Shown piece by piece: positions 1 to 64,000 of a DNA stretch of 64,000 nucleotides. The notes beneath the pieces were generated by a model. It searched no databases and had not been told where the DNA came from. It worked only from the letters and a program-made list of their open reading frames with translations. This DNA is from Lebetimonas sp. JH292 (GTDB lineage Bacteria > Campylobacterota > Campylobacteria > Campylobacterales > Nautiliaceae): assembly GCF_000523275.1 (NCBI RefSeq), contig NZ_ATHQ01000001.1:257001-321000 (forward strand), in the 5' to 3' direction. The stretch's first letter is position 1; every line of letters begins with the position of its first letter. The position numbers and the translations under genes were made by a program.

Positions 1-811
1 GAAAACTTTTTAATACATTATCATTTAAACTAGTAGCAGTAATATAACTATATAACCCCATAAAATAAAAGTTGTTATGTGTTTCTAAAAAAGTTCTTCA
101 TATAAGCTTCTTTTGACAACAAAAAGAGATTTTCGTCATCTTTAAGATTGTATTTCACATTATTTTTATCAGTAGAAAATGGATAATAAAACCCCCCACT
201 TGGATAAGCCTTTGCTTTTATATTTGTATATATGTTGCAATTTGAAGAATTTTTCTTTTTTATTAAGTTTTGCAGAATTGTTAAATTCAATATTTTCAAA
301 AACTTTAAATAAAAGGCTATGTTTATAATAGGAATTTTTTTACATAGCTCGTTTATTGCCTTTTAATTCTGATTTTATTTTTGATTTCGCTAAATTGGCT
401 AATTCATCTATTTTATCAATATTAGACAAAATAGCCTTAAAATATTTTGTTATTCTTGGATAATCAATTAACATTTTTATAATTTCTGGATAAATTTTAC
501 TCTCATCATCTTTATTAAAAACTTTTTTCCCTTTAAAGTAATTTTTTTTGATTTCTTCATATACTTTGTTCTAATGTTTTTTCCTTATTCTCGTATATAA
601 ACGAGCTTGGAAAAATATATAAAATATTGCTTTTTTTACCTCTATGAACACCATATTTTCAATGTAAATCATTTCCCAATTTATCATAATCTTTATCTTC
701 AGATAAATGTCTAATTTTGCTTTTTTCATCATTATATTTAAAATCTTTACCATTCCATACTGAGCCTAGTCTATTAGATACTCTTCCAATATCTATTATT
801 TCTTTAATCAT
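1..811 (-). pseudogene. degraded cas8 (Csh1/Cas8b-like) remnant
   Basis: Reading leftward from an ATG at 811 (upstream AAAGGTG as ribosome binding site) gives a protein opening MIKEIIDIGRVSNRL. It is broken by an in-frame TGA near 600, a frameshift near 558, another near 352 and a further one near 82. Joined across frames, the pieces read as one protein of more than 260 residues, including PSGGFYYPFSTDK near 190 and NFYFMGLYSY near 40, and it runs off the left edge. It directly follows cas6, the place of cas8 in type I-B operons. The family call rests on position, the start and the GGFYYPF-like block; I cannot confirm it by search. The pseudogene status is directly visible. An alternative is some other large Cas-operon protein. 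Confidence 0.5.
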
Positions 812-1536
812 AATACACCTTTACAAAATAACTTTAAAAGTTTATCATAAACTTTTATCCCCATTTCATAAAACCTCCTCCGACTGCACTGTTTATGCCC
901 AAGTCCTGTCCCAAGAGCCGTGAAAGCCAATTTTTGAGAGACTTCATCGTTTCTTGGGGCTATATAAAATTTCCAGCCGAAAAATTTAATGCCTTTATAA
1001 TAATAAGTCTGGGGTTTATTGTTTTTTATCTGAATCAGTTCCATAAAATTATTTTCGGGTTTTAATTTTTCATTAAAAAACATTTCGTATTTTCTTATTA
1101 AATTGTCCTGAAGGGCGCTCATCAAATTTATTAAATCCCCGTTTTTTTGAAAAGTCCAAAAGTCTCCGTTTTTCATAACAACAAAAACAGGATTAAGTGA
1201 GAGCATATAATTTATTTTTTTATATTTTATTTTTTTAAAATCCACACCTTTAACTTTAAAAATATTGTCTTCATATAAAAACAGCGAATTTAAAACCTTT
1301 TTAGCCAAGTTTTCATCGAAAGAGCGGAAATAAATATTTCCTTTTTCAAAAAATCCTTTAGCGTCAGCTTTTCCGAGATTTGAAAAAACATAATTTTTAG
1401 GCTCATTATTTTTATGTCTTTCAAAACCTGAACTAATCAAAGAAGTGGCAATAAGTTTTGAAACAGCCTCGGGTGATTTTTGAAAGTGTATGGGAATTTT
1501 TAAATCTACATTTATTTTTAACTCAAAAAATTTCAT
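808..1536 (-). CDS. cas6: CRISPR endoribonuclease Cas6, C-terminus frameshifted
   Basis: Cas6 cleaves CRISPR repeats to make crRNAs in type I and III systems. The 242-residue frame has the Cas6 layout (N-terminal FELKINVDLKIPIHFQ strand, C-terminal AFTALGTGLGHK). The glycine-rich loop is interrupted: after GLGHK the annotated frame continues QCSRRRFYEMG, while another frame reads NSAVGGGFMKWG and stops at 857-855, which restores the family's GhGxxxxxGhG pattern. A small indel near 889-896 has therefore destroyed the RNA-binding loop, and the last 28 or so residues of the open frame are out of frame. Its start overlaps the stop of the upstream ORF (TAATG). Probably a dying gene, given the shredded neighbour. 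Confidence 0.72.
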   Translation of the reverse strand: MKFFELKINVDLKIPIHFQKSPEAVSKLIATSLISSGFERHKNNEPKNYVFSNLGKADAKGFFEKGNIYFRSFDENLAKKVLNSLFLYEDNIFKVKGVDFKKIKYKKINYMLSLNPVFVVMKNGDFWTFQKNGDLINLMSALQDNLIRKYEMFFNEKLKPENNFMELIQIKNNKPQTYYYKGIKFFGWKFYIAPRNDEVSQKLAFTALGTGLGHKQCSRRRFYEMGIKVYDKLLKLFCKGVL

Positions 1537-1871
1537 TATTCTTCTTTCAAATAAAAATAGGCAATTCCGTTATTTATAATAATATCAAATCTTTTAGGGG
1601 GAAAAGTCAGTTTTAGATAATTATTTTTTGAATATATATAACTTAGATTTAAAATTATTTTATCTTTTTCTTTTTTACATAATTTTAAAACATCTGTTTT
1701 ATCTGATTTAATGGAAAAAATCAGTTTTTTGGGCGAATTTGAAAAAGTTAAAGCTTTTGAACAGTTAAGAGTATACTTTTTTACAGTTGCATTATTTGAA
1801 ACTAACTGGAAAGAAAGATAATAATCGGCAAAAAGAAAAAGGGGGAAACTAATTATTATTAATAAATTTAT
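1536..1871 (-). CDS. secreted small protein in the flgQ position, apparent ATA start
   Basis: A 111-codon open frame that contains no ATG, GTG or TTG except one TTG near its end. An AAGGA Shine-Dalgarno (1882-1878) lies 6 nt before an ATA codon at 1871. Starting there gives MNLLIIISFPLFLFADYYLS, a good signal peptide, then about 90 residues rich in beta-prone stretches ending FDIIINNGIAYFYLKEE. It overlaps the 3' end of flgP by 23 nt, and its stop overlaps the cas6 start. In C. jejuni, as I recall, gyrA-flgP is followed by flgQ, so this is the positional equivalent; sequence homology to FlgQ is not established. The reading frame and its protein-like composition are seen; the start codon is inferred. 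Confidence 0.55.
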   Translation of the reverse strand: MNLLIIISFPLFLFADYYLSFQLVSNNATVKKYTLNCSKALTFSNSPKKLIFSIKSDKTDVLKLCKKEKDKIILNLSYIYSKNNYLKLTFPPKRFDIIINNGIAYFYLKEE

Positions 1872-2331
1872 TCCACATCCTTACATCAAGTTTCAGATTC
1901 ATTGTGACATAATAAATCCCGTCTTCAAATTTTTCCGCCTGAATATCGGCTCCTCTAATTACACCTTCAACGTAAGTATTGACATCTGAATTTTTAAGCA
2001 TTAAATCTTTTACAGTTTCTTTTGCATTTACTTTTACACCATACATTTTTTCTGCAAGCTGTCTGTATGCATCCGCAATTGCAGCTCTTCTTGCAAGTAT
2101 TTTAGCCTGGGCGGCATTTAGGGCATCAACTGGGGCAACACCTTCACCTGTTACATACAGAGTGAGTATGTCACTTTTTTTTGATTCGGGTTTATTCAGA
2201 ATAATATTTTCATTATATTCTTTACTTACTGCAACTTTTTTAGAAACCGGCTCTGTGCTTTTATTTGTCACCTGTGTACCTGCACATCCTATAAACAATA
2301 ATGACACCGCAAGAATGATTTTTTTAATCAT
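1849..2331 (-). CDS. flgP: FlgP-like outer-membrane lipoprotein
   Basis: FlgP is a lipoprotein of the Campylobacter flagellar basal disk needed for motility. The 160-residue protein has a lipoprotein signal (KKIILAVSLLFIGC), a low-complexity linker, then an LPP20-like domain with the alanine-rich block DALNAAQAKILARRAAIADA. I start at the internal ATG 2331 (AAGG six bases upstream) because the lipobox then sits at residues 13-17; an in-frame ATG at 2352 would add seven charged residues before the signal. The gene lies directly downstream of gyrA, as flgP does in C. jejuni. Confidence 0.82.
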   Translation of the reverse strand: MIKKIILAVSLLFIGCAGTQVTNKSTEPVSKKVAVSKEYNENIILNKPESKKSDILTLYVTGEGVAPVDALNAAQAKILARRAAIADAYRQLAEKMYGVKVNAKETVKDLMLKNSDVNTYVEGVIRGADIQAEKFEDGIYYVTMNLKLDVRMWNKFINNN

Positions 2332-2375
2332 TTTTAACCTTTTTGTTTTCAAAATCGGAAAAAAAAGAAAAAACT

Positions 2376-4817
2376 TTAATTATTTTCTTCTTCTATTTCA
2401 TCAGTTTCACTTGGAGTTTTTGCAATACTGACTACTTTATCCCCGCTGTCGAGTTTTACTATTCTAACGCCCTGTGTATTTTTACCTGTTTTAGATATTG
2501 AATCTATACTAACCCTAATCATTTTACCGCTGCTTGTCAAAACCATCAAATCATGATTTTCTTCTGTGGCCACCACACCCACCAAATCGCCTGTTTTATT
2601 GGTAAGCTTCATAGCAATTACGCCTTTTCCGCCTCTGTTTGTTAATCTGTAAAGGTTGGCTTCGCTTCTTTTACCAAAACCTTTTTCACTTACGCTTAAA
2701 ATTTCCTGATTCTCATCTTTAAGAGCAAGGGCGCCTACCACCTCATCGCCTTGAATTTTAAATGTAATACCTTTAACCCCTCTGGCCTCTCTTCCCATTT
2801 CCCTTACAGTATCTACAGGAAATCTTATGGCCTGTCCTTTTTTTGTAACAATAAAGAGCTCTTTATCCTCAGGCTCTACAATTTCGGCTGTTACAAGTTC
2901 GTCATTTTCATCTATTGTAATAGCCCTGACTCCTGTACTTCTTACATTTTTAAATTCATTTAAATTTGTTCTTTTAACAATTCCGTTTTTTGTAAAAAAT
3001 GCCAAAGATCTGTTTTCATCAAAATCACTCGTTCTGATAATAGTCTGAATCTGTTCGTCTTTGTCAAGGTTAATTAAATTAACTATTGCTTTACCTTTGC
3101 TGGTTCTGCTTCCTTCAGGAATTTTATAAACTTTCAGCCAGTGAAGCTGACCTTTGTTGGTAATAATCATCAATGTATCATGCGCATTGGCAACATAAAA
3201 ATCCTCTATAAAATCATCCTCGTATGTTGTAAGCGCTTTTTTGCCTTTACCGCCTCTGTTTTGTCTTTCATATATTTTAAGAGGAACCCTTTTTACATAA
3301 CCTCTGTGAGTTATAGTTAACACCATTTCTTTATTTGGAATCAAATCTTCTATATCTATTTCATCATAATCGTCTACAATATCGGTTAGTCTTGGGGTAG
3401 GATATTTTTTCTTAATTTCAAGAAGTTCGTCTTTAATGACACCGTTTAAAACTTCTTCGCTTTTTAAAATCGAATTTAAATATTCAATTTTTTCCATTAA
3501 CTCTTTATACTCTTTTTCAAGTTTTTCAATTTCAAGAGAAGTCAGGCGGGAGAGTTTCATATCAAGAATCGCCTGGGCCTGGATTTCACTGAGTTCGAAT
3601 CTGTCTATTAAATTGGCTTTTGCTTCTTTTGTATCGGCAGATTTTTTAATTAATTCTACAACTTCATCTATATTAGCGAGTGCGATTCTAAGCCCTTCTA
3701 ATATATGAGCCCTTCTTTTGGCTTCTTCAAGTTCATAAATTGTTCTTCTGATAACAACAGTTTTTCTGTGTTTAATAAAAATATCAAGAAGTTCAAACAG
3801 GTTAAACAGTTTTGGCTGTTTGTCATAAATTCCAAGCATATTCACGCCAAAACTGACCTGCATTTGTGTATGCTTGTAAAGATTGTTTAAAATAATTTCG
3901 CTCATTGCATCTTTTTTAAGCTCTATTACAACCCTGATTCCCTCCCTGTCGCTTTCATCTCTTACTTCACTTATTCCGTCAAGCACCTTATCTTTAACCA
4001 AATCACTGATTTTTTCTATCAGTTTTGCCTTATTCACCTGATAAGGGAGTTCGTCAATTACTATTACTTCTTTATTTCCTTTATGCTCAATATGGTGTTT
4101 TGCCCTAATTTTAATACTTCCTCTTCCAGTTTTATAAGCTTCTATTATTCCGCTTTTTCCAAAAATAATTCCACCAGTTGGAAAATCAGGCCCTTTTACA
4201 AATTTTAAAATATCCTCAAGTTTAGCTTCTTTATTATCTATCATATAAATAAGTGCGTCAATTAATTCACTTAAATTATGCGGAGGAATATTTGTAGCCA
4301 TACCGACGGCAATACCGCTGCTTCCGTTTACCAAAAGATTTGGAAACCTGGCGGGTAAAACAACAGGTTCTTTTTCGCTGCCGTCATAATTCGGAATAAA
4401 ATCAACGGTATCTTTATCTATATCTTTAAGAAGCTCTTCGGCTATTTTGGTAAGCCTCGCTTCTGTATATCTCATAGCGGCGGCGTTGTCACCGTCAATA
4501 CTACCGAAGTTACCCTGCCCGTCAATCAAAGGCATTCTCATAGAAAAAGGCTGGGCCATTCTTACAAGCGCTTCATATACGGCACTATCGCCGTGGGGAT
4601 GATATTTACCTATTACATCCCCGACTATTCTTGCAGATTTTTTATATGGAGAACTGGCACTGATACCCATTTTATACATTGCATACAGTATTCTTCTGTG
4701 AACCGGCTTTAGACCGTCCCTTACATCAGGCAAAGCCCTTCCAACAATCACACTCATTGAATATTCTAAATAACTTTTTGCAAGGGTTTCTTCAATACTT
4801 ACAGGAATTATCTGCAT
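2376..4817 (-). CDS. gyrA: DNA gyrase subunit A
   Basis: The breakage-reunion subunit of gyrase, which introduces negative supercoils as an A2B2 complex. 813 residues. The N-terminus shows [20 protein letters not shown], the quinolone-resistance region [17 protein letters not shown] (Ser at E. coli position 83, Glu at 87) and the catalytic tyrosine in [10 protein letters not shown]. The C-terminal beta-pinwheel contains a GyrA box ([11 protein letters not shown]) and ends in an acidic tail, DEIEEEN. It is somewhat shorter than the 860-875 residues of many relatives. It sits between comF and flgP. Confidence 0.97.
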
Positions 4818-4927
4818 TTAAATCCTTTTTTAATTAATATTATACCAAAAAAGACGCAGAAATTAAGGAAAGTAAAATCTTTAAAGACTGACAAAATTAT
4901 TTTTGCAAATCATTATTTTTATAAAGT

Positions 4928-5530
4928 TTAAGACAAATCAGCCAGTACTATACTCAAATAAACATTCACCCCATATTGGGATAAAACCTCTTTTGCCTCA
5001 TTCAGGGTAGTGCCGGTTGTTTTTATATCATCGACCAAAATGACATCTATATTTTTAGGCCCTGAATATTTAAAATTTCTTGGATTTTTTAATCTAAATT
5101 CAAGAGACTCTCCAGCATATTTAACATTATTTGCGGAATGTAAAGAGTTAAACAAAGGAGTTAAAAATTTATTTTTCATTGATTTTGCAAGTATTGCCGT
5201 ATGGGAAAAACCTTTTTTTATCCTGTCATCAACAGGAATTACAAAAAATTTTTCATTAATGTTTTGCGCAAAAATTTTAAATGAATTTTCGGCCAGAATT
5301 TTAAAAACCCTGTCTCCGAATCTGTGATATTTATATTTGACAAGCCATTCAATTTCGTCATATCTGTAAAAACTTACGGTATTGTTTTTTATTTTTATAT
5401 CAGGCTTTAAATATTTTTTCTGGCATTCTTTGCAGATAATTTCAAAACTGAAATTATTACAGATTATACATTTAAAAATCTTTGTCCTTCGGTTTGTGTT
5501 TAAAAAGCAAATACAGAGCAATTGCTGCAC
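4928..5530 (-). CDS. ComF-family phosphoribosyltransferase-like protein
   Basis: ComF proteins have an N-terminal Cys-pair motif and a C-terminal PRTase fold, and support DNA uptake in competent species (Campylobacter CtsW/Cj1028c is at the same place beside gyrA). Visible: KCIICNNFSFEIICKEC, FFVIPV, FSHTAILAKSM and the PRPP loop VILVDDIKTTGTTL. The start is uncertain. A GTG at 5530 makes a 200-residue protein overlapping the upstream gene by 59 nt, and its first 17 or so residues do not look like the family. An ATT codon at 5479, five bases after AAGGA, would start the protein at FKCIIC, just where family members begin. Confidence 0.82.
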   Translation of the reverse strand: MQQLLCICFLNTNRRTKIFKCIICNNFSFEIICKECQKKYLKPDIKIKNNTVSFYRYDEIEWLVKYKYHRFGDRVFKILAENSFKIFAQNINEKFFVIPVDDRIKKGFSHTAILAKSMKNKFLTPLFNSLHSANNVKYAGESLEFRLKNPRNFKYSGPKNIDVILVDDIKTTGTTLNEAKEVLSQYGVNVYLSIVLADLS

Positions 5531-5684
5531 CTATACTAAAAACACCACCGCCTGCAAGAACCAGATTGTCATTGCCCGCCGTGGTTCCACCCATAATCAT
5601 ACCGACAGCCACAAACATTATAAGTGCTGCGCTTACCCCCATTTTTTCTCCGGTTGTCAGTTTTCTGTTTTGTAAATCATGCAT
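5472..5684 (-). CDS. small two-helix membrane protein
   Basis: 70 residues with a short polar N-terminus (MHDLQNRKLTTGEKMG), two hydrophobic segments (about residues 16-33 and 42-60) joined by a loop containing TTAGNDNL, and a Lys-rich tail HKPKDKDF. AAAGGAAATTA precedes the ATG, which overlaps the stop of the upstream gene (TAATG), so the two are translationally coupled. No family recognised. The short lysine-rich C-terminus suggests inner-membrane residence with the tail in the cytoplasm. Confidence 0.7.
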   Translation of the reverse strand: MHDLQNRKLTTGEKMGVSAALIMFVAVGMIMGGTTAGNDNLVLAGGGVFSIGAAIALYLLFKHKPKDKDF

Positions 5685-6220
5685 TAATTTCCTTTAAAAT
5701 GAATCATATAATTATAATTGAGCAAATCTTCTTTACTTTCACATTCTGTAATTGAAATATATTCTCCCGAATTATAAAAAAAAGAATACTGGTCAAACTC
5801 TTTTGCAATATTCAGTGCGTCGTCTTTTTCTATATCATAAACTATAAAAGAATATTCACCGTGGTCAAACAGCTCCCCCACACTCGAAAAATATTCATAT
5901 CCAAATGTTTTCAATATAACTTCAAGTTCGGTATTTTTCAAAAAATTTAAAAAATCATTTAAAATAAGACCTTTGGGATTATGAGCAGTTATTATTGCAA
6001 ATTTTCTTTTTAAGACATCATAATCATCGGGAATAAACTGAAAAGAAAGCCACGCTCTCCCACTGATTGAATTAATTAAAAATTTTGTATATTTTAAATA
6101 ATCTTTATATTTTTTTTTAAAATCAAGAACTATTTCTTCATCCACCATTAAAGCATCTTCCGCTTCGTCATAAATACATTTTCCTTTATAATCGCCTATT
6201 CCAATAACATTAAAACGCAT
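5684..6220 (-). CDS. DUF3293-like protein
   Basis: A 178-residue soluble protein. The stretch FAIITAHNPKG, then FLNFLKNTELEVILK, HGEYSFIVYDIEKDDALNIA and FDQYSFFYNSGEY follow the layout of DUF3293 proteins (ITAxNP motif, a following Asn/Leu helix, a conserved E-S-F strand and a FxQ motif). The function of that family is unknown. It heads a minus-strand run through the small membrane protein, comF, gyrA and flgP, with a TAATG junction to the next gene. Confidence 0.65.
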   Translation of the reverse strand: MRFNVIGIGDYKGKCIYDEAEDALMVDEEIVLDFKKKYKDYLKYTKFLINSISGRAWLSFQFIPDDYDVLKRKFAIITAHNPKGLILNDFLNFLKNTELEVILKTFGYEYFSSVGELFDHGEYSFIVYDIEKDDALNIAKEFDQYSFFYNSGEYISITECESKEDLLNYNYMIHFKGN

Positions 6221-6278
6221 TTTTGTCTCTTTTGGTTTTTTTCCATTTTACACAATTTTTTTTATTTAATCAATATGT

Positions 6279-6284
6279 TATAAT
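6279..6284 (+). promoter_or_regulatory. -10 element of the 6315 lipoprotein gene
   Basis: Perfect TATAAT lying 30 nt before the ATG at 6315 in an AT-rich divergent spacer. No convincing -35 is visible, as is usual for sigma-70 promoters in this phylum. Confidence 0.55.
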
Positions 6285-6314
6285 ACAAATTAACAATAAT
6301 AAACGGAGTTTAGA

Positions 6315-6759
6315 ATGAAAAAATTGTTATTCATACTGTTATTGATTTTTTTTAGCGGATGTTCTATCAAACAGGCATTAAAACACGACCCTTTTTATGA
6401 AAAAACACTAAAATATACCCAAAGAGCCCAAATATTAAATTCTCTAGAAACAAAATCGTTAATTGATGCGGTTTATTTGAATAACTTGTAATAAAAATAA
6501 ATTCGAAAACCCCACTTTTTTAATAGGAATTTATAATGATTTTGATAATCAGTTAACAAACCAGGAATTTTCAATTTGTTTAAACGGACAAAAGCCTGTT
6601 AAAATTTCCTCCAAAATACCTGAATTTATTTTATATAAAAATTTCCCTTTTTACAATTCCTGGATGAGTTATTATATTGTTGAATTTCCAAAAACAGACA
6701 AACCTTATATTTTAGAATACAAAAGCAAAGACTGGGGAGAAGCTAAACTTATTTTTTAA
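6315..6759 (+). pseudogene. lipoprotein gene split by a single frameshift
   Basis: Frame one (6315-6491, 58 residues) starts MKKLLFILLLIFFSGC, a clear lipoprotein signal, and continues through KTLKYTQRAQILNSLETKSL to a stop at 6489. From about 6481 the +1 frame is open to a stop at 6757 and reads on sensibly (NPTFLIGIYNDFDNQ, YNSWMSYYIVEFPKTDKPY). The two frames overlap only between the TGA at 6478 and the TAA at 6489, so one extra base, or two missing, in 6478-6489 explains it. Corrected, it would be a lipoprotein of about 147 residues of unknown function. Recent frameshift, sequencing error or recoding cannot be told apart here; no slippery heptamer is evident. Its 3' end overlaps the slt gene by 11 bases tail to tail. 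Confidence 0.75.
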
Positions 6760-8233
6760 AAAGTTTATGGAGAGTTATATTTTCATCTCCGAAAATATGG
6801 GAATAAATAACATAATTTGTTATTACCTTTTTTCCATATTCTCTTGATTCATCTAAAGGTATTAATTCCATACTCAAAAAAGGCTCATATTTCCCCCTGT
6901 ATTTAAAATTTGGAATTATTTTTCTCTTTACAAATCCTATTCCTCCGTTATAAGCATAGGCAACCGTTAAAGGGTCTTTAAGTTTTGAAAAAAGCCATTT
7001 CAAATGTTTTACCCCCAATATTATATTTTCTCTGTAATTAAACTGCCTGAAAACATCTCCTTTCATAGCTCTTACCAAAAACGGCATTATCTGCATAGTC
7101 CCGAGTGCGTAGCTTCTGCTGACACTTGAAGGAATAAACCTGCTCTCCTGCCTGGCTATTGCATAAACAAAAGATTTAAAACTTATGTTTTTATCTTTAT
7201 AAATATCGGGCGTTATAAATATATTAATTTTATAATTAAAAGCCTTGTCCAAAACCAAGGCCTTTAAAGCAAGCGTTGCACTATTGTCAAGTTTTCTGGC
7301 AAAAGCAAACAAATCTTTTGACCTTTTAAAATCATTAAAAAATTTTAAAATATCCCAGGGGTTGCTTTCATTGTATTCAGGTGATTTTACAGAATTATAA
7401 ATGATTTTATTTTTTATGAAAAATTTTTTATTCGCCTCTTCATATGCAAAAAGTGTATAAAAATCTATTCTTGTCCTTTTAAGCAGAGCGTTAAAATATT
7501 TTTTTTCATCTGTTAAACGCCACAGCCAGAAATCTGTTTTTGAATTTTTCGGTATGCTTTTTAAGATATTTAGTGCTAATTTCTCTTTATTGCATTTCAT
7601 AGCATTTAAAAAAAGCCACCATTTGGATTTTTTGCTCAAATTTTTATAATCGATTTTTAAAAGAGAATCGGAAAGTTTCGGTAAATTGTTTAAAACAACA
7701 CTTTTTACAAACATATAAAAATAACTGTCTTCAAAAATAGAAAAATTATTTATATACTGATCAATTCTTTTGTCTGGAAAATTCAAAATAAAATAATAAC
7801 CCAAATCCCTGTTTTTGAAAATTTTGGAAAAATCGTTATCAATAAAGCATTTTATGGCTTCTTTTACCTTGCCGTTTGCAAGTTTGGTATATAAATCAAT
7901 CAATGTTTTTTTATCAAGCGTTGAAATTGTTTTTAGGGTTAGCCCTCCGCCTTGAATACAAGAAACATCCACATCATTTAAATATTCTTTTTTTACATTT
8001 ATACATTTATAAATATTTTCGAAAAGTTTATTTTTTTTGGCTAAAATTTTCAAATGTAAAAAAGGCTTTGGTTTATAAAGAGAATTATATGCTTTATAAG
8101 CCAAAACAGTGGAATTTGTTTCTTTCATAAATTCCGTAAGATAAAAATCCCGTACATAGCTTTTTGGATGTGCAAGTATGGTTGATAAATTTAGCGAAAA
8201 AAGAAAAAGAGGAATAAATAAAATAATTATCAT
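6749..8233 (-). CDS. slt: soluble lytic murein transglycosylase (Slt family)
   Basis: Cleaves peptidoglycan glycan strands in the periplasm. 494 residues: a signal-like N-terminus (MIIILFIPLFLFSLNLS), a long helical repeat region, and a C-terminal SLT catalytic domain with the catalytic Glu in YAIARQESRFIPSSVS, then YALGTMQIMP and VAYAYNGGIGFVKR. Its start overlaps yggT by ATGA, and the slt-yggT-gltX order matches C. jejuni Cj0843c-Cj0845c as I recall it. It may act in division or flagellar assembly; the sequence does not say which. Confidence 0.92.
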   Translation of the reverse strand: MIIILFIPLFLFSLNLSTILAHPKSYVRDFYLTEFMKETNSTVLAYKAYNSLYKPKPFLHLKILAKKNKLFENIYKCINVKKEYLNDVDVSCIQGGGLTLKTISTLDKKTLIDLYTKLANGKVKEAIKCFIDNDFSKIFKNRDLGYYFILNFPDKRIDQYINNFSIFEDSYFYMFVKSVVLNNLPKLSDSLLKIDYKNLSKKSKWWLFLNAMKCNKEKLALNILKSIPKNSKTDFWLWRLTDEKKYFNALLKRTRIDFYTLFAYEEANKKFFIKNKIIYNSVKSPEYNESNPWDILKFFNDFKRSKDLFAFARKLDNSATLALKALVLDKAFNYKINIFITPDIYKDKNISFKSFVYAIARQESRFIPSSVSRSYALGTMQIMPFLVRAMKGDVFRQFNYRENIILGVKHLKWLFSKLKDPLTVAYAYNGGIGFVKRKIIPNFKYRGKYEPFLSMELIPLDESREYGKKVITNYVIYSHIFGDENITLHKLFKK

Positions 8234-8505
8234 AAGCTCATAATTATATTATTAATAAGTATCTGCAGAAATTCAAGAGCCAATATTAAAATAATCGGGG
8301 CAATATCAAATCCTCCGAAACGAGTAGGGATATAACGTCTAATCCATCTGTAAACAGGTTCTGTTACATTCCACAAAAATTGAACAATCGGGTTATACGG
8401 ATTTGGCTGCACCCAGGTTATCAAAGCGGCAATAATCACAACCCATACATATATGCTTATTATTAAATTAATAAACTGCAATACTGATATTAAAATAGCG
8501 TTCAT
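8230..8505 (-). CDS. YggT family membrane protein
   Basis: 91 residues with two hydrophobic segments around a conserved amphipathic core (WVQPNPYNPIVQFLWNVTEPVYRWIRRYIP), typical of YggT/CCB3-like proteins. Family members are small inner-membrane proteins whose function is not well settled. It lies between gltX (1-base gap) and slt (4-base overlap), so the three are very probably co-transcribed. Confidence 0.88.
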   Translation of the reverse strand: MNAILISVLQFINLIISIYVWVVIIAALITWVQPNPYNPIVQFLWNVTEPVYRWIRRYIPTRFGGFDIAPIILILALEFLQILINNIIMSL

Positions 8506-8506
8506 T

Positions 8507-9808
8507 TTATCTCCTCTTTATTATTTCTTTAAGATACGGCAACATTGCTGTATATAAATCTTTTATTTCCGCCCCGTGTTTTTCATTTATTAAAAGTTCC
8601 CTCAAAGGCATAAAAAGTTTTTTACCTTTAAGAGATGTGTTTTTCATAACTCTTTTTTTAAAATCATCATAACTCTCTTCCAATTCATTTTCTAAAATCT
8701 CTTTTTTTAATATTTCTCTTTCATTTTTAAACTCTTCATCTTCGCTTTTTTCAAAAATCTTATTAAATTTTTCTTTTATCTCTTTTAAAGTAGAACTTTC
8801 GTCTCTTAAAATCTCAAGCAGATTTTCATAAATTTTATTTACTTTAAAAAGTTTAAATAAATCAGTTAATTTTTTCAAATGCTGCTGATTTATAAATTTA
8901 AGTTTTTCTATATCAAATTTGGCAGGCGCACGGGAAATTTTGGTTAAATCAAAAAATTCCACAGCCTCTTCAAGGGTAAATATTTCTTTTTCGAAGCTGT
9001 TTCCAAGCAATATCAGGTAATTGGCAATGGCTTCGGGTAAAAAGCCTTCGTCAAGCAGCCATTTTACACTGCTTGCATTATCCCTTTTGCTCATTTTTTT
9101 GCCCTCAGTATTTAAAATAATAGGCAAATGCGCATATTCTATTTCTTTATCATATCCGATTAAATTTCTTATATGAATCTGTTTTGGTGTATTGCTTAAA
9201 TGGTCTTCCCCCCTGATAACGAGAGTTATATCATAAATCATATCATCAATTGCACAGGCGAAATTGTATGTAGGAGTTTTATCGGCCCTGAGGATAATAA
9301 AACTGTCGACTTCAAACGGGGAAAATTCCATCTCTCCTTTTATTAAATCTTTAAATTTTATATTTTTATCAGGCTTTTTAATTCTTACAACATATTTTTT
9401 ATTTTCTTTTATATATTTTTGGAATGTTTTTTCGTCTAAATATTCACATTTACCGGAATATCTGTAAGGTCTTTTTTCGATTTTTGCCTTTTCTCTTTCA
9501 AAATTAATATCAGCTTCTGTGCAAAAACAGGCAAACGCTTTTTTTTCTTTTAAAAGTCTGTTTGCCATTTCCCCATGCAGATGAAAATTTCCGGACTGAT
9601 AAACAACCTGGTCATATTTTATTCCAAAAAGATTTAGAATATCGAGTATTTCTTTATCTTTTCCCTCGATATTTCTTTCTTTATCCGTATCTTCAATTCT
9701 TACTAAATATTTTTCATTTCTCTGTTTTGCAACTATATAATTAAAAATGGCAACCCTTAGGTTCCCAATATGCATATCCCCCGTTGGACTAGGTGCAAAT
9801 CTTAACAT
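8507..9808 (-). CDS. gltX2: glutamyl-tRNA synthetase, GltX2 type
   Basis: Class I synthetase. The N-terminus MLRFAPSPTGDMHIGNLRVA carries the HIGH-type motif (HIGN), and KMSKR is present in GKKMSKRDNASS near residue 240. 433 residues, shorter than the usual 460-480. Helicobacter and Campylobacter have two GltX paralogues; the one starting (M)(L/Y)RFAPSPTGDMHIGN is the GltX2 form, shown in H. pylori to charge tRNA-Gln with glutamate for later amidation by GatCAB. By N-terminal resemblance this is that form. The activity is inferred; the synthetase family is certain. Confidence 0.9.
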   Translation of the reverse strand: MLRFAPSPTGDMHIGNLRVAIFNYIVAKQRNEKYLVRIEDTDKERNIEGKDKEILDILNLFGIKYDQVVYQSGNFHLHGEMANRLLKEKKAFACFCTEADINFEREKAKIEKRPYRYSGKCEYLDEKTFQKYIKENKKYVVRIKKPDKNIKFKDLIKGEMEFSPFEVDSFIILRADKTPTYNFACAIDDMIYDITLVIRGEDHLSNTPKQIHIRNLIGYDKEIEYAHLPIILNTEGKKMSKRDNASSVKWLLDEGFLPEAIANYLILLGNSFEKEIFTLEEAVEFFDLTKISRAPAKFDIEKLKFINQQHLKKLTDLFKLFKVNKIYENLLEILRDESSTLKEIKEKFNKIFEKSEDEEFKNEREILKKEILENELEESYDDFKKRVMKNTSLKGKKLFMPLRELLINEKHGAEIKDLYTAMLPYLKEIIKRR

Positions 9809-9817
9809 TTATTTCCT

Positions 9818-10192
9818 TTAAAAAAATTTAAATACGGCTAAAACTATCATAATAATAAACATTAAATAGTTAATCCAGTATAAAACATTATAAAAATAAT
9901 ATGTAAATTTTTTCTTTTTTATTAAAAAATAAAATAAAATTATATTTTCTATCATAACTGCGATAAAAAATGTAAGTTTCACATGCAGCCAAACACCGGT
10001 TTTTGCCGCCGCCGGGTTTAATAAAATCAGTTTTGTCCCGTCAAATAAAACCAGCAACATAAAAACAAGGCTCAAAACACCAAAAAATAATTTATCTTTT
10101 AAATCATTTTGTAAAGATTTGATAAACTGCAAAAAAAATACTCCGTAACTAAAAAACAAAATTATATGCATACCATAAATCCAAAAATACAT
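9818..10192 (-). CDS. four-helix inner-membrane protein of unknown function
   Basis: 124 residues, almost entirely hydrophobic, with about four membrane spans (near 5-23, 35-53, 68-88, 98-121). A central loop LLNPAAAKTGVWLHVKLTF carries a His in a helix-start context, a layout seen in small haem- or quinone-associated membrane proteins such as SirB/CopD-like families. That resemblance is weak and I assign no function. It starts the gltX2-yggT-slt transcription unit, ten bases upstream of gltX2. Confidence 0.65.
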   Translation of the reverse strand: MYFWIYGMHIILFFSYGVFFLQFIKSLQNDLKDKLFFGVLSLVFMLLVLFDGTKLILLNPAAAKTGVWLHVKLTFFIAVMIENIILFYFLIKKKKFTYYFYNVLYWINYLMFIIMIVLAVFKFF

Positions 10193-10284
10193 TTTTAGCC
10201 TTTTTGATGGAAATTATAACAAAAATTAAAACAAAAAACTTAAATATTTAGTGTCTGATACTTTTCTAACTTTTAATTAACAAA

Positions 10285-10298
10285 AGCCCGAAAGGGCT
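10285..10298 (-). terminator. rho-independent terminator of clpB
   Basis: Just after the clpB stop, the transcript can form AGCCC-TTTC-GGGCT (5-bp GC-rich stem, 4-nt loop) followed by a short T run (TTTG then AT-rich sequence). It is one of the few GC-rich hairpins in the window. Confidence 0.7.
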
Positions 10299-10303
10299 GA
10301 GGA

Positions 10304-12916
10304 TTATTTATGATATCTGCCGGCTTCTGCGCCGTTTACTTTAACCACTATAAAGTCTCCGTCTGTATCAAATTCCACTTTATCTCCGTCTTTAACTTTG
10401 CCTTCAAGAATAAGTTCTGCCAATGTATCTTCTATAACTTCAGCCATTGCCCTTTTAAGAGGCCTTGCACCAAATACCGGGTCAAATCCGACTTCCGCAA
10501 TAAAATCTTTTGCACTTTCGCTTAAGATTAATTCAATATCCCTGTTGGCAAGTCTTGTTGTAATTTTTCTTAAAAGAATTTCAACAATCTGTTTAACCTG
10601 TTCTTTTCCTAAAGGATTAAATACAACCACATCGTCAAGTCTGTTTAAAAATTCAGGTTTCATTCTTCTTTTAAGTTCTGCCCATACAGCTTCTTTTCTG
10701 CCCTGAGCATCTTTTATTTCCATAATAATATCGCTTGCAATATTACTTGTTAGAATAATTATTGTGTTTTTAAAATCTACCGTTACACCTTTATTATCTG
10801 TAAGCCTTCCGTCATCAAGCACCTGCAATAAGATGTTAAACACGTCCGGATGTGCTTTTTCAATCTCATCAAATAAAACTACACTGTAAGGTTTTCTTCT
10901 CACAGCTTCGGTTAACTGGCCGCCTTCTTCATATCCCACATATCCAGGCGCGGCACCGATTAGTTTTGATACACTTATTTTATCCATATATTCACTCATA
11001 TCAAATCTTATCATTGCCTTTTCATCATCAAACAAAAATCTTGCTAATGTTTTTGCTGTTTCTGTTTTACCAACACCTGTAGGACCTAAGAACATAAAGC
11101 TGCCTATCGGTCTGTTTGGGTCACCAAGTCCTGCTTTATTTCTCTTAATTGCTCTGGCAACAGCTTTTAGGGCTTCATCCTGTCCTACAACCCATTTTTT
11201 AAGTTCATCTTCAATATGCAATATTTTTTCAAGTTCGCTTTGAAGCATTTTATTTACAGGAATTCCAGTCCATTTGCTTACAACATCGGCAACCGCTTCT
11301 TCATCAACAGCATTTTTAAGAAGAGTTCCGTGTTTTTGCATTTCTTCCCATTTTTTCTCAAGTTCTTCCACTTTTTTTCTGAGTTCTACAATTTTCCCGT
11401 ATTCAATTTCGGCAGCTTTGGTAAAATCACCTTCTCTTTTTGCAATTTCAGCCTGGGTTTTTAGTTTTTCAATTTCTTCTTTTGTTTCGGCAATAGATTT
11501 CAATACCCTTTTTTCTTCTTCAAATTTACTTTCAAGTTTTCTTTTTTCTTCTTCAAGGTTTGCAAGTTCTTTTTCTATTTCATTTAATCTTTTTTCTATT
11601 TTTTCTTTATTTGCGCTGCTTTCAAGTTCAAGCTGTAAAGCCTCTTTTTCAACCATAATCTGTTCAATTTCTCTTTTTATTTTGGCAAGTTCAAACGGTT
11701 CGCTTTCTATCTGCATTCTAATCTCAGCCGCTGCTTCGTCAATTGCGTCAATTGCCTTATCGGGTAAAAACCTGTCACTTATATATCTGTCGGTAAGTTT
11801 TGCAGCCGCAACCAAAGCTTCGTCTTTAATCAATACCTGATGGTGGGCTTCAAGTCTTTCTTTAAGACCTCTTAAAATTCTGATTGCCTCATTTACACTC
11901 GGCTCATCGACCATTACAGGCTGGAATCTTCTTTGAAGCGCAGCGTCTTTTTCAAAATATTTCCTGTATTCTTTTAAAGTTGTCGCACCTATAGTTCTTA
12001 GCTCACCTCTTGCAAGTGCCGGTTTTAGAATATTTGCCGCGTCCATACTTCCTTCGCTTGCACCTGCCCCTACTATTGTATGAATCTCATCTATAAACAA
12101 AATTACATCTGGATTTGCTTTTACTTCATCGACAACCGCTTTAAGTCTGTCTTCAAATTCACCCCTGTATTTTGCCCCGGCGATTAATGCTGTCATATCA
12201 AGAGCGATTAATCTTCTGTTTTGAAGACTTGTAGGCACCTCTTTTTTTACAATTCTCTGGGCCAGACCTTCAACCAATGCTGTTTTACCGACACCAGGTT
12301 CACCGAGCAATATAGGATTATTTTTTGTTTTTCTGATTAAAATCTGCATCATTCTGTTTATTTCTTCGTCTCTTCCGATTACCGGGTCAAGTTCCCCTGC
12401 CCTTGCTTTTGCCGTTAAGTCAATTCCGTATTTGTTTAATGAATCAAGATTTTCATCCGCACTTTTTGTTTCTATTTTTTTCTCACCCCTTATTGCTTCA
12501 AGTGTTTTTTTAAGTTCCATTAAATCTACAAATTTACCCAGTGTATCTTTAAATGAATCAATATTTGCAATAAGCCATGTGTCAACAGCTATATATTTAT
12601 CCCCAAATCTTGTGGCAAGCGCTTCGGCATTTTGCAGACTTTGGATTAATTCTCTTCCTATTTTAATAGATTCTTTTGTAATGTTGTCTACCTTTGGAAG
12701 TCTGTCAACAGCGCTTTTTAATTCAAGTTCTATTGCAGTTTTATCCACCCCCATTTTATTAAATGCCTGGTTAAGTACTGTATTTGTATTTGTTACAAGC
12801 CCCCATACCACATGCAGCGGATGCACTTCAGGGTTTTTATTATGAAGCGCCAGACTTAGCCCGCTTTCAATTGATTCCATCATCTGATTTGTTAATTTTT
12901 CAAATAATTTTTCCAT
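10304..12916 (-). CDS. clpB: disaggregase chaperone ClpB
   Basis: Hsp100 ATPase that extracts proteins from aggregates together with DnaK. 870 residues: N-domain, first AAA+ module with Walker [13 protein letters not shown] and Walker [16 protein letters not shown], a long coiled-coil middle domain (about 400-530, heavily charged), second AAA+ module with [12 protein letters not shown] and [15 protein letters not shown], and a C-terminal D2 domain. Strong ribosome binding site GGAGGAAGATA before ATG 12916. It is divergent from ctpA. A near-consensus sigma-70 promoter with a HAIR-like site lies upstream, suggesting HspR control as in Helicobacter and Campylobacter. Confidence 0.97.
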
Positions 12917-12947
12917 TATCTTCCTCCTTAAAGTTTTAGTTAATGTT

Positions 12948-12978
12948 ATTATATCAAATTGAGTGTGTTTATGTCAAG
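12948..12978 (-). promoter_or_regulatory. clpB promoter with HAIR-like HspR operator
   Basis: On the minus strand, TTGACA (12977-12972) and TATAAT (12953-12948) are separated by 18 bases. Overlapping the -35 and spacer is CTTGACA-N7-ACTCAAT (12978-12958), which matches the HAIR consensus CTTGAGT-N7-ACTCAAG at 11 of 14 arm positions. HspR is the known heat-shock repressor of this phylum. Binding is inferred. Confidence 0.65.
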
Positions 12979-13010
12979 TTTTTAATATTGCTTTTTATAA
13001 ATTTTTTAAT

Positions 13011-13086
13011 CTACTCACAACTCACTACTCACTATTTTCACTACTCACTATTTTCACAACTCACTATTTTCACTACTAACTATTTT
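13011..13086. repeat. heptad (TGARTWG) repeat array upstream of ctpA
   Basis: Read on the minus strand this is a run of units TGAGTAG, TGAGTTG and TGAAAATAG. The 7-base unit is the same as in the arrays at 35.1, 40.2, 42.9 and 46.5 kb. It lies in the clpB-ctpA spacer, outside both promoters. Confidence 0.8.
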
Positions 13087-13110
13087 ATGCCATTGAAATT
13101 TATTTCCAAT

Positions 13111-13116
13111 TATAAT
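13111..13116 (+). promoter_or_regulatory. -10 element upstream of ctpA
   Basis: TATAAT 28 bases before the ctpA ATG, with AAGGAAA as ribosome binding site. No clear -35. Confidence 0.5.
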
Positions 13117-13143
13117 AGAATTTCATAAAAAAGGAAATTTTTA

Positions 13144-14388
13144 ATGAAAAAATTAATCTTAGCCGTTTTTATGGTGGTTTCTTTATTTGCAGAAACCAAA
13201 GAAACTCGTCTCGCAGCTTACGAAAAATTTGTAAAAGTGGTAAATATTATAGAGGCATATTATGTGGATGAACTTAATACAACCACTATAATTAATAAAG
13301 CACTAAAAGGCCTTTTACCAAATCTTGACCCGCATTCGAGCTATCTTGACAAAAAGGCTTATCAGGAATTAAAAGTTCAGACAACAGGCGAATTCGGAGG
13401 CTTAGGAATTGTAATAGGCATAAAAAACGGTGTTTTAACAGTCATTTCACCAATTGATGACACCCCGGCATATAAAGCGGGACTAAAAGCCGGAGACATT
13501 ATTTTAAAAATAAACGGCAAAGCAACACTTGATTTGACACTTGACGAAGATGTCAATTTATTAAGAGGAAAACCTGGTACAAAAGTAACTCTTACAGTCG
13601 TAAGAAAAGGAAAAACATTTGATGTAACAATTACAAGGGCAATTATTAAAATCAAATCGGTTAAAGCTTATGCTCTGCAAAATTATCCTTCCATCGAATA
13701 TATAAGAATCAGCAGCTTTGATAAAAATATTGTAAGTTCTCTTAAAAAAATCCTTGTAAATCTTAAAAAATACCATAAAAAAGGTATTATAATTGATTTA
13801 AGAAACAATCCGGGCGGACTTTTGAACCAGGCTGTGGGCACGCTCGATTTATTTATCGACAAAGGCGTTTTAGTTTCACAAAAAGGAAGGGTTCCAAGTG
13901 AAAATCAGGTATTCTATGCACATTCAAGCGGAACATACAAAAACATTCCTATCGTTGTACTCGTTAACGGGGGAAGCGCAAGTGCAAGTGAAATAGTGAG
14001 CGGGGCACTGCAAGACAAAAAAAGAGCGGTAATAGTGGGAGAAACCACTTTTGGAAAAGGAAGCGTTCAGGCAATAATACCTGTAAATAAAAATGAAGCT
14101 GTAAGATTAACTGTTGCAAGATATTATTTGCCAAGCGGAAGAACAATTCAAGCAAAAGGTGTAACACCAGATATTATAGTTCATCCTGCGAAAATCGAAA
14201 AAGTTAATGAAAATGAAGATGCCTTAATAAAAGAATCCGAACTTAAAAATCATTTAAGAGCAGAACTAAATAAAACTAAACCTAAAAAAACAAAATATAA
14301 TCAAAAAATTAAAAAAACAGACAATGATTTACAGCTTATTACAGGGGCAAATATTTTAAAAGCACTGATAATTGCGAATCAAAAATAA
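13144..14388 (+). CDS. ctpA: carboxy-terminal processing protease, S41 family
   Basis: Periplasmic serine protease that trims or degrades proteins from their C-termini. 414 residues: signal peptide MKKLILAVFMVVSLFA, a PDZ domain (GGLGIVIGIKNGVLTVISP... AGLKAGDIILKINGK), then the S41 core with Ser in NGGSASASEIVSGAL and Lys in ETTFGKGSVQAI, the Ser-Lys dyad of CtpA/Prc. The C-terminal 60 residues are lysine-rich. Followed nine bases later by purC; C. jejuni has the same clpB / ctpA-purC-purS-purQ neighbourhood as I recall. Confidence 0.95.
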   Translation: MKKLILAVFMVVSLFAETKETRLAAYEKFVKVVNIIEAYYVDELNTTTIINKALKGLLPNLDPHSSYLDKKAYQELKVQTTGEFGGLGIVIGIKNGVLTVISPIDDTPAYKAGLKAGDIILKINGKATLDLTLDEDVNLLRGKPGTKVTLTVVRKGKTFDVTITRAIIKIKSVKAYALQNYPSIEYIRISSFDKNIVSSLKKILVNLKKYHKKGIIIDLRNNPGGLLNQAVGTLDLFIDKGVLVSQKGRVPSENQVFYAHSSGTYKNIPIVVLVNGGSASASEIVSGALQDKKRAVIVGETTFGKGSVQAIIPVNKNEAVRLTVARYYLPSGRTIQAKGVTPDIIVHPAKIEKVNENEDALIKESELKNHLRAELNKTKPKKTKYNQKIKKTDNDLQLITGANILKALIIANQK

Positions 14389-14397
14389 GGAGAATAA

Positions 14398-15105
14398 ATG
14401 CAACTTTTATATGAAGGAAAAGCAAAAAGAATATACAAAGCGCAAAATCCGGATGAAGTAATATGTGAATTTAAAGACTCCCTGACAGCTTTTAACGGTG
14501 TAAAAGCGGCAAGCGAAAGTGGAAAAGGAGAATTAAACTGTGCCATTACCACACTGATTTTTGAAGCTTTACAAAAAAAAGGAATACCGACACATCTGAT
14601 AAAACAGATAGACAACACTAAACTGCTTGTTAAAAAAGTCGATATAATTCCAATAGAAGTGGTACTCAGAAACATTGCGGCAGGAAGCCTGTCTAAAAGG
14701 CTTGGACTTAAAGAAGGTAAAAAACTACCTTTTACCATAATAGAATTTTATTATAAAAATGACGAATTAAACGATCCTTTAATAAATGACGACCATGCAA
14801 TAATTTTAAATTTGGTAGATAATAGAAAAGAACTTGACATATTAAGAGAATACGGCAGAAAAATAAATGAATTCTTAACCGGATTTTTCGATAAAATCGG
14901 GCTTATTTTAGTTGATTTTAAAGTGGAATTCGGCAAAGACAAAAACGGAAATATTATTTTGGCTGATGAAATAACACCCGACAGCTGCAGATTATGGGAT
15001 AAAAAAACAGGTAAAAAAATGGATAAAGATTTATTTAGATTCGATTTGGGAGATATTAAAGAGGCATACAGTGAAATATTGAAAAGATTAAAGGAAGCAA
15101 AATGA
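14398..15105 (+). CDS. purC: phosphoribosylaminoimidazole-succinocarboxamide synthase
   Basis: SAICAR synthetase joins CAIR and aspartate in purine synthesis. 235 residues, the usual length for the short bacterial form. Motifs: LLYEGKAKRIYKA at the start, NIAAGSLSKR, and DEITPDSCRLWDKKTGKKMDKD. The stop overlaps purS by ATGA, so purC-purS-purQ are translationally coupled. Confidence 0.97.
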   Translation: MQLLYEGKAKRIYKAQNPDEVICEFKDSLTAFNGVKAASESGKGELNCAITTLIFEALQKKGIPTHLIKQIDNTKLLVKKVDIIPIEVVLRNIAAGSLSKRLGLKEGKKLPFTIIEFYYKNDELNDPLINDDHAIILNLVDNRKELDILREYGRKINEFLTGFFDKIGLILVDFKVEFGKDKNGNIILADEITPDSCRLWDKKTGKKMDKDLFRFDLGDIKEAYSEILKRLKEAK

Positions 15106-15341
15106 AAATTGAAGTGAACGTTCATTTAAAAAAAGGGGTACTTGACCCTCAGGGAAAAGCTGTAAAGCATGCTCTTGAAACGCTCGGCTTTAATAATGTG
15201 GAAGACGTAAGGGTCGGAAAACAGATTTTACTAAACATAAATACAGATAACAAAGAAAAAGCAATAGAGGATGCTAAAAAAATGGCAGACGAACTGCTTG
15301 CAAATCCTGTAATTGAAAATTATGAAATAGAGGTTAAATAA
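15102..15341 (+). CDS. purS: FGAM synthase subunit PurS
   Basis: Small structural subunit that bridges PurL and PurQ in the three-part formylglycinamidine ribonucleotide synthase. 79 residues with GVLDPQGKAVKHALETLG and DVRVGKQI, diagnostic for PurS. Overlaps purC by 4 bases and purQ by 1 base. PurL is not in this window. Confidence 0.95.
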   Translation: MKIEVNVHLKKGVLDPQGKAVKHALETLGFNNVEDVRVGKQILLNINTDNKEKAIEDAKKMADELLANPVIENYEIEVK

Positions 15342-16006
15342 TGTTAGTGGGGGTCGTTGTATTTCCGGGTACCAATTGTGACAGAGACACCAAATGGGCT
15401 TTTGAAAAAATAGGAGCTAAGGCTGAATTCATCTGGCATACCGATAAATTAAAAAATTATGATTTGGTAATACTCCCCGGGGGATTCAGCTATGGAGATT
15501 ATTTAAGAAGCGGGGCAATTGCAAGATTTTCTCCAATAATGAATGATGTAACAGAGTATGCAAAAAAAGGCGGCTTTGTTCTTGGAATTTGTAACGGTTT
15601 TCAAATTTTATTAGAATCACATCTTCTCCCTGGTGCCATGACAAGAAATGAGAATTTGCATTTTATTTCCAAATTTCACCATTTAAAAATAATAAACAAT
15701 GAAAATAAATTTTTACAAAATTTTGAAGCCGGAGATATTATAAATATTCCTATAGCACATGCGGAAGGCAATTATAAAGTGGATAGTGAGACTCTAAAAA
15801 AAATGTATGATAAAGGGCAGGTAATATTAAAATACTGTGATAAAGACGGAAAAGAATTAAATCCAAACGGAAGCGACGACTCCATAGCCGGTATATGTAA
15901 CGAAAATAAAAACGTATTCGGGCTTATGCCCCATCCGGAAAGGGCAATGGAGAGCATTTTGGGAGGAAATGACGGTATAAAAATGCTTGAAGGATTCTTA
16001 AAATGA
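15341..16006 (+). CDS. purQ: FGAM synthase glutaminase subunit PurQ
   Basis: Class I glutamine amidotransferase that supplies ammonia to PurL. 221 residues. Nucleophile Cys in FVLGICNGFQ, oxyanion region VVFPGTNCDRDT, and the His-x-Glu part of the triad in LMPHPERAME. Part of the coupled purC-purS-purQ block. Confidence 0.97.
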   Translation: MLVGVVVFPGTNCDRDTKWAFEKIGAKAEFIWHTDKLKNYDLVILPGGFSYGDYLRSGAIARFSPIMNDVTEYAKKGGFVLGICNGFQILLESHLLPGAMTRNENLHFISKFHHLKIINNENKFLQNFEAGDIINIPIAHAEGNYKVDSETLKKMYDKGQVILKYCDKDGKELNPNGSDDSIAGICNENKNVFGLMPHPERAMESILGGNDGIKMLEGFLK

Positions 16007-17109
16007 AAAAATTATTACTTTTTTTACTTATACCGGTTTTTATTTTAGCGTATAGAATTGATATTCAAAAATGGAATAAATTTTCCACATTTTACGGATT
16101 TTTAAAACAAAACAGCCTTCCATATTCAATTTATTATAATTTACCGGCCAAGCTTAAAAGATATGTAAGAAATATTGCCAAAAACGAAACAATTTTTATA
16201 TTAAGGGAAAACAATAATTTTAAAGAAGCCCTAATTCCAATAAATTCACAAAAGCAGCTGCAAATCATAAAAAACAACAACAAATACTTTACCAAAATTA
16301 TTCCTATAATTTACAATACAGAAGAAAAAGAAGTCAAGGTTACAATAAACAGTTATTTAAGTTATGATCTGTATAAAGCCACACATTTAAGCATTTTAAC
16401 CAATAAAATAATTAATATTTTTAATGACAGGGTAAATTTTAGAACACTTCCAAAAGGAACGACAATTTCAATAATTTATGATGAAAAGAAAAGGTTTTCC
16501 GAAATCAGGAATGTAAAAATTGTTTTTGCACAGATTAAAAACAGATTTTACAGCGTTAACGCATTTTTAAATCCTATTGATAACAGATATTATGATGAAA
16601 AAGGAAGAAGTCTTAGGGGAATGTTTTTAAAAGCCCCTTTAAGATATACCAGAATTTCTTCACCTTTTGGAATGAGGTTTCATCCTATTTTACATAAATG
16701 GAGAATGCATGACGGTGTTGATTTTGTAAATAAAATAGGAACACCAATCCACTCTGTAGCCGACGGTAAAATAATTTACAAAGGATGGATCAGGGGATAT
16801 GGCAGAAGCGTTGAAATAAGACATAAAAACGGATATATGACTTTGTATGCGCACCTTCACGGATGGCCAAGGGGAATATACGTAGGTAAATGGGTCAAAC
16901 AGGGAACAGTTATAGGGTATCTTGGAAACAGCGGACTCTCAACCGGTCCCCATTTACATTTTGGCGTTATGCACAATGGAAAATGGGTTAACCCCTTAAA
17001 ATTAAAAAACAATGTAAAAATCACCCTTTACGGAAAAAAGAGAAGAAGATTTTTTGCTTATATTAAACAGTTTACAAAAGAAAACAATATTAATATTGCT
17101 CTAAAATGA
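16003..17109 (+). CDS. M23-family murein endopeptidase
   Basis: Periplasmic zinc peptidase that cuts peptidoglycan cross-links. 368 residues: signal MKKLLLFLLIPVFILA, an N-terminal domain of about 200 residues, then a LytM core with SPFGMRFHPILHKWRMHDGVDF (zinc His and Asp), YAHLHGW and the HLHFGVMHNGKW motif, all zinc and catalytic residues present. The architecture resembles Helicobacter Csd3/HdpA-type enzymes, which shape the cell, but I cannot place the orthologue. Overlaps purQ and the next gene by ATGA, so it is transcribed with the purine genes. Confidence 0.9.
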   Translation: MKKLLLFLLIPVFILAYRIDIQKWNKFSTFYGFLKQNSLPYSIYYNLPAKLKRYVRNIAKNETIFILRENNNFKEALIPINSQKQLQIIKNNNKYFTKIIPIIYNTEEKEVKVTINSYLSYDLYKATHLSILTNKIINIFNDRVNFRTLPKGTTISIIYDEKKRFSEIRNVKIVFAQIKNRFYSVNAFLNPIDNRYYDEKGRSLRGMFLKAPLRYTRISSPFGMRFHPILHKWRMHDGVDFVNKIGTPIHSVADGKIIYKGWIRGYGRSVEIRHKNGYMTLYAHLHGWPRGIYVGKWVKQGTVIGYLGNSGLSTGPHLHFGVMHNGKWVNPLKLKNNVKITLYGKKRRRFFAYIKQFTKENNINIALK

Positions 17110-18065
17110 GAATAATCTTTTTTTTATTTTCTTTTTTATTTTTATATGCAGGCAATTTAATAATTACGTACCCCAATTTACAAAAATTTTATTATAAAAA
17201 CCAAATTATTAATTTAAAGGCCAAACTCATCACTTCAAATATAAATGATTTGAATTTTTCTTTAAATAAAGGGGAAATAAATTACACAAAGCCTAATCCT
17301 TATGTTTATTTATTAAATTTAAGATATAAAAACGATGGAAACAATACATTATTTATTACATCTGGCGATTTTAACAAAAGCATAAATCTAAGTTCATTAT
17401 ATAAAACAAAAGTCGTTGAAAATATTCCAAAATTTTGTAATGTAATAGCACAAAATTTAAAGATAATAAATCCTATTTCTACCAATATAAACAATAAAAT
17501 TTTATTATCATTTACTATTAAAACAAAAAATGCAAATTTAGAGGATTTTAAATTAACAAATGATGAAAATCTTACTATGATTAATAAAAACGAAGCCGCC
17601 TATTTTACCTATTTACCAAAAAACACCAAAAATTTTATTTTTTATTATTTTAATACCGATATTCAAAATTACAAAAAAATATCTATACCGATAATTTTAA
17701 AAGAAAAAACAATAAGTACACAAACAGACATTAATCCGGAAGAAAAAACGTTTTTTACCCCTGTAAACATTCTTATTTTAGTTATAATTGCATTTTTTAT
17801 ATTAATTTTCTTAATTTATCAAAAAATTTTATTATTGATAATTCCAATTATTTTATCAATTTACCTGATTATCTCCATTTTTCCAAAAGGAGAAAAGGTA
17901 TTAAAAAAGGATTCCAAAGTCAGAATTTTACCGACACAAAATTCAACGGTTTTTTATTCGCCTTTAGTGGATACAAAAGTTGAAATTTTAAATATCAAAA
18001 AAAATTACACAAAAATAAAAATCGACGGTAAAACAGGATGGGTAAAAAATGAAAATCTTAAATAG
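17106..18065 (+). CDS. membrane protein with extracytoplasmic N-domain and C-terminal SH3 domain
   Basis: 319 residues. N-terminal signal (RIIFFLFSFLFLYAG), a roughly 190-residue Asn- and Lys-rich domain exported to the periplasm, two adjacent hydrophobic helices (about 218-237 and 240-258), then a bacterial SH3-type module (VRILPTQNSTVFYSP... KIKIDGKTGWVKNENL). The layout suggests a protein-interaction or cell-wall role; BatD-like proteins are similarly arranged. Coupled to the M23 peptidase by ATGA, which favours a cell-envelope role. Function not assigned. Confidence 0.68.
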   Translation: MRIIFFLFSFLFLYAGNLIITYPNLQKFYYKNQIINLKAKLITSNINDLNFSLNKGEINYTKPNPYVYLLNLRYKNDGNNTLFITSGDFNKSINLSSLYKTKVVENIPKFCNVIAQNLKIINPISTNINNKILLSFTIKTKNANLEDFKLTNDENLTMINKNEAAYFTYLPKNTKNFIFYYFNTDIQNYKKISIPIILKEKTISTQTDINPEEKTFFTPVNILILVIIAFFILIFLIYQKILLLIIPIILSIYLIISIFPKGEKVLKKDSKVRILPTQNSTVFYSPLVDTKVEILNIKKNYTKIKIDGKTGWVKNENLK

Positions 18066-18756
18066 TATTATCTCTTATTTAAAATTAATAAAAGCCGGTA
18101 TCTACCTGTTAATTACAGGGGCTTTATGCGGAATTGATTCTAAAAATGAGCTTAAATACCGTAAAAAATGTTCTCACATTCTTACAAATATGATTGCAAA
18201 AGAAGTAATTATAGAAGGCGAAATTGACAAAAATGCCAATATATTTTTGGGAAATCATACTCACAATTTAGATATAGCATTATTTGAATCAGTAATTGAT
18301 GAAAAAATAATATGGATTGCAAAAGCGGAACTTGGCAAAATACCTGTTATTAAATATATGCTTACAAAAACAGATATGATTTTAGTGGACAGAAGCAATA
18401 AAGCTTCCACAATCAAAATGATTAGGGAAATAAAAAACAGAATTAAAAGAAATCTTAAAATAGCGGCTTTTCCGGAAGGGACAAGAAATAAAAAAAACCC
18501 TAAAAAATTATTGCCTTTTAAAAAAGGCCTCAAAGGAGTGGTTGAAAAACTAAATTTAAAAGTTCAGCCATTTGTAATAATAAATTTATCGTTTGCTTTT
18601 AAAAAAAATCCCTTTAGGGTGAAAAAACAGACAATAAAAGTTATCTTTTTACCATCTTTTTATCCAAAAGACAATCCAAACTGGTATGAAGATATGAGAG
18701 AAAAAATGCAGGAAATATTAAATAAAAAAAATAATAAAATGTTGAATGATAAATGA
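18049..18756 (+). CDS. plsC: 1-acyl-sn-glycerol-3-phosphate acyltransferase
   Basis: Makes phosphatidic acid at the inner membrane. 235 residues with the acyltransferase motifs: HX4D in GNHTHNLDIALFE, FPEGTRNKKN (substrate binding) and VQPFVIINL. One N-terminal hydrophobic segment (GIYLLITGALCGI). The start overlaps the preceding gene by 17 bases. Confidence 0.92.
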   Translation: MKILNSIISYLKLIKAGIYLLITGALCGIDSKNELKYRKKCSHILTNMIAKEVIIEGEIDKNANIFLGNHTHNLDIALFESVIDEKIIWIAKAELGKIPVIKYMLTKTDMILVDRSNKASTIKMIREIKNRIKRNLKIAAFPEGTRNKKNPKKLLPFKKGLKGVVEKLNLKVQPFVIINLSFAFKKNPFRVKKQTIKVIFLPSFYPKDNPNWYEDMREKMQEILNKKNNKMLNDK

Positions 18757-18807
18757 TAAATTTTAGATAATGAATATTGATGTTGAATTTTAAATTAAAG
18801 GAGAGTT

Positions 18808-19194
18808 ATGAAAATTGACACAATGTTAGCTATTGGAATAGGAGGATTTATAGGTGCAATTTTAAGAGCCTATACCGCAGGACTTGTAAACAGCGCTTTT
18901 AAACATGATATCCCTTTCGGAACACTGAGCGTTAACTTAATAGGAAGTTTTTTACTCGGAATATTTATAGCATTAATTCAATACGGAGTCATACAAAACG
19001 CCCATTTGAAATCATTGCTTACCACAGGGATGATGGGAGCGTTTACAACCTTTTCAACATTTGCGGTTGAAAGTTTTTTTCTTATAAAAAACGGCCTTAT
19101 TTTCGAATCACTTTCATATATTTTACTTAATGTTATCGGAAGTATAATGTTGGCAGCCGCAGGATTTAAAGGTATAGAAGCCATCCTTAGATGA
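18808..19194 (+). CDS. crcB: fluoride channel CrcB/Fluc
   Basis: Dimeric fluoride exporter. 128 residues, four membrane helices. Signature blocks GGFIGAILRAY, FGTLSVNLIGSFLLG and TTGMMGAFTTFSTFAVES (the Phe-box and GxxTTFSTF region) are all present. AAAGGAGAG precedes the ATG. The 51-base spacer before it is too short for a fluoride riboswitch. Confidence 0.95.
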   Translation: MKIDTMLAIGIGGFIGAILRAYTAGLVNSAFKHDIPFGTLSVNLIGSFLLGIFIALIQYGVIQNAHLKSLLTTGMMGAFTTFSTFAVESFFLIKNGLIFESLSYILLNVIGSIMLAAAGFKGIEAILR

Positions 19195-20033
19195 AAAATT
19201 TTAAATATCTTCTAATTTTTTTATGGTTTTTCTTTTTCATTTATCTTTTTTTTCAGATAATTGAATATATCAAATACAAAAAATGGTTAAAAAAAATTGA
19301 AAAAAGCCCTCCTCCCAAAAAAATTTTGGATATCTTAAAATCTATTAAATATTATGAATTACTTCCTGAAAATCTAAAAAAAATTATAAATTTTAAAATT
19401 CAATGCTTTTTAAAAGAAAAAAAATTTTTCGGTATTTATATAGATATAACTGATGAAATAAAAACAAAAATTGCTTTTTATGCATGCTTGCCCACTGTAG
19501 CTTATAAATATTTCTGTTATCCAAATTTAAGTTATATTTTTGTATATCCCAATACAATCATTTTACACAAAAAAGAAATTGAAAATATCATCTCCAATGA
19601 AGAAATATTAATAGAAGGAGAAGCGACAAAAGACGCCGTAATAATAGTATGGAACAAAGCAAAAAAAGAAATTCAGAAATGTCACAGAAACGTAATAATA
19701 CACGAATTCGCACATGAAATAGATTATAACAACGGAGCTATGGACGGAATACCTCCTTTGGAAGAAAGTAAAATAAAAGAATTTGCAAAAACAATGTTTA
19801 AAGAATATGAAAAATTTAAAGAAAACACCATTAAAGGAAGATTTTTGGGAAAATATCATATTCTTGACAAATATGCCACAACAAACAAAGCAGAATTTTT
19901 TGCAGTTATGAGTGAATATTTTTTTGTAAGACCGGCAATTTTAAAAAAACATTTTCCTGATATTTATAAAGAATTGAAAAATTTTTATAAAATAGACACG
20001 TATAAAATTTTAGGAGAAAATATTTTTTGCTGA
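19191..20033 (+). CDS. mtfA: MtfA-type zinc peptidase (M90)
   Basis: In E. coli MtfA binds the glucose repressor Mlc and has aminopeptidase activity. 280 residues: one N-terminal membrane helix (YLLIFLWFFFFIYLFFQII), then a cytosolic domain with the zinc motif NVIIHEFAHEIDYNNG (HExxH) followed by NKAEFFAVMSEYFF, which supplies the third ligand in M90 enzymes. The membrane anchor is found in several bacterial homologues. Overlaps crcB by ATGA. Its target here is unknown, since Mlc is not visible. Confidence 0.85.
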   Translation: MKNFKYLLIFLWFFFFIYLFFQIIEYIKYKKWLKKIEKSPPPKKILDILKSIKYYELLPENLKKIINFKIQCFLKEKKFFGIYIDITDEIKTKIAFYACLPTVAYKYFCYPNLSYIFVYPNTIILHKKEIENIISNEEILIEGEATKDAVIIVWNKAKKEIQKCHRNVIIHEFAHEIDYNNGAMDGIPPLEESKIKEFAKTMFKEYEKFKENTIKGRFLGKYHILDKYATTNKAEFFAVMSEYFFVRPAILKKHFPDIYKELKNFYKIDTYKILGENIFC

Positions 20034-20040
20034 AAAAAAT

Positions 20041-20104
20041 GACTCTAATTAAATATAGATAATTAAAATAACTACAAAGATAAAAATAATTAGTTAATTA
20101 TTTT
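20041..20104. repeat. partial copy of a dispersed intergenic repeat, ending in a dyad
   Basis: Positions 20065-20088 are identical to the reverse complement of 33167-33190 (24 bases including ACTACAAAGAT), with weaker similarity extending upstream. It ends in the AT-only dyad AAATAATTA-G-TTAATTATTT (20084-20104), which could end transcription from mtfA and the tRNA operon, though with no GC pairs to speak of. Confidence 0.55.
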
Positions 20105-20207
20105 AAATTATATTATTAATAAAATTTTTTACATTATACTTTAATATTAAATTTTAAGTGTCAGTCACTATTAAATACAATTTTACATTTTACATTATCC
20201 ATTAAAT

Positions 20208-20286
<79 letters not shown>

Positions 20287-20301
20287 GTATGATAAAATAT
20301 A

Positions 20302-20377
20302 TGGTGGTCGCTGCAGGGCTCGAACCTGCGACCCCCAGCTTGTAAGGCTGGTGCTCTCCCAACTGAGCTAAGCGACC
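20302..20377 (-). tRNA. tRNA-Val (TAC)
   Basis: 76 nt with encoded CCA. Acceptor GGTCGCT pairs fully with AGCGACC; anticodon stem CCAGC/GCTGG encloses CTTACAA, anticodon TAC. Confidence 0.96.
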
Positions 20378-20379
20378 CA

Positions 20380-20455
<76 letters not shown>

Positions 20456-20457
20456 AA

Positions 20458-20533
20458 TGGTGACCCGTGTTGGATTCGAACCAACGGCCCTCTGCTTAAA
20501 AGGCAGATGCTCTACCGACTGAGCTAACGGGTC
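20458..20533 (-). tRNA. tRNA-Lys (TTT)
   Basis: 76 nt with encoded CCA. Acceptor GACCCGT pairs with ACGGGTC; anticodon stem TCTGC/GCAGA encloses CTTTTAA, anticodon TTT. First gene of the operon Lys-Glu-Val-Asp. Confidence 0.96.
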
Positions 20534-20553
20534 AATTGCCTTTGTGGACTGAA

Positions 20554-20582
20554 ATTATAAGAAAAATTATACTTTATGTCAA
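20554..20582 (-). promoter_or_regulatory. strong sigma-70 promoter of the tRNA operon
   Basis: Perfect TTGACA (20582-20577), 17-base spacer, perfect TATAAT (20559-20554), about 20 bases before tRNA-Lys. It and the clpB promoter are the best consensus promoters seen here. Confidence 0.88.
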
Positions 20583-20616
20583 TAGAATTTGGCTTATTTT
20601 TCATATTTTTATAAAA

Positions 20617-20952
20617 TTATTTATTTATAATAGGGTTTTTAGGAATATTTAAAATATCATTTACACTGTCTTTGTGACACTTCGTACAGGTATTCAATTT
20701 TTGATGCTCCGGAATAGGCGTATGAATAAGTTTTTCCCTACTGTGACAGTCAAAACAGTCTGCCCCACATTTATCCATTCCTTTTTGAGGATGGTTTGGA
20801 TGGCATTTTGTACAGCTTTTTAAAAAATGATGTTCTTTGTAATATCTGTTTTGGGGATTATTTTCCATTTTCTTTAATTTTGGATGACATTCTATACAAT
20901 CACTGCTGCATGCAAATAAAACAGCTCCTATAAAAAGAATTAATTTCTTCAT
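20617..20952 (-). CDS. periplasmic tetraheme c-type cytochrome
   Basis: 111 residues: signal peptide MKKLILFIGAVLFACSS, then four CXXCH haem sites at residues 19-23, 47-51, 66-70 and 89-93, with extra His residues (HHFLK, HTPIPEHQ) that could be distal ligands. The spacing resembles NapC/cytochrome c3-like electron carriers. A Cys pair (CGADC) also occurs just before the third haem. The start overlaps the upstream dehydrogenase by ATGA. Partner and electron pathway are unknown. Confidence 0.85.
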   Translation of the reverse strand: MKKLILFIGAVLFACSSDCIECHPKLKKMENNPQNRYYKEHHFLKSCTKCHPNHPQKGMDKCGADCFDCHSREKLIHTPIPEHQKLNTCTKCHKDSVNDILNIPKNPIINK

Positions 20953-21881
20953 TTACACTCCTTGTAATCCTTTTTACAGGCTTCTTTTAAGCAGTATCTC
21001 GGTATTTTTCCGGTTAAAAAGTCCATTAAATTATCAAGACTTATCTGCATTATTCTAAAAAGAGCTTCTTTTGTATAATAAGCCATATGAGGGGTTGCAA
21101 TAATATTTTCTTTTTTGCTCAAATTCCAATCTGGCAATACATCTGCGGCAATAATACCATCAAAAGTTTCATAAACTTCTTTTTCAATAATTTCGGCTCT
21201 TGCCGGATTTATAATTACACTGCCTTTAAATTTTGAAATATTGTTTTTATTAATCAAATTTTTTGTATTAGGAGTCAAAGGAAGGGCAATAAATAAAAAA
21301 TCACTGTTTTCCAAAACTTCATCAAATGTGCAAAAATTAATACCAAACTTATCATATATCTCTTTTTTTGTTCTTGAAAAACCGAATATTTCAGCACAAA
21401 ACCCTCTTGCTATTTTTGCAATTTGTAAACCAATAGTACCTAATCCTAAAATACCTATATTTTTACCCTCAATTTCCGTACCTTTTAAATCTTTATAATT
21501 CAAATTGCCGTTTTTCAGCCTGTTTATTGCAATATAAAGTTTTCTATTTGCTTCAAGCAACAGTCCGTAAGCAAATTCCCCTACGGCAGGACCGGCATAT
21601 CCTCTTACATTACTTACTTTTATTCCCCTTTTATAACATTCAACCAAATCAATATGGTCATATCCTGTTGAGCGGGTTTGTATATATTTTAAATTAGGAA
21701 ATTCATCCAAAATATTTTTATCAATTTTAGAATGGACAAAAACACTTATCACATCAAAATCATATCTTTTTGCCTCATTGACAGTTTCTTTGTAAAAAAA
21801 CAGTTCCACATCAATCTTTTTTAAATTTTGCTTAAAAAACTCTTTTTCTTCTTCCTTTATTTCAAAAAAAGCTATTTTCAT
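20949..21881 (-). CDS. D-isomer-specific 2-hydroxyacid dehydrogenase
   Basis: NAD-dependent oxidoreductase, 310 residues. N-terminal substrate domain with TRSTGYDHIDL, Rossmann motif NIGILGLGTIGLQIAKIA, active-site Arg region VIINPARAEII (the usual Gly-Arg-Gly appears as Pro-Ala-Arg) and catalytic His in IATPHMAYYT. Similar to D-lactate dehydrogenases by overall layout; substrate not determinable. Coupled to the downstream tetraheme cytochrome by ATGA, an unusual pairing. Confidence 0.85.
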   Translation of the reverse strand: MKIAFFEIKEEEKEFFKQNLKKIDVELFFYKETVNEAKRYDFDVISVFVHSKIDKNILDEFPNLKYIQTRSTGYDHIDLVECYKRGIKVSNVRGYAGPAVGEFAYGLLLEANRKLYIAINRLKNGNLNYKDLKGTEIEGKNIGILGLGTIGLQIAKIARGFCAEIFGFSRTKKEIYDKFGINFCTFDEVLENSDFLFIALPLTPNTKNLINKNNISKFKGSVIINPARAEIIEKEVYETFDGIIAADVLPDWNLSKKENIIATPHMAYYTKEALFRIMQISLDNLMDFLTGKIPRYCLKEACKKDYKECK

Positions 21882-21988
21882 TTCCCATCCTTTTTGAACA
21901 GATATTCATATTATAACTCTAAAAATAATTAGTGTCAATAAAAAAATCACTTAAATAACTTGTAAGAATTTAATAAAAAAGAAGAAAA

Positions 21989-22492
21989 TTAAGAAGAAGC
22001 TTCTTTTTTTGCAGCCTGTTTTTTTAATCTTTGCTGTTTTTTATAAACTGAAAGTTTTTCCCTTGATTCTTTAGCCCTGATTTCCAACTCTCCCCATTTT
22101 CTTTCCAGCTCTTTAGGATTATCTATTTCTTTTATAAAATATCCAAGCCCTTCTTCTTTATAAACTGCACGTCCTAAAGGAGGCATTCTTTTTTCAGACT
22201 GCATAAGAGCCTCATTTACTTTTGGACATACACTTACACAGGCCCCGCAGTAAATACATAAATAAGGATTATAATTGTATTGCTTTTTTCCGCTTTTAAT
22301 ATCTACCACTTCAAATTTAATTGCTCCGGGAGGACAGATATTTTCACATTTATCGCAAAAAATACAGTGCTCTTCATTGTAAATAATTAAACCTCTGTAT
22401 CCTTTAGGTTCAGGGGAAGGCTCGAACGGATATTTTATTGTTTCTGGTTTTGAGACAAGGTTTTTCATTGATTCAATAAACATTTTTACCAT
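21989..22492 (-). CDS. echF: Ech-type hydrogenase ferredoxin-like subunit (EchF/HycF)
   Basis: 167 residues with two [4Fe-4S] motifs, Cys 43/46/49/53 and 79/82/85/89, the wiring between ferredoxin and the catalytic module in group 4 [NiFe]-hydrogenases. The C-terminal 60 residues are a highly charged helix (Lys/Glu/Arg rich) beyond the usual core. Last gene of the operon in the EchA-B-C-D-E-F order. Confidence 0.88.
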   Translation of the reverse strand: MVKMFIESMKNLVSKPETIKYPFEPSPEPKGYRGLIIYNEEHCIFCDKCENICPPGAIKFEVVDIKSGKKQYNYNPYLCIYCGACVSVCPKVNEALMQSEKRMPPLGRAVYKEEGLGYFIKEIDNPKELERKWGELEIRAKESREKLSVYKKQQRLKKQAAKKEASS

Positions 22493-22502
22493 TATTGCTC
22501 CT

Positions 22503-23585
22503 TTATCTTGCCGTACAGCTCATACAAGGATCAAAACTGAGCACAATTGCCTGGGCATCGGAATATTTGGCACCTAAAAACAGCTTTTTTAAAATCGGGA
22601 TATTTGCATATGTAGGCACTCTTATTCTAACCCTGTCCATTACTTTTTTATTGCTGCCTTTTAAATAATAAAAACACTCACCCCTAGGTGCCTCAACCCT
22701 CACCACAGTTTCTCCGTTCGGTCTGCCTTTTACTTTGACTTTATATTCACCTTCAGGTAGGTTATCCAATATGTTTTCACACATTTCAATTGAATTTAAA
22801 ACCTCATCAAACCTCACCATATTTCTGGCCCACACATCACCCTCTCTTCTTAACTGCATTTTATACCCGACTTCTTCAAAAGGAAGATAATCAAATTCAA
22901 CCCTTGCATCGGTTTCAAGCCCGCTGGCCCTTGCAATAGGACCCGCAACATTATATTTGGCAGCCATTTCTTTGGAAATGACCCCTACCCCTTTTGTTTT
23001 AAGACCAAATGTATAATCGCTGTCGTTAAAATCCATTACTTTTAAAACATTTTCTTTTAATTTTTTTAGTTTTTTCTTTGCAAATTCAACTATTTCTAAA
23101 TCAATATCCCTGCTGACGCCACCTATTACCTGATAATCGTACTGAACCCTGTTTCCGGTGATTCTCTCGAGAATATCCATAACATCTTCTCTTGCCCTAA
23201 ATGTCTGCATAAAGAGATTTTCATAACCCACTACCTCGGCCACATGTCCGTTTGCAAGCATATGTGAATGAATTCTGTCGAGTTCAACTACAAGCATTCT
23301 TAAATAATCTATTCTTTTATTAACTTCCACATTCATCAACTTTTCCAATCCATGAACAACCGCCCCTGCATGGGTAATAGAACAAAGACCGCATACCCTT
23401 GCCGTAAGATAAGGTAATTGATTATATTCAAATTTTGTAATGGCGGCTTTTTCTATACCTCTGTGAACATATCCTATATGGGCTTCTACTTTCGTAATAA
23501 TTTCATTTTGGGTTTCAAATAAAAAACTAATCGGCTCTGGCAAAGCTACATGTTGAGAACCAAAAGGAATTACTATTTTTCCCAT
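22503..23585 (-). CDS. echE: group 4 [NiFe]-hydrogenase large subunit (EchE)
   Basis: 360 residues, homologous to NuoD/HycE. Both nickel-binding motifs are intact: RVCGLCSITH (Cys65, Cys68) and the C-terminal DPCMSCTAR (Cys354, Cys357). It is therefore a real hydrogenase and not a complex I subunit, which lacks them. The chain ends three residues after the last Cys, so there is no long maturation peptide, as reported for some Ech-type large subunits. Start overlaps echD by 13 bases. Confidence 0.93.
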   Translation of the reverse strand: MGKIVIPFGSQHVALPEPISFLFETQNEIITKVEAHIGYVHRGIEKAAITKFEYNQLPYLTARVCGLCSITHAGAVVHGLEKLMNVEVNKRIDYLRMLVVELDRIHSHMLANGHVAEVVGYENLFMQTFRAREDVMDILERITGNRVQYDYQVIGGVSRDIDLEIVEFAKKKLKKLKENVLKVMDFNDSDYTFGLKTKGVGVISKEMAAKYNVAGPIARASGLETDARVEFDYLPFEEVGYKMQLRREGDVWARNMVRFDEVLNSIEMCENILDNLPEGEYKVKVKGRPNGETVVRVEAPRGECFYYLKGSNKKVMDRVRIRVPTYANIPILKKLFLGAKYSDAQAIVLSFDPCMSCTAR

Positions 23586-23947
23586 GAGCTGTCCTTTCTA
23601 AGAGGTGCTTTAGGCGCATCAGGTGCAATAAATACACCCTTCGCCGCATTTTCCACATCAAGTCCGAATAAATCTGCAAGTTCCCATTCGCTAAGCCAGG
23701 CTGACGGAATAATATTTACAATACTTGGTATTTTTGCATCATAACTAACTTCCGGAATTCTGAAAATTTGAATAATATTTTTTTCTTTATATTTTGAAAA
23801 AAGCCAGTCGATTTGAAGTTTTCCGCCTAAATCTGTGGCATTTACGGTTATATAATGCCAGATATTTTCGTCATAAAAATTTTTAATCTCTTCTGTTACA
23901 TTTTCAAGTGTAACTTCTTTTATTGTAATTTGTGGATTAATCGTCAT
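23573..23947 (-). CDS. echD: Ech-type hydrogenase subunit D (NuoC-like)
   Basis: 124 residues, the NuoC/30-kDa-like part: WHYITVNATDLGGKLQIDWLFSKY, then IPSIVNIIPSAWLSEWELADLFGLDVEN, the family signature. Joins small and large subunits in the peripheral arm. Overlaps the echC and echE ends. Confidence 0.88.
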   Translation of the reverse strand: MTINPQITIKEVTLENVTEEIKNFYDENIWHYITVNATDLGGKLQIDWLFSKYKEKNIIQIFRIPEVSYDAKIPSIVNIIPSAWLSEWELADLFGLDVENAAKGVFIAPDAPKAPLRKDSSWEK

Positions 23948-24428
23948 TATTAACTCCTAATTTCTCATAAATTTCCCCATGATTTCTCATATATTCCTTT
24001 TCTTTTGATTTAGTCTGCCAGATTTCAATAGCTTCTGCAATTCCATCTATTAATGCCTCAACTCTCGGTGCGCATCCAGGAATCCATACATCAACGGGAA
24101 TAATATTATCCACCCCGTTTTCAACATGGTAAAAATTTCTAAAAATTCCGCCTCCGTGCGCACATGCGCCCATCGCCACAACTACCTTGGGTTCTGGCAT
24201 TTCAAGATACAGCCTTCTTAAAACATCTTTGCAGTTTTTTGTAACAGGACCTGTCACCAGTAAAATATCAGCCTGTTTAGGATTTCCTTTATTCAATGCA
24301 CCAAATCTTTCAATATCATATTTTGGAGCAAGTGCCGCCAAAATTTCTATATCGCAACCATTACATCCGCCGGTATTGTAATGCAAAATCCACGGTGATT
24401 TTTTTCTGTATTTACCAAATAAACCCAT
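23937..24428 (-). CDS. echC: Ech-type hydrogenase small subunit (EchC, NuoB-like)
   Basis: 163 residues; carries the proximal [4Fe-4S] cluster next to the Ni-Fe site. Ligands: GGCNGCDIEILA (Cys22, Cys25), MGACAHGGG and IPGCAPR. I start at ATG 24428, preceded by GGAGGTAGTT; a longer frame to 24491 lies inside echB and adds residues unlike the family. Confidence 0.92.
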   Translation of the reverse strand: MGLFGKYRKKSPWILHYNTGGCNGCDIEILAALAPKYDIERFGALNKGNPKQADILLVTGPVTKNCKDVLRRLYLEMPEPKVVVAMGACAHGGGIFRNFYHVENGVDNIIPVDVWIPGCAPRVEALIDGIAEAIEIWQTKSKEKEYMRNHGEIYEKLGVNNDD

Positions 24429-24430
24429 AA

Positions 24431-25258
24431 CTACCTCCATAAAGCGAGTAATATAATATTGAGTGCGGCAAGAGGAATTAAAACAACCCATGAAAATTTA
24501 ACCATTTTTCTAAAATCAAGTCTTGCAGTGGAATTATCAAGTATATTTACAAATAAAAAAGCAAAAATAACCAAAATTGATCCTAAAATATAATTACTTC
24601 CTCCAAATAAAAATACAAAGAAAAAGACATAAATATATTCTATCCACTTACCTGTATATATTGCTTCGTAAAAAGGGCCACTATATTCTATTTCCGGACC
24701 CCCTATAATTTCCTGATGGGCTTCCGCAATATCAAACGGTGATTTTTGAAGCATCATAGGAATAATTAATAAAAATGATAGAAAAACAAGAGGCAACTGA
24801 TAAATAGGGGCTTGAGAATTTAAAATATCTTTAAAATTAAAACTTCCGCTTACTAAATAAAAAGCCACCACCATTAACACCATAAATGGCTCATAACTTA
24901 TCATATGCATAAGCTCCCTTAACGCTCCCAATGCAGAATAAGAACTTCTTACACTGCTTGCACCTATTACGAGAGCCAAAACAGCCAAAACATGGAAAAA
25001 TACAGCTATTAATAAATCATTTCCCAAAAACAATACAAATAAAGCAAACCATTCCGCCACAAAATACATTATTCCCATTAAAGCGTGAAGAGAATGTATC
25101 ATCATAGGTCTTTTATCCATAAGTTTTGCAAAATCATAAAACGGCTGCATAAGCGGAGGCCCCATTCTTCCCTGTATTCTGGCTTTAACTTTCCTTTCAA
25201 TTCCAAAAACAAATCCTCCGATAACAGGAGCCAAAATGGCAAATATTAACCAAATCAT
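24431..25258 (-). CDS. echB: Ech-type hydrogenase membrane subunit B (NuoH/HycD-like)
   Basis: 275 residues, about eight membrane helices, in the ion-pumping arm. NuoH-family marks: GFVFGIERKVKARIQGRMGPPLMQPF, then the acidic loop SPFDIAEAHQEIIGGPEIEYSG that contacts the catalytic module. Overlaps echA by ATGA. Confidence 0.92.
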   Translation of the reverse strand: MIWLIFAILAPVIGGFVFGIERKVKARIQGRMGPPLMQPFYDFAKLMDKRPMMIHSLHALMGIMYFVAEWFALFVLFLGNDLLIAVFFHVLAVLALVIGASSVRSSYSALGALRELMHMISYEPFMVLMVVAFYLVSGSFNFKDILNSQAPIYQLPLVFLSFLLIIPMMLQKSPFDIAEAHQEIIGGPEIEYSGPFYEAIYTGKWIEYIYVFFFVFLFGGSNYILGSILVIFAFLFVNILDNSTARLDFRKMVKFSWVVLIPLAALNIILLALWR

Positions 25259-27105
25259 AACAAACCTCCTCCGAGAACTACAACTAAAATAAATAAAGCT
25301 ATCGAAAATGCTATAAGAATATTTTCATATTTTTTAATACATTCAAAATTAAATGTACCTATATACTTTGGAAAAACTTCACCGCAGTTATAAGGATGAA
25401 CTGTGTCTACCTTAAATTTAACAAGATAAGGCAGGGCGTGAATCAGTGTAAGTATTACCATAGCTCCTAAAATCTGCCAAAAATAAAGCGTGGAATTACC
25501 CACATATAAAGTTAAATGATCGGAAGTAACAGCGGCATACGCCCCTGTTATGCTGTTTGCCACGGGAACGACAAAATCGGCTATAAAAGGCGCAATAAAA
25601 AGTCCGAGGGCAAGAAGCCATAAATAATACCAAATTGATACAAAATTAAATCTTTTAGGAAGCGGAATAAATTTAATATTTGAAATTCCGTGAGTTTTTC
25701 TAACGCTGACTCCAAGAACTTTCATATATAATACGCTTAAAAAAGCACTTCCTGCACCTACATATAAAATCAATATCATATAACTCCCGTGACTTAAAAA
25801 ATTACTTGCTTCCTCAATCATTAACCATTTACCTATAAAAGTACCAAACGGAACAAATGTCATATTTAAAAATCCGAAAAATAAAAACATAAGTGTAAGG
25901 GGGGCTTTTTCAATCAGTCTTTTCATCTGTTCTATATATTTTATCTGAAACGCTTTCTCAAGAATACCGGCTTCAATGAATAAAAATCCTTTTGCAAACG
26001 CATGAAAAATAATAAGAATGATACTTGCAACCACTGCAACCGGAGTACCTACTGCAGCTGAGAGCATCATAAGACCAAGCAGGGATATTGTTGAATAAGC
26101 AAGTATTCTCTTAAAATTATTCTGTGTCAGAGCAATTATCGCAGCCACCACAAAAACATATCCTGTGGCTATTATTAACAGTTTTGCCAAAAGTGTCCCT
26201 TTGATAATGGGAGAAATTCTTAAAATTAAAAAAGGGGCGATTTTTACCATTGTAGCGGAATGAAGTATTGCACTTACAGGAGTTGGCGCCACCATTGCAC
26301 CGAGAAGCCATTTATGAAACGGCATCTGGGCACCTTTGACAAGCGCACTGAGAGACAAGAATCCAAGACCCGCCAAAGAGACAGATGCAGGATGATTTAA
26401 CAAATCACTAAAATGATAAATTCCGTTTACATGAATAAAAATCATCAAAGAAATTAAAATGGCAACCCCCCCTATTTGGTTCATCCATAAAGCCAAAACA
26501 GCATTATTAGTGGCTTCCTCATCTTTTCTGAAACCTATTAAAATAAATGAAGCAAGGGTGGTTGTTTCAAACAGGGCAAAAAACCATTCAATATTATTAA
26601 CGCTTACAGCAAAATTCATAACACCCAAAAACCATATTATAATAGCCACAAATCTGTGTTTTTCTTTTTCGTCATATTCCATATATTTTGTGGCATATAT
26701 AGCAATAGGAACACCGACCAAAGCAACAATAAAATAAAATAATTTTGTTAAATTATCCACAAAAATATCAGGAGTGTCTGAATAGTTTTTCATTAATAAT
26801 ACAATTATTAAAAAAAGAATTTGAATTATTGCCAAAGATGTTACCAAAAAAGATTTTTTAATAATCCCCTGGTATAAAAAATATCCCAAAAGTCCGAAAT
26901 CATATACACCGATAAGATAATCCAGGAATTCGGGGGTTGAAATCAGAGGATATGAATGGTTGATATAAGCAAGAAATGCAAATATAATAAGCATAGGTAA
27001 TGTCAGAAATGTTAAAAAATTTGTTACTTTGTCATTTTTGGCATAAAAAATAAAAAACGCCAGAATCCAGGGAGTAACTATATTAAAAAAGACTATCCAA
27101 CCCAT
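25255..27105 (-). CDS. echA: Ech-type hydrogenase antiporter-like subunit A (NuoL/HycC-like)
   Basis: 616 residues, about 16 membrane helices, of the Mrp/NuoL antiporter family. Conserved proton-path features: FALFETTTLASFILIGF, LSALVKGAQMPFHKWLLGAM, APTPVSAILHSATMVKIAPFLI, and a Lys in QNNFKRILAYSTISLLG. It couples hydrogen/ferredoxin redox chemistry to ion translocation. First gene of the operon, with a TATAAT promoter at 27135-27140. Confidence 0.92.
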   Translation of the reverse strand: MGWIVFFNIVTPWILAFFIFYAKNDKVTNFLTFLTLPMLIIFAFLAYINHSYPLISTPEFLDYLIGVYDFGLLGYFLYQGIIKKSFLVTSLAIIQILFLIIVLLMKNYSDTPDIFVDNLTKLFYFIVALVGVPIAIYATKYMEYDEKEKHRFVAIIIWFLGVMNFAVSVNNIEWFFALFETTTLASFILIGFRKDEEATNNAVLALWMNQIGGVAILISLMIFIHVNGIYHFSDLLNHPASVSLAGLGFLSLSALVKGAQMPFHKWLLGAMVAPTPVSAILHSATMVKIAPFLILRISPIIKGTLLAKLLIIATGYVFVVAAIIALTQNNFKRILAYSTISLLGLMMLSAAVGTPVAVVASIILIIFHAFAKGFLFIEAGILEKAFQIKYIEQMKRLIEKAPLTLMFLFFGFLNMTFVPFGTFIGKWLMIEEASNFLSHGSYMILILYVGAGSAFLSVLYMKVLGVSVRKTHGISNIKFIPLPKRFNFVSIWYYLWLLALGLFIAPFIADFVVPVANSITGAYAAVTSDHLTLYVGNSTLYFWQILGAMVILTLIHALPYLVKFKVDTVHPYNCGEVFPKYIGTFNFECIKKYENILIAFSIALFILVVVLGGGLL

Positions 27106-27134
27106 TATAGCTCCTTGAAATTAAATTAAAATAA

Positions 27135-27165
27135 ATTATATCTAAATGAATACTCATTTACAAGA
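27135..27165 (-). promoter_or_regulatory. ech operon promoter with inverted repeat in spacer
   Basis: On the minus strand, TTGTAA, 17 bases, TATAAT (27140-27135), about 30 bases before echA. Inside the spacer is an 18-base dyad TAAATGA-GTAT-TCATTTA (27160-27143) with perfect 7-base arms, well placed for a repressor. The regulator is unknown. Confidence 0.6.
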
Positions 27166-27179
27166 AATATAAAAAAATT

Positions 27180-28025
27180 TTATATTTTATATTTCCTTTT
27201 GTAACGGCTAAGCATACTTATATTTCCTTTTAATCCCCCCTGATGAATATATAAAATATTGTTTAAATTATAATATTCAACACTCTCCCATCCTATCGGG
27301 TCGTATAACAAATCAAATTCAATCCCCGCATTTTTAAGCTCATTCCATATTTCAAATAAGTTTTTATAAAGTTTTCCAAAATGGTATTTTTTCCTCGGAG
27401 ATAAAATTGTAGGTATTTTTCCTCCTCCCAGCATACAAAACTGTTTTTTTAAATATTTTTCATCTCCGACACACGGCAGAGTTAAAACTTCTACATCCAG
27501 ATGCTTTGCCAAAAAATATGCCGTGGTTCCTGTACCGCTTGGCAAAAAAACTCTTAAATTATTTTTTTTTACGTATTCGTTTATTTCATCAGCCAGTATT
27601 TTAATACCCTCTTCGCTTTCCCTGATTCTTCCGCCCTCTTCTATAATCAACGTGTTTTTATCTTTTAAATTCAAAACGTATTCTCTTAACGCATCACCCC
27701 TTAAATTTATTTCAATTATTTTTGCGTCGTTTTTCAGACTTTCCAAATAGTTTCCTTCAGGATTTTGCTTTAAATATGTTGGAATATGATTTGTAAAATA
27801 GATAAATTCCCAGCCTTTGATTTTGCATAAACGGCTAAGAGAGGCAAAAGCGTTTGACTGATTAGAACCGAAAGATATTACCCTTTTAATTTCAGGAAAC
27901 TCATTTTTATAAAAATAATAAAATTTTCTTGCCTTATTACCTTCAAACGGCCTAAGTAAATCGTCCCTTTTTATATGAAAAAATTTACCTCTAAATTCAA
28001 AAGGGGTAATTGGAGAGTTTCGCAT
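27180..28025 (-). CDS. PLP-dependent ACC deaminase / D-cysteine desulfhydrase-family protein
   Basis: Fold type II PLP enzyme, 281 residues. FHIKRDDLLRPFEGNKARK carries the PLP lysine (EGNKARK), SFGSNQSNAFASLS is the substrate Ser/Asn loop and LPSGTGTTAYFLA the phosphate-binding loop. Family members act on 1-aminocyclopropane carboxylate, D-cysteine or related amino acids; which one cannot be told. Start at 28025 has AAAGGATATTTT upstream; a frame extension to 28046 covers that site. Divergent from the SDR gene. Confidence 0.82.
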   Translation of the reverse strand: MRNSPITPFEFRGKFFHIKRDDLLRPFEGNKARKFYYFYKNEFPEIKRVISFGSNQSNAFASLSRLCKIKGWEFIYFTNHIPTYLKQNPEGNYLESLKNDAKIIEINLRGDALREYVLNLKDKNTLIIEEGGRIRESEEGIKILADEINEYVKKNNLRVFLPSGTGTTAYFLAKHLDVEVLTLPCVGDEKYLKKQFCMLGGGKIPTILSPRKKYHFGKLYKNLFEIWNELKNAGIEFDLLYDPIGWESVEYYNLNNILYIHQGGLKGNISMLSRYKRKYKI

Positions 28026-28058
28026 AAAATATCCTTTTTGATACAATTTTACAAAAAG

Positions 28059-29594
28059 ATGAATATGAAACCAAGAATAGCTATATTTGGAAGCAATGGA
28101 TATATTGGTAAAAAATTAACAAGAGCTTTGTATAACCTTGATTATCAGTTAGTTCTTTTTTCAAGAAACAAAAGAAATTTAGAATATATAAACCACTCCC
28201 CTGTATTTAACGAATATAAACCAAATATCTGCATTGTAGAACAGATTATTTCGGCATCTTATTACAAAGAACTGGTTGAAAATTTAAAAGGCGTTGATAT
28301 TGCCTATTATTTAATCCACTCTTTGAGTGAGACAAAACAGGATTACAGAAAAAAAGATAATGATTTAGCTTCAATTGTTGCATGTGCGGCAAAAGAAGCA
28401 GGTGTAAAACAGATTATATATCTCGGGGGCTTCGGAGAAAGAGACAATCCAAACACTTCAAAACATCTAATTTCAAGACAGGATACCGGTGATTTTTTAA
28501 GAAAATATCACCCAAACGTTACGGAAATCAGAGCCGGAATTATTGTAGGGGCGGGGTCTATGAGTTTTGAGCTTATAAGAAGCGCTGCCGAAATTTTACC
28601 GGTAATTCCATATTTTAAAAACGAAGGAAAATGTCAAATTACATTTGCGGATGACGTAATTGAGGCTTTAATAAAAGTTTTGGATAATTCCAAGTATTAC
28701 AATAAAATAATAGAGGTTGCTTCGGATGAAATTTTATCCTATTCACAAATGGTAAAAAGATACGCCAAAGAGATTTTAAATAAAAATATAAAAACAATAA
28801 AACTTCCTACATTCTTAGAAGACAAACTGCTTAAAAATTTTGAATTAATTTCATTTATTCTCTCAAGAATAAGCGGAATTGAAAAGCATTTTATAAAACC
28901 CCTGGTTGAAAGTCTCTATTCAAATGCTTTGGTAAAAGAAAAATCTGATATTATATCAAATCCTACCGACTTTTCTTCTGCAATAAGACTTGCAAGTGAA
29001 AGAAGAAACAAAGGCGAGCTTGAATGTATGTGGAACACCCCTTATGAATATTCGGTATTCAACATATTCAAAATGAAACAGTTTTCAACCGCACTTAAAA
29101 ACCATAAACTTCTAACAGAAGTTGTAAGCAATATAATTTCTAAAGAAAAAGTTGAAAAAGTCTTTTATAATTTAAAAAGCCTCAGTTACAAAAACTGCGG
29201 ATATTTTTCTCCCCAGTGGATGTGGAAAGTTAGGGCTTTTATTGACAGACTTCTTGGCGGAAGGGGTCTTGGTGTCAGAATGATAAAACCTGAGAGGTTA
29301 AAAGTAGGTGATAAATTTGATTTTTGGGTTGTAACTGCATTAAAAGACACTCCAAACCATAAACTGATAAGATTTAAATCAACAATGAAAATGCCGGGAG
29401 TCGGATGGCTTCAAGGGGAAATAAAAAAAACAGATAAAAGGTATTATAATTTTTCTCTTACGGCTTATTTCCTGCCGAGAAGCATTTATTCATATATTTA
29501 CTGGTATTTTTTCTTCTTTGTGCATAAATACATATTTGATGAAATGTATAAAAATATAGTGGAGAAAGATTGTAAAGGCTTAAATAGCCCTTAA
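28059..29594 (+). CDS. SDR-family NAD(P)-binding protein with DUF2867 domain
   Basis: 511 residues. N-terminal NAD(P)-binding domain (RIAIFGSNGYIGKKL, GxxGxxG; VDIAYYLIHSL; QIIYLGGFGE), then a C-terminal DUF2867 domain (FSPQWMWKVRAFIDRLLGG, RLKVGDKFDFW, MKMPGVGWLQG). The same two-domain protein occurs widely in bacteria; its reaction is not established. The open frame extends to 27975, but I start at ATG 28059 (alternatively 28065), where the nucleotide-binding motif begins. Ends 15 bases into the fba 3' end. Confidence 0.85.
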   Translation: MNMKPRIAIFGSNGYIGKKLTRALYNLDYQLVLFSRNKRNLEYINHSPVFNEYKPNICIVEQIISASYYKELVENLKGVDIAYYLIHSLSETKQDYRKKDNDLASIVACAAKEAGVKQIIYLGGFGERDNPNTSKHLISRQDTGDFLRKYHPNVTEIRAGIIVGAGSMSFELIRSAAEILPVIPYFKNEGKCQITFADDVIEALIKVLDNSKYYNKIIEVASDEILSYSQMVKRYAKEILNKNIKTIKLPTFLEDKLLKNFELISFILSRISGIEKHFIKPLVESLYSNALVKEKSDIISNPTDFSSAIRLASERRNKGELECMWNTPYEYSVFNIFKMKQFSTALKNHKLLTEVVSNIISKEKVEKVFYNLKSLSYKNCGYFSPQWMWKVRAFIDRLLGGRGLGVRMIKPERLKVGDKFDFWVVTALKDTPNHKLIRFKSTMKMPGVGWLQGEIKKTDKRYYNFSLTAYFLPRSIYSYIYWYFFFFVHKYIFDEMYKNIVEKDCKGLNSP

Positions 29595-30641
29595 ATCTTT
29601 ATAAGCTTTAATTACCCTTTCTTTCATACTTTTTTCGCCTTCTCTTAGCCATTTTCTAGGGTCATAATATTTTTTATTCGGTTTATCTTCACCTTCAGGA
29701 TTACCCACTTGAGACTGCAGATAATCATGATATTTTTCAATATATCCTTTTATACCACTCCAGAATGCCCATTGGGTATCTGTATCTATATTCATTTTAA
29801 CAACACCGTAATCAATGGCTTCGTGAATTTTAGAAAGCTCACTTCCACTTCCTCCGTGAAACACAAACCTGATTGGTTTATCTGCATCAAGATTAAATTT
29901 TTCTTTTACATATTTCTGAGAATTTTTAAGAATAACCGGCTCTAACTTAACATGACCAGGTTTATAAACCCCGTGAACATTTCCAAAACTTGCCGCAATT
30001 GTAAACAGGTTACTTACTTCACTTAATTCTTTATAAGCATAGGCAACATCTTCAGGCTGAGTGTAGAGTCTGGAATTTTCAATTCCGCTATTATCAACCC
30101 CGTCTTCTTCCCCGCCTGTCACACCGAGCTCAATTTCAAGCATAATATCAAGTGCACTTAATTTTTTTAGATATTCTTTAGATGTTGCAACATTTTCTTC
30201 AAGTGGTTCTTCGCTAAGATCTAGCATATGAGAACTAAAAAGCGCTCTTCCGTATTTTTCTTTATGTTTAGCATTTGCTTCTATTAGTCCGTCAATCCAA
30301 GGAAGAAGCTTTCTTGCAGCGTGGTCTGTATGTAAAATTACTCTGATTCCATAAGCTTCTGCAAGAGTGTGAATATGTTTTGCACCTGCTATTGCTCCAA
30401 GCACTGCGGCTTTTTGCCCTTCGTTATCAAGCCCTTTACCTGCAAAAAAATGCGCACCGCCGTTACTGAACTGAATAATTACAGGCATATTGACGTCTTT
30501 TGCCGCTTCCATTACCGCATTAACAGAATTTGTCCCTACAACATTAATAGCTGGAAGTGCAAAACCTTTATCCTTGCATATATCAAGCAATTTTGCAGCT
30601 TCGCTTCCACTTAAAACACCAGGTTTAAATTCACTAAACAT
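29580..30641 (-). CDS. fbaA: class II fructose-bisphosphate aldolase
   Basis: Zinc-dependent aldolase of glycolysis/gluconeogenesis. 353 residues, close to the E. coli FbaA type: ALPAINVVGTNSVNAVMEA, QFSNGGAHFFAGKG, zinc ligand HTDHAARK, IELGVTGGEEDG, FVFHGGSGS, VVKMNIDTDTQWAFW. In an autotroph it would mainly serve gluconeogenesis. Lies 11 bases after the peb4-like gene, the order also found in C. jejuni. Confidence 0.96.
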   Translation of the reverse strand: MFSEFKPGVLSGSEAAKLLDICKDKGFALPAINVVGTNSVNAVMEAAKDVNMPVIIQFSNGGAHFFAGKGLDNEGQKAAVLGAIAGAKHIHTLAEAYGIRVILHTDHAARKLLPWIDGLIEANAKHKEKYGRALFSSHMLDLSEEPLEENVATSKEYLKKLSALDIMLEIELGVTGGEEDGVDNSGIENSRLYTQPEDVAYAYKELSEVSNLFTIAASFGNVHGVYKPGHVKLEPVILKNSQKYVKEKFNLDADKPIRFVFHGGSGSELSKIHEAIDYGVVKMNIDTDTQWAFWSGIKGYIEKYHDYLQSQVGNPEGEDKPNKKYYDPRKWLREGEKSMKERVIKAYKDLRAI

Positions 30642-30651
30642 AATCCCTCCT

Positions 30652-31521
30652 TTATTTTTGTGGAATTGAATATTTAACTTTATAACTTGCTTTTAATTTT
30701 TGAAGTTCTTTTTGAAGTTTAACTCTTTTTAAATAGCCGATTATTTGGGCTTTAACGTTATCAAAAGGAATATAAGCATTATTATTTTTATCTTCCACTA
30801 AAATCACATGCCATCCAAATCTTGTATGAACCGGTTTTAAAGTGATTTGACCTGGTTTCATATTCTTTACAGCTTCGGCAAAAGGAGCAACCATCTGTTT
30901 TGGATTAAACCATCCAAGCTCACCACCGTTTACTTTGGTAGGCCCGGTTGAGTATTTTTTGGCTAAGCTGGCAAATTTTTCTTCAAGAGCTTTTCCTTTT
31001 AGTCCTTTTAGCTCATTTATAAGTTTCTCTGCTGTTTTTTCATCTTTTACCAAAATATGTCTTGCTTTAACTTTTGGTGTCGTTTTAAAATAAATATCTT
31101 TATTTTTTTCATAAAAATTTTTAGCTTCCGAATCACTTATTTTTATAGCATCCAATTTACTTTTTAGCCAGAATTCTATTGCCATTTTCTTTTCAAGTGC
31201 TTTAAACTGAGGCAGTTTCTCAACTTTTTTAGCTTTAGGATATAATTCAAGAGTCTCAATATACTGATTAACAAACTGTTTAACATGCTGAGCCGGAAGG
31301 TCTTGAAGCCTTATTCTTTTATCCCCTGTAATTCCCTGCAAATAAATGTTTATATCTTTTACTGTTATTTTCTTACCGTTAAGAGTTGCCAATACGGTTG
31401 AATCTTTAAGACCTTTGATTGGAGCTCCTTGAAGTCCTGCACCCATCATACCTTTACCCTGCATTCCAGGAAATGCCATTAATGCACCTGCAACCAAACC
31501 AATACTAATTAATTTTTTCAT
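30652..31521 (-). CDS. peb4: periplasmic peptidyl-prolyl isomerase (PEB4/Cbf2-like)
   Basis: SurA-like chaperone for outer-membrane protein folding. 289 residues: signal MKKLISIGLVAGALMAFPG, N-terminal helical chaperone part (TVKDINIYLQGITGDKRIRLQDL), then a parvulin domain (VKARHILVKDEKTAEKLINEL, VNGGELGWFNPKQMVAPFAEAV, TRFGWHVILVEDK). The N-terminus after the signal is Gly/Met rich. Placed upstream of fbaA as in C. jejuni. Confidence 0.92.
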   Translation of the reverse strand: MKKLISIGLVAGALMAFPGMQGKGMMGAGLQGAPIKGLKDSTVLATLNGKKITVKDINIYLQGITGDKRIRLQDLPAQHVKQFVNQYIETLELYPKAKKVEKLPQFKALEKKMAIEFWLKSKLDAIKISDSEAKNFYEKNKDIYFKTTPKVKARHILVKDEKTAEKLINELKGLKGKALEEKFASLAKKYSTGPTKVNGGELGWFNPKQMVAPFAEAVKNMKPGQITLKPVHTRFGWHVILVEDKNNNAYIPFDNVKAQIIGYLKRVKLQKELQKLKASYKVKYSIPQK

Positions 31522-31578
31522 AATAAATTCTCCTTAATTTTTTATTTAATATTTAACATTTATAATTATTATACTATC

Positions 31579-32295
31579 TTATGCCATATTGTGTATAACA
31601 TCCTGCACATCATCAAGTTCTTCCAAAGCATCAATAAGATTTTCCACTTTTTCGGCTGTTTCGTCATCTACATCGCTTTCATTTGTTGCAACAAGTTGGA
31701 CATTACTTTCAAGTATTTCAATTCCGTCTATTTCATTTACTGCCTCCAAAACAGCGTTAAAATCTTCAGGAGCAGTTTCTATAACTAAAATATCTTCCAT
31801 TTCTTTAATATCTTCTGCCCCTGATTCGATTGCCTTTTCCATAACTTCATCATCCCTGTCACTTCTGTTAACCACAATTACACCTTTTTTTTCAAACATC
31901 CATGCAACGCTTCCGCTGGTTCCAAGCGTTCCTCCGGCTTTTTTAAAAGCATGTCTGATTGCAGCCACGGTTCTGTTTTTATTATCTGTAAGACATTCAA
32001 CCATAATGGCCACACCGCCCGGTCCGTAACCTTCATAAGTAACTTCGCTTAAAGTTACTCCGTCAAGATTACCTGTGGCTTTGTCAATAGCCCTTTGAAT
32101 ATTGCTCATAGGCATAGCGTCCGCCCTCGCCCTGTCTATCGCCAGTCTTAAAGCGGGATTATGCTCAGGATTACCTCCTCCGCTTCTTGCCGCTGTCATA
32201 ATCGCTCTTACGTGTTTAGTAAAAATTTTGCTTTTTTTAGCATCTTCTTTTGCTTTAACATGTTTTACTTTTGACCATTTGTTATGTCCAGCCAT
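31579..32295 (-). CDS. yebC: YebC/PmpR family protein
   Basis: 238 residues with the family opening [37 protein letters not shown] and [14 protein letters not shown]. Members were described as transcriptional regulators; recent work on relatives points to helping ribosomes through proline-rich stretches. TATAAT precedes it in the spacer shared with nth. Confidence 0.95.
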
Positions 32296-32347
32296 TATAC
32301 TCCTTTACTAAAATATTTGTTATTATACTATAAAAAAAAGGGATTAT

Positions 32348-32992
32348 ATGGTACTGAGAACACCTGAAGAGCTTGAAGAGATAAAAAAAAGATTTTTAAA
32401 AAAATATAAAGGAAGCAAAACAGAGCTTGTTTATCATAACGATTACGAGCTGCTGGTTGACATTATCCTTTCCGCACAATGTACAGATAAAAGAGTCAAC
32501 ATGATAACACCCGCTTTATTTAAAAAATACCCCGATATAAAAAGCCTTGCCGATGCCAAACTTGAAGACGTAAAAGAAATAATAAAATCCTGCTCGTTTT
32601 TTAATAACAAAGCCAAAAATTTAATAGCAATGGCAAAAAAAGTAAAAGAAGAATACGGAGGGGTTATTCCGCATGACCACTCCAAATTGATAAAACTACC
32701 GGGAGTCGGAAACAAAACGGCAAATGTTTTTTTAATAGAACTTGACAATGAAAACAGAATGGCGGTGGATACCCATGTTTTCAGAGTTGTACACAGGTTA
32801 GGAATTACAGATGCAAAAACGGTAAAAGAGACAGAAAAAGATTTAGTCGAAGCTTTTAAAACCGATTTAAACGAACTTCATCAGGCTTTTGTATTATTCG
32901 GAAGGTATTTATGCACGGCAAAAAACCCAAAATGTGAAAAATGTTTTGTAACAGATTTTTGTGTCAGTAAAGACAATTTTAAAGCAAGATGA
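32348..32992 (+). CDS. nth: endonuclease III
   Basis: Base-excision glycosylase/AP lyase for oxidised pyrimidines. 214 residues: helix-hairpin-helix with catalytic Lys LIKLPGVGNKTANVFLIE, catalytic Asp in VDTHVFRVVHRLG, and the [4Fe-4S] loop with Cys 189, 196, 199 and 205 (C-X6-C-X2-C-X5-C). Confidence 0.97.
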   Translation: MVLRTPEELEEIKKRFLKKYKGSKTELVYHNDYELLVDIILSAQCTDKRVNMITPALFKKYPDIKSLADAKLEDVKEIIKSCSFFNNKAKNLIAMAKKVKEEYGGVIPHDHSKLIKLPGVGNKTANVFLIELDNENRMAVDTHVFRVVHRLGITDAKTVKETEKDLVEAFKTDLNELHQAFVLFGRYLCTAKNPKCEKCFVTDFCVSKDNFKAR

Positions 32993-33207
32993 TTATTTTT
33001 GGGCACTGACTCAATAACGGAAAAGTAAAAATATGACAGCGTAGTGGAATTTAGCAAAAATTTTACGTTAAAAAAATTGCACCGAGCCCTTAGGGCCTGC
33101 GTAGCTGTTTGCAATTTTTAGCAAAATTTGAGCGGTGCGTTAGCAAAATGGAGCTCTGAGCTGTAATATTTTTATCTTTGTAGTTATTTTTAGCATTTAG
33201 TTAATGC
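32993..33207. repeat. intergenic repeat-like element with inverted arms
   Basis: About 215 bases without a gene and with more GC than neighbouring spacers. It holds AAAAATTGCA (33070-33081 region) and TGCAATTTTT (33109-33119 region) as inverted arms around a small GCCC-TTA-GGGC hairpin, plus repeated TAGCAAAA words. Its right end (33167-33190) matches 20065-20088 in inverted orientation for 24 bases. This looks like a dispersed, non-coding element or a decayed RNA gene; I cannot name it. A 77-codon minus frame (32881-33114) across it has no family features. Confidence 0.5.
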
Positions 33208-33882
33208 CTATTTTTCAAAAACCAAAATCAGTTTTTCCGCCTCTTCGCTTCCGTAAAGCGAAATCGGAATTATATCTTTTAATTTTAAATTTGTATTTTT
33301 TTCCAAATCTTCCACACAGTAATAATATTGGGTTATATAATTTTGTTCTTTTTTATAACAGTTTTCTTTTTTCTCAAAAAATGTAATTTCTGTAATTAAT
33401 TTATTTTTTTCAAATTCAGAATATAAAACACCGAATTTATCATCACTTTCAGCTTTTAAAGTACCGACAGCCAAATCCTCCATGGCGTAAAATGTATTGA
33501 CATCAAAAATGAAATATTTTTCTATTTTTTTTTCGACACATTCAAAAAATCTTTTTAATTCATCTTCTTTTAAATAATTGACAACATCAAAAACGGCTGA
33601 AGCTGAATGATAAGTTTTATCTAATTTACAGATATCAACCGCCTCACACTCACACCCTTTTTTTACCGCCTTTTTAACCTGGGCTTTACTTAAATCAATT
33701 CCTTTTGCATTAATGCCGTTTTCTTTGGCCAATAAGCAAAAATCCCCTCCCCCGCATCCTATATCCAAAATTTCATTTATTCCGAGATCTTTAAAAATAT
33801 CAATAAATTTATTCCACAAAATCAGTGCCGCTTCTTTATCTAAAAACAGCTCTTCAACTTTGGAATAAAGTTCAAGCGCCAT
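33208..33882 (-). CDS. class I SAM-dependent methyltransferase
   Basis: 224 residues. SAM-binding motif I EILDIGCGGGDFCLLAKENG, GIDLSKAQVKKA after strand 2, and SASAVFDVVNYL at motif IV. Substrate unknown. Overlaps hisG by 11 bases, so it is co-transcribed with it. Confidence 0.85.
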   Translation of the reverse strand: MALELYSKVEELFLDKEAALILWNKFIDIFKDLGINEILDIGCGGGDFCLLAKENGINAKGIDLSKAQVKKAVKKGCECEAVDICKLDKTYHSASAVFDVVNYLKEDELKRFFECVEKKIEKYFIFDVNTFYAMEDLAVGTLKAESDDKFGVLYSEFEKNKLITEITFFEKKENCYKKEQNYITQYYYCVEDLEKNTNLKLKDIIPISLYGSEEAEKLILVFEK

Positions 33883-34483
33883 ATATTTCCTTTACTCTTT
33901 CAACCAAATCCAAAATCTCTTTTTTCTTTTCGATAAAAGAATTTTTATTGGCAATAAGTCTTGCGGATGAATGCATTATAATTTCTTTTTCCTCCATTCC
34001 GTTTTCTCTTAAAGTCCCACCGGTTTGGACAATATCGACTATTACATCACTAAGACCCACCAAAGGGGCAAGCTCGATTGAGCCGTTAAGTTTAATAATT
34101 TTTGCGGGAATTCCTTTTTGGTTAAAATAATTTCTTGCAATATTTACAAGTTTACTTGCCACAATAATTTGTGTTTTATTTTTATAACTCTCATCCCCTT
34201 TTATTCCGGCAACTGAAACCCTACATTTTCCAAGCCCCAAATCAAAAAGTTCCAATACATCCGAATCTAATTCTGTTATTACATCAAAACCGACCACTCC
34301 TATATCAGCGGCCTGTTTTTCAACATATGTTGCAACATCCCAGTTTCTTACATTCATAAATTTAAATCCGCTTTTTTCAAAAACTAATTTTCTGTTTTCA
34401 AATTCAAATTTTTCATTAAAAATTTTTTCAAAAATATCCAAAACTTCCTCGGCAATTCTGCCTTTTGGCAATGCTATTTTCAT
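33872..34483 (-). CDS. hisG: ATP phosphoribosyltransferase, short form
   Basis: First step of histidine synthesis. 203 residues, the short HisG that lacks the C-terminal regulatory domain and needs HisZ. Motifs: ALPKGRIAEEVLDIFE, AADIGVVGFDVI, and the PRPP loop DVIVDIVQTGGTLRENG. HisZ is not in this window. Confidence 0.96.
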   Translation of the reverse strand: MKIALPKGRIAEEVLDIFEKIFNEKFEFENRKLVFEKSGFKFMNVRNWDVATYVEKQAADIGVVGFDVITELDSDVLELFDLGLGKCRVSVAGIKGDESYKNKTQIIVASKLVNIARNYFNQKGIPAKIIKLNGSIELAPLVGLSDVIVDIVQTGGTLRENGMEEKEIIMHSSARLIANKNSFIEKKKEILDLVERVKEIYGA

Positions 34484-34499
34484 TTATTACCTTTATTTT

Positions 34500-35117
34500 T
34501 CATTTTTCTTTTCCATTTTCAATTATTACTTTTTTCATTCCTCTAAAAACCAAATCCTTAATATAAATTCCGTTTATGAATTCGGATAAATATTTACCGT
34601 CTCCTCCTGTTAAATAAACCGGGTTTATATTATATTTTTCCACAATGCATTTAATACTTCCCACACTCCCGCACCATAAGGCTTCTTCGGTGGAAGAAGG
34701 AAAATTCGCAGGTTTTATCAAATTTTTATTTAACTTATCTGAAATTGTAACAAAAGCTTTTTTATATGCAAAAATTCCCGGAAAAATCACTCCCCCCAAG
34801 TGTCTGCCATTTTTCATAAAATCAACTGTTACAGCACTTCCGGCATCTATTACAGTTCCGGTTTTAACTGTTTTACACGCCATTATCCTGTCAATTCCCA
34901 GATTTTTATAATCAGTGTCAAATTTTACATAATTTTTTAGATTTACGGCTTTTGGATTTAAATTTAAAAATTCTTTTTCTTTTGTCTCATTTACACTTAT
35001 ATAATAGATTTTACCATCAAATTTTTTAGACTCTTTTAAATCATATATTTTCCCATTTTCCCATATGTGATAATGCGTGTTTCCAATATCTACTAAAACT
35101 AATTTATCATTTTTCAT
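34500..35117 (-). CDS. coaX: type III pantothenate kinase
   Basis: First step of coenzyme A synthesis. 205 residues: LVLVDIGNTHYHIW (phosphate motif), GIDRIMACKTV, GTVIDAGSAVTVDF, GGVIFPGIFAYKKA. An open frame reaches 35150, but the extra residues (MSCEMNNGKWK) are encoded by the heptad repeat array; I start at ATG 35117, where the family sequence begins. Confidence 0.92.
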   Translation of the reverse strand: MKNDKLVLVDIGNTHYHIWENGKIYDLKESKKFDGKIYYISVNETKEKEFLNLNPKAVNLKNYVKFDTDYKNLGIDRIMACKTVKTGTVIDAGSAVTVDFMKNGRHLGGVIFPGIFAYKKAFVTISDKLNKNLIKPANFPSSTEEALWCGSVGSIKCIVEKYNINPVYLTGGDGKYLSEFINGIYIKDLVFRGMKKVIIENGKEK

Positions 35118-35166
35118 TTTCCATTTTCCATTATTCATTTCACAACTCACAACTCACTACTCACTA
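35107..35166. repeat. heptad repeat array between orf100 and coaX
   Basis: On the minus strand: AATAG, TGAGTAG, TGAGTTG, TGAGTTG, then degenerate TGGAAAA, TGGAAAA, TGAAAAA units. The array supplies the stop codon and last three residues (NSE) of the 35157-35459 gene and the start codon of coaX. A short further piece lies at 35458-35471. Confidence 0.8.
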
Positions 35167-35459
35167 TTAATTATTTTCCACTCTTCCATTCTTTCTTTTA
35201 CTTTAGAACAAATCGGAGAATGTAAAATTAAAATCTTTTTTTTATATCTAAAATTAATTTCCGGCAAAAATTTTATTAACTCTTCATAATCTTTATTTAA
35301 AAACCTGCTTTTTTTCATTATTTCAAAAATTACACAATAATCATTTTTTATATTGACCCCGAAATAAGCATTAATTTTTTTTCTTGTATTTAAATTTAAT
35401 TTTTCAAGTTTCTTACAAAGAATACCATTTTTTCTCAAAATATCCACAATGTTTTTCAT
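35157..35459 (-). CDS. hypothetical protein of 100 residues
   Basis: Basic protein (MKNIVDILRKNGILCKKLEK, YCVIFEIMKKSRFLNKDYEE, KKKILILHSPICSKVKE) with a plausible alpha/beta fold. No family recognised. Both its start (TGAGTTGTGA before ATG 35459) and its end lie in heptad-repeat sequence, so its true ends may have been set by the repeat. Confidence 0.6.
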   Translation of the reverse strand: MKNIVDILRKNGILCKKLEKLNLNTRKKINAYFGVNIKNDYCVIFEIMKKSRFLNKDYEELIKFLPEINFRYKKKILILHSPICSKVKERMEEWKIINSE

Positions 35460-35471
35460 TCACAACTCAAT

Positions 35472-36299
35472 TTATTCAATTTCTTCCAACGGATGATATT
35501 TTAACACTGTATCTTTAAGATTTTCTTTTTGAATATGTGTGTATATCTGGGTGGTATTAAGAGAGGCGTGACCGAGCAGTTCCTGAACAACCCTTAAATC
35601 GGCCCCGCCCAACACAAGCGCTGTAGCAAATGAATGTCTGAGTACATGAGGAGATACATTCAGATATTTTTTGGTAATGTTAAATGCTGAAATTCTGCTA
35701 AGTTTTTCACAGTTTTTATTTACAAAAACAAATTCATTTACGCAGGGTCTTTTATGTAAATATTCATTTATTGCATTTAAAGCAACATCCGCTATTGGCA
35801 CTATTCTTTGTTTTTCACCTTTTGCCATTTCAACTTTTACCCAGCCGCCTTCTATGTCACCTGTTTTTATATTTAAAGCTTCGCTTATTCTAAGCCCAGT
35901 GGCGTATAAAAACAAAATCAAAGCCCTGTCTCTGAGTTCAAACCATGAAGATTTGGAATTTATATGAGATATCGAATTTAAAATTTCTTCTTTATTCAAA
36001 AATTTAGGCAGGGTTTTTGGGAGTTTGGCCTGTTTTATTTTAAATTTTTCATCAACAAAATTTCTTTTATAGGCAAAATCAAAAAAAGAGTTAATAGAAC
36101 TTAATTTTCTGTTTAAACTTCTTTTATTTTCAATTTCAGATAAAAATCTAATTACATCGCCGCTTTCAGCCTCAATAATTGGCTTTTTAATAAACTCTTC
36201 AAACTGCATTAAATCTCTTTTATAAGCATCATAGGTGTTTTTACTTACACCTTTATTTATCAAAAGATATTCCAAAAAAGCTTCAAGATATCTACTCAA
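35472..36299 (-). CDS. xerD: Xer-type tyrosine recombinase
   Basis: 275 residues, a site-specific recombinase of the Xer class. N-terminal core-binding domain (FLEYLLINKGVSKNTYDAYKRD), catalytic Arg in FLYATGLRISEALN, Lys in KGEKQRIVPI, then HVLRHSFATALVLGGADLR, LLGHASLNTTQIYTH (H-x-x-R, H, Tyr). Shorter than XerH (about 350) known from Helicobacter and Campylobacter and nearer to XerC/XerD. Whether it resolves chromosome dimers at a dif site cannot be shown here. Confidence 0.88.
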   Translation of the reverse strand: MSRYLEAFLEYLLINKGVSKNTYDAYKRDLMQFEEFIKKPIIEAESGDVIRFLSEIENKRSLNRKLSSINSFFDFAYKRNFVDEKFKIKQAKLPKTLPKFLNKEEILNSISHINSKSSWFELRDRALILFLYATGLRISEALNIKTGDIEGGWVKVEMAKGEKQRIVPIADVALNAINEYLHKRPCVNEFVFVNKNCEKLSRISAFNITKKYLNVSPHVLRHSFATALVLGGADLRVVQELLGHASLNTTQIYTHIQKENLKDTVLKYHPLEEIE

Positions 36300-37257
36300 T
36301 AAAAAACACCTTGTTTTTATTATAAATCTTACAATTTTGAATTTTTAAAGGAGAATCTGTATCAAAATCACCTTCATACACTTTATAATTTAAATTTTCA
36401 TCTATTTCGATTAAATAATCTTCATGCTCAACCGTATATATTTTATTCCTACATACGCTTGGAAGTGAAAAAGAAGCGTAAGGCAGTTTAATCTCTTTTA
36501 TTTTTTTAAGATTTAAATCCAATTTTACTATTCTGCCGTCTATTGTAAAAACATATAGATAATTTCCCAAATTTATTACATATTTTATATCGTCGTTGTA
36601 ATGAATTAAAAAATTTGGATTAAATAAAGTTAAATTATGAGGGGTAGCCATAAATAGTTTGTCATTTACTATTTTAAGATAAATTACATTATCGTTAATA
36701 TTTTTTTGTGAAACAATCAAGTTTCTAATAAAACGTTTTTTAGTCAAATCCACAACAGCCACATTTCCGCTGAGAAGCGGGAACAAAACCAAATCATTAT
36801 AAAAAATCGGACTTGCATGTATGTATCTAGCTTCAATCATTCCATCATCAGAATTTTTAAATACAAGAGCCTTTTTATACAAATCATAAATACCATATTC
36901 GTTATCTTCAAACACTACCGCTATTAGAGCGCCTTTTTTAGTGGCTGAATATATAAGCTGAGGCATTTTAATTACTCTTTTTTGAGAAATTATTAACAGT
37001 TTATCCCCGTTTACGGCCAAATCGTCGTTTATTTTTACAAAACGTCCCAAACTTTTATTATTTTCATCAAAATATTCTTTTTTTTCTTTAAAAAAACCTT
37101 TTGTTTTTACAAACGTTAAATGTTTATATGTGTATTCGGCTAATTTTTTATCCTGGGTATTTATATTTAAATTTTTATTATATACTTTTTCGGGTTCAAA
37201 ATGTTTTGTTGAACAGCCTGCAAAAATTAACGCCGCTAACAGTAAATATTTTTTCAT
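36292..37257 (-). CDS. lipoprotein, BamB-like beta-propeller candidate
   Basis: 321 residues with a lipoprotein signal (KKYLLLAALIFAGC) and about seven repeated beta-rich blades with GD/GN turns (DLAVNGDKLLIIS, DKLFMATPHNLTLFN, GNYLYVFTIDGRIVKLD, RNKIYTVEHEDYLIEID). The fold is probably an eight-bladed or similar propeller. Its upstream neighbour is YfgM-like, and yfgM-bamB are adjacent in E. coli, which suggests a BAM-complex accessory role. This is an inference from layout, not homology. Confidence 0.6.
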   Translation of the reverse strand: MKKYLLLAALIFAGCSTKHFEPEKVYNKNLNINTQDKKLAEYTYKHLTFVKTKGFFKEKKEYFDENNKSLGRFVKINDDLAVNGDKLLIISQKRVIKMPQLIYSATKKGALIAVVFEDNEYGIYDLYKKALVFKNSDDGMIEARYIHASPIFYNDLVLFPLLSGNVAVVDLTKKRFIRNLIVSQKNINDNVIYLKIVNDKLFMATPHNLTLFNPNFLIHYNDDIKYVINLGNYLYVFTIDGRIVKLDLNLKKIKEIKLPYASFSLPSVCRNKIYTVEHEDYLIEIDENLNYKVYEGDFDTDSPLKIQNCKIYNKNKVFFIE

Positions 37258-37805
37258 TTTATTATCCCGTAATGTAAAAGATATTTTGCAATATCAGCAA
37301 ATTTTGAATTTGGTTTGATATCATTGCTTATTTCAAGCGCTCTTTTTCTGTTTCCCTTTGCTATATATGCCCTGATTAAAGCAACCCTTACGGCATCTTT
37401 TAAAACTTTATAATCCGGATTTAGCAAATAATTCTCCAAAGTTTTAATATCCCCTTTTTGCATGGCCATTTTATATGCAGCAAATTCTTTAAGTTCCGGA
37501 GTTGAAATTTTATTAAGATTTTTACTTTCCCTTAAAAGATAAAGTTCATAGAGTTTTTTATTTTCCTTCAATGTTTCAAGTGCTTTTTTATTATTAGGAT
37601 TAACAATAAGTTCATCAAAAGCATTGTTTGTTTTAATAAGCTCCTGGGTCTTGATATAACTGTAAGAAGCCTGCCAGATTACATAAACAATTAAAATTAC
37701 CGCAGCAATAATTAAATGTTTTTTATATTTGTTTATAAATTTTTCAAGTTTAAAAACCTGAACCAATAACTGCTCGTCCTGTTTTAACTGCTCTTTTATT
37801 TCCAT
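37254..37805 (-). CDS. YfgM-like membrane-anchored tetratricopeptide protein
   Basis: 183 residues: short cytosolic N-terminus, one membrane helix (HLIIAAVILIVYVIWQASYSYI, about 30-51), then a periplasmic helical domain with TPR-like pairs (ELKEFAAYKMAMQKGDIKTLENYL, ALIRAYIAKGNRKRALEI). This matches YfgM, a partner of SecYEG/PpiD in E. coli. Overlaps the downstream lipoprotein by ATGA. Confidence 0.62.
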   Translation of the reverse strand: MEIKEQLKQDEQLLVQVFKLEKFINKYKKHLIIAAVILIVYVIWQASYSYIKTQELIKTNNAFDELIVNPNNKKALETLKENKKLYELYLLRESKNLNKISTPELKEFAAYKMAMQKGDIKTLENYLLNPDYKVLKDAVRVALIRAYIAKGNRKRALEISNDIKPNSKFADIAKYLLHYGIIK

Positions 37806-38716
37806 TATTTACCTTTTTTATGAAATTTTAACAAATATTCGTCTATTTGCTTTAAAATATTTTGGTTTAATTCCAAATTCATTTGAATAACTTTCAGATT
37901 AAGACCGAATTGTTTCAATTTTACATAATCTTTTTTTGTAGTAACTATTTTTTTATCTTTAAACTCGTTTATATCTTTTTTCTTAAAACAGTAATGGTCG
38001 GGAAAAAATTTGTATTCTTTTACATCAGCATATTTTAAAAGTCTTTTTGGATTTGATATAGCTGAAATTAGAACATCTCCGTTCACTTTTTCAACATTTC
38101 TTTTAAAATCGATATTTTCTTTTAAAATAATATCCGCAAATTTAAGTGCAACTCTTGGATATCTGTATCCTCCTGCCGGCAGAACAAAAGGATTTTTTAA
38201 TTTTTTATCTATTACAATATTTAATTTTTCAAAAGGTTTGTCAAATCCGTCATCCAGAATTACAACTTCGGCCCCTATTTTTTTGGCTTTTTCAATCGCC
38301 TTTTTCCTCTCTTCACTCACTATAACGGCGGCTTTTGTGGAAGTGGCTATTTCCATTGCCTCATCTCCGCTAATTTCAACAGGAACAAGTATTTCATTAA
38401 AATCTTTAACTATAACCAATCCGCTTGAGAGTCTTTTATATCCCCTTAAAATCACAGCGACTTTTTTTTCTTTCAAATAATTTGCTATTGCTATCGTTAT
38501 CGGGGTTTTTCCGCTGCCTCCCACAATTATATTACCCACCGAAATAACAGGTATACCCATATCTGTATATTTTCTGGGAAATTTAAAATGCGCTATTATC
38601 ATACAAAAAAATGAAATTGGTAAAAGAGAAACGATTACCGGCCAATGATACCATTTTGGTTCATAATACATTTCTTCAAAAAAAGTAAAAATCCTCATAT
38701 TTTTAATAAAATCCAT
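37805..38716 (-). CDS. lpxK: tetraacyldisaccharide 4'-kinase
   Basis: Inner-membrane lipid A kinase. 303 residues: one N-terminal helix (WPVIVSLLPISFFCMIIAHF), Walker A VGGSGKTPITIAIAN, ILRGYKRLSSG and the Walker B-like VVILDDGFD. Next to the YfgM-like gene with one-base overlap. Shows that lipid A is made with a 4' phosphate, at least initially. Confidence 0.95.
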   Translation of the reverse strand: MDFIKNMRIFTFFEEMYYEPKWYHWPVIVSLLPISFFCMIIAHFKFPRKYTDMGIPVISVGNIIVGGSGKTPITIAIANYLKEKKVAVILRGYKRLSSGLVIVKDFNEILVPVEISGDEAMEIATSTKAAVIVSEERKKAIEKAKKIGAEVVILDDGFDKPFEKLNIVIDKKLKNPFVLPAGGYRYPRVALKFADIILKENIDFKRNVEKVNGDVLISAISNPKRLLKYADVKEYKFFPDHYCFKKKDINEFKDKKIVTTKKDYVKLKQFGLNLKVIQMNLELNQNILKQIDEYLLKFHKKGK

Positions 38717-39168
38717 ATTTCTTTATTTTCTTTTAATTTAAAAGTATTTGGAAAAATAGATAAATAATATTTGGTTAAATTAATATTTTGCATATCAGGA
38801 TATAAGGCTAAATATCTTACACTAACATAATCTTTAATTTTTTTACCTAATTCAATAGCATAATAAATTAATATTTCAGATATTTTTTTATTACTTAATT
38901 TCTTTATTTTTTTACCTCTATAAGATTTTGCCACAAAAATATAATCAATACTTATAACAGGTGAATTAGCTACCCTATCAAATGTTAAACCTATTAAACC
39001 TACTTTTTTATTTTCAATTTCTAACACATAAATTGTACTTTTATTTTTATTAGTATCATTAATTAGTTTTTTTAAAAACTCATATTCCCTATTATTAAAA
39101 ATTTCATCTTTAAAAAAACTTATAAAAGATTTATTTATTTTTTGATATTTAATAAATTTAATTACCAT
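38695..39168 (-). CDS. GNAT-family acetyltransferase, possible toxin
   Basis: 157 residues, basic. Has a GNAT shape: IENKKVGLIGLTFDRV, VISIDYIFVAKSYRGKKIKKLS (acetyl-CoA loop, with R-G-K-K in place of the usual R/Q-x-x-G-x-G/A), ILIYYAIELGKKI. It overlaps the small gene upstream by 11 bases and is about the size of TacT/AtaT-type toxins. A toxin role is only suggested by the arrangement. AT content is higher than in the neighbouring lpxK and nadE. Confidence 0.6.
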   Translation of the reverse strand: MVIKFIKYQKINKSFISFFKDEIFNNREYEFLKKLINDTNKNKSTIYVLEIENKKVGLIGLTFDRVANSPVISIDYIFVAKSYRGKKIKKLSNKKISEILIYYAIELGKKIKDYVSVRYLALYPDMQNINLTKYYLSIFPNTFKLKENKEIWILLKI

Positions 39169-39319
39169 TTATTGTTTTTATATTAAATTTTTTTAGAATT
39201 TTATTTTCAAAAGCTGGAGTTTTTTCCCAATATTTTTCTAATAATTCTTCATTTTTTTTAGATAATTTTTTAGGAAGAGAAACCCTTTTTATTTTGCCAT
39301 TTTCCAATTTATATGCCAT
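39158..39319 (-). CDS. 53-residue basic protein coupled to the GNAT gene
   Basis: ATG 39319 with AAGG six to seven bases upstream; reads MAYKLENGKIKRVSLPKKLS, then a helical acidic/basic part (NEELLEKYWEKTPAFENKIL). The VSLP segment resembles the beta strand that opens some ribbon-helix-helix antitoxins, but the rest does not fit clearly. Overlaps the GNAT gene by 11 bases in another frame. The pair is absent from neighbouring gene orders I can recall. Confidence 0.6.
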   Translation of the reverse strand: MAYKLENGKIKRVSLPKKLSKKNEELLEKYWEKTPAFENKILKKFNIKTINGN

Positions 39320-39351
39320 TTTTAACCTTTTTTACAAATTATAACATAAAT

Positions 39352-40149
39352 TTATAATCTGACATCTCTTTCATATAAAAAATCATGGCCCACAGTTCTT
39401 GATTTAAGTTTTGCAATAATAGGCATTTTTCTTTTAAACTGGTTTTTATAAATTTTATTTATTACAAATTCCACCAAATCTTTGTCAAATTTTTCCAAAA
39501 GCTCTTCTTTCGTAGCCCTGTTATCCACAAACTCCATTAAAACGGGGTCAATTTCAGCATATGAATACCCAAGTTCTTTTTCGTCGCTCTGGCCTTTCCA
39601 CAAATCCGCACTCGGAGGTTTATTTATAATAGCTTCAGGTACGCCTAAATATTTTGCAAACTCAAAAATTTCCGTTTTATACAAATCCCCTATCGGGTTA
39701 AGTGCACTAGCCAAATCTCCGTACAATGTTCCATAACCCAGCATTATTTCGCTTTTGTTGCTTGTACCGATTACTAATGCTTTAAGTTCGGCACTTTTGT
39801 CATATAAAACAGCCATTCTCATTCTTGCAGAAAAATTTCCAAGTCTTATTTTATCATTTATAGGATAAGCATCAAGAAGTGGAGCAATAGATATTATTTC
39901 ATATTCTATATCAAATTTTTTACATAATGTTTTTGCATCTTCTATACTTGAAGGGGAAGAAAACTGGCTTGGAAGCATAAAAGCTTTGAAATTATTACCT
40001 AACGCTTTTTTTGCAAGCACCGCCGCCACTGCCGAATCAATCCCGCCGCTAATGCCGCAGATTCCTTTTTTCAGTCCTGTTTTCGTTATTTCTTCATAAA
40101 TAAATTTAACTAAGAATTTTTCAATCAATTTCCATTTACTGTTTTCCAT
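39352..40149 (-). CDS. nadE: NH3-dependent NAD+ synthetase
   Basis: Last step of NAD synthesis. 265 residues: GISGGIDSAVAAVLAKK (ATP-pyrophosphatase loop), KSEIMLGYGTLYGDLASALNPIGDLYKTEIF, PPSADLWKGQSDEKELG. The open frame runs to 40215, but its extra residues (MKNLPGRLQSGGVVSSENGE) come from the heptad array and its GC-rich hairpin; I use ATG 40149, within the repeat edge. Confidence 0.93.
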   Translation of the reverse strand: MENSKWKLIEKFLVKFIYEEITKTGLKKGICGISGGIDSAVAAVLAKKALGNNFKAFMLPSQFSSPSSIEDAKTLCKKFDIEYEIISIAPLLDAYPINDKIRLGNFSARMRMAVLYDKSAELKALVIGTSNKSEIMLGYGTLYGDLASALNPIGDLYKTEIFEFAKYLGVPEAIINKPPSADLWKGQSDEKELGYSYAEIDPVLMEFVDNRATKEELLEKFDKDLVEFVINKIYKNQFKRKMPIIAKLKSRTVGHDFLYERDVRL

Positions 40150-40235
40150 TTTACATTCTCCATTCTCACTACTCACCACCCCGCCGCTTTGCAAGCGGCC
40201 GGGCAGATTTTTCACTATTCACCATTTTCACCATT
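40139..40235. repeat. heptad repeat array with embedded GC-rich hairpin
   Basis: Spacer between rpoD and nadE. On the minus strand: TGAATAG, TGAAAAAT, then a hairpin GCCGCTT-GCA-AAGCGGC (40199-40183, perfect 7-base stem, flanked by C and G runs), then TGAGTAG, TGAGAATGG and further degenerate units. The hairpin is not followed by a T run on the minus strand. On plus it is followed by AGATTTTT. Confidence 0.78.
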
Positions 40236-40238
40236 TAT

Positions 40239-42053
40239 TTAGCTTTCAATATAATTTTTAAGAAGTTTACCAATATTTGGATGGCGCAGTTTTTTAATAG
40301 CGCTGCTTTCAATCTGCCTTACCCTTTCACGGGTTACATTAAGCGCTTTTCCAATTTCTTCAAGCGTTCTTTCACTTTTATCGGGCATAAGACCGAACCT
40401 CATTTTTATAACTTCCCTTTCCCTGTCATTAAGCTGAGAAAGAATTTCATCAATATGTTTCCTCAAATCTTCATGAACCACTTCTTCATAAGGGTTAATA
40501 AAGGTTTTGTCTTCTATAAAATCTCCGAACTTTCCGTCTTCTTCTTCTCCCACAGGAGCTTCAAGGGAAATCGGTTCTTTTGAAATTTTTAGAATCTGTT
40601 TTACCTTTTCTATCGGCATTTTCATATCTTTAGAAATAATTTCAAGGGTAGGCTCTTTTCCGTTTTCCTGGACATGTTTTCTGATTATTTTATTAATTTG
40701 ATTGATGTTTTCTATCATATGGATAGGAATTCTCACAGTTCTGGCCTGATCGGCAATGGCACGTGAAATTGCCTGCCTTATCCACCAGGTTGCATATGTC
40801 GAAAATTTATACCCTTTTTCAAATTCAAATTTATCAATGGCTTTCATAAGCCCTATATTTCCTTCCTGGATTAAATCAAGAAAAGGAAGCCCTCTGTTGG
40901 TATATTTTTTAGCAATACTGACAACTAATCTTAAATTAGCCCTGGCCATTTTTTCTTTTGCTTCTATGGCAATTTTTTTACCTCTTTTTAACTGTTCAAG
41001 TATTACTTCAAGTTTTTCAGGTTCCATTCCGAACGTATTGTCGCTTGCCTTTTTCGCTTCTACTAATTTTTTTATATCCATATAAATATTAACCATTGTG
41101 TGTTCCGGAACCATAGCCGCAATATCCTCTTTGCTAAGAGAAGTGATTTTACTTAATATTTCCCTATGGAGTTTTCTCAGCTGCTCGTTAAAAAGAGGAA
41201 GTCTGTATTCTTTTTTCTTAAGTTCTTTTTCAAAATCTTTATCGCCTTTTAAGGCAGTTTCAACAGTTTTTACTATTTCATTAATAAGTTTGGAAGTATA
41301 TCCAAGTTCGTTTAATGCGAGTTTTACTTTTTTCTTTTTAAACGTAAGCGTCAAAATTTTATGAAGCCTTTCAAGCTCATCCATATTGGTGGCGTTTATT
41401 ACCTGGTCGTATTCGTCTAAAACTTTTTCCCACTCTTTTTTTGCTTTTTCCAGATTTTTAAAAAGTTCGTTTATTCTTTTTTCCCTGATGGATATTTTTT
41501 TATTTCTTTTTCCCTCTTTTGTATCTTCATCTTCAACCTCTTCTTCGTCAACAAAATTTTTAAAAAGTTCTTTTACCCTTCTTTCCCTGTTAAGTAAAGG
41601 CTCTTTATATTTTAACACCAAATCAATCAAAAAAGGGATTGAACATATCGCATCAAGAATTATCTCTTCCCCGAGCTGGATTCTTCTGAAAATTTCCACT
41701 TCTTCATCTTTGTCAAGAAGCGGAATATGACCCATTTCTCTCAGATACATCCTGACGGGAGAATCGGAACGGCTCCATTCGAGAAGCTCTTTATCTTTTA
41801 AGATATCCTCCGCCAGCTCTTCTTTTTTTCTTTCTCTCTCTTCTTCATTTTTTACAACATCTTCAAGATTTTTAAGTTTGGCAACTTCTGCAGCGGTCAT
41901 TAATTTAATATTGTTTTCTTTCGTTTTTGTCAGAATTTCTTTAGTTTGAGATTTTGTAGGAGTTTTTGGTAAAATACTGACTATCTTTTCATAAGTAATA
42001 ATGCCTTTTTTGTTTTCTTTAAATAACTTTTCAAGCTCTTTAGGTAATGCCAT
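40239..42053 (-). CDS. rpoD: primary sigma factor sigma-70
   Basis: 604 residues. Region 1.2 ([23 protein letters not shown]), region 2 with -10 recognition ([41 protein letters not shown]), region 3 and region 4 with [21 protein letters not shown]. Start at ATG 42053 preceded by GGAGAAAATTA; a longer frame to 42119 would add unrelated residues and cross the promoter zone. Confidence 0.97.
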
Positions 42054-42085
42054 TAATTTTCTCCTTGAATAATAATCTGTAATTA

Positions 42086-42091
42086 TATAAT
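42086..42091. promoter_or_regulatory. TATAAT in the rpoD-flgF spacer
   Basis: TATATAAT reads as a -10 element in both directions (ATTATATAAT is palindromic). It lies 33 bases before the rpoD ATG and is most likely its promoter. Confidence 0.45.
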
Positions 42092-42096
42092 ATTTG

Positions 42097-42116
42097 AACG
42101 GAACGCTATTTGCTTT
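42097..42116 (+). promoter_or_regulatory. sigma-54 promoter of the 42142 rod gene
   Basis: GGAAC-GCTAT-TTGC, that is GG (42100-42101), ten bases, GC (42112-42113), the -24/-12 spacing required by RpoN. It also matches the Campylobacter form GGAA-N6-TTGC. It is 29 bases before the start codon. Confidence 0.8.
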
Positions 42117-42141
42117 CATTATACAAAAAAAAGGTTAATCA

Positions 42142-42927
42142 ATGATTAACGGTTATTACGGCACAACCGGCGGTATGGTTACACAATTTAATCGTCTTAA
42201 TGTAATATCAAACAATCTGGCAAATGTAAATACTGCTGGTTTTAAACAAGACGATATTATAATCGGCGATTATGAAAGAATATTTAATGAAAAAAGGGAC
42301 AATCTTCCCCTTGAAAATAATACAAAAGAAGCGGCAAAATTTTTAAACAGGGCGCTTAATAAAGTTCCTGTTGTTGTGGAAAAATATATCAAATTCAATA
42401 TAGGCAATCTTCAAAAGACGGGAAATCCTCTTGATTTGGCTCTCAAAGAAAAAAATGCTTTTTTTTCAGTAAATACGCCTGATAGGGAAAAACTGACCCG
42501 TGCCGGAAATTTTTCTATTGATAATAACGGCTATTTAGTTACAAAAGACGGATTTAAAGTATTAAACAATAAAAATAAGCCTATACAGCTTAATACATCA
42601 TATCCGATTAAAATAGGCCAAAACGGCAATATTTACCAAAACAAACAGTTAATCGCAACATTAAAAATAGTAAAAATTGATAATTTAAACACACTCAAAA
42701 AAATAGGAAACAATTTATTCGATTTTATCCCTGATACTGCAATAATAGATTCCAAAAACAGTGTTTTACAGGGATTTTTGGAAAAATCAAATGTAAATCC
42801 GGTTAAAGAAATGACAGATTTAATTGATACAAATAGAATGGTTGAAAGCTATCAAAAAGTAATGACAACATTTATGGACGACCTTAACCGTGATGCTATT
42901 GAAAAACTTGCAAATGTCAGAGCATAA
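42142..42927 (+). CDS. flgF: flagellar rod protein (FlgF/FlgG2-like)
   Basis: 261 residues. N-terminal rod signature NRLNVISNNLANVNTAGFKQDD, the middle LDLALKEKNAFFSVNTPD... LTRAGNFSIDNNGYLVT, and the C-terminal coiled coil SNVNPVKEMTDLIDTNRMVESYQK. Forms part of the flagellar rod. Paired with flgG as in C. jejuni (flgG2-flgG). It is less conserved than the next gene. Confidence 0.88.
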   Translation: MINGYYGTTGGMVTQFNRLNVISNNLANVNTAGFKQDDIIIGDYERIFNEKRDNLPLENNTKEAAKFLNRALNKVPVVVEKYIKFNIGNLQKTGNPLDLALKEKNAFFSVNTPDREKLTRAGNFSIDNNGYLVTKDGFKVLNNKNKPIQLNTSYPIKIGQNGNIYQNKQLIATLKIVKIDNLNTLKKIGNNLFDFIPDTAIIDSKNSVLQGFLEKSNVNPVKEMTDLIDTNRMVESYQKVMTTFMDDLNRDAIEKLANVRA

Positions 42928-42974
42928 GAATAGTGAGTTGTGAATAGTGAGTAGTGAGTTGTGAGTAGTGAAAA
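42928..42974. repeat. heptad repeat array between the two rod genes
   Basis: Plus strand, immediately after the stop codon: GAATAG, TGAGTTG, TGAATAG, TGAGTAG, TGAGTTG, TGAGTAG, TGAAAATGG. This is the clearest example of the TGARTWG unit. It abuts the sigma-54 promoter of flgG. Confidence 0.9.
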
Positions 42975-42992
42975 TGGAATGATTTTTGCTTT
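42973..42992 (+). promoter_or_regulatory. sigma-54 promoter of flgG
   Basis: GG (42976-42977), ten bases, GC (42988-42989): TGGAATGATTTTTGCTTTT, matching the RpoN -24/-12 pattern. About 28 bases before the flgG start. Confidence 0.8.
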
Positions 42993-43018
42993 TTAATAAA
43001 AAACTTTAAGGAATTAAT

Positions 43019-43807
43019 ATGCTAAGAAGTCTTTATTCGGCAGCTACTGGGATGTTGGCGCAACAAACACAAATAGATGTTGTTTCAAACAATATTTCAA
43101 ATGTTAATACAATAGGATATAAAAAACAACGGGCCGAATTTGCAGATCTGTTTTATCAGACAATGGAATACGCGGGCACCGCAACTTCAACCGACACCCA
43201 GTCACCAACCGGAATAAGTGTAGGCCTTGGGGTCAGACCTACAGCCATCAGTAAGATTTTTACACAGGGAAATTTTAAAGAAACAGGAAATAATCTGGAT
43301 TTGGCAATCCAGGGAGACGGTTTTTTCCAAATTCAACTGCCTGACGGAAGAATTGCATATACAAGAGACGGAGCTTTTAAACTCGACAAAGACGGAAATA
43401 TCGTAACAAGCGACGGATATAAATTAATTCCCGGTATTACACTGCCGGCCGACACCGTTCAGGTTTCTGTGGGGACAGACGGAACAGTAAGCATACTCGA
43501 AGCGGGACAGACGCAAATGCAGCAAATCGGACAAATACAACTTGCAAAATTTATAAATCCTGCAGGTCTTCATTCGCTGGGAAGCAATTTATATATAAAC
43601 ACCTCTGCTTCAGGAGACCCTATTGTTACAACTCCCGGGGAGGACGGCACGGGTGAGATTAGACAAGGATTTTTGGAAATGAGCAATGTCCAGCTGGTCG
43701 ATGAAATGACAGATTTAATTACAGGGCAGAGAGCTTATGACGCCGCAAGTAAAGCAATCGTCACAAGTGATGAAATGCTCCAGACTGTAAATAATCTCAA
43801 ACGTTAA
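43019..43807 (+). CDS. flgG: flagellar distal rod protein FlgG
   Basis: 262 residues. MLRSLYSAATGMLAQQTQID, VVSNNISNVNTIGYKKQRAEF, LDLAIQGDGFFQIQLPDGR and C-terminal LEMSNVQLVDEMTDLITGQRAYD are standard FlgG. Has AAGGAATTAAT as ribosome binding site and its own sigma-54 promoter. Ends four bases from the polymerase gene, tail to tail. Confidence 0.96.
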   Translation: MLRSLYSAATGMLAQQTQIDVVSNNISNVNTIGYKKQRAEFADLFYQTMEYAGTATSTDTQSPTGISVGLGVRPTAISKIFTQGNFKETGNNLDLAIQGDGFFQIQLPDGRIAYTRDGAFKLDKDGNIVTSDGYKLIPGITLPADTVQVSVGTDGTVSILEAGQTQMQQIGQIQLAKFINPAGLHSLGSNLYINTSASGDPIVTTPGEDGTGEIRQGFLEMSNVQLVDEMTDLITGQRAYDAASKAIVTSDEMLQTVNNLKR

Positions 43808-43811
43808 TTTT

Positions 43812-45050
43812 TTAAATAATTTTTTCTCCCGCCGTCACAACGGCTGAGAGCCCGAATTTACTTCTTAATTTATAAACCGCCCTGTTTAATTTTTCCATTT
43901 TTTTATCTTCTTCATAATCAAACAAATTGCTTGTTTTTTTAAATTTTCCGACACTTAGGACAATAGAAACAATATAATCTTCTTTATTATCGGCCGTATA
44001 AAAAAGAGTAGTCATAATTTCCTTTAGCAAAAGTTCATTAAAAATCCTTTCAATATTCATATGGGCTTTTTGGGGCTTTGAATATTTATATTTTATTTTT
44101 AAATAATAAAAAGTAGGATTTAATTTGCTTTTTGTTATTAAAAACGAAAGATACCTGCATAAAATTTCTACCCGTCTTACAATTTCATTTCTGTCATAAA
44201 CAGGATCAAACCTTCTTGAAATCCCGATACTTTTTCTTTTTTCTCTTTCTTTTACTTCCTCATTATCCGTTCCACATACTCTGTTATATAAAACAACCCC
44301 GTTTTTTCCCCACGAATAAAAATATTCTTTATTATTTTTTACATCACCTAAAGTTATAATTCCTTTTTCTTTCAGTCTTTTTTCTATTTTTTTGCCGATT
44401 CCCGGAAATTTTTCTATTGGAATATTTTTAATAAATTCATCAATGCTTTTTACTGTTTTTATACCATAGGGTTTTGCATAATTTGTAGCGAGCTTTGCAA
44501 TCCATTTGCTTTTAGCAGCACCTATGGAAATCGGAAGTTTAAATTTTTCATAAACTTCTTTTTGAAGACTTTTTAAAAATTTTTCTAAATTATCCTCATC
44601 AACCCATCCTTCCAAATCTCCAAAAAATTCATCAATACTGTACTGCTCAACAACCGGGATTTTTCTTTTTAAAAAAAGTTTGAGTTTATATGAAAGCAGA
44701 TGATAAAGTTTATAATTCGGCAATATAACTTCTAAATCAGGATAAATATTTAAAGCTTCCATTAAGGTCATACCTGTTTTTATACCAAATTTTCTTGCTT
44801 CATAACTTGCAGTAACCACAATTCCCCTGATTTTTCCGTTTTCTAAAAAATAGCTTTTATCAGGTTTTTTTTCGCTTACTATAATTTCTGATGTAAAAGC
44901 ACCTTTATTTAAATTATAAACATTTGCTTTTTCACTGAAAATTTCTTTGTCATTTCTTTTTACTACAACGCAGGGTTTATTCAATAAAGTTGAATCAACA
45001 CTTCTGTGGGCCGATACAAAAAAAGCGTCTAAATCAAGGTGAATTTTCAT
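43812..45050 (-). CDS. Y-family DNA polymerase (DinB/UmuC-like)
   Basis: Error-prone translesion polymerase, 412 residues. Metal-binding motifs HLDLDAFFVSAHRSVD and EQYSIDEFFGDLEGW (catalytic Asp-Glu). Thumb helix-hairpin-helix FPGIGKKIEKRLKEKGIITLGDV and little-finger region LSVGKFKKTSNLFDYEEDKK. An insertion after the first motif (about 35-70) distinguishes it from ordinary Pol IV. It is divergent from an S24 repressor gene, and the spacer contains dyad operators, so it is probably induced on DNA damage. Confidence 0.88.
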   Translation of the reverse strand: MKIHLDLDAFFVSAHRSVDSTLLNKPCVVVKRNDKEIFSEKANVYNLNKGAFTSEIIVSEKKPDKSYFLENGKIRGIVVTASYEARKFGIKTGMTLMEALNIYPDLEVILPNYKLYHLLSYKLKLFLKRKIPVVEQYSIDEFFGDLEGWVDEDNLEKFLKSLQKEVYEKFKLPISIGAAKSKWIAKLATNYAKPYGIKTVKSIDEFIKNIPIEKFPGIGKKIEKRLKEKGIITLGDVKNNKEYFYSWGKNGVVLYNRVCGTDNEEVKEREKRKSIGISRRFDPVYDRNEIVRRVEILCRYLSFLITKSKLNPTFYYLKIKYKYSKPQKAHMNIERIFNELLLKEIMTTLFYTADNKEDYIVSIVLSVGKFKKTSNLFDYEEDKKMEKLNRAVYKLRSKFGLSAVVTAGEKII

Positions 45051-45072
45051 CTTTAATCCTTTAATTTATTTA

Positions 45073-45125
45073 CAAAATATTAACATTTTGATAAAATATA
45101 CTTCAATAAATTAACAAATTGTTAA
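45073..45125. promoter_or_regulatory. shared operators between polymerase and S24 repressor
   Basis: Two related dyads. TTAACAAATTGTTAA (45111-45125) is a perfect 7-1-7 palindrome overlapping the repressor gene's ribosome binding site. CAAAATATTAACATTTTG (45073-45090) has 6-base arms and overlaps the polymerase promoter. Both contain TTAACA-N2-TTG. A TATACT -10 for the repressor is at 45097-45102. Confidence 0.62.
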
Positions 45126-45133
45126 GGACTGAA

Positions 45134-45760
45134 ATGGATTTTGAAAAAATAATAGAAAAAATTAAAGATATAATTTCAAATGAAGTGGGAGAGAGAAAAG
45201 TTTTAAATAAAGATGTGGCAAAGGCTCTTGGCATTACACCTGAAAATTTATCCATACTTAAAAAAAGAAATAAAATCCCTTTTAAAGAAATAGCCCTTTT
45301 TTGTGCTAAAAGAAAAATTTCAATAAACTGGCTTTTGTTTGACCAGAGCATCGATTCAATAGCTACTGAAACTGAAAAATTCTCCCAAATCAGGTATTTT
45401 AAAGATATAAACGCAAGTGCGGGCGGCGGTGCAATAAACTTTAATGAAAATTATGAAATTTTATATATTGACAAAAAAATATTAAATAAAAATTTAGATG
45501 CAATAAACGTAATCGGTGATTCAATGGAGCCTACTTTAAAAGACGGAAACATAATATTTATAGACAGAAACGACAAAAACATCATAAACGGGGGAATTTT
45601 CGTAATTTCCACAAATGCCGGAGTTTTTGTAAAAAGAATAAATTTAAAAAGCACAGGGGAAATTGAAATAATTTCAGATAATAAAATCTATCCAAAAGAA
45701 ATAGTTAGCCCAAATGAAATAAATATAATAGGAAAAGTGATAGGAAAATTAGAGATTTAA
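45134..45760 (+). CDS. CI/LexA-like self-cleaving repressor (S24 peptidase)
   Basis: 208 residues. N-terminal helix-turn-helix of the phage CI type (KVLNKDVAKALGITPENLSI, ending KISINWLLF), then an S24 domain: cleavage-site-like NASAGGGA (Ala-Gly), catalytic Ser in VIGDSMEPTLKDG and Lys in GVFVKRIN. Such repressors cut themselves when RecA filaments form. Start at ATG 45134, preceded by AAGGACTGAA. Divergent from a Y-family polymerase, so probably a damage-response regulator; C. jejuni and H. pylori are known to lack LexA. Confidence 0.85.
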   Translation: MDFEKIIEKIKDIISNEVGERKVLNKDVAKALGITPENLSILKKRNKIPFKEIALFCAKRKISINWLLFDQSIDSIATETEKFSQIRYFKDINASAGGGAINFNENYEILYIDKKILNKNLDAINVIGDSMEPTLKDGNIIFIDRNDKNIINGGIFVISTNAGVFVKRINLKSTGEIEIISDNKIYPKEIVSPNEINIIGKVIGKLEI

Positions 45761-46429
45761 AAACCCGCTTGCTTTTTGAATCATTGGGATAAAATCTTTT
45801 TTTTCATATATTTTTGCCCCCATTCGTTGAAGATGGGCACTTGGGACCTGGCAGTCAATAAATTCAATTCCGTTATCTTTTAAAACATTACAAAAATAGA
45901 TTAAAGCTAACTTACTTGCATCGGGTTTTATATGAAACATACTCTCACCGCTGAAATATTTGTTTATTGCAACTCCATAAAACCCGCCTACAAGTTCCCC
46001 CTCATAATAACTCTCAACTGAAAGGGCAAATCCGAGTTCGTGTAATTTGGTATAAGCTTCTATAAATGGATCATTTATCCAGGTTCCGCTTTGCTTTCTT
46101 TTTACATTTGCACAATTTCTGATTACATCCTCAAATTTTGAATTTATTTTAAATTCCCATTTTGAGCTCCTGAGTTTTTGAGCTAATTTTTTAGTAATTT
46201 TTACCTCATCGACTTTTAAAATAAGCCTTTTATTTAATACATACCAGTGAAAAAGCCCGTCTTCATCCTGATACCATGGGAAAAAACCTCTTGAATAACC
46301 TTCAAGCAGTCTTTTGGGGTGTAAATCATAACTTGCCCCTACAAATCCTTCATCAAATTTTTCATAGGGGGAAGGAAAAGTGAAATCATCAAGAAGATAT
46401 AAAGGAGGACATTTCCTAACTTTAATCAT
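45749..46429 (-). CDS. aat: leucyl/phenylalanyl-tRNA-protein transferase
   Basis: Adds Leu or Phe to proteins with N-terminal Lys or Arg, marking them for ClpS-ClpAP. 226 residues: YSRGFFPWYQDEDGLFHWY, ESYYEGELVGGFYGVAINKYFSGESMFH, EFIDCQVPSAHLQRMGA. It lies downstream of clpS and clpA, so the three parts of the N-degron pathway are together. Its last bases overlap the S24 gene tail to tail. Confidence 0.95.
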   Translation of the reverse strand: MIKVRKCPPLYLLDDFTFPSPYEKFDEGFVGASYDLHPKRLLEGYSRGFFPWYQDEDGLFHWYVLNKRLILKVDEVKITKKLAQKLRSSKWEFKINSKFEDVIRNCANVKRKQSGTWINDPFIEAYTKLHELGFALSVESYYEGELVGGFYGVAINKYFSGESMFHIKPDASKLALIYFCNVLKDNGIEFIDCQVPSAHLQRMGAKIYEKKDFIPMIQKASGFLNL

Positions 46430-46454
46430 ATATTTTTAACCTTTATCATTTTTT

Positions 46455-46506
46455 ACACTACTCACAATTTATAATTTATAATTCACAATTCACAATTCAC
46501 AATTCA
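46455..46506. repeat. heptad repeat array after clpA
   Basis: Minus strand, starting at the base after the clpA TAG: TGAATTG x3, TGAATTA, TAAATTA, TAAATTG, TGAGTAG, TG. The 7-base period is exact over about 52 bases. Confidence 0.9.
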
Positions 46507-48660
46507 CTATTTTTTAAATTTTAAACTGAATTTATCTTTTATATAATCAAATCTTGCCACTCCTCCACTTTTAAGCTCACCAAATAAAATCTCTTCGCTC
46601 AAAGGCTCTACTATATTTTCCTCAATCACCCTTGCAAGAGGCCTTGCCCCCATTTTAGGGGAATATCCTTTTTTAGCAAGTGCGGCTTTAGCCCTTTTTG
46701 TAAGAGTTAATTTTACTTTTTTGGCATTTAATTTATCCTGAAGCTCATTAATAAACTTATCTACCACCATTAATACATTTTCTTTGCTTAAAGGTTTAAA
46801 TCTCACTATGGCATCAAGTCTGTTTAAAAATTCAGGCGCAAAAAATCTGTTCACAGCCTCTTCTTTAAATTCACTGAATTCCTGCATAAATCCAAGATTA
46901 TTTCCCTCACCAACACCCAAATTGCTTGTCATTATCAAAACAACATTTCTAAAATCAGCTTTTCTGCCATCATTATCGCTCAAAGTCGCATTATCCATAA
47001 CCTGCAAAAGAATCTGCACTATATCAGGATGCGCTTTTTCTATTTCATCCAAAAGTAATACACTGTGAGGGTGTTTTCTTATGGTTTCTGTAAGTATTCC
47101 TCCTTTTTCATAACCTACATATCCGGGAGGTGAACCGATTAGTTTTGCAACTGAATGTTGTTCCTGATATTCGCTCATATCAAATCTTATAAAATTAATA
47201 CCGAGTATATTTGCAAGCTGTTTTGCAACTTCTGTTTTACCAACACCTGTAGGTCCTACAAACAGAAAGCTTCCTATCGGTTTATCTTCACGGGTTAATC
47301 CTGCTTTTTTCCTTTTAATTACCTTAACAAGCTCTTTTATAGCCGTCTCTTGTCCGAAAACTTTTGATTTTAAACTGTTTTCGAGATTTTTAAGTTTTTC
47401 TATTTCATTACTCGTTGCACTCTCTTTTGGAATATTGGCGATACTGGCGATTATTGTTTCGATATCGTTTTTTGTAATTAATTTTTTGCCTTTTAATTTA
47501 TATTTTGCACCGGCTTCATCTATTAAATCTATTGCACTGTCGGGCAGATATTTTTCTCTTAAATATTTTTTAGCTAAAATTGCTGCACTTTTTATTGCTT
47601 CTTTTGAATATCTGACTTTATGAAACTCCTCATATCTTGATTTTAAACCTTCAAGTATTTTTATTGTATCTTCAACAGACGGCTCTTTTATATCTATCTT
47701 TTGAAATCTTCTGTTTAAGGCTCTATCTTTTTCAAAATGGTTTTTAAATTCTTCGTAAGTAGTAGCCCCAATGCATCTTATTTCACCTCTTGCAAGTGCC
47801 GGTTTAAGAAGATTTGCAACATCCATATTGCTGCCGCCAGCAGCACCCGCACCTACAATCATATGTATTTCATCTATAAACAAAATAGGCTCTTTTTCTT
47901 TTTTAAGTTCGTTTAAAATAAGTTTCATTCTTTTTTCAAATTCACCTCTGTATTTGGTACCCGCTATCAAACTCCCCATATCGAGAGAATAAATTTTTTT
48001 ATTTTTAAGCTCTTTTGGAACCTGGTTAAAAGCTATCTTTTTGGCGAGACCCTCAACAATTGCAGTTTTACCCACTCCGGGCTCTCCTACTAAAACAGGA
48101 TTATTTTTTTTACGTCTAACCAAGATTTGCATAATCCTGTTTATTTCTTTTTCCCTGCCTATTACATCATCAAATTCTTTAGCTTCTTTTACAAGTTCGG
48201 TTGTGAATTCCCCCAATACTTTCGGCTCATTCTTTTCCTCTTTTGTTTCTGTTACATATTCGACTATTTCGACTCTTTCTATTCCAAATTCTTTTAAAAG
48301 CTGATTTGCATAACTTGTTTCATCTTCAAGAAGTGCAATAAAAAAGTCGATTTCATCGGCAACGGTTTTTTTAATTCCCTGAATATGTTTTATCATTCTT
48401 TCGGTTGCTTTGTGAAAAGAAAGGGTTTCTGTAGGCGTTACAACCACAGGGGCTTTTTCAATATATCTGTCAAGATAATAATCAAGCCCCCTTCTTATAT
48501 AATCAACATCAACCCCGACATCTTCAAGTAAATTTCTTATGTTTTTATCTTTCAATAAAATATAAAAAGCATGGTCTATTGTTATATATTCGTTTTGTCT
48601 TCTTTTAGCTTCATTTATTATTTCGTTAAATATATTTTTTAAATTTTCAGTTATTTGCAT
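46507..48660 (-). CDS. clpA: ATP-dependent Clp protease ATP-binding subunit ClpA
   Basis: AAA+ unfoldase feeding ClpP. 717 residues. N-domain (AFYILLKDKNIRNLLEDVGVD), first AAA with [19 protein letters not shown] and LFIDEIHMIVGAGAAGG, second AAA with [15 protein letters not shown] and [14 protein letters not shown], no long coiled-coil middle domain (unlike ClpB). Directly follows clpS by one base, as is standard. Confidence 0.96.
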   Translation of the reverse strand: MQITENLKNIFNEIINEAKRRQNEYITIDHAFYILLKDKNIRNLLEDVGVDVDYIRRGLDYYLDRYIEKAPVVVTPTETLSFHKATERMIKHIQGIKKTVADEIDFFIALLEDETSYANQLLKEFGIERVEIVEYVTETKEEKNEPKVLGEFTTELVKEAKEFDDVIGREKEINRIMQILVRRKKNNPVLVGEPGVGKTAIVEGLAKKIAFNQVPKELKNKKIYSLDMGSLIAGTKYRGEFEKRMKLILNELKKEKEPILFIDEIHMIVGAGAAGGSNMDVANLLKPALARGEIRCIGATTYEEFKNHFEKDRALNRRFQKIDIKEPSVEDTIKILEGLKSRYEEFHKVRYSKEAIKSAAILAKKYLREKYLPDSAIDLIDEAGAKYKLKGKKLITKNDIETIIASIANIPKESATSNEIEKLKNLENSLKSKVFGQETAIKELVKVIKRKKAGLTREDKPIGSFLFVGPTGVGKTEVAKQLANILGINFIRFDMSEYQEQHSVAKLIGSPPGYVGYEKGGILTETIRKHPHSVLLLDEIEKAHPDIVQILLQVMDNATLSDNDGRKADFRNVVLIMTSNLGVGEGNNLGFMQEFSEFKEEAVNRFFAPEFLNRLDAIVRFKPLSKENVLMVVDKFINELQDKLNAKKVKLTLTKRAKAALAKKGYSPKMGARPLARVIEENIVEPLSEEILFGELKSGGVARFDYIKDKFSLKFKK

Positions 48661-51070
<2,410 letters not shown>

Positions 51071-51100
51071 TTAGTTTATATCACTAAACTTACAATATGC

Positions 51101-51106
51101 TATAAT
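51101..51106 (+). promoter_or_regulatory. extended -10 of the 51127 lipoprotein gene
   Basis: TGCTATAAT: a TG one base upstream of a perfect TATAAT, 20 bases before the start codon. Confidence 0.6.
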
Positions 51107-51126
51107 TTTTAAAAAAAAGGATTTCA

Positions 51127-51462
51127 ATGAAAAAAATATTAGGATTTTTTTTAATCTTGATAATTTCAGGATGCACCCAGGAACAGCAAAATAAATTGGG
51201 ACATTCCATTCAAAATTTTACAGGAGTAAACGGTGTTGTGGATATTTATTCCGGAGGCAGGGTTGTAATGAGATTTTTAAAAGTGGACAAACTTACAACT
51301 GCTCACGGGACTGATGACAACAAACCAAGACCTTACAGGTTCGGATACGGATATCTTGATAAAAATTTTAATTATAAAGTTGACCCCAACGAAAAGAAAA
51401 AACTCTATTTTGAAATAACAAATTACGAGACATATGTTTATTACGAAAACCCTGTTGATTAA
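51127..51462 (+). CDS. small lipoprotein of unknown function
   Basis: 111 residues with lipoprotein signal KKILGFFLILIISGC. The mature part reads GVNGVVDIYSGGRVVMRFLKVDKL, DNKPRPYRFGYGYLDKNFNYKVDPNEKKKLYFEI (read in parts), a compact beta-rich protein. No family recognised; an own promoter and ribosome binding site (AAAGGATTTCA) suggest it is expressed alone. Confidence 0.75.
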   Translation: MKKILGFFLILIISGCTQEQQNKLGHSIQNFTGVNGVVDIYSGGRVVMRFLKVDKLTTAHGTDDNKPRPYRFGYGYLDKNFNYKVDPNEKKKLYFEITNYETYVYYENPVD

Positions 51463-51471
51463 AAAACTTAA

Positions 51472-52488
51472 TCAATTTAATTTATTTACCCTTTTTTTAT
51501 CTTTTAAAATAAATTTTGTCAGTTTTTTACAATATTTGCTGTAACAGACATTTAATTTCTCTTCTATTTTATGCCTGTTTTCAAACTGAAGTCTTAAATA
51601 ATCCATTCCATCATACCTATAAAAAAGTATACCGCTGTAAAAAAATCCCTTTTTACTTGCAAATTCAACTATTTTTTCTACATAATGGGAATGAAGATTA
51701 ATATCAAGATATATCATATCCGCTTTTATTTTTGCTTTTGAAAAAATAAAATTAAATTTTTTTTCAAAATTTTTAACCCGACTGTCTGCTCTGATAATTG
51801 CAATTTTTAATATTTTTTTTACTTTTAACTCAAGTTTCGGTTTTATTCTTTTAATTTTTGTTTTTGTAACGGTAATTTTTAATTTTTTGATTCTCTCAAG
51901 CATTATTTTTTTATAAATTTCGGGAAGATAATAATTTCTTTTTTCTTTTTTAAATAAAAGATAAGAAATCAAAACACCGCTTCTTTTTTCAAATTTAAAT
52001 TCTTTTTGAGATATCCAATGAGCAACTTCCCCAAAATGAAGTGCCGTTTCAACCATTCCGTGAGATAAATTCGCCTTTTGTGAGAAAGGATGAAACATAA
52101 TGGCCTCGCCGTATATTGCATAAAGTTTAATATTTTTTGCTTTTTTAATCAAATAATCAAACATCTGATTCATAATACCTCTTCCTTTAAAATCAGGGTG
52201 AACTACGGCAATACCGATTTCCGCATTGTATTTGTCATTGAGTATTAAAGAAAACTGACCTACTATTTTTCCCTGATATTCGGCAATTATAGGGATTAAT
52301 CTTTTTTCATTGTATGCTTTTATCCACATATTGGCATCATAAAAATCTTTTCTATAATAAGTGTCTGCGTAATTTTTTCTAATTAATTCAACTATCCCGT
52401 TTGCATCTTCTTTTTTAAAATCCCTTATATTGACAAAAAGTTTTTCCTGTTTTACAAATAAAGGTGAAAATATATTACTAACTCTCAT
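51472..52488 (-). CDS. GNAT-family N-acetyltransferase with C-terminal extension
   Basis: 338 residues. N-terminal GNAT domain (REFKKED-like start, then IAEYQGKIVGQFSLIL, GIAVVHPDFKGRGIMNQMFDYLI with the acetyl-CoA loop), plus a second domain of about 170 residues rich in Lys and aromatic residues, possibly a decayed second GNAT fold. Overlaps the M20 gene upstream by 11 bases. Substrate unknown. Confidence 0.78.
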   Translation of the reverse strand: MRVSNIFSPLFVKQEKLFVNIRDFKKEDANGIVELIRKNYADTYYRKDFYDANMWIKAYNEKRLIPIIAEYQGKIVGQFSLILNDKYNAEIGIAVVHPDFKGRGIMNQMFDYLIKKAKNIKLYAIYGEAIMFHPFSQKANLSHGMVETALHFGEVAHWISQKEFKFEKRSGVLISYLLFKKEKRNYYLPEIYKKIMLERIKKLKITVTKTKIKRIKPKLELKVKKILKIAIIRADSRVKNFEKKFNFIFSKAKIKADMIYLDINLHSHYVEKIVEFASKKGFFYSGILFYRYDGMDYLRLQFENRHKIEEKLNVCYSKYCKKLTKFILKDKKRVNKLN

Positions 52489-53653
52489 TTTTAAATTCTT
52501 TCACTAAATTTGCCATAACCTTCGCCCCTAACGGCAATGAATCTTCGTCTATATCAAATTTTGGATGATGTTGCGGAACACATCCTATATTTTTTTCCCT
52601 ACTGCAGCATCCGAGTCTGAAAAATGCTCCCTTAACAATTTTTAAATAATTGGCAAAATCTTCCCCTCCCATTACCGGCTGTTTCAAATCAAACGGTTTT
52701 GCACCTGTTTCTTTTGCAGATTTTATGACAATATTTACCATTTTATCATCGTTTATAAGTTCGGGATTTCCAAAAAAGTAGTGAAACTTATAATCAGCCC
52801 CCATCGCAAAACAGATTCCCTTAATCGCATCTTCCATCATCTTTTTTATGGAATTTCTAACTTTATCGTTAAGGGTTCTAACCGTTCCGGTCATTTTTAC
52901 ATAATCACATATCACATTCGGAGCTTTTCCGCCCTCAACCGTACCCATGGAGATAACAGCAGGATGGAGAGGGTCAATTCTTCTTGAAATAATATGGTTT
53001 ATTGAATTGATAGCAAGTGCACCCGTTAAAAGCGCATCAACCCCTTCATGAGGTCTTGCCCCATGTGAGCTTTTTCCAAAAATTTCAATCTCAAATGTAT
53101 CGGCACTTGCCATCATTTCCCCATATTTATAACCAATTTCTCCTGTATTTAAATATGGATACATATGAAGCCCAAATATTGCCTTTACATTTTCCAATGC
53201 CCCATCTCGTATCAAATCTTCACTGCCTCCCTCGGTGTCTTCTTCGCTGTGCTGAAATATTCCTCTTATATTTATAGGAAGTTTATCTTTATGTCTGTTT
53301 AATGCAATAAGTAATCCTGCCAAAACCGCAGTATGCCCGTCATGCCCGCATGCATGCATAATCCCGTCTTTTCTTGATTTATAAGGAACATCATTTGCTT
53401 CTTGTATAGGAAGAGCGTCCATATCCGCCCTGAATGCCAAAAAAGGCCTGTTTTCATCGACAACAATATCACAAACCATCCCATAATAGTCTTTAAAAGT
53501 TTTACATTTAATTCCTTCACTTTCTAAAATACCTTTAATATAATCTCTTGTCGGTTTTTCTTTGTGTGATAAATCGGGATACATATGAAGGTGACGTCTG
53601 ATGTCGATTATTTTCTTTTTTAGAGAGTCAATTTCTTTTAATATTTCTTTCAC
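52478..53653 (-). CDS. M20-family amidohydrolase (HipO/AbgA-like)
   Basis: Metal-dependent hydrolase of N-acyl amino acids. 391 residues: HMYPDLSHKEKPTRDYI, metal site MHACGHDGHTAVLAGLL (Cys, His), QHSEEDTEGGSEDLI, GKSSHGARPHEGVDAL, MGGEDFANYLK. The family includes hippurate hydrolase and N-acetyl-diaminopimelate deacetylase; lying next to dapE on the other strand, either is possible. Confidence 0.88.
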   Translation of the reverse strand: MKEILKEIDSLKKKIIDIRRHLHMYPDLSHKEKPTRDYIKGILESEGIKCKTFKDYYGMVCDIVVDENRPFLAFRADMDALPIQEANDVPYKSRKDGIMHACGHDGHTAVLAGLLIALNRHKDKLPINIRGIFQHSEEDTEGGSEDLIRDGALENVKAIFGLHMYPYLNTGEIGYKYGEMMASADTFEIEIFGKSSHGARPHEGVDALLTGALAINSINHIISRRIDPLHPAVISMGTVEGGKAPNVICDYVKMTGTVRTLNDKVRNSIKKMMEDAIKGICFAMGADYKFHYFFGNPELINDDKMVNIVIKSAKETGAKPFDLKQPVMGGEDFANYLKIVKGAFFRLGCCSREKNIGCVPQHHPKFDIDEDSLPLGAKVMANLVKEFKNES

Positions 53654-53682
53654 ACTCTCTCCTTTTAATACTGGTTTAATAT

Positions 53683-53688
53683 ATTATA
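53683..53688 (-). promoter_or_regulatory. -10 of the M20 gene
   Basis: TATAAT on the minus strand, 30 bases before the ATG at 53653, in the divergent spacer with dapE. Confidence 0.5.
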
Positions 53689-53772
53689 ACACATATTTAA
53701 TAAATCTTTATATAAGTTTTATCTAAAAATTTTTAATCATTTGATTTAGTTTATTTTTTACACAAAATTTGC

Positions 53773-53778
53773 TATTAT
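53773..53778 (+). promoter_or_regulatory. extended -10 of dapE
   Basis: TGCTATTAT, 20 bases before the GTG start of dapE. Confidence 0.5.
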
Positions 53779-53797
53779 TAAAACAAAAAGGGAAAAA

Positions 53798-54895
53798 GTG
53801 GATGTAACAGAACTATTTAAAAAACTGCTTGAGTTTAAATCCATAACTCCGAATGACGCGGGAGCAATAGAGTTTATAAAAAATTATTTAAATGATTTTG
53901 AAGTAATTGAGAATGAAAAAGAGGGAGTTAAAAATCTTTTTTTATATAAAAAATTCACAGAGGGGGACCATCTATGTTTTGCAGGGCATATTGACGTAGT
54001 GCCTCCGGGTGATGGTTGGAATACAGACCCGTTTACTCCAACTGAAAAAGACGGCTATATTTTTGCAAGAGGGGCACAGGATATGAAAAGCGGTGTTGCG
54101 GCTTTTCTTTGGGCGCTTAAAAATGCCAAAAATTTTAATGGTATATTAAGCACACTAATTACAAGCGATGAAGAAGGCGATGCCATCTGGGGCACGAAAT
54201 ATATGCTTGAAATATTAAAAGAAAAAAATATGCTGCCGGACTTCGCAATAGTGGCAGAGCCAACCTGTGAAAAAGAATTCGGCGATGCTATAAAAATAGG
54301 AAGAAGGGGAAGTATTAACGGGGTTTTAAAAAAAATAGGGCTTCAGGGGCATGCGGCTTATCCGGAAAAATCAGTTAATCCGATTCATAAAGTAGCACAG
54401 GTGCTTCATAAAATCGCCGGGGCCGATTTAGACAGCGGAGATAAATTTTTTGCTCCGAGTAAATTTGTTGTAACGGATATCAGAGCCGGTATGGAAGTTA
54501 CAAATGTAACTCCGGGTGAGCTTAAAATGATGTTTAATGTAAGAAACAATACACATACCACAAAAAAAGACATTGAAAAATTTATTCACAAATATTTTAA
54601 AGATATGAATTACACCCTGGAACTCAAACAAAGCGCTGAACCTTTTATAACCGACCCTAATACAAAAGTTGTGAAAAATCTGGATAAATCCATTCAAAAA
54701 ATTACAGGACTCACTCCAAAACACTCTACCGCAGGCGGAACAAGCGATGCAAGATTTTTTGCCAAAAATGGGGTAAAAACAGTAGAATTCGGAGTAAAAA
54801 ACGATACAATCCATGCACCAAATGAAAGAACAAACAAAGATGAGGTGGTAAAACTATCACGTGTTTTTGAAAATGTGATCAAGGAATGGAATTGA
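53798..54895 (+). CDS. dapE: succinyl-diaminopimelate desuccinylase
   Basis: Lysine and peptidoglycan precursor synthesis. 365 residues: LCFAGHIDVVPPGDGWNTDP, DMKSGVAAFLW, TSDEEGDAIWGTKYML, GGTSDARFFAKNG, metal and catalytic residues present. GTG start at 53798 preceded by AAGGGAAAAA. Overlaps the next small gene by 10 bases. Confidence 0.96.
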   Translation: MDVTELFKKLLEFKSITPNDAGAIEFIKNYLNDFEVIENEKEGVKNLFLYKKFTEGDHLCFAGHIDVVPPGDGWNTDPFTPTEKDGYIFARGAQDMKSGVAAFLWALKNAKNFNGILSTLITSDEEGDAIWGTKYMLEILKEKNMLPDFAIVAEPTCEKEFGDAIKIGRRGSINGVLKKIGLQGHAAYPEKSVNPIHKVAQVLHKIAGADLDSGDKFFAPSKFVVTDIRAGMEVTNVTPGELKMMFNVRNNTHTTKKDIEKFIHKYFKDMNYTLELKQSAEPFITDPNTKVVKNLDKSIQKITGLTPKHSTAGGTSDARFFAKNGVKTVEFGVKNDTIHAPNERTNKDEVVKLSRVFENVIKEWN

Positions 54896-55110
54896 GAAAA
54901 GTTTATGAACTTAAAAAGGGAATGTTAATTAAAACAGCAGAAAACGAAATTTTAGAATTCGATGAAATAAGGGGAGATAAAGCTGTTTTTTATAACGATT
55001 TCGGAATAGAGATCGAATATCCAGATTATCTGGATATAGATGAGATAGGAGAAATAATAGATTCAGACAGTCTGAAAAATCCGGATACACACTCCCCTAC
55101 TCTTTTTTAA
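54886..55110 (+). CDS. small acidic hypothetical protein
   Basis: 74 residues, strongly acidic C-terminal half (YPDYLDIDEIGEIIDSDS). Two beta hairpins likely (VYELKKGMLIKTAENEILEF). Starts inside the dapE tail (ATG overlapping the dapE end), so coupled. No family recognised. Confidence 0.65.
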   Translation: MELRKVYELKKGMLIKTAENEILEFDEIRGDKAVFYNDFGIEIEYPDYLDIDEIGEIIDSDSLKNPDTHSPTLF

Positions 55111-55834
55111 ATTCGACATCCACAATATCTCCGAATTTTAAACCTTTTCCAACTAATTCTATTTTATAGCTCGTTACAAATTTTTCATCCGGCACATGCC
55201 AGATTTTAGTAATTTTAAAACTGCTTAATTTATTGTTAATATAAATTTTTTTAGTTTTTATCGAATGTATTTTATCAATAGGCACATAAATATAAAGTTT
55301 TTCCCTGCTTGTATCATACACTTTTGCCACCGCTCTTCCAGGCGTGAGATAATCACCCCTGTTTACATAAATTTCGTAGACATATCCGTTTGCTTTGATG
55401 TTTTTTTTATTAATTAAATCCTCTGTTTTTTTAAGATTTGCCATATCGCTGCTTAAGCTTAGTTTTAAATTGATAAGCTGATTATATGTGTTTATATAAT
55501 CATAAAACTTTAAATCTTTTTCTATTTGGGATTTTGTTTTAAGATTTTTATATTTTAAATAAGTTTTTTCTTTTCTTTTCAAAGCTTCTTTGGTTTTTTC
55601 TATTTCATTTTTTAACAATTTAATTTGAGTTTTTAAATTGGTTTTATTAACTTTTTCCTGATAATCGTCCAATTTTACAATTGTTTTGTTATTTACATTT
55701 TCGGCTTCAAAATTTTTGTCTGCAAATATCACCTCCCCGCTTACACTTGCTTTTATATCAAATTCATCAAAAGGCAGAACTTTTGCATCATAAGCCAAAA
55801 GTATACTTGCTAAAAAAATAAGCAACTTTTTCAT
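55097..55834 (-). CDS. HlyD-like periplasmic adaptor protein
   Basis: 245 residues: signal MKKLLIFLASILLAYDA, biotinyl-lipoyl-like strands (FDIKASVSGEVIFADKNF), a coiled-coil hairpin (about 70-140, Lys/Glu/Leu heptads), then GYVYEIYVNRGDYLTPGRAVAKVYD. The layout is that of membrane-fusion proteins of efflux or secretion systems, but no inner-membrane pump gene is next to it; the neighbour is an MlaF-like ATPase. Confidence 0.75.
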   Translation of the reverse strand: MKKLLIFLASILLAYDAKVLPFDEFDIKASVSGEVIFADKNFEAENVNNKTIVKLDDYQEKVNKTNLKTQIKLLKNEIEKTKEALKRKEKTYLKYKNLKTKSQIEKDLKFYDYINTYNQLINLKLSLSSDMANLKKTEDLINKKNIKANGYVYEIYVNRGDYLTPGRAVAKVYDTSREKLYIYVPIDKIHSIKTKKIYINNKLSSFKITKIWHVPDEKFVTSYKIELVGKGLKFGDIVDVEFKKE

Positions 55835-55854
55835 TTGTTTCCTTTTTTGTTTAA

Positions 55855-56616
55855 TTAAATTCCATCCGCCATTGTTTCGTATTTTTCACTGTCACCTTCT
55901 ATAAAAGCCTGTACAACCGGATTTTTTGAATTTTTAAATTCCTCTACATCGCCGAATTCAATAATCTCACCGTTAAAAAGCAACGCTATAAAATCGGCAC
56001 TTTTAAAAGTTTCTTTTAAATCATGTGAAATAACAACACTGGTCATATTATGTTTTCTTGTAAGACTTTCTATCATTCTTGTAATTTTATCACTGATAAT
56101 AGGGTCAAGCCCGCTTGTAGGTTCATCATAAAGAATATACTTAGGCTCCATTATAATTGCTCTTGCCGTAGCCGCTCTTTTTCTCATTCCCCCGCTTAGT
56201 TCGTGTGGATATAAATATGCAACCCTTTTTGCTTCAAGCCCAACCATTTCGAGTGTTTGAAATACCTTTTTTTCTATCTCTTTTTTGGATAATTTCGTGT
56301 GTTCAACCAAAGGAAAAGCCACATTGTCAAAAATATTCATACTGTCAAAAAGTGCACCTTCCTGGAAAGTAAAACCAACCTTTTTTCTTATTTCATACAG
56401 TGTTTTTATATTCGCTTTTGCCACATCCACTCCATCTACCAGTATTTTTCCTCCTGTTGGTTTAAGAAGCCCCACTATATGTTTGATAATGGTGGATTTT
56501 CCCTGACCGGACATTCCCAAAATATATGTAATTTTCCCTTCAACTATATCAAGGTTTATATCTTTTAATACCTCTTTTTTGCCAAATGTTTTTTTCAAAT
56601 GACGAATCTCAATCAT
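55855..56616 (-). CDS. mlaF: MlaF-type ABC transporter ATP-binding protein
   Basis: 253 residues. Walker A ILGMSGQGKSTIIKHIVG, Q-loop GFTFQEGALFDSMNIFDN, signature LSGGMRKRAATARA, Walker B YILYDEPTSGLDPI, H-loop VISHDL. The Q-loop region (TFQEGALFDS) and SGGMRKR signature mark the lipid-transport Mla/Ttg2A class. The usual neighbours MlaE (permease) and MlaD (MCE protein) are missing; the next gene is HlyD-like, 20 bases downstream. Confidence 0.88.
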   Translation of the reverse strand: MIEIRHLKKTFGKKEVLKDINLDIVEGKITYILGMSGQGKSTIIKHIVGLLKPTGGKILVDGVDVAKANIKTLYEIRKKVGFTFQEGALFDSMNIFDNVAFPLVEHTKLSKKEIEKKVFQTLEMVGLEAKRVAYLYPHELSGGMRKRAATARAIIMEPKYILYDEPTSGLDPIISDKITRMIESLTRKHNMTSVVISHDLKETFKSADFIALLFNGEIIEFGDVEEFKNSKNPVVQAFIEGDSEKYETMADGI

Positions 56617-56658
56617 TTATATCCTTTAAAATTATTTAACATTTTATCAAAAATATGA

Positions 56659-56664
56659 TATAAT
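56659..56664 (+). promoter_or_regulatory. extended -10 of the flagellin-like gene
   Basis: TGATATAAT, with perfect TATAAT 20 bases before the start codon and TAAAGGAG as ribosome binding site. A sigma-70 type promoter, unlike the sigma-54 ones of the rod genes. Confidence 0.6.
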
Positions 56665-56684
56665 CAATTATAAAGGAGTGGGAA

Positions 56685-57383
56685 ATGAAAGTTCAAAACC
56701 TAACACAAAACCATATAAACAATCATTTACAAAAAATTCAAAAAGATTTAGATAAAATATCCAATCCAAATGTAGAAGAAACAGTAAACAAATTTGTAAA
56801 TGATGTATTCCAAAACGATATTGATTCCAATTTACAGGAAATTAATAATTATAATGAGGCGATTGGTTTTACACAAATTGCAAACGGGGCTTTAAATTCA
56901 ATCAGGGATAATTTACAAGATATAAAAACACTTCAGGCTGCATCAAACAATGCCGCACTCAGTAATGATAATTTAAACACAATCAATTCCCAAATTCAAA
57001 AATATACCAAAAATATAAATAATACTTTAGAAAATACAACATATAATAATAAAAATGTTTTTGGAAGTTTTCAGTTTAACGAAATTAATATAAATACCTC
57101 CATGCCAAATTTTGATGTTGACAATCTCGATGAATTTGAAAAATCATTAAACAGTGCATTTTCAAGTATCGGAGCGGCCCAAAATGCTTTGAGAGATAAA
57201 GTCAATAATCTGTCACAAAATATAGTATCAGAATCTGCAGCTAAAGCTCAAAATGAACCGGATATGGCCAAAAAAGTTATGGATATGCAAAATGAAAAAA
57301 TAAAATTAAATGCCTCTGTTTTAGCGCAGGTTCATCAAAACAGTCTAAATATAGAATATATTACATCTTTATTAAGAGATTAA
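56685..57383 (+). CDS. short flagellin-like protein
   Basis: 232 residues. The central part (NEAIGFTQIANGALNSIRDN, LQDIKTLQAASNNAAL, INNTLENTTYNNKNVFGSF) and C-terminus (IGAAQNALRDKVNNLSQNI, LNIEYITSLLRD) follow the flagellin D1/D0 helices, but the N-terminal D0 sequence is not the usual flagellin one and there is no variable D2/D3 domain. It may be a minor flagellin or filament-associated protein. No flagellar neighbours. Confidence 0.68.
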   Translation: MKVQNLTQNHINNHLQKIQKDLDKISNPNVEETVNKFVNDVFQNDIDSNLQEINNYNEAIGFTQIANGALNSIRDNLQDIKTLQAASNNAALSNDNLNTINSQIQKYTKNINNTLENTTYNNKNVFGSFQFNEININTSMPNFDVDNLDEFEKSLNSAFSSIGAAQNALRDKVNNLSQNIVSESAAKAQNEPDMAKKVMDMQNEKIKLNASVLAQVHQNSLNIEYITSLLRD

Positions 57384-57518
57384 AATTTTTCTTTTTTTAC
57401 CGTTTAATGTTTTAACACACTTCTTTTTAATTACCCGGCCTTAATTATAAATACTTATATAAACAATAATTGATTAAAATATATGCAAAAAAATTTCTTT
57501 TATTTGTTATTGTTTTGT

Positions 57519-57524
57519 TATAAT
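57519..57524 (+). promoter_or_regulatory. -10 of the amino acid ABC operon
   Basis: TATAAT in the 172-base spacer before the operon, 31 bases upstream of the start region. The rest of that spacer (57384-57518) is AT-rich and shows nothing else. Confidence 0.55.
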
Positions 57525-57555
57525 GATTTGAAAAAAATATTAAAAGGAGAAAAAA

Positions 57556-58338
57556 ATTAAAAAAATACTTGCCCTGTTTGTACTTTTAGGAGTAATTTTT
57601 AGCGGTTTAAATGCTGATTTACTCCAGGATGTTCAAAAAAGAGGTGTATTAAAAGCAGGTGTAAAATATGACTTTCCACCGTTTGGTTATGTAAACGAAA
57701 AAGGTCAGGTTGTAGGTTTTGATATAGATTTGGTTAAATACATTGCAAAAAAACTCGGTGTGAAACCTGTATTTACACAGGTTACTTCAAAAACAAGAAT
57801 TCCAATGGTTCAAAGCGGGAGCGTAGATATTGCAGCTGCCAGTATGACCCACAAAGTAAAAAGAGATTTACCGATAGATTTTACAATCAGTTATTATTTT
57901 GACGGTCAGTCAATTATGGTTAGAAAAGATTCCACAATTAAAAACTATCATGATTTAAGCGGTAAAAAAGTCGGAGTAATTCAGGGGGCTACAAGCGGAG
58001 ACAATTTAAAAAGAGTAAATCCAAAAGTTAAACTTGTATATTTCCAGGAATATCCTCAGGCTGTTATGGCATTAAAAAGAGGAAAAATCGATGCAGTTTC
58101 AACAGATTATACATGGTGTGTAACCCAAGCTAAAAATTCACACGGTGCATTCAAAGTTGTAGGCGGAACATTTACTTTCGAACCTTACGGAATGGGAGTC
58201 AGAGAAAATGAATCAAACTTCAGAGATGCAGTAAATTTTGCAATACAAGATGCTGTAAGGGACGGAACTTATCAAAAACTTTATATAAAATGGTTCGGAA
58301 CAAAACCAAACAGACTTCCTGAAGTTTGGCCTAAATAA
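57556..58338 (+). CDS. polar amino acid ABC substrate-binding protein, ATT start
   Basis: The frame from 57556 gives MKKILALFVLLGVIFSGLNA, a typical signal peptide, then LLQDVQKRGVLKAGVKYDFP, PFGYVNEKGQVVGFDIDLVKY and on to the stop: 260 residues, family 3 solute-binding protein. An optimal AAGGAG (57544-57549) sits six bases before the codon ATT at 57556. No ATG, GTG or TTG lies in frame until 57730, well inside the mature protein. Start therefore appears to be AUU. Probably binds glutamate, aspartate or a related amino acid. Confidence 0.85.
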   Translation: MKKILALFVLLGVIFSGLNADLLQDVQKRGVLKAGVKYDFPPFGYVNEKGQVVGFDIDLVKYIAKKLGVKPVFTQVTSKTRIPMVQSGSVDIAAASMTHKVKRDLPIDFTISYYFDGQSIMVRKDSTIKNYHDLSGKKVGVIQGATSGDNLKRVNPKVKLVYFQEYPQAVMALKRGKIDAVSTDYTWCVTQAKNSHGAFKVVGGTFTFEPYGMGVRENESNFRDAVNFAIQDAVRDGTYQKLYIKWFGTKPNRLPEVWPK

Positions 58339-58343
58339 TTTCT

Positions 58344-58356
58344 CCCCTTTTCGGGG
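58344..58356 (+). terminator. stem-loop between substrate-binding and permease genes
   Basis: CCCC-TTTTC-GGGG in the 30-base gap, with no U-run after it. Such hairpins after binding-protein genes usually protect or attenuate the transcript so that the binding protein is made in excess. Confidence 0.5.
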
Positions 58357-58368
58357 TAAAGGTAAATA

Positions 58369-59082
58369 ATGGGTTATGAATTTGATTGGCATGTGTTAAT
58401 TGAATATAAGCAGCTGCTGATAAATGGATTAATTACTACAATAAAACTTTCGGTTTTAGGAATAATTTTCAGCTTTATAATTGGTTCTATCGTAGGAATC
58501 GGAAGAGCCTCCAAAAGCTTTTGGCTGAGTCTTATTTCAAGTTATTATGTTGAAAGTTTCAGGAACATTCCGTTAATTGTACAAATGTTTTTCATATATT
58601 TTACTTTCACTCTTTCACAAATTTTTCCGTTTTTAAATACATGGGGGGATTTTTTACATATAGATGACGTGGATGCATTTTTTTCAGCCCTTTTAGCGCT
58701 TATTTTATACACAGGTGCTTATATTGCGGAAGTGGTAAAAGCGGGGATACGTTCCATTCCAAAAGGGCAGTTTGAAGCTGCAAGATCTCTCGGAATGAAC
58801 AGATTTCAGGTAATGTGGTATGTAATATATCCTCAGGCTGTCAGAATTATCATTCCACCTCTTACAAGCCAGTTTTTAAATTTAATAAAAAACTCTTCTT
58901 TGGCCATGACAATAGGTGTGGCGGAGCTCACTTTTTCAACTCAACAAATAGATGCTGAAACTTTTAGAGGCTTTGAAGCGGCAACAGCAGTTACAATTCT
59001 TTATATTATTTTAACTCTGAGTACTTCGTTTATAATGAATCTCATAGAAATAAAATTTTCAAAAGGCGTAAAAAATGCTTAA
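58369..59082 (+). CDS. amino acid ABC transporter permease
   Basis: 237 residues, about five or six membrane helices. HisM/GlnP family: LLINGLITTIKLSVLGIIFS, ESFRNIPLIVQMFF, and the EAA loop IPKGQFEAARSLGMNRFQVM. Overlaps the next permease by 8 bases. Confidence 0.93.
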   Translation: MGYEFDWHVLIEYKQLLINGLITTIKLSVLGIIFSFIIGSIVGIGRASKSFWLSLISSYYVESFRNIPLIVQMFFIYFTFTLSQIFPFLNTWGDFLHIDDVDAFFSALLALILYTGAYIAEVVKAGIRSIPKGQFEAARSLGMNRFQVMWYVIYPQAVRIIIPPLTSQFLNLIKNSSLAMTIGVAELTFSTQQIDAETFRGFEAATAVTILYIILTLSTSFIMNLIEIKFSKGVKNA

Positions 59083-59893
59083 AAACATAGAAAATTATTT
59101 CAAAACACATAAAATAGTATTTTGGATTTTCAATATTATTGTAATTGCTGCGCTGCTTAAAATTTTTCAAATGCTTGCATACCCTGAGACCCATTACGAA
59201 GAACTTTTTACAAAAGATAACTTAAGATTTCTGTTTTTTGGAAGACCGGGGGAAATAGGAGGACTTGCCTTAACTTTTATTTTGGCTGTTGTTTCAATAA
59301 TTTTAAGCTTTATACTTGGTTCAATATTTGGAATCGCAAGATGGTCTAGTATTAAATTAATTAAAATACCATCGATTTTATATATTGAAATAGTAAGGGC
59401 AACCCCGTTGCTTATGGTGATATTCTGGGTGTTTTTTGCAATACCGGTATTTTCAATGAGCTTTTTTCACACTCAGGCACATATATCACCTACCGTTGCG
59501 GCGATAATTGCATTTACCATATTTACAAGTGCTTATGTTGCCGAAATAGTAAGGGCCGGTATAAATTCCATTCCGAAAGGTCAGTTTGAAGCTGCAAAAT
59601 CTCTTGGTATGAATAATTTTCAGACATTTTTTTATATAATTCTGCCTCAGGCATACAGAAAAATGATACCGGCGTTTGTATCACAGTTTGTTGCACTTTT
59701 TAAAGATACGTCTCTTGCTTATACAATAGGCGTAATTGAATTTTTCAGGGCTGCAACAATTATCAATAACAGACTTTATATCAGTTTTGAAGTATTTTCT
59801 TTTGTAGCATTGGTATATTTCAGTATAGCATTCAGTATGAGTAAATTTTCTCATCATTTAGAAAAAAAAGTTGAAAAACAGCTTAACGCATAG
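59075..59893 (+). CDS. amino acid ABC transporter permease
   Basis: 272 residues, second permease of the same operon: GEIGGLALTFILAVVSIILS, EIVRATPLLMVIFWVFFA, EAA loop IPKGQFEAAKSLGMNNFQTF. Forms a heterodimer with the preceding permease in PEB1-like or glutamate systems. Confidence 0.93.
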   Translation: MLKNIENYFKTHKIVFWIFNIIVIAALLKIFQMLAYPETHYEELFTKDNLRFLFFGRPGEIGGLALTFILAVVSIILSFILGSIFGIARWSSIKLIKIPSILYIEIVRATPLLMVIFWVFFAIPVFSMSFFHTQAHISPTVAAIIAFTIFTSAYVAEIVRAGINSIPKGQFEAAKSLGMNNFQTFFYIILPQAYRKMIPAFVSQFVALFKDTSLAYTIGVIEFFRAATIINNRLYISFEVFSFVALVYFSIAFSMSKFSHHLEKKVEKQLNA

Positions 59894-59901
59894 GAGCATA
59901 G

Positions 59902-60645
59902 ATGGATAATGACAAAATCATTCAGATGAAAGATATTGAAAAATATTATGGAAATTTCCACGCCCTAAAAGGTGTAAATTTCGATGTAAAAAAAGGAGAA
60001 GTTGTAGTGGTCTGCGGACCGAGCGGAAGCGGAAAATCTACACTTATAAGATGTATAAACAGACTCGAAGATATTGACAGCGGAAAAATAATTATTGACT
60101 CTAAAGATTTATATCACAAAAAAACAAATATAAACAAACTCCGTCAGGAAGTTGGAATGGTTTTTCAGCATTTTAATCTTTTTCCTCATTTGACAATACT
60201 CGAAAATATTACTTTGGCTCCGGTCAAAGTAAAAAAAATGCCAAAAAAAGAAGCCGAGAAGCTTGCTATGAGCCTGCTTGAGAGGGTTAAAATTCCTCAT
60301 CAGGCAAACAAATACCCAAGTGAACTTAGCGGAGGTCAAAAACAGAGGGTTGCAATTGCCAGAACACTGGCAATGAAGCCTAAAATTATTCTTTTTGACG
60401 AACCGACAAGCGCACTGGACCCGGAAATGATAGGTGAAGTACTTGATGTTATGAAAGAACTTGCAAAAGAAAATTACACAATTGTGTGTGTAACACACGA
60501 AATGGGATTTGCAAGAGAAGTGGGTGACAGAATTGTATTTATGGATGCAGGCCAGATAGTAGAAGAAAATACGCCTGAAGAATTTTTCAACAACCCTCAA
60601 ACAGACAGGGCAAAAAAATTCTTAAGTGAAATCTTACATCATTAA
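59902..60645 (+). CDS. amino acid ABC transporter ATP-binding protein
   Basis: 247 residues, GlnQ class: Walker [21 protein letters not shown]-loop [19 protein letters not shown], signature [16 protein letters not shown], Walker [17 protein letters not shown]-loop [11 protein letters not shown]. The only ATPase for the operon's three permeases. Confidence 0.95.
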
Positions 60646-60657
60646 AAGGAGATAAAA

Positions 60658-61458
60658 ATGAAAAAATTACTATTTACGGTTTTAGCTTTGGTATCAATGG
60701 TTTTTGCTGCCGATTTTAATCTTTGGCAAAAATCCACTTTAAATCAGGTTGTAAAAAAAGGAGTTCTCAGAGTTTGTTTAGAGCCCGGTTATGTTCCTTT
60801 TGAAATGAGAGACAAACACGGAAGAATAATCGGTTTTGATGTTGATGTTGCAAAAAAAATGACTAAAGATATGGGTGTAAAATTAAAACTTGTTCCAACT
60901 GCATGGGACGGCATTATTTCAGCACTTATTACCAATAAATGTGATATCATAATGTCAGGTATGACCATTACCCAAAAAAGAAACTTAAAAGTGGCATTTA
61001 CAAATCCATACTTTTTAGTCGGTCAAACGCTTCTTGTAAATAAAAAACACATAGGTGTAAAAAGTTATAAAGATTTAGATAAAAAAGGTATGGTAATTAC
61101 TACAAAACTCGGTGTTACAGGGGAAATTGCCGCAAGAAAACTCTTTAAACACGCCACAATCAAAACATTTGATTCAGAAAGTGCAGCTGTTCAGGAAGTT
61201 ATAAACAACAGAGCAGATGCATTTATATACGATAAACCTTACAATGAATTATTTATGGCAGGTAAAGGAAAAGGGAAACTAATTTTTCTTAATCAGGATT
61301 TAACTTATGAACCTCTCGGATTTGCAATTAATCACGGTGATCCGGATTTTCTAAACTGGCTAAACAATTTCTTAAGACAAATCAAACATGACGGAACTTA
61401 TGAAAAACTGTACAACAAATGGTTTAGACATACTGATTGGTTAAAAAGAGTTCAATGA
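60658..61458 (+). CDS. second polar amino acid substrate-binding protein
   Basis: 266 residues: signal MKKLLFTVLALVSMVFA, VLRVCLEPGYVPFEMRDKHG, IIGFDVDVAKKMTKDM, NKCDIIMSGMTITQKRN, DAFIYDKPYNELF. Family 3 binding protein of a different branch from the first one in the operon. Ends with an ATGA overlap onto the third permease. Confidence 0.93.
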   Translation: MKKLLFTVLALVSMVFAADFNLWQKSTLNQVVKKGVLRVCLEPGYVPFEMRDKHGRIIGFDVDVAKKMTKDMGVKLKLVPTAWDGIISALITNKCDIIMSGMTITQKRNLKVAFTNPYFLVGQTLLVNKKHIGVKSYKDLDKKGMVITTKLGVTGEIAARKLFKHATIKTFDSESAAVQEVINNRADAFIYDKPYNELFMAGKGKGKLIFLNQDLTYEPLGFAINHGDPDFLNWLNNFLRQIKHDGTYEKLYNKWFRHTDWLKRVQ

Positions 61459-62411
61459 AAAAGTCAATATTAAAAAAAAAAGAAACAGGCTTACTTTTAG
61501 CCTCTCTTTTTTATATATTGGTAGGATATTTTTTATATAACGCTGCAAGCAAAATAAATTATACATGGAAATGGGATATGATTCCCAAATATTTTGTATA
61601 TAAGGCTAAAATTCCTCTTACATCTCCATGTGACGGAAAACTTCAGATAAAACAAAACAAAGCGATAATAATCTGCGAAAATAAAAAAATTTATCAGTTT
61701 GATATAAATGGTTATAAATTACAATTTAAAAATGGTGAATATTTATTTCAGGATGATGAATTTGCATATAAAGAAAAATTAAAACCGGGTCCTTTTATTT
61801 TAGGAATGTGGGTAACTGTTAAAATTTCAATTATTTCAATGCTTTTCGCTTTTTTAATCGGCCTTATAATAGCAATAATAAGGCTAAGCGGTATCCCGGC
61901 ACTTGATTATATAGGAAGTTTTTATGTTACTGTTATCCGTGGAACTCCTCTTTTGGTGCAGCTGTTTATTTTTTATTTTATAGTGGCAACTATTTTTGCA
62001 CTTCCGAGATTTTGGGCGGGTGTTATGAGTTTATCTATATTTTACGGGGCTTATATTGCAGAAATTCTAAGAGGTGCAATCCAGGCGGTAGATAAAGGGC
62101 AACACGAAGCTGCAATGTCACTCGGATTCACACCGATTCAGAAAATGTATCTGATTATTCTGCCGCAGGCCTTAAAAAAAGCGCTTCCCGCACTTATAGG
62201 TGAGCTTATTTCATTAATAAAAGACAGTTCACTTGTATCGGTTATATCCATTACAGACCTTACAAAAGTGGGAAGGGAAATAGTTGCAAACACATTCTCT
62301 CCATTCGAAGTATGGCTCACGGTAGCTGTTCTTTATTTGATGTTAACTTCAATATTGAGTTTTATAGGACATAAACTTGAAAAAAGAATGAAAGCGCAGG
62401 GCGGAATTTAG
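61455..62411 (+). CDS. third amino acid ABC permease with an extracytoplasmic insert
   Basis: 318 residues. First helix near 13-31, then about 80 residues rich in Lys and Ile with a Cys pair (SPCDGKLQIKQNKAIIICEN) placed outside the membrane, then the permease core (GMWVTVKISIISMLFAFLIG, VIRGTPLLVQLFIFYF, EAA loop VDKGQHEAAMSLGFTPIQ). The extra domain is not in ordinary permeases of this class. I start at ATG 61455, inside the preceding gene. Confidence 0.88.
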   Translation: MKKSILKKKETGLLLASLFYILVGYFLYNAASKINYTWKWDMIPKYFVYKAKIPLTSPCDGKLQIKQNKAIIICENKKIYQFDINGYKLQFKNGEYLFQDDEFAYKEKLKPGPFILGMWVTVKISIISMLFAFLIGLIIAIIRLSGIPALDYIGSFYVTVIRGTPLLVQLFIFYFIVATIFALPRFWAGVMSLSIFYGAYIAEILRGAIQAVDKGQHEAAMSLGFTPIQKMYLIILPQALKKALPALIGELISLIKDSSLVSVISITDLTKVGREIVANTFSPFEVWLTVAVLYLMLTSILSFIGHKLEKRMKAQGGI

Positions 62412-63286
62412 TGGATAGAATATTTAAAAAATATTCTGATTTTTTATTAATACTTACAGCCTTTTTCTGGGGCTCCACTTTTATTTTAATGAAAAAGGCA
62501 ATAGAAGATTTACCAACGTTCTCTTTTCTTTTTGCAAGATTTTTTCTGGCTTTTTTATTAATGTTTTTAATTTTTTATAAAAAAATTACTTTAAAAAAAG
62601 AAGATATTCTTGCTGCTTGTATTCTGGGATTTTTAAATTTTATAGCTTATGCCACACAGACATATTCTCTTAATTTTGTACCCTCAAATATTGTCGCTTT
62701 TATTACTGCATTGTTTGTTGTATTTACCCCGATATTTTCTTTTCTTTTGTTTAAAAGAAACATTAAAATATATTCCATCATGGGAGTTATAATTGCTGTT
62801 ATGGGACTTTATTTATTAACCCTCAGCGGAAAACTAATTTTTAATATTTATGAAATTTATCCACTTTTATGTGCAATGTTTTTTGGTTTACATGTAAGTG
62901 TAACAGATGTCTTTTCTAAAAAATACAATATTTATACACTTGTAACTTTTCAGTTTTTAGTTGTTGCAATTTTAAGCCTTTTGTTTGTACCGTTTGAATC
63001 TCACAATATAAAAATCTCATCTCTTGTTATTTTTGCGCTTTTTATTACTTCCTTTTTTGCAACGGTATTTGCTTTTTTCGTTCAAACTTATGCACAAAAA
63101 TACACAACTCCAACAAAAACAGCTATTATATTCGCTTTAGAGCCAGTTACAGCTGCATTTTTTGGAATTATGTATGGAGAAAAATTAACCTTATTTCAAA
63201 TATTAGGTGGTTTTTTAGTTATTTTTGCAACAATCATAAACGAAATAGGAGATAAAATTATTAAATTATTAAACGCTAAAAATTAA
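62411..63286 (+). CDS. EamA/DMT-family transporter
   Basis: 291 residues, ten membrane helices, with two EamA repeats: LTAFFWGSTFILMKKAIEDL and, in the second half, YPLLCAMFFGLHVSVTDVF, ending LEPVTAAFFGIMYGEKLTLFQ. GTG start overlapping the permease stop (TAGTG), so it is probably the last gene of the operon. Substrate unknown; amino acid or metabolite export is typical. Confidence 0.87.
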   Translation: MDRIFKKYSDFLLILTAFFWGSTFILMKKAIEDLPTFSFLFARFFLAFLLMFLIFYKKITLKKEDILAACILGFLNFIAYATQTYSLNFVPSNIVAFITALFVVFTPIFSFLLFKRNIKIYSIMGVIIAVMGLYLLTLSGKLIFNIYEIYPLLCAMFFGLHVSVTDVFSKKYNIYTLVTFQFLVVAILSLLFVPFESHNIKISSLVIFALFITSFFATVFAFFVQTYAQKYTTPTKTAIIFALEPVTAAFFGIMYGEKLTLFQILGGFLVIFATIINEIGDKIIKLLNAKN

Positions 63287-63576
63287 CAAATTCTTGGGGC
63301 AATTTTTATTTCAAACAGATTTCTTTTTATATATAAATTACCACTCATCGGGTCATATTCAACCTCTTCAGGAATAAATTCATTTACTTCTTCTTCTAAA
63401 TCAAAATAAATTTTCCTTTCAAAAAACCTCTCTATTGCAACTTTTGAATCAAAAAACTTTCTTTCATTACCGAAAACATATTCAATTAATGCGTCAAATT
63501 CTCTGTATTCATCGTATTCACGTATTTTTCCATGCCAGCTTTCAAGAAAATAATCCAGTGCTTCAATTCCCCTCAT
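63283..63576 (-). CDS. hypothetical acidic protein
   Basis: 97 residues, acidic (IREYDEYREFDALIEYVFGN, DLEEEVNEFIPEEVEYDPMS). No family recognised. Follows the DJ-1 gene with a 10-base gap; its stop overlaps the EamA stop. Confidence 0.6.
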   Translation of the reverse strand: MRGIEALDYFLESWHGKIREYDEYREFDALIEYVFGNERKFFDSKVAIERFFERKIYFDLEEEVNEFIPEEVEYDPMSGNLYIKRNLFEIKIAPRIC

Positions 63577-63586
63577 TTTAAACTCC

Positions 63587-64000
63587 TTAACAGAAATCAG
63601 CCAATAATCCAGCTTTTAACTGCTTATAAACTTCCTCTCCCGCAAATTTTTTAACTATTTCAAGACCAAAACACATAGCTGTTCCAGGGCCTTTACTTGT
63701 CAAAACATTTTTATCCTCTACAACTTTAGCATTACTTACATATCCTTCTTTTCTAATATTTCCTTCCCATCCGGGATACGCTGTGTATCTTTCTTTTAAA
63801 ACTCCGGCGGTTTTAAGGGCATACGGACCTGCACATATAGCACCTACATATTTTCCTTTTTCATCCATCTCTTTTAAAAGTTTTTGAACACTCTCATCAT
63901 TTGCTAAATTAATTGCACCAGGAAGTCCGCCCGGTAATACGATTAAATCCAGCTCATCTGCATTTATAAGTTCTATTTTTGTATCTGGAATTACCCTTAT
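63587..64000 (-). CDS. DJ-1/PfpI-family protein, 5' end beyond the window
   Basis: At least 137 residues read from the right edge: ELINADELDLIVLPGGLPGA, then the nucleophile elbow VGAICAGPYALKTAG with the reactive Cys, and VLTSKGPGTAMCFGLEIVKK. All are typical of DJ-1/ThiJ proteins (deglycase or protective functions). The frame stays open past 64000, so the N-terminus is missing. An internal ATG at 63868 is not the true start. Confidence 0.88.
   Translation of the reverse strand: MRVIPDTKIELINADELDLIVLPGGLPGAINLANDESVQKLLKEMDEKGKYVGAICAGPYALKTAGVLKERYTAYPGWEGNIRKEGYVSNAKVVEDKNVLTSKGPGTAMCFGLEIVKKFAGEEVYKQLKAGLLADFC

Follow-up and report, generated by a model that had tools for sequence, protein, structure and literature searches.

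An ATT codon at the ancestral start site of a family-3 amino-acid-binding protein gene of Lebetimonas sp. JH292: possible AUU initiation or an error of the assembly

In the genome of Lebetimonas sp. JH292, a hydrothermal-vent-type bacterium, a stretch of 64,000 nucleotides was analysed (the window, to which all coordinates given without a contig refer). One gene for a solute-binding protein (SBP) in this window shows a Shine-Dalgarno (SD) sequence followed by ATT, and the locus raises the question of whether translation begins at this codon or whether the base at its third position has been misread. The features of the start site and of the gene are the following:

57519..57524, + strand: probable -10 box TATAAT, conserved and similarly placed in each of the five closest relatives, its activity presumed
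57544..57549, + strand: Shine-Dalgarno sequence AAGGAG, read directly, 6 bases 5' of the ATT (spacing of 5-6 nt in relatives)
57550-57555, + strand: spacer of six A, read directly
57556..57558, + strand: ATT in place of the ancestral ATG start codon (ATG in G001, G008, G005, G032 and L031)
57556..57615, + strand: signal peptide (I/M)KKILALFVLLGVIFSGLNA, from alignment and hydropathy
57616..58338, + strand: mature family-3 solute-binding protein and stop codon (PF00497, TIGR01096, PDB 4zv1)
57730..57732, + strand: TTG at codon 59, the earliest canonical start codon, located within the mature domain and without a good SD site

The product of the gene (57556-58338, + strand) is a family-3 periplasmic amino-acid-binding protein. 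It matches PF00497 with an E-value of 1.9e-40 (138.1 bits against a cut-off of 26.4), and its best relative in the PDB is 4zv1 (E=7.6e-54); matches to TIGR01096 and to GlnH-like models fall under the NCBIfam cut-offs. Together with the PF00497 match, the signal peptide and the neighbouring ABC permease and ATPase genes place it in this family. It shares sequence type, signal peptide and ABC-transporter neighbourhood with known family-3 amino-acid-binding proteins (PF00497, TIGR01096, PDB 4zv1) and differs from them in its start codon only. The remainder of the transporter cluster consists of:

58369..59082, + strand: amino-acid ABC transporter permease (PF00528)
59075..59893, + strand: amino-acid ABC transporter permease (PF00528)
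59902..60645, + strand: ABC transporter ATPase, GlnQ-like (PF00005; NF007027 with E=3.1e-98, below its cut-off)
60658..61458, + strand: second family-3 solute-binding protein, with an ATG start (PF00497)
61455..62411, + strand: third permease of the cluster (PF00528)

Directly 5' of this cluster (56685-57383) lies a gene for a short flagellin-like protein of 232 aa that matches Flagellin_N only.

Read directly, positions 57544-57558 consist of AAGGAG, then AAAAAA, then ATT. The ATT is flanked by two A7 runs and is followed by the codons AAA AAA ATA CTT GCC (downstream sequence AAAAAAATACTTGCCCTG). From 57544 onwards, frame +1 contains no stop codon until the one that ends at 58338. The original prediction held that AAGGAG-N6-ATT falls in register with a signal peptide and the N-terminus of the protein family, and this is borne out by the sequence and by five relatives, in which the SD precedes the start at a similar spacing (5-6 nt). 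It is also correct that no ATG, GTG or TTG occurs in frame before codon 59, the first being the TTG at 57730; a search for a canonical in-frame start compatible with a full-length SBP found none, and the homologues begin at codon 1. A standard ORF caller does truncate the protein, as had been anticipated for automatic annotation, and the product that it calls from codon 59 is devoid of a signal peptide. An upstream in-frame ATG at 57523 was rejected as a start, being located inside the -10 box and followed by TGA.

The closest homologous loci are those of the sister species G001 (94% identity), G008 (86%), G005 (84%) and G032 together with its twin record L031 (80%). Codon 1 was compared among them, as had been proposed, and is ATG in all five, each of which shares the TATAAT and AAGGAG elements; the AUU is thus not conserved in related species. 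The N-terminus (I)KKILALFVLLGVIFSGLNA-DLL aligns gap-free from residue 1 with these five ATG-starting relatives, and the start codon differs from that of the sister species in its third base alone. From this alignment, the ATT is best read as a single G-to-T change that is confined to this genome and falls on the true start site. In the closest relatives TATAAT lies approximately 30 bases upstream of the start codon; the element at 57519..57524 is absent from the listing of a simple promoter scan. Judged from its position, transcription would be expected to start near 57531, giving a leader of approximately 25 nt, which is A-rich and weakly structured. No strengthening of the SD relative to the sister was found, G001 also having AAAGGAG.

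Comparison with the sister species further shows the gene to be gap-free and 94% identical, with dN of 0.035, dS of 0.82 and a ratio of approximately 0.04. Using G008 as outgroup, four lineage-specific amino-acid changes are seen here and eight in the sister. By these measures the SBP gene is intact, under strong purifying selection and without decay. So much is shown by the data: where the start site lies, that the locus is homologous to those of the relatives, that promoter and SD are conserved, and that the gene is intact and constrained.

The explanation that we favour, with a probability of only about 0.44, is that 57556 is the true start, that the ancestral ATG became ATT by a single G-to-T change and that the initiator tRNA begins at AUU. 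A good Shine-Dalgarno sequence in an A-rich, weakly structured leader would place the initiator tRNA (anticodon CAU) on the AUU, which would give formyl-methionine, probably at reduced yield. The initiator tRNA found in this genome carries the anticodon CAU and is of the ordinary type; a special initiator tRNA was rejected on this ground. The CAU anticodon pairs with AUU as a near-cognate, which IF3 disfavours (PMC10158994), and in poor medium the AUU and AUA start sites of Staphylococcus aureus reach approximately 10% of the AUG level (PMC13009471). Taken with the good SD, these observations lead us to expect reduced but real synthesis. A correct base, initiation at AUU and a lowered yield are all inferred.

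A survey of approximately 400 SD-preceded homologous starts, of which approximately 360 are canonical in both genomes, places this case in context. Among the approximately 360 starts no second case like the ATT of the SBP gene was found, nor any genome-wide habit of starting at ATT. The other non-canonical cases inspected had a canonical start nearby, arose from a frameshift or misalignment, or involved an internal codon that is not a start. As all of these are explained otherwise, the SBP ATT is not a chance alignment.

About equally likely is that the ATT arose as an error in sequencing or assembly and that the organism has ATG and an ordinary gene; the weights given to these two readings are a matter of judgement and not of computation. 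The genome comprises 1.64 Mb in five contigs, of which 764 kb (~47%) were compared with 760 kb of the sister G001, scoring conserved, well covered genes of at least 150 codons (n=459). Thirty-one of the 459 are broken, 27 through frame changes (28 broken once doubtful calls are removed). The reverse comparison shows no frame break in the sister; three stop calls there, among 455 genes, were judged to be model artefacts. A first analysis over 364 kb had given 19 of 284 broken, against one of 161 in finished N. profundicola. The lesions are insertions or deletions of 1-2 bases, plus deletions of 6-34 bases, and they affect the only copies of leuS and dnaE in the genome; hemA, lysA, argC, uvrA, lpxB and napA, as read from their sequences, appear to be broken as well. 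No free-living cell could survive the loss of all these genes, so most of the lesions must be sequence errors, and in an assembly so rich in errors no single base is trustworthy. Frame-broken conserved genes are located at C1:909914-912366 and C1:469815-473172 of this genome (G000) and at approximately 25 other places, and a block of 5000 N, masked or withheld, stands at C1:190001-195000.

Local sequence adds to the case for an error. Position 57556 lies between the two A7 runs, and an A/T run of at least 6 occurs within 20 nt of 36% of lesions, against 23%, a modest enrichment. Codons 4 and 5 (ATA CTT) are also changed in this genome only and account for two of its four lineage-specific amino-acid changes; these may be ordinary drift of the signal peptide or a sign that the sequence is poor at this place. 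Genuine switches from AUG to AUU are very rare, having occurred in one of 61,358 ancestral AUG starts (PMC5622118). Scaled to 360 starts, this rate predicts 0.006 cases, although the branch here is probably longer than in that study (PMC5622118). The lack of SD strengthening relative to the sister also speaks against initiation at AUU.

Against an error, the lesions seen in this assembly are indels, and simple base substitutions appear to be rare. No clean substitution-made stop was found among the 459 orthologues: of four stop-type cases, m127 is an insertion-deletion pair, m263 is a gap-free multi-base scramble and the remaining two look like mis-extended gene models. There are approximately 92,000 single-base opportunities for creating a stop and approximately 2,500 for losing one of the approximately 360 surveyed starts. 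Point changes falling at random, be they errors or mutations, would then be expected to remove fewer than 0.08 starts (95% bound). The scarcity of substitution-made stops mildly favours the base being real and tolerated, an argument that weakens if m263 is counted as a substitution. The SBP operon is itself unbroken, with no break seen within the transporter cluster; the approximately 65 genes of the window include one that is clearly frame-broken (~6488-6493), plus a short interrupted reading frame near 20200-20520. The former is a small gene (6315-6756), present in the sister as one 147-aa frame and split here by a frameshift near 6488-6493.

It is rather improbable that the ATT is a real but recent start-loss mutation of the sequenced strain that leaves the gene silent. 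AUU is a poor start codon, and the second family-3 binding protein in the same cluster, with its ATG start, may cover for the first. On the other hand, with four lineage changes against eight and a dN/dS of 0.04 the gene shows no decay, so that any loss must have happened very recently, and both SD and promoter are intact. Less probable again is that a real ATT has been selected as a deliberately weak, fidelity-sensitive start, which would fix how much is made of one of the two binding proteins that share a set of permeases. Initiation elsewhere, at the TTG of codon 59 or at an upstream TTG (57528) combined with a frameshift, is very unlikely: these are canonical codons such as annotation software would pick, and the frame of TTG 57528 is open as far as a TAA at 57558-57560, but a protein begun at codon 59 would be missing its signal peptide as well as the beginning of its mature domain, and this codon has no good SD, while TTG 57528 is one base out of frame and without an SD, and its place just 3' of the -10 box is no later than the expected transcription start.

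Returning to initiation at AUU, one precedent is infC, the gene of IF3, which uses AUU, AUC, AUA or ATT starts linked to autoregulation by IF3. Like the SBP gene, infC has a near-cognate AUU instead of AUG behind an SD site; it differs in being autoregulated by IF3 and in having its AUU conserved among related species, whereas here the product is a binding protein and the ATT occurs in one genome only. In this genome infC starts with ATG, as in Nautiliaceae, while many of the order's other families have TTG, and the lineage is thus without the AUU device even for IF3 itself. At this gene (G000 C1:1022.6-1023.2 kb; L073, L102), which overlaps the end of thrS, ATT and ATG stand side by side in frame; the ATT was rejected as the start because relatives mostly have ACT-ATG, which makes the ATG the likely start. 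Regulation of the SBP start by IF3, which the original prediction had hinted at, finds no backing in the ATG start of infC in the family, the ordinary CAU anticodon of the initiator tRNA or an SD that is not strengthened relative to the sister, and it must be regarded as a guess. What stands of the AUU interpretation is the ancestral start site, the replacement of ATG and the truncation by ORF callers; IF3 control does not.

In E. coli, pcnB, as cited in PMC13009471, is a single chromosomal gene other than infC that reportedly has an AUU start and initiates weakly; its start was shown experimentally, whereas that of the SBP gene is predicted from sequence. In S. aureus, cvfC1 (AUU) and ccpN (AUA) have near-cognate starts behind an SD (PMC13009471). 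These are conserved across species, possess extended SD motifs and were found by ribosome profiling (PMC13009471); in contrast, the AUU described here comes from sequence data, is confined to one genome and follows an SD not extended relative to the sister. The sigR gene of Streptomyces starts with GTC, is repressed by IF3 and depends on this start for correct control (PMC5472188), and like the SBP gene it has a rare start codon that was missed by annotation.

For claims that rest on a single base, this locus indicates that checking against the local assembly error rate is needed, that rate being high enough here to break essential genes. Should the base be wrong, nothing about the gene is out of the ordinary; should it be right, the gene joins infC, pcnB and cvfC1 as a further AUU start of this known type. 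A real ATT would add to infC and pcnB an AUU start restricted to one lineage, and would provide an example of a secreted protein that is truncated and stripped of its signal peptide by standard gene callers.
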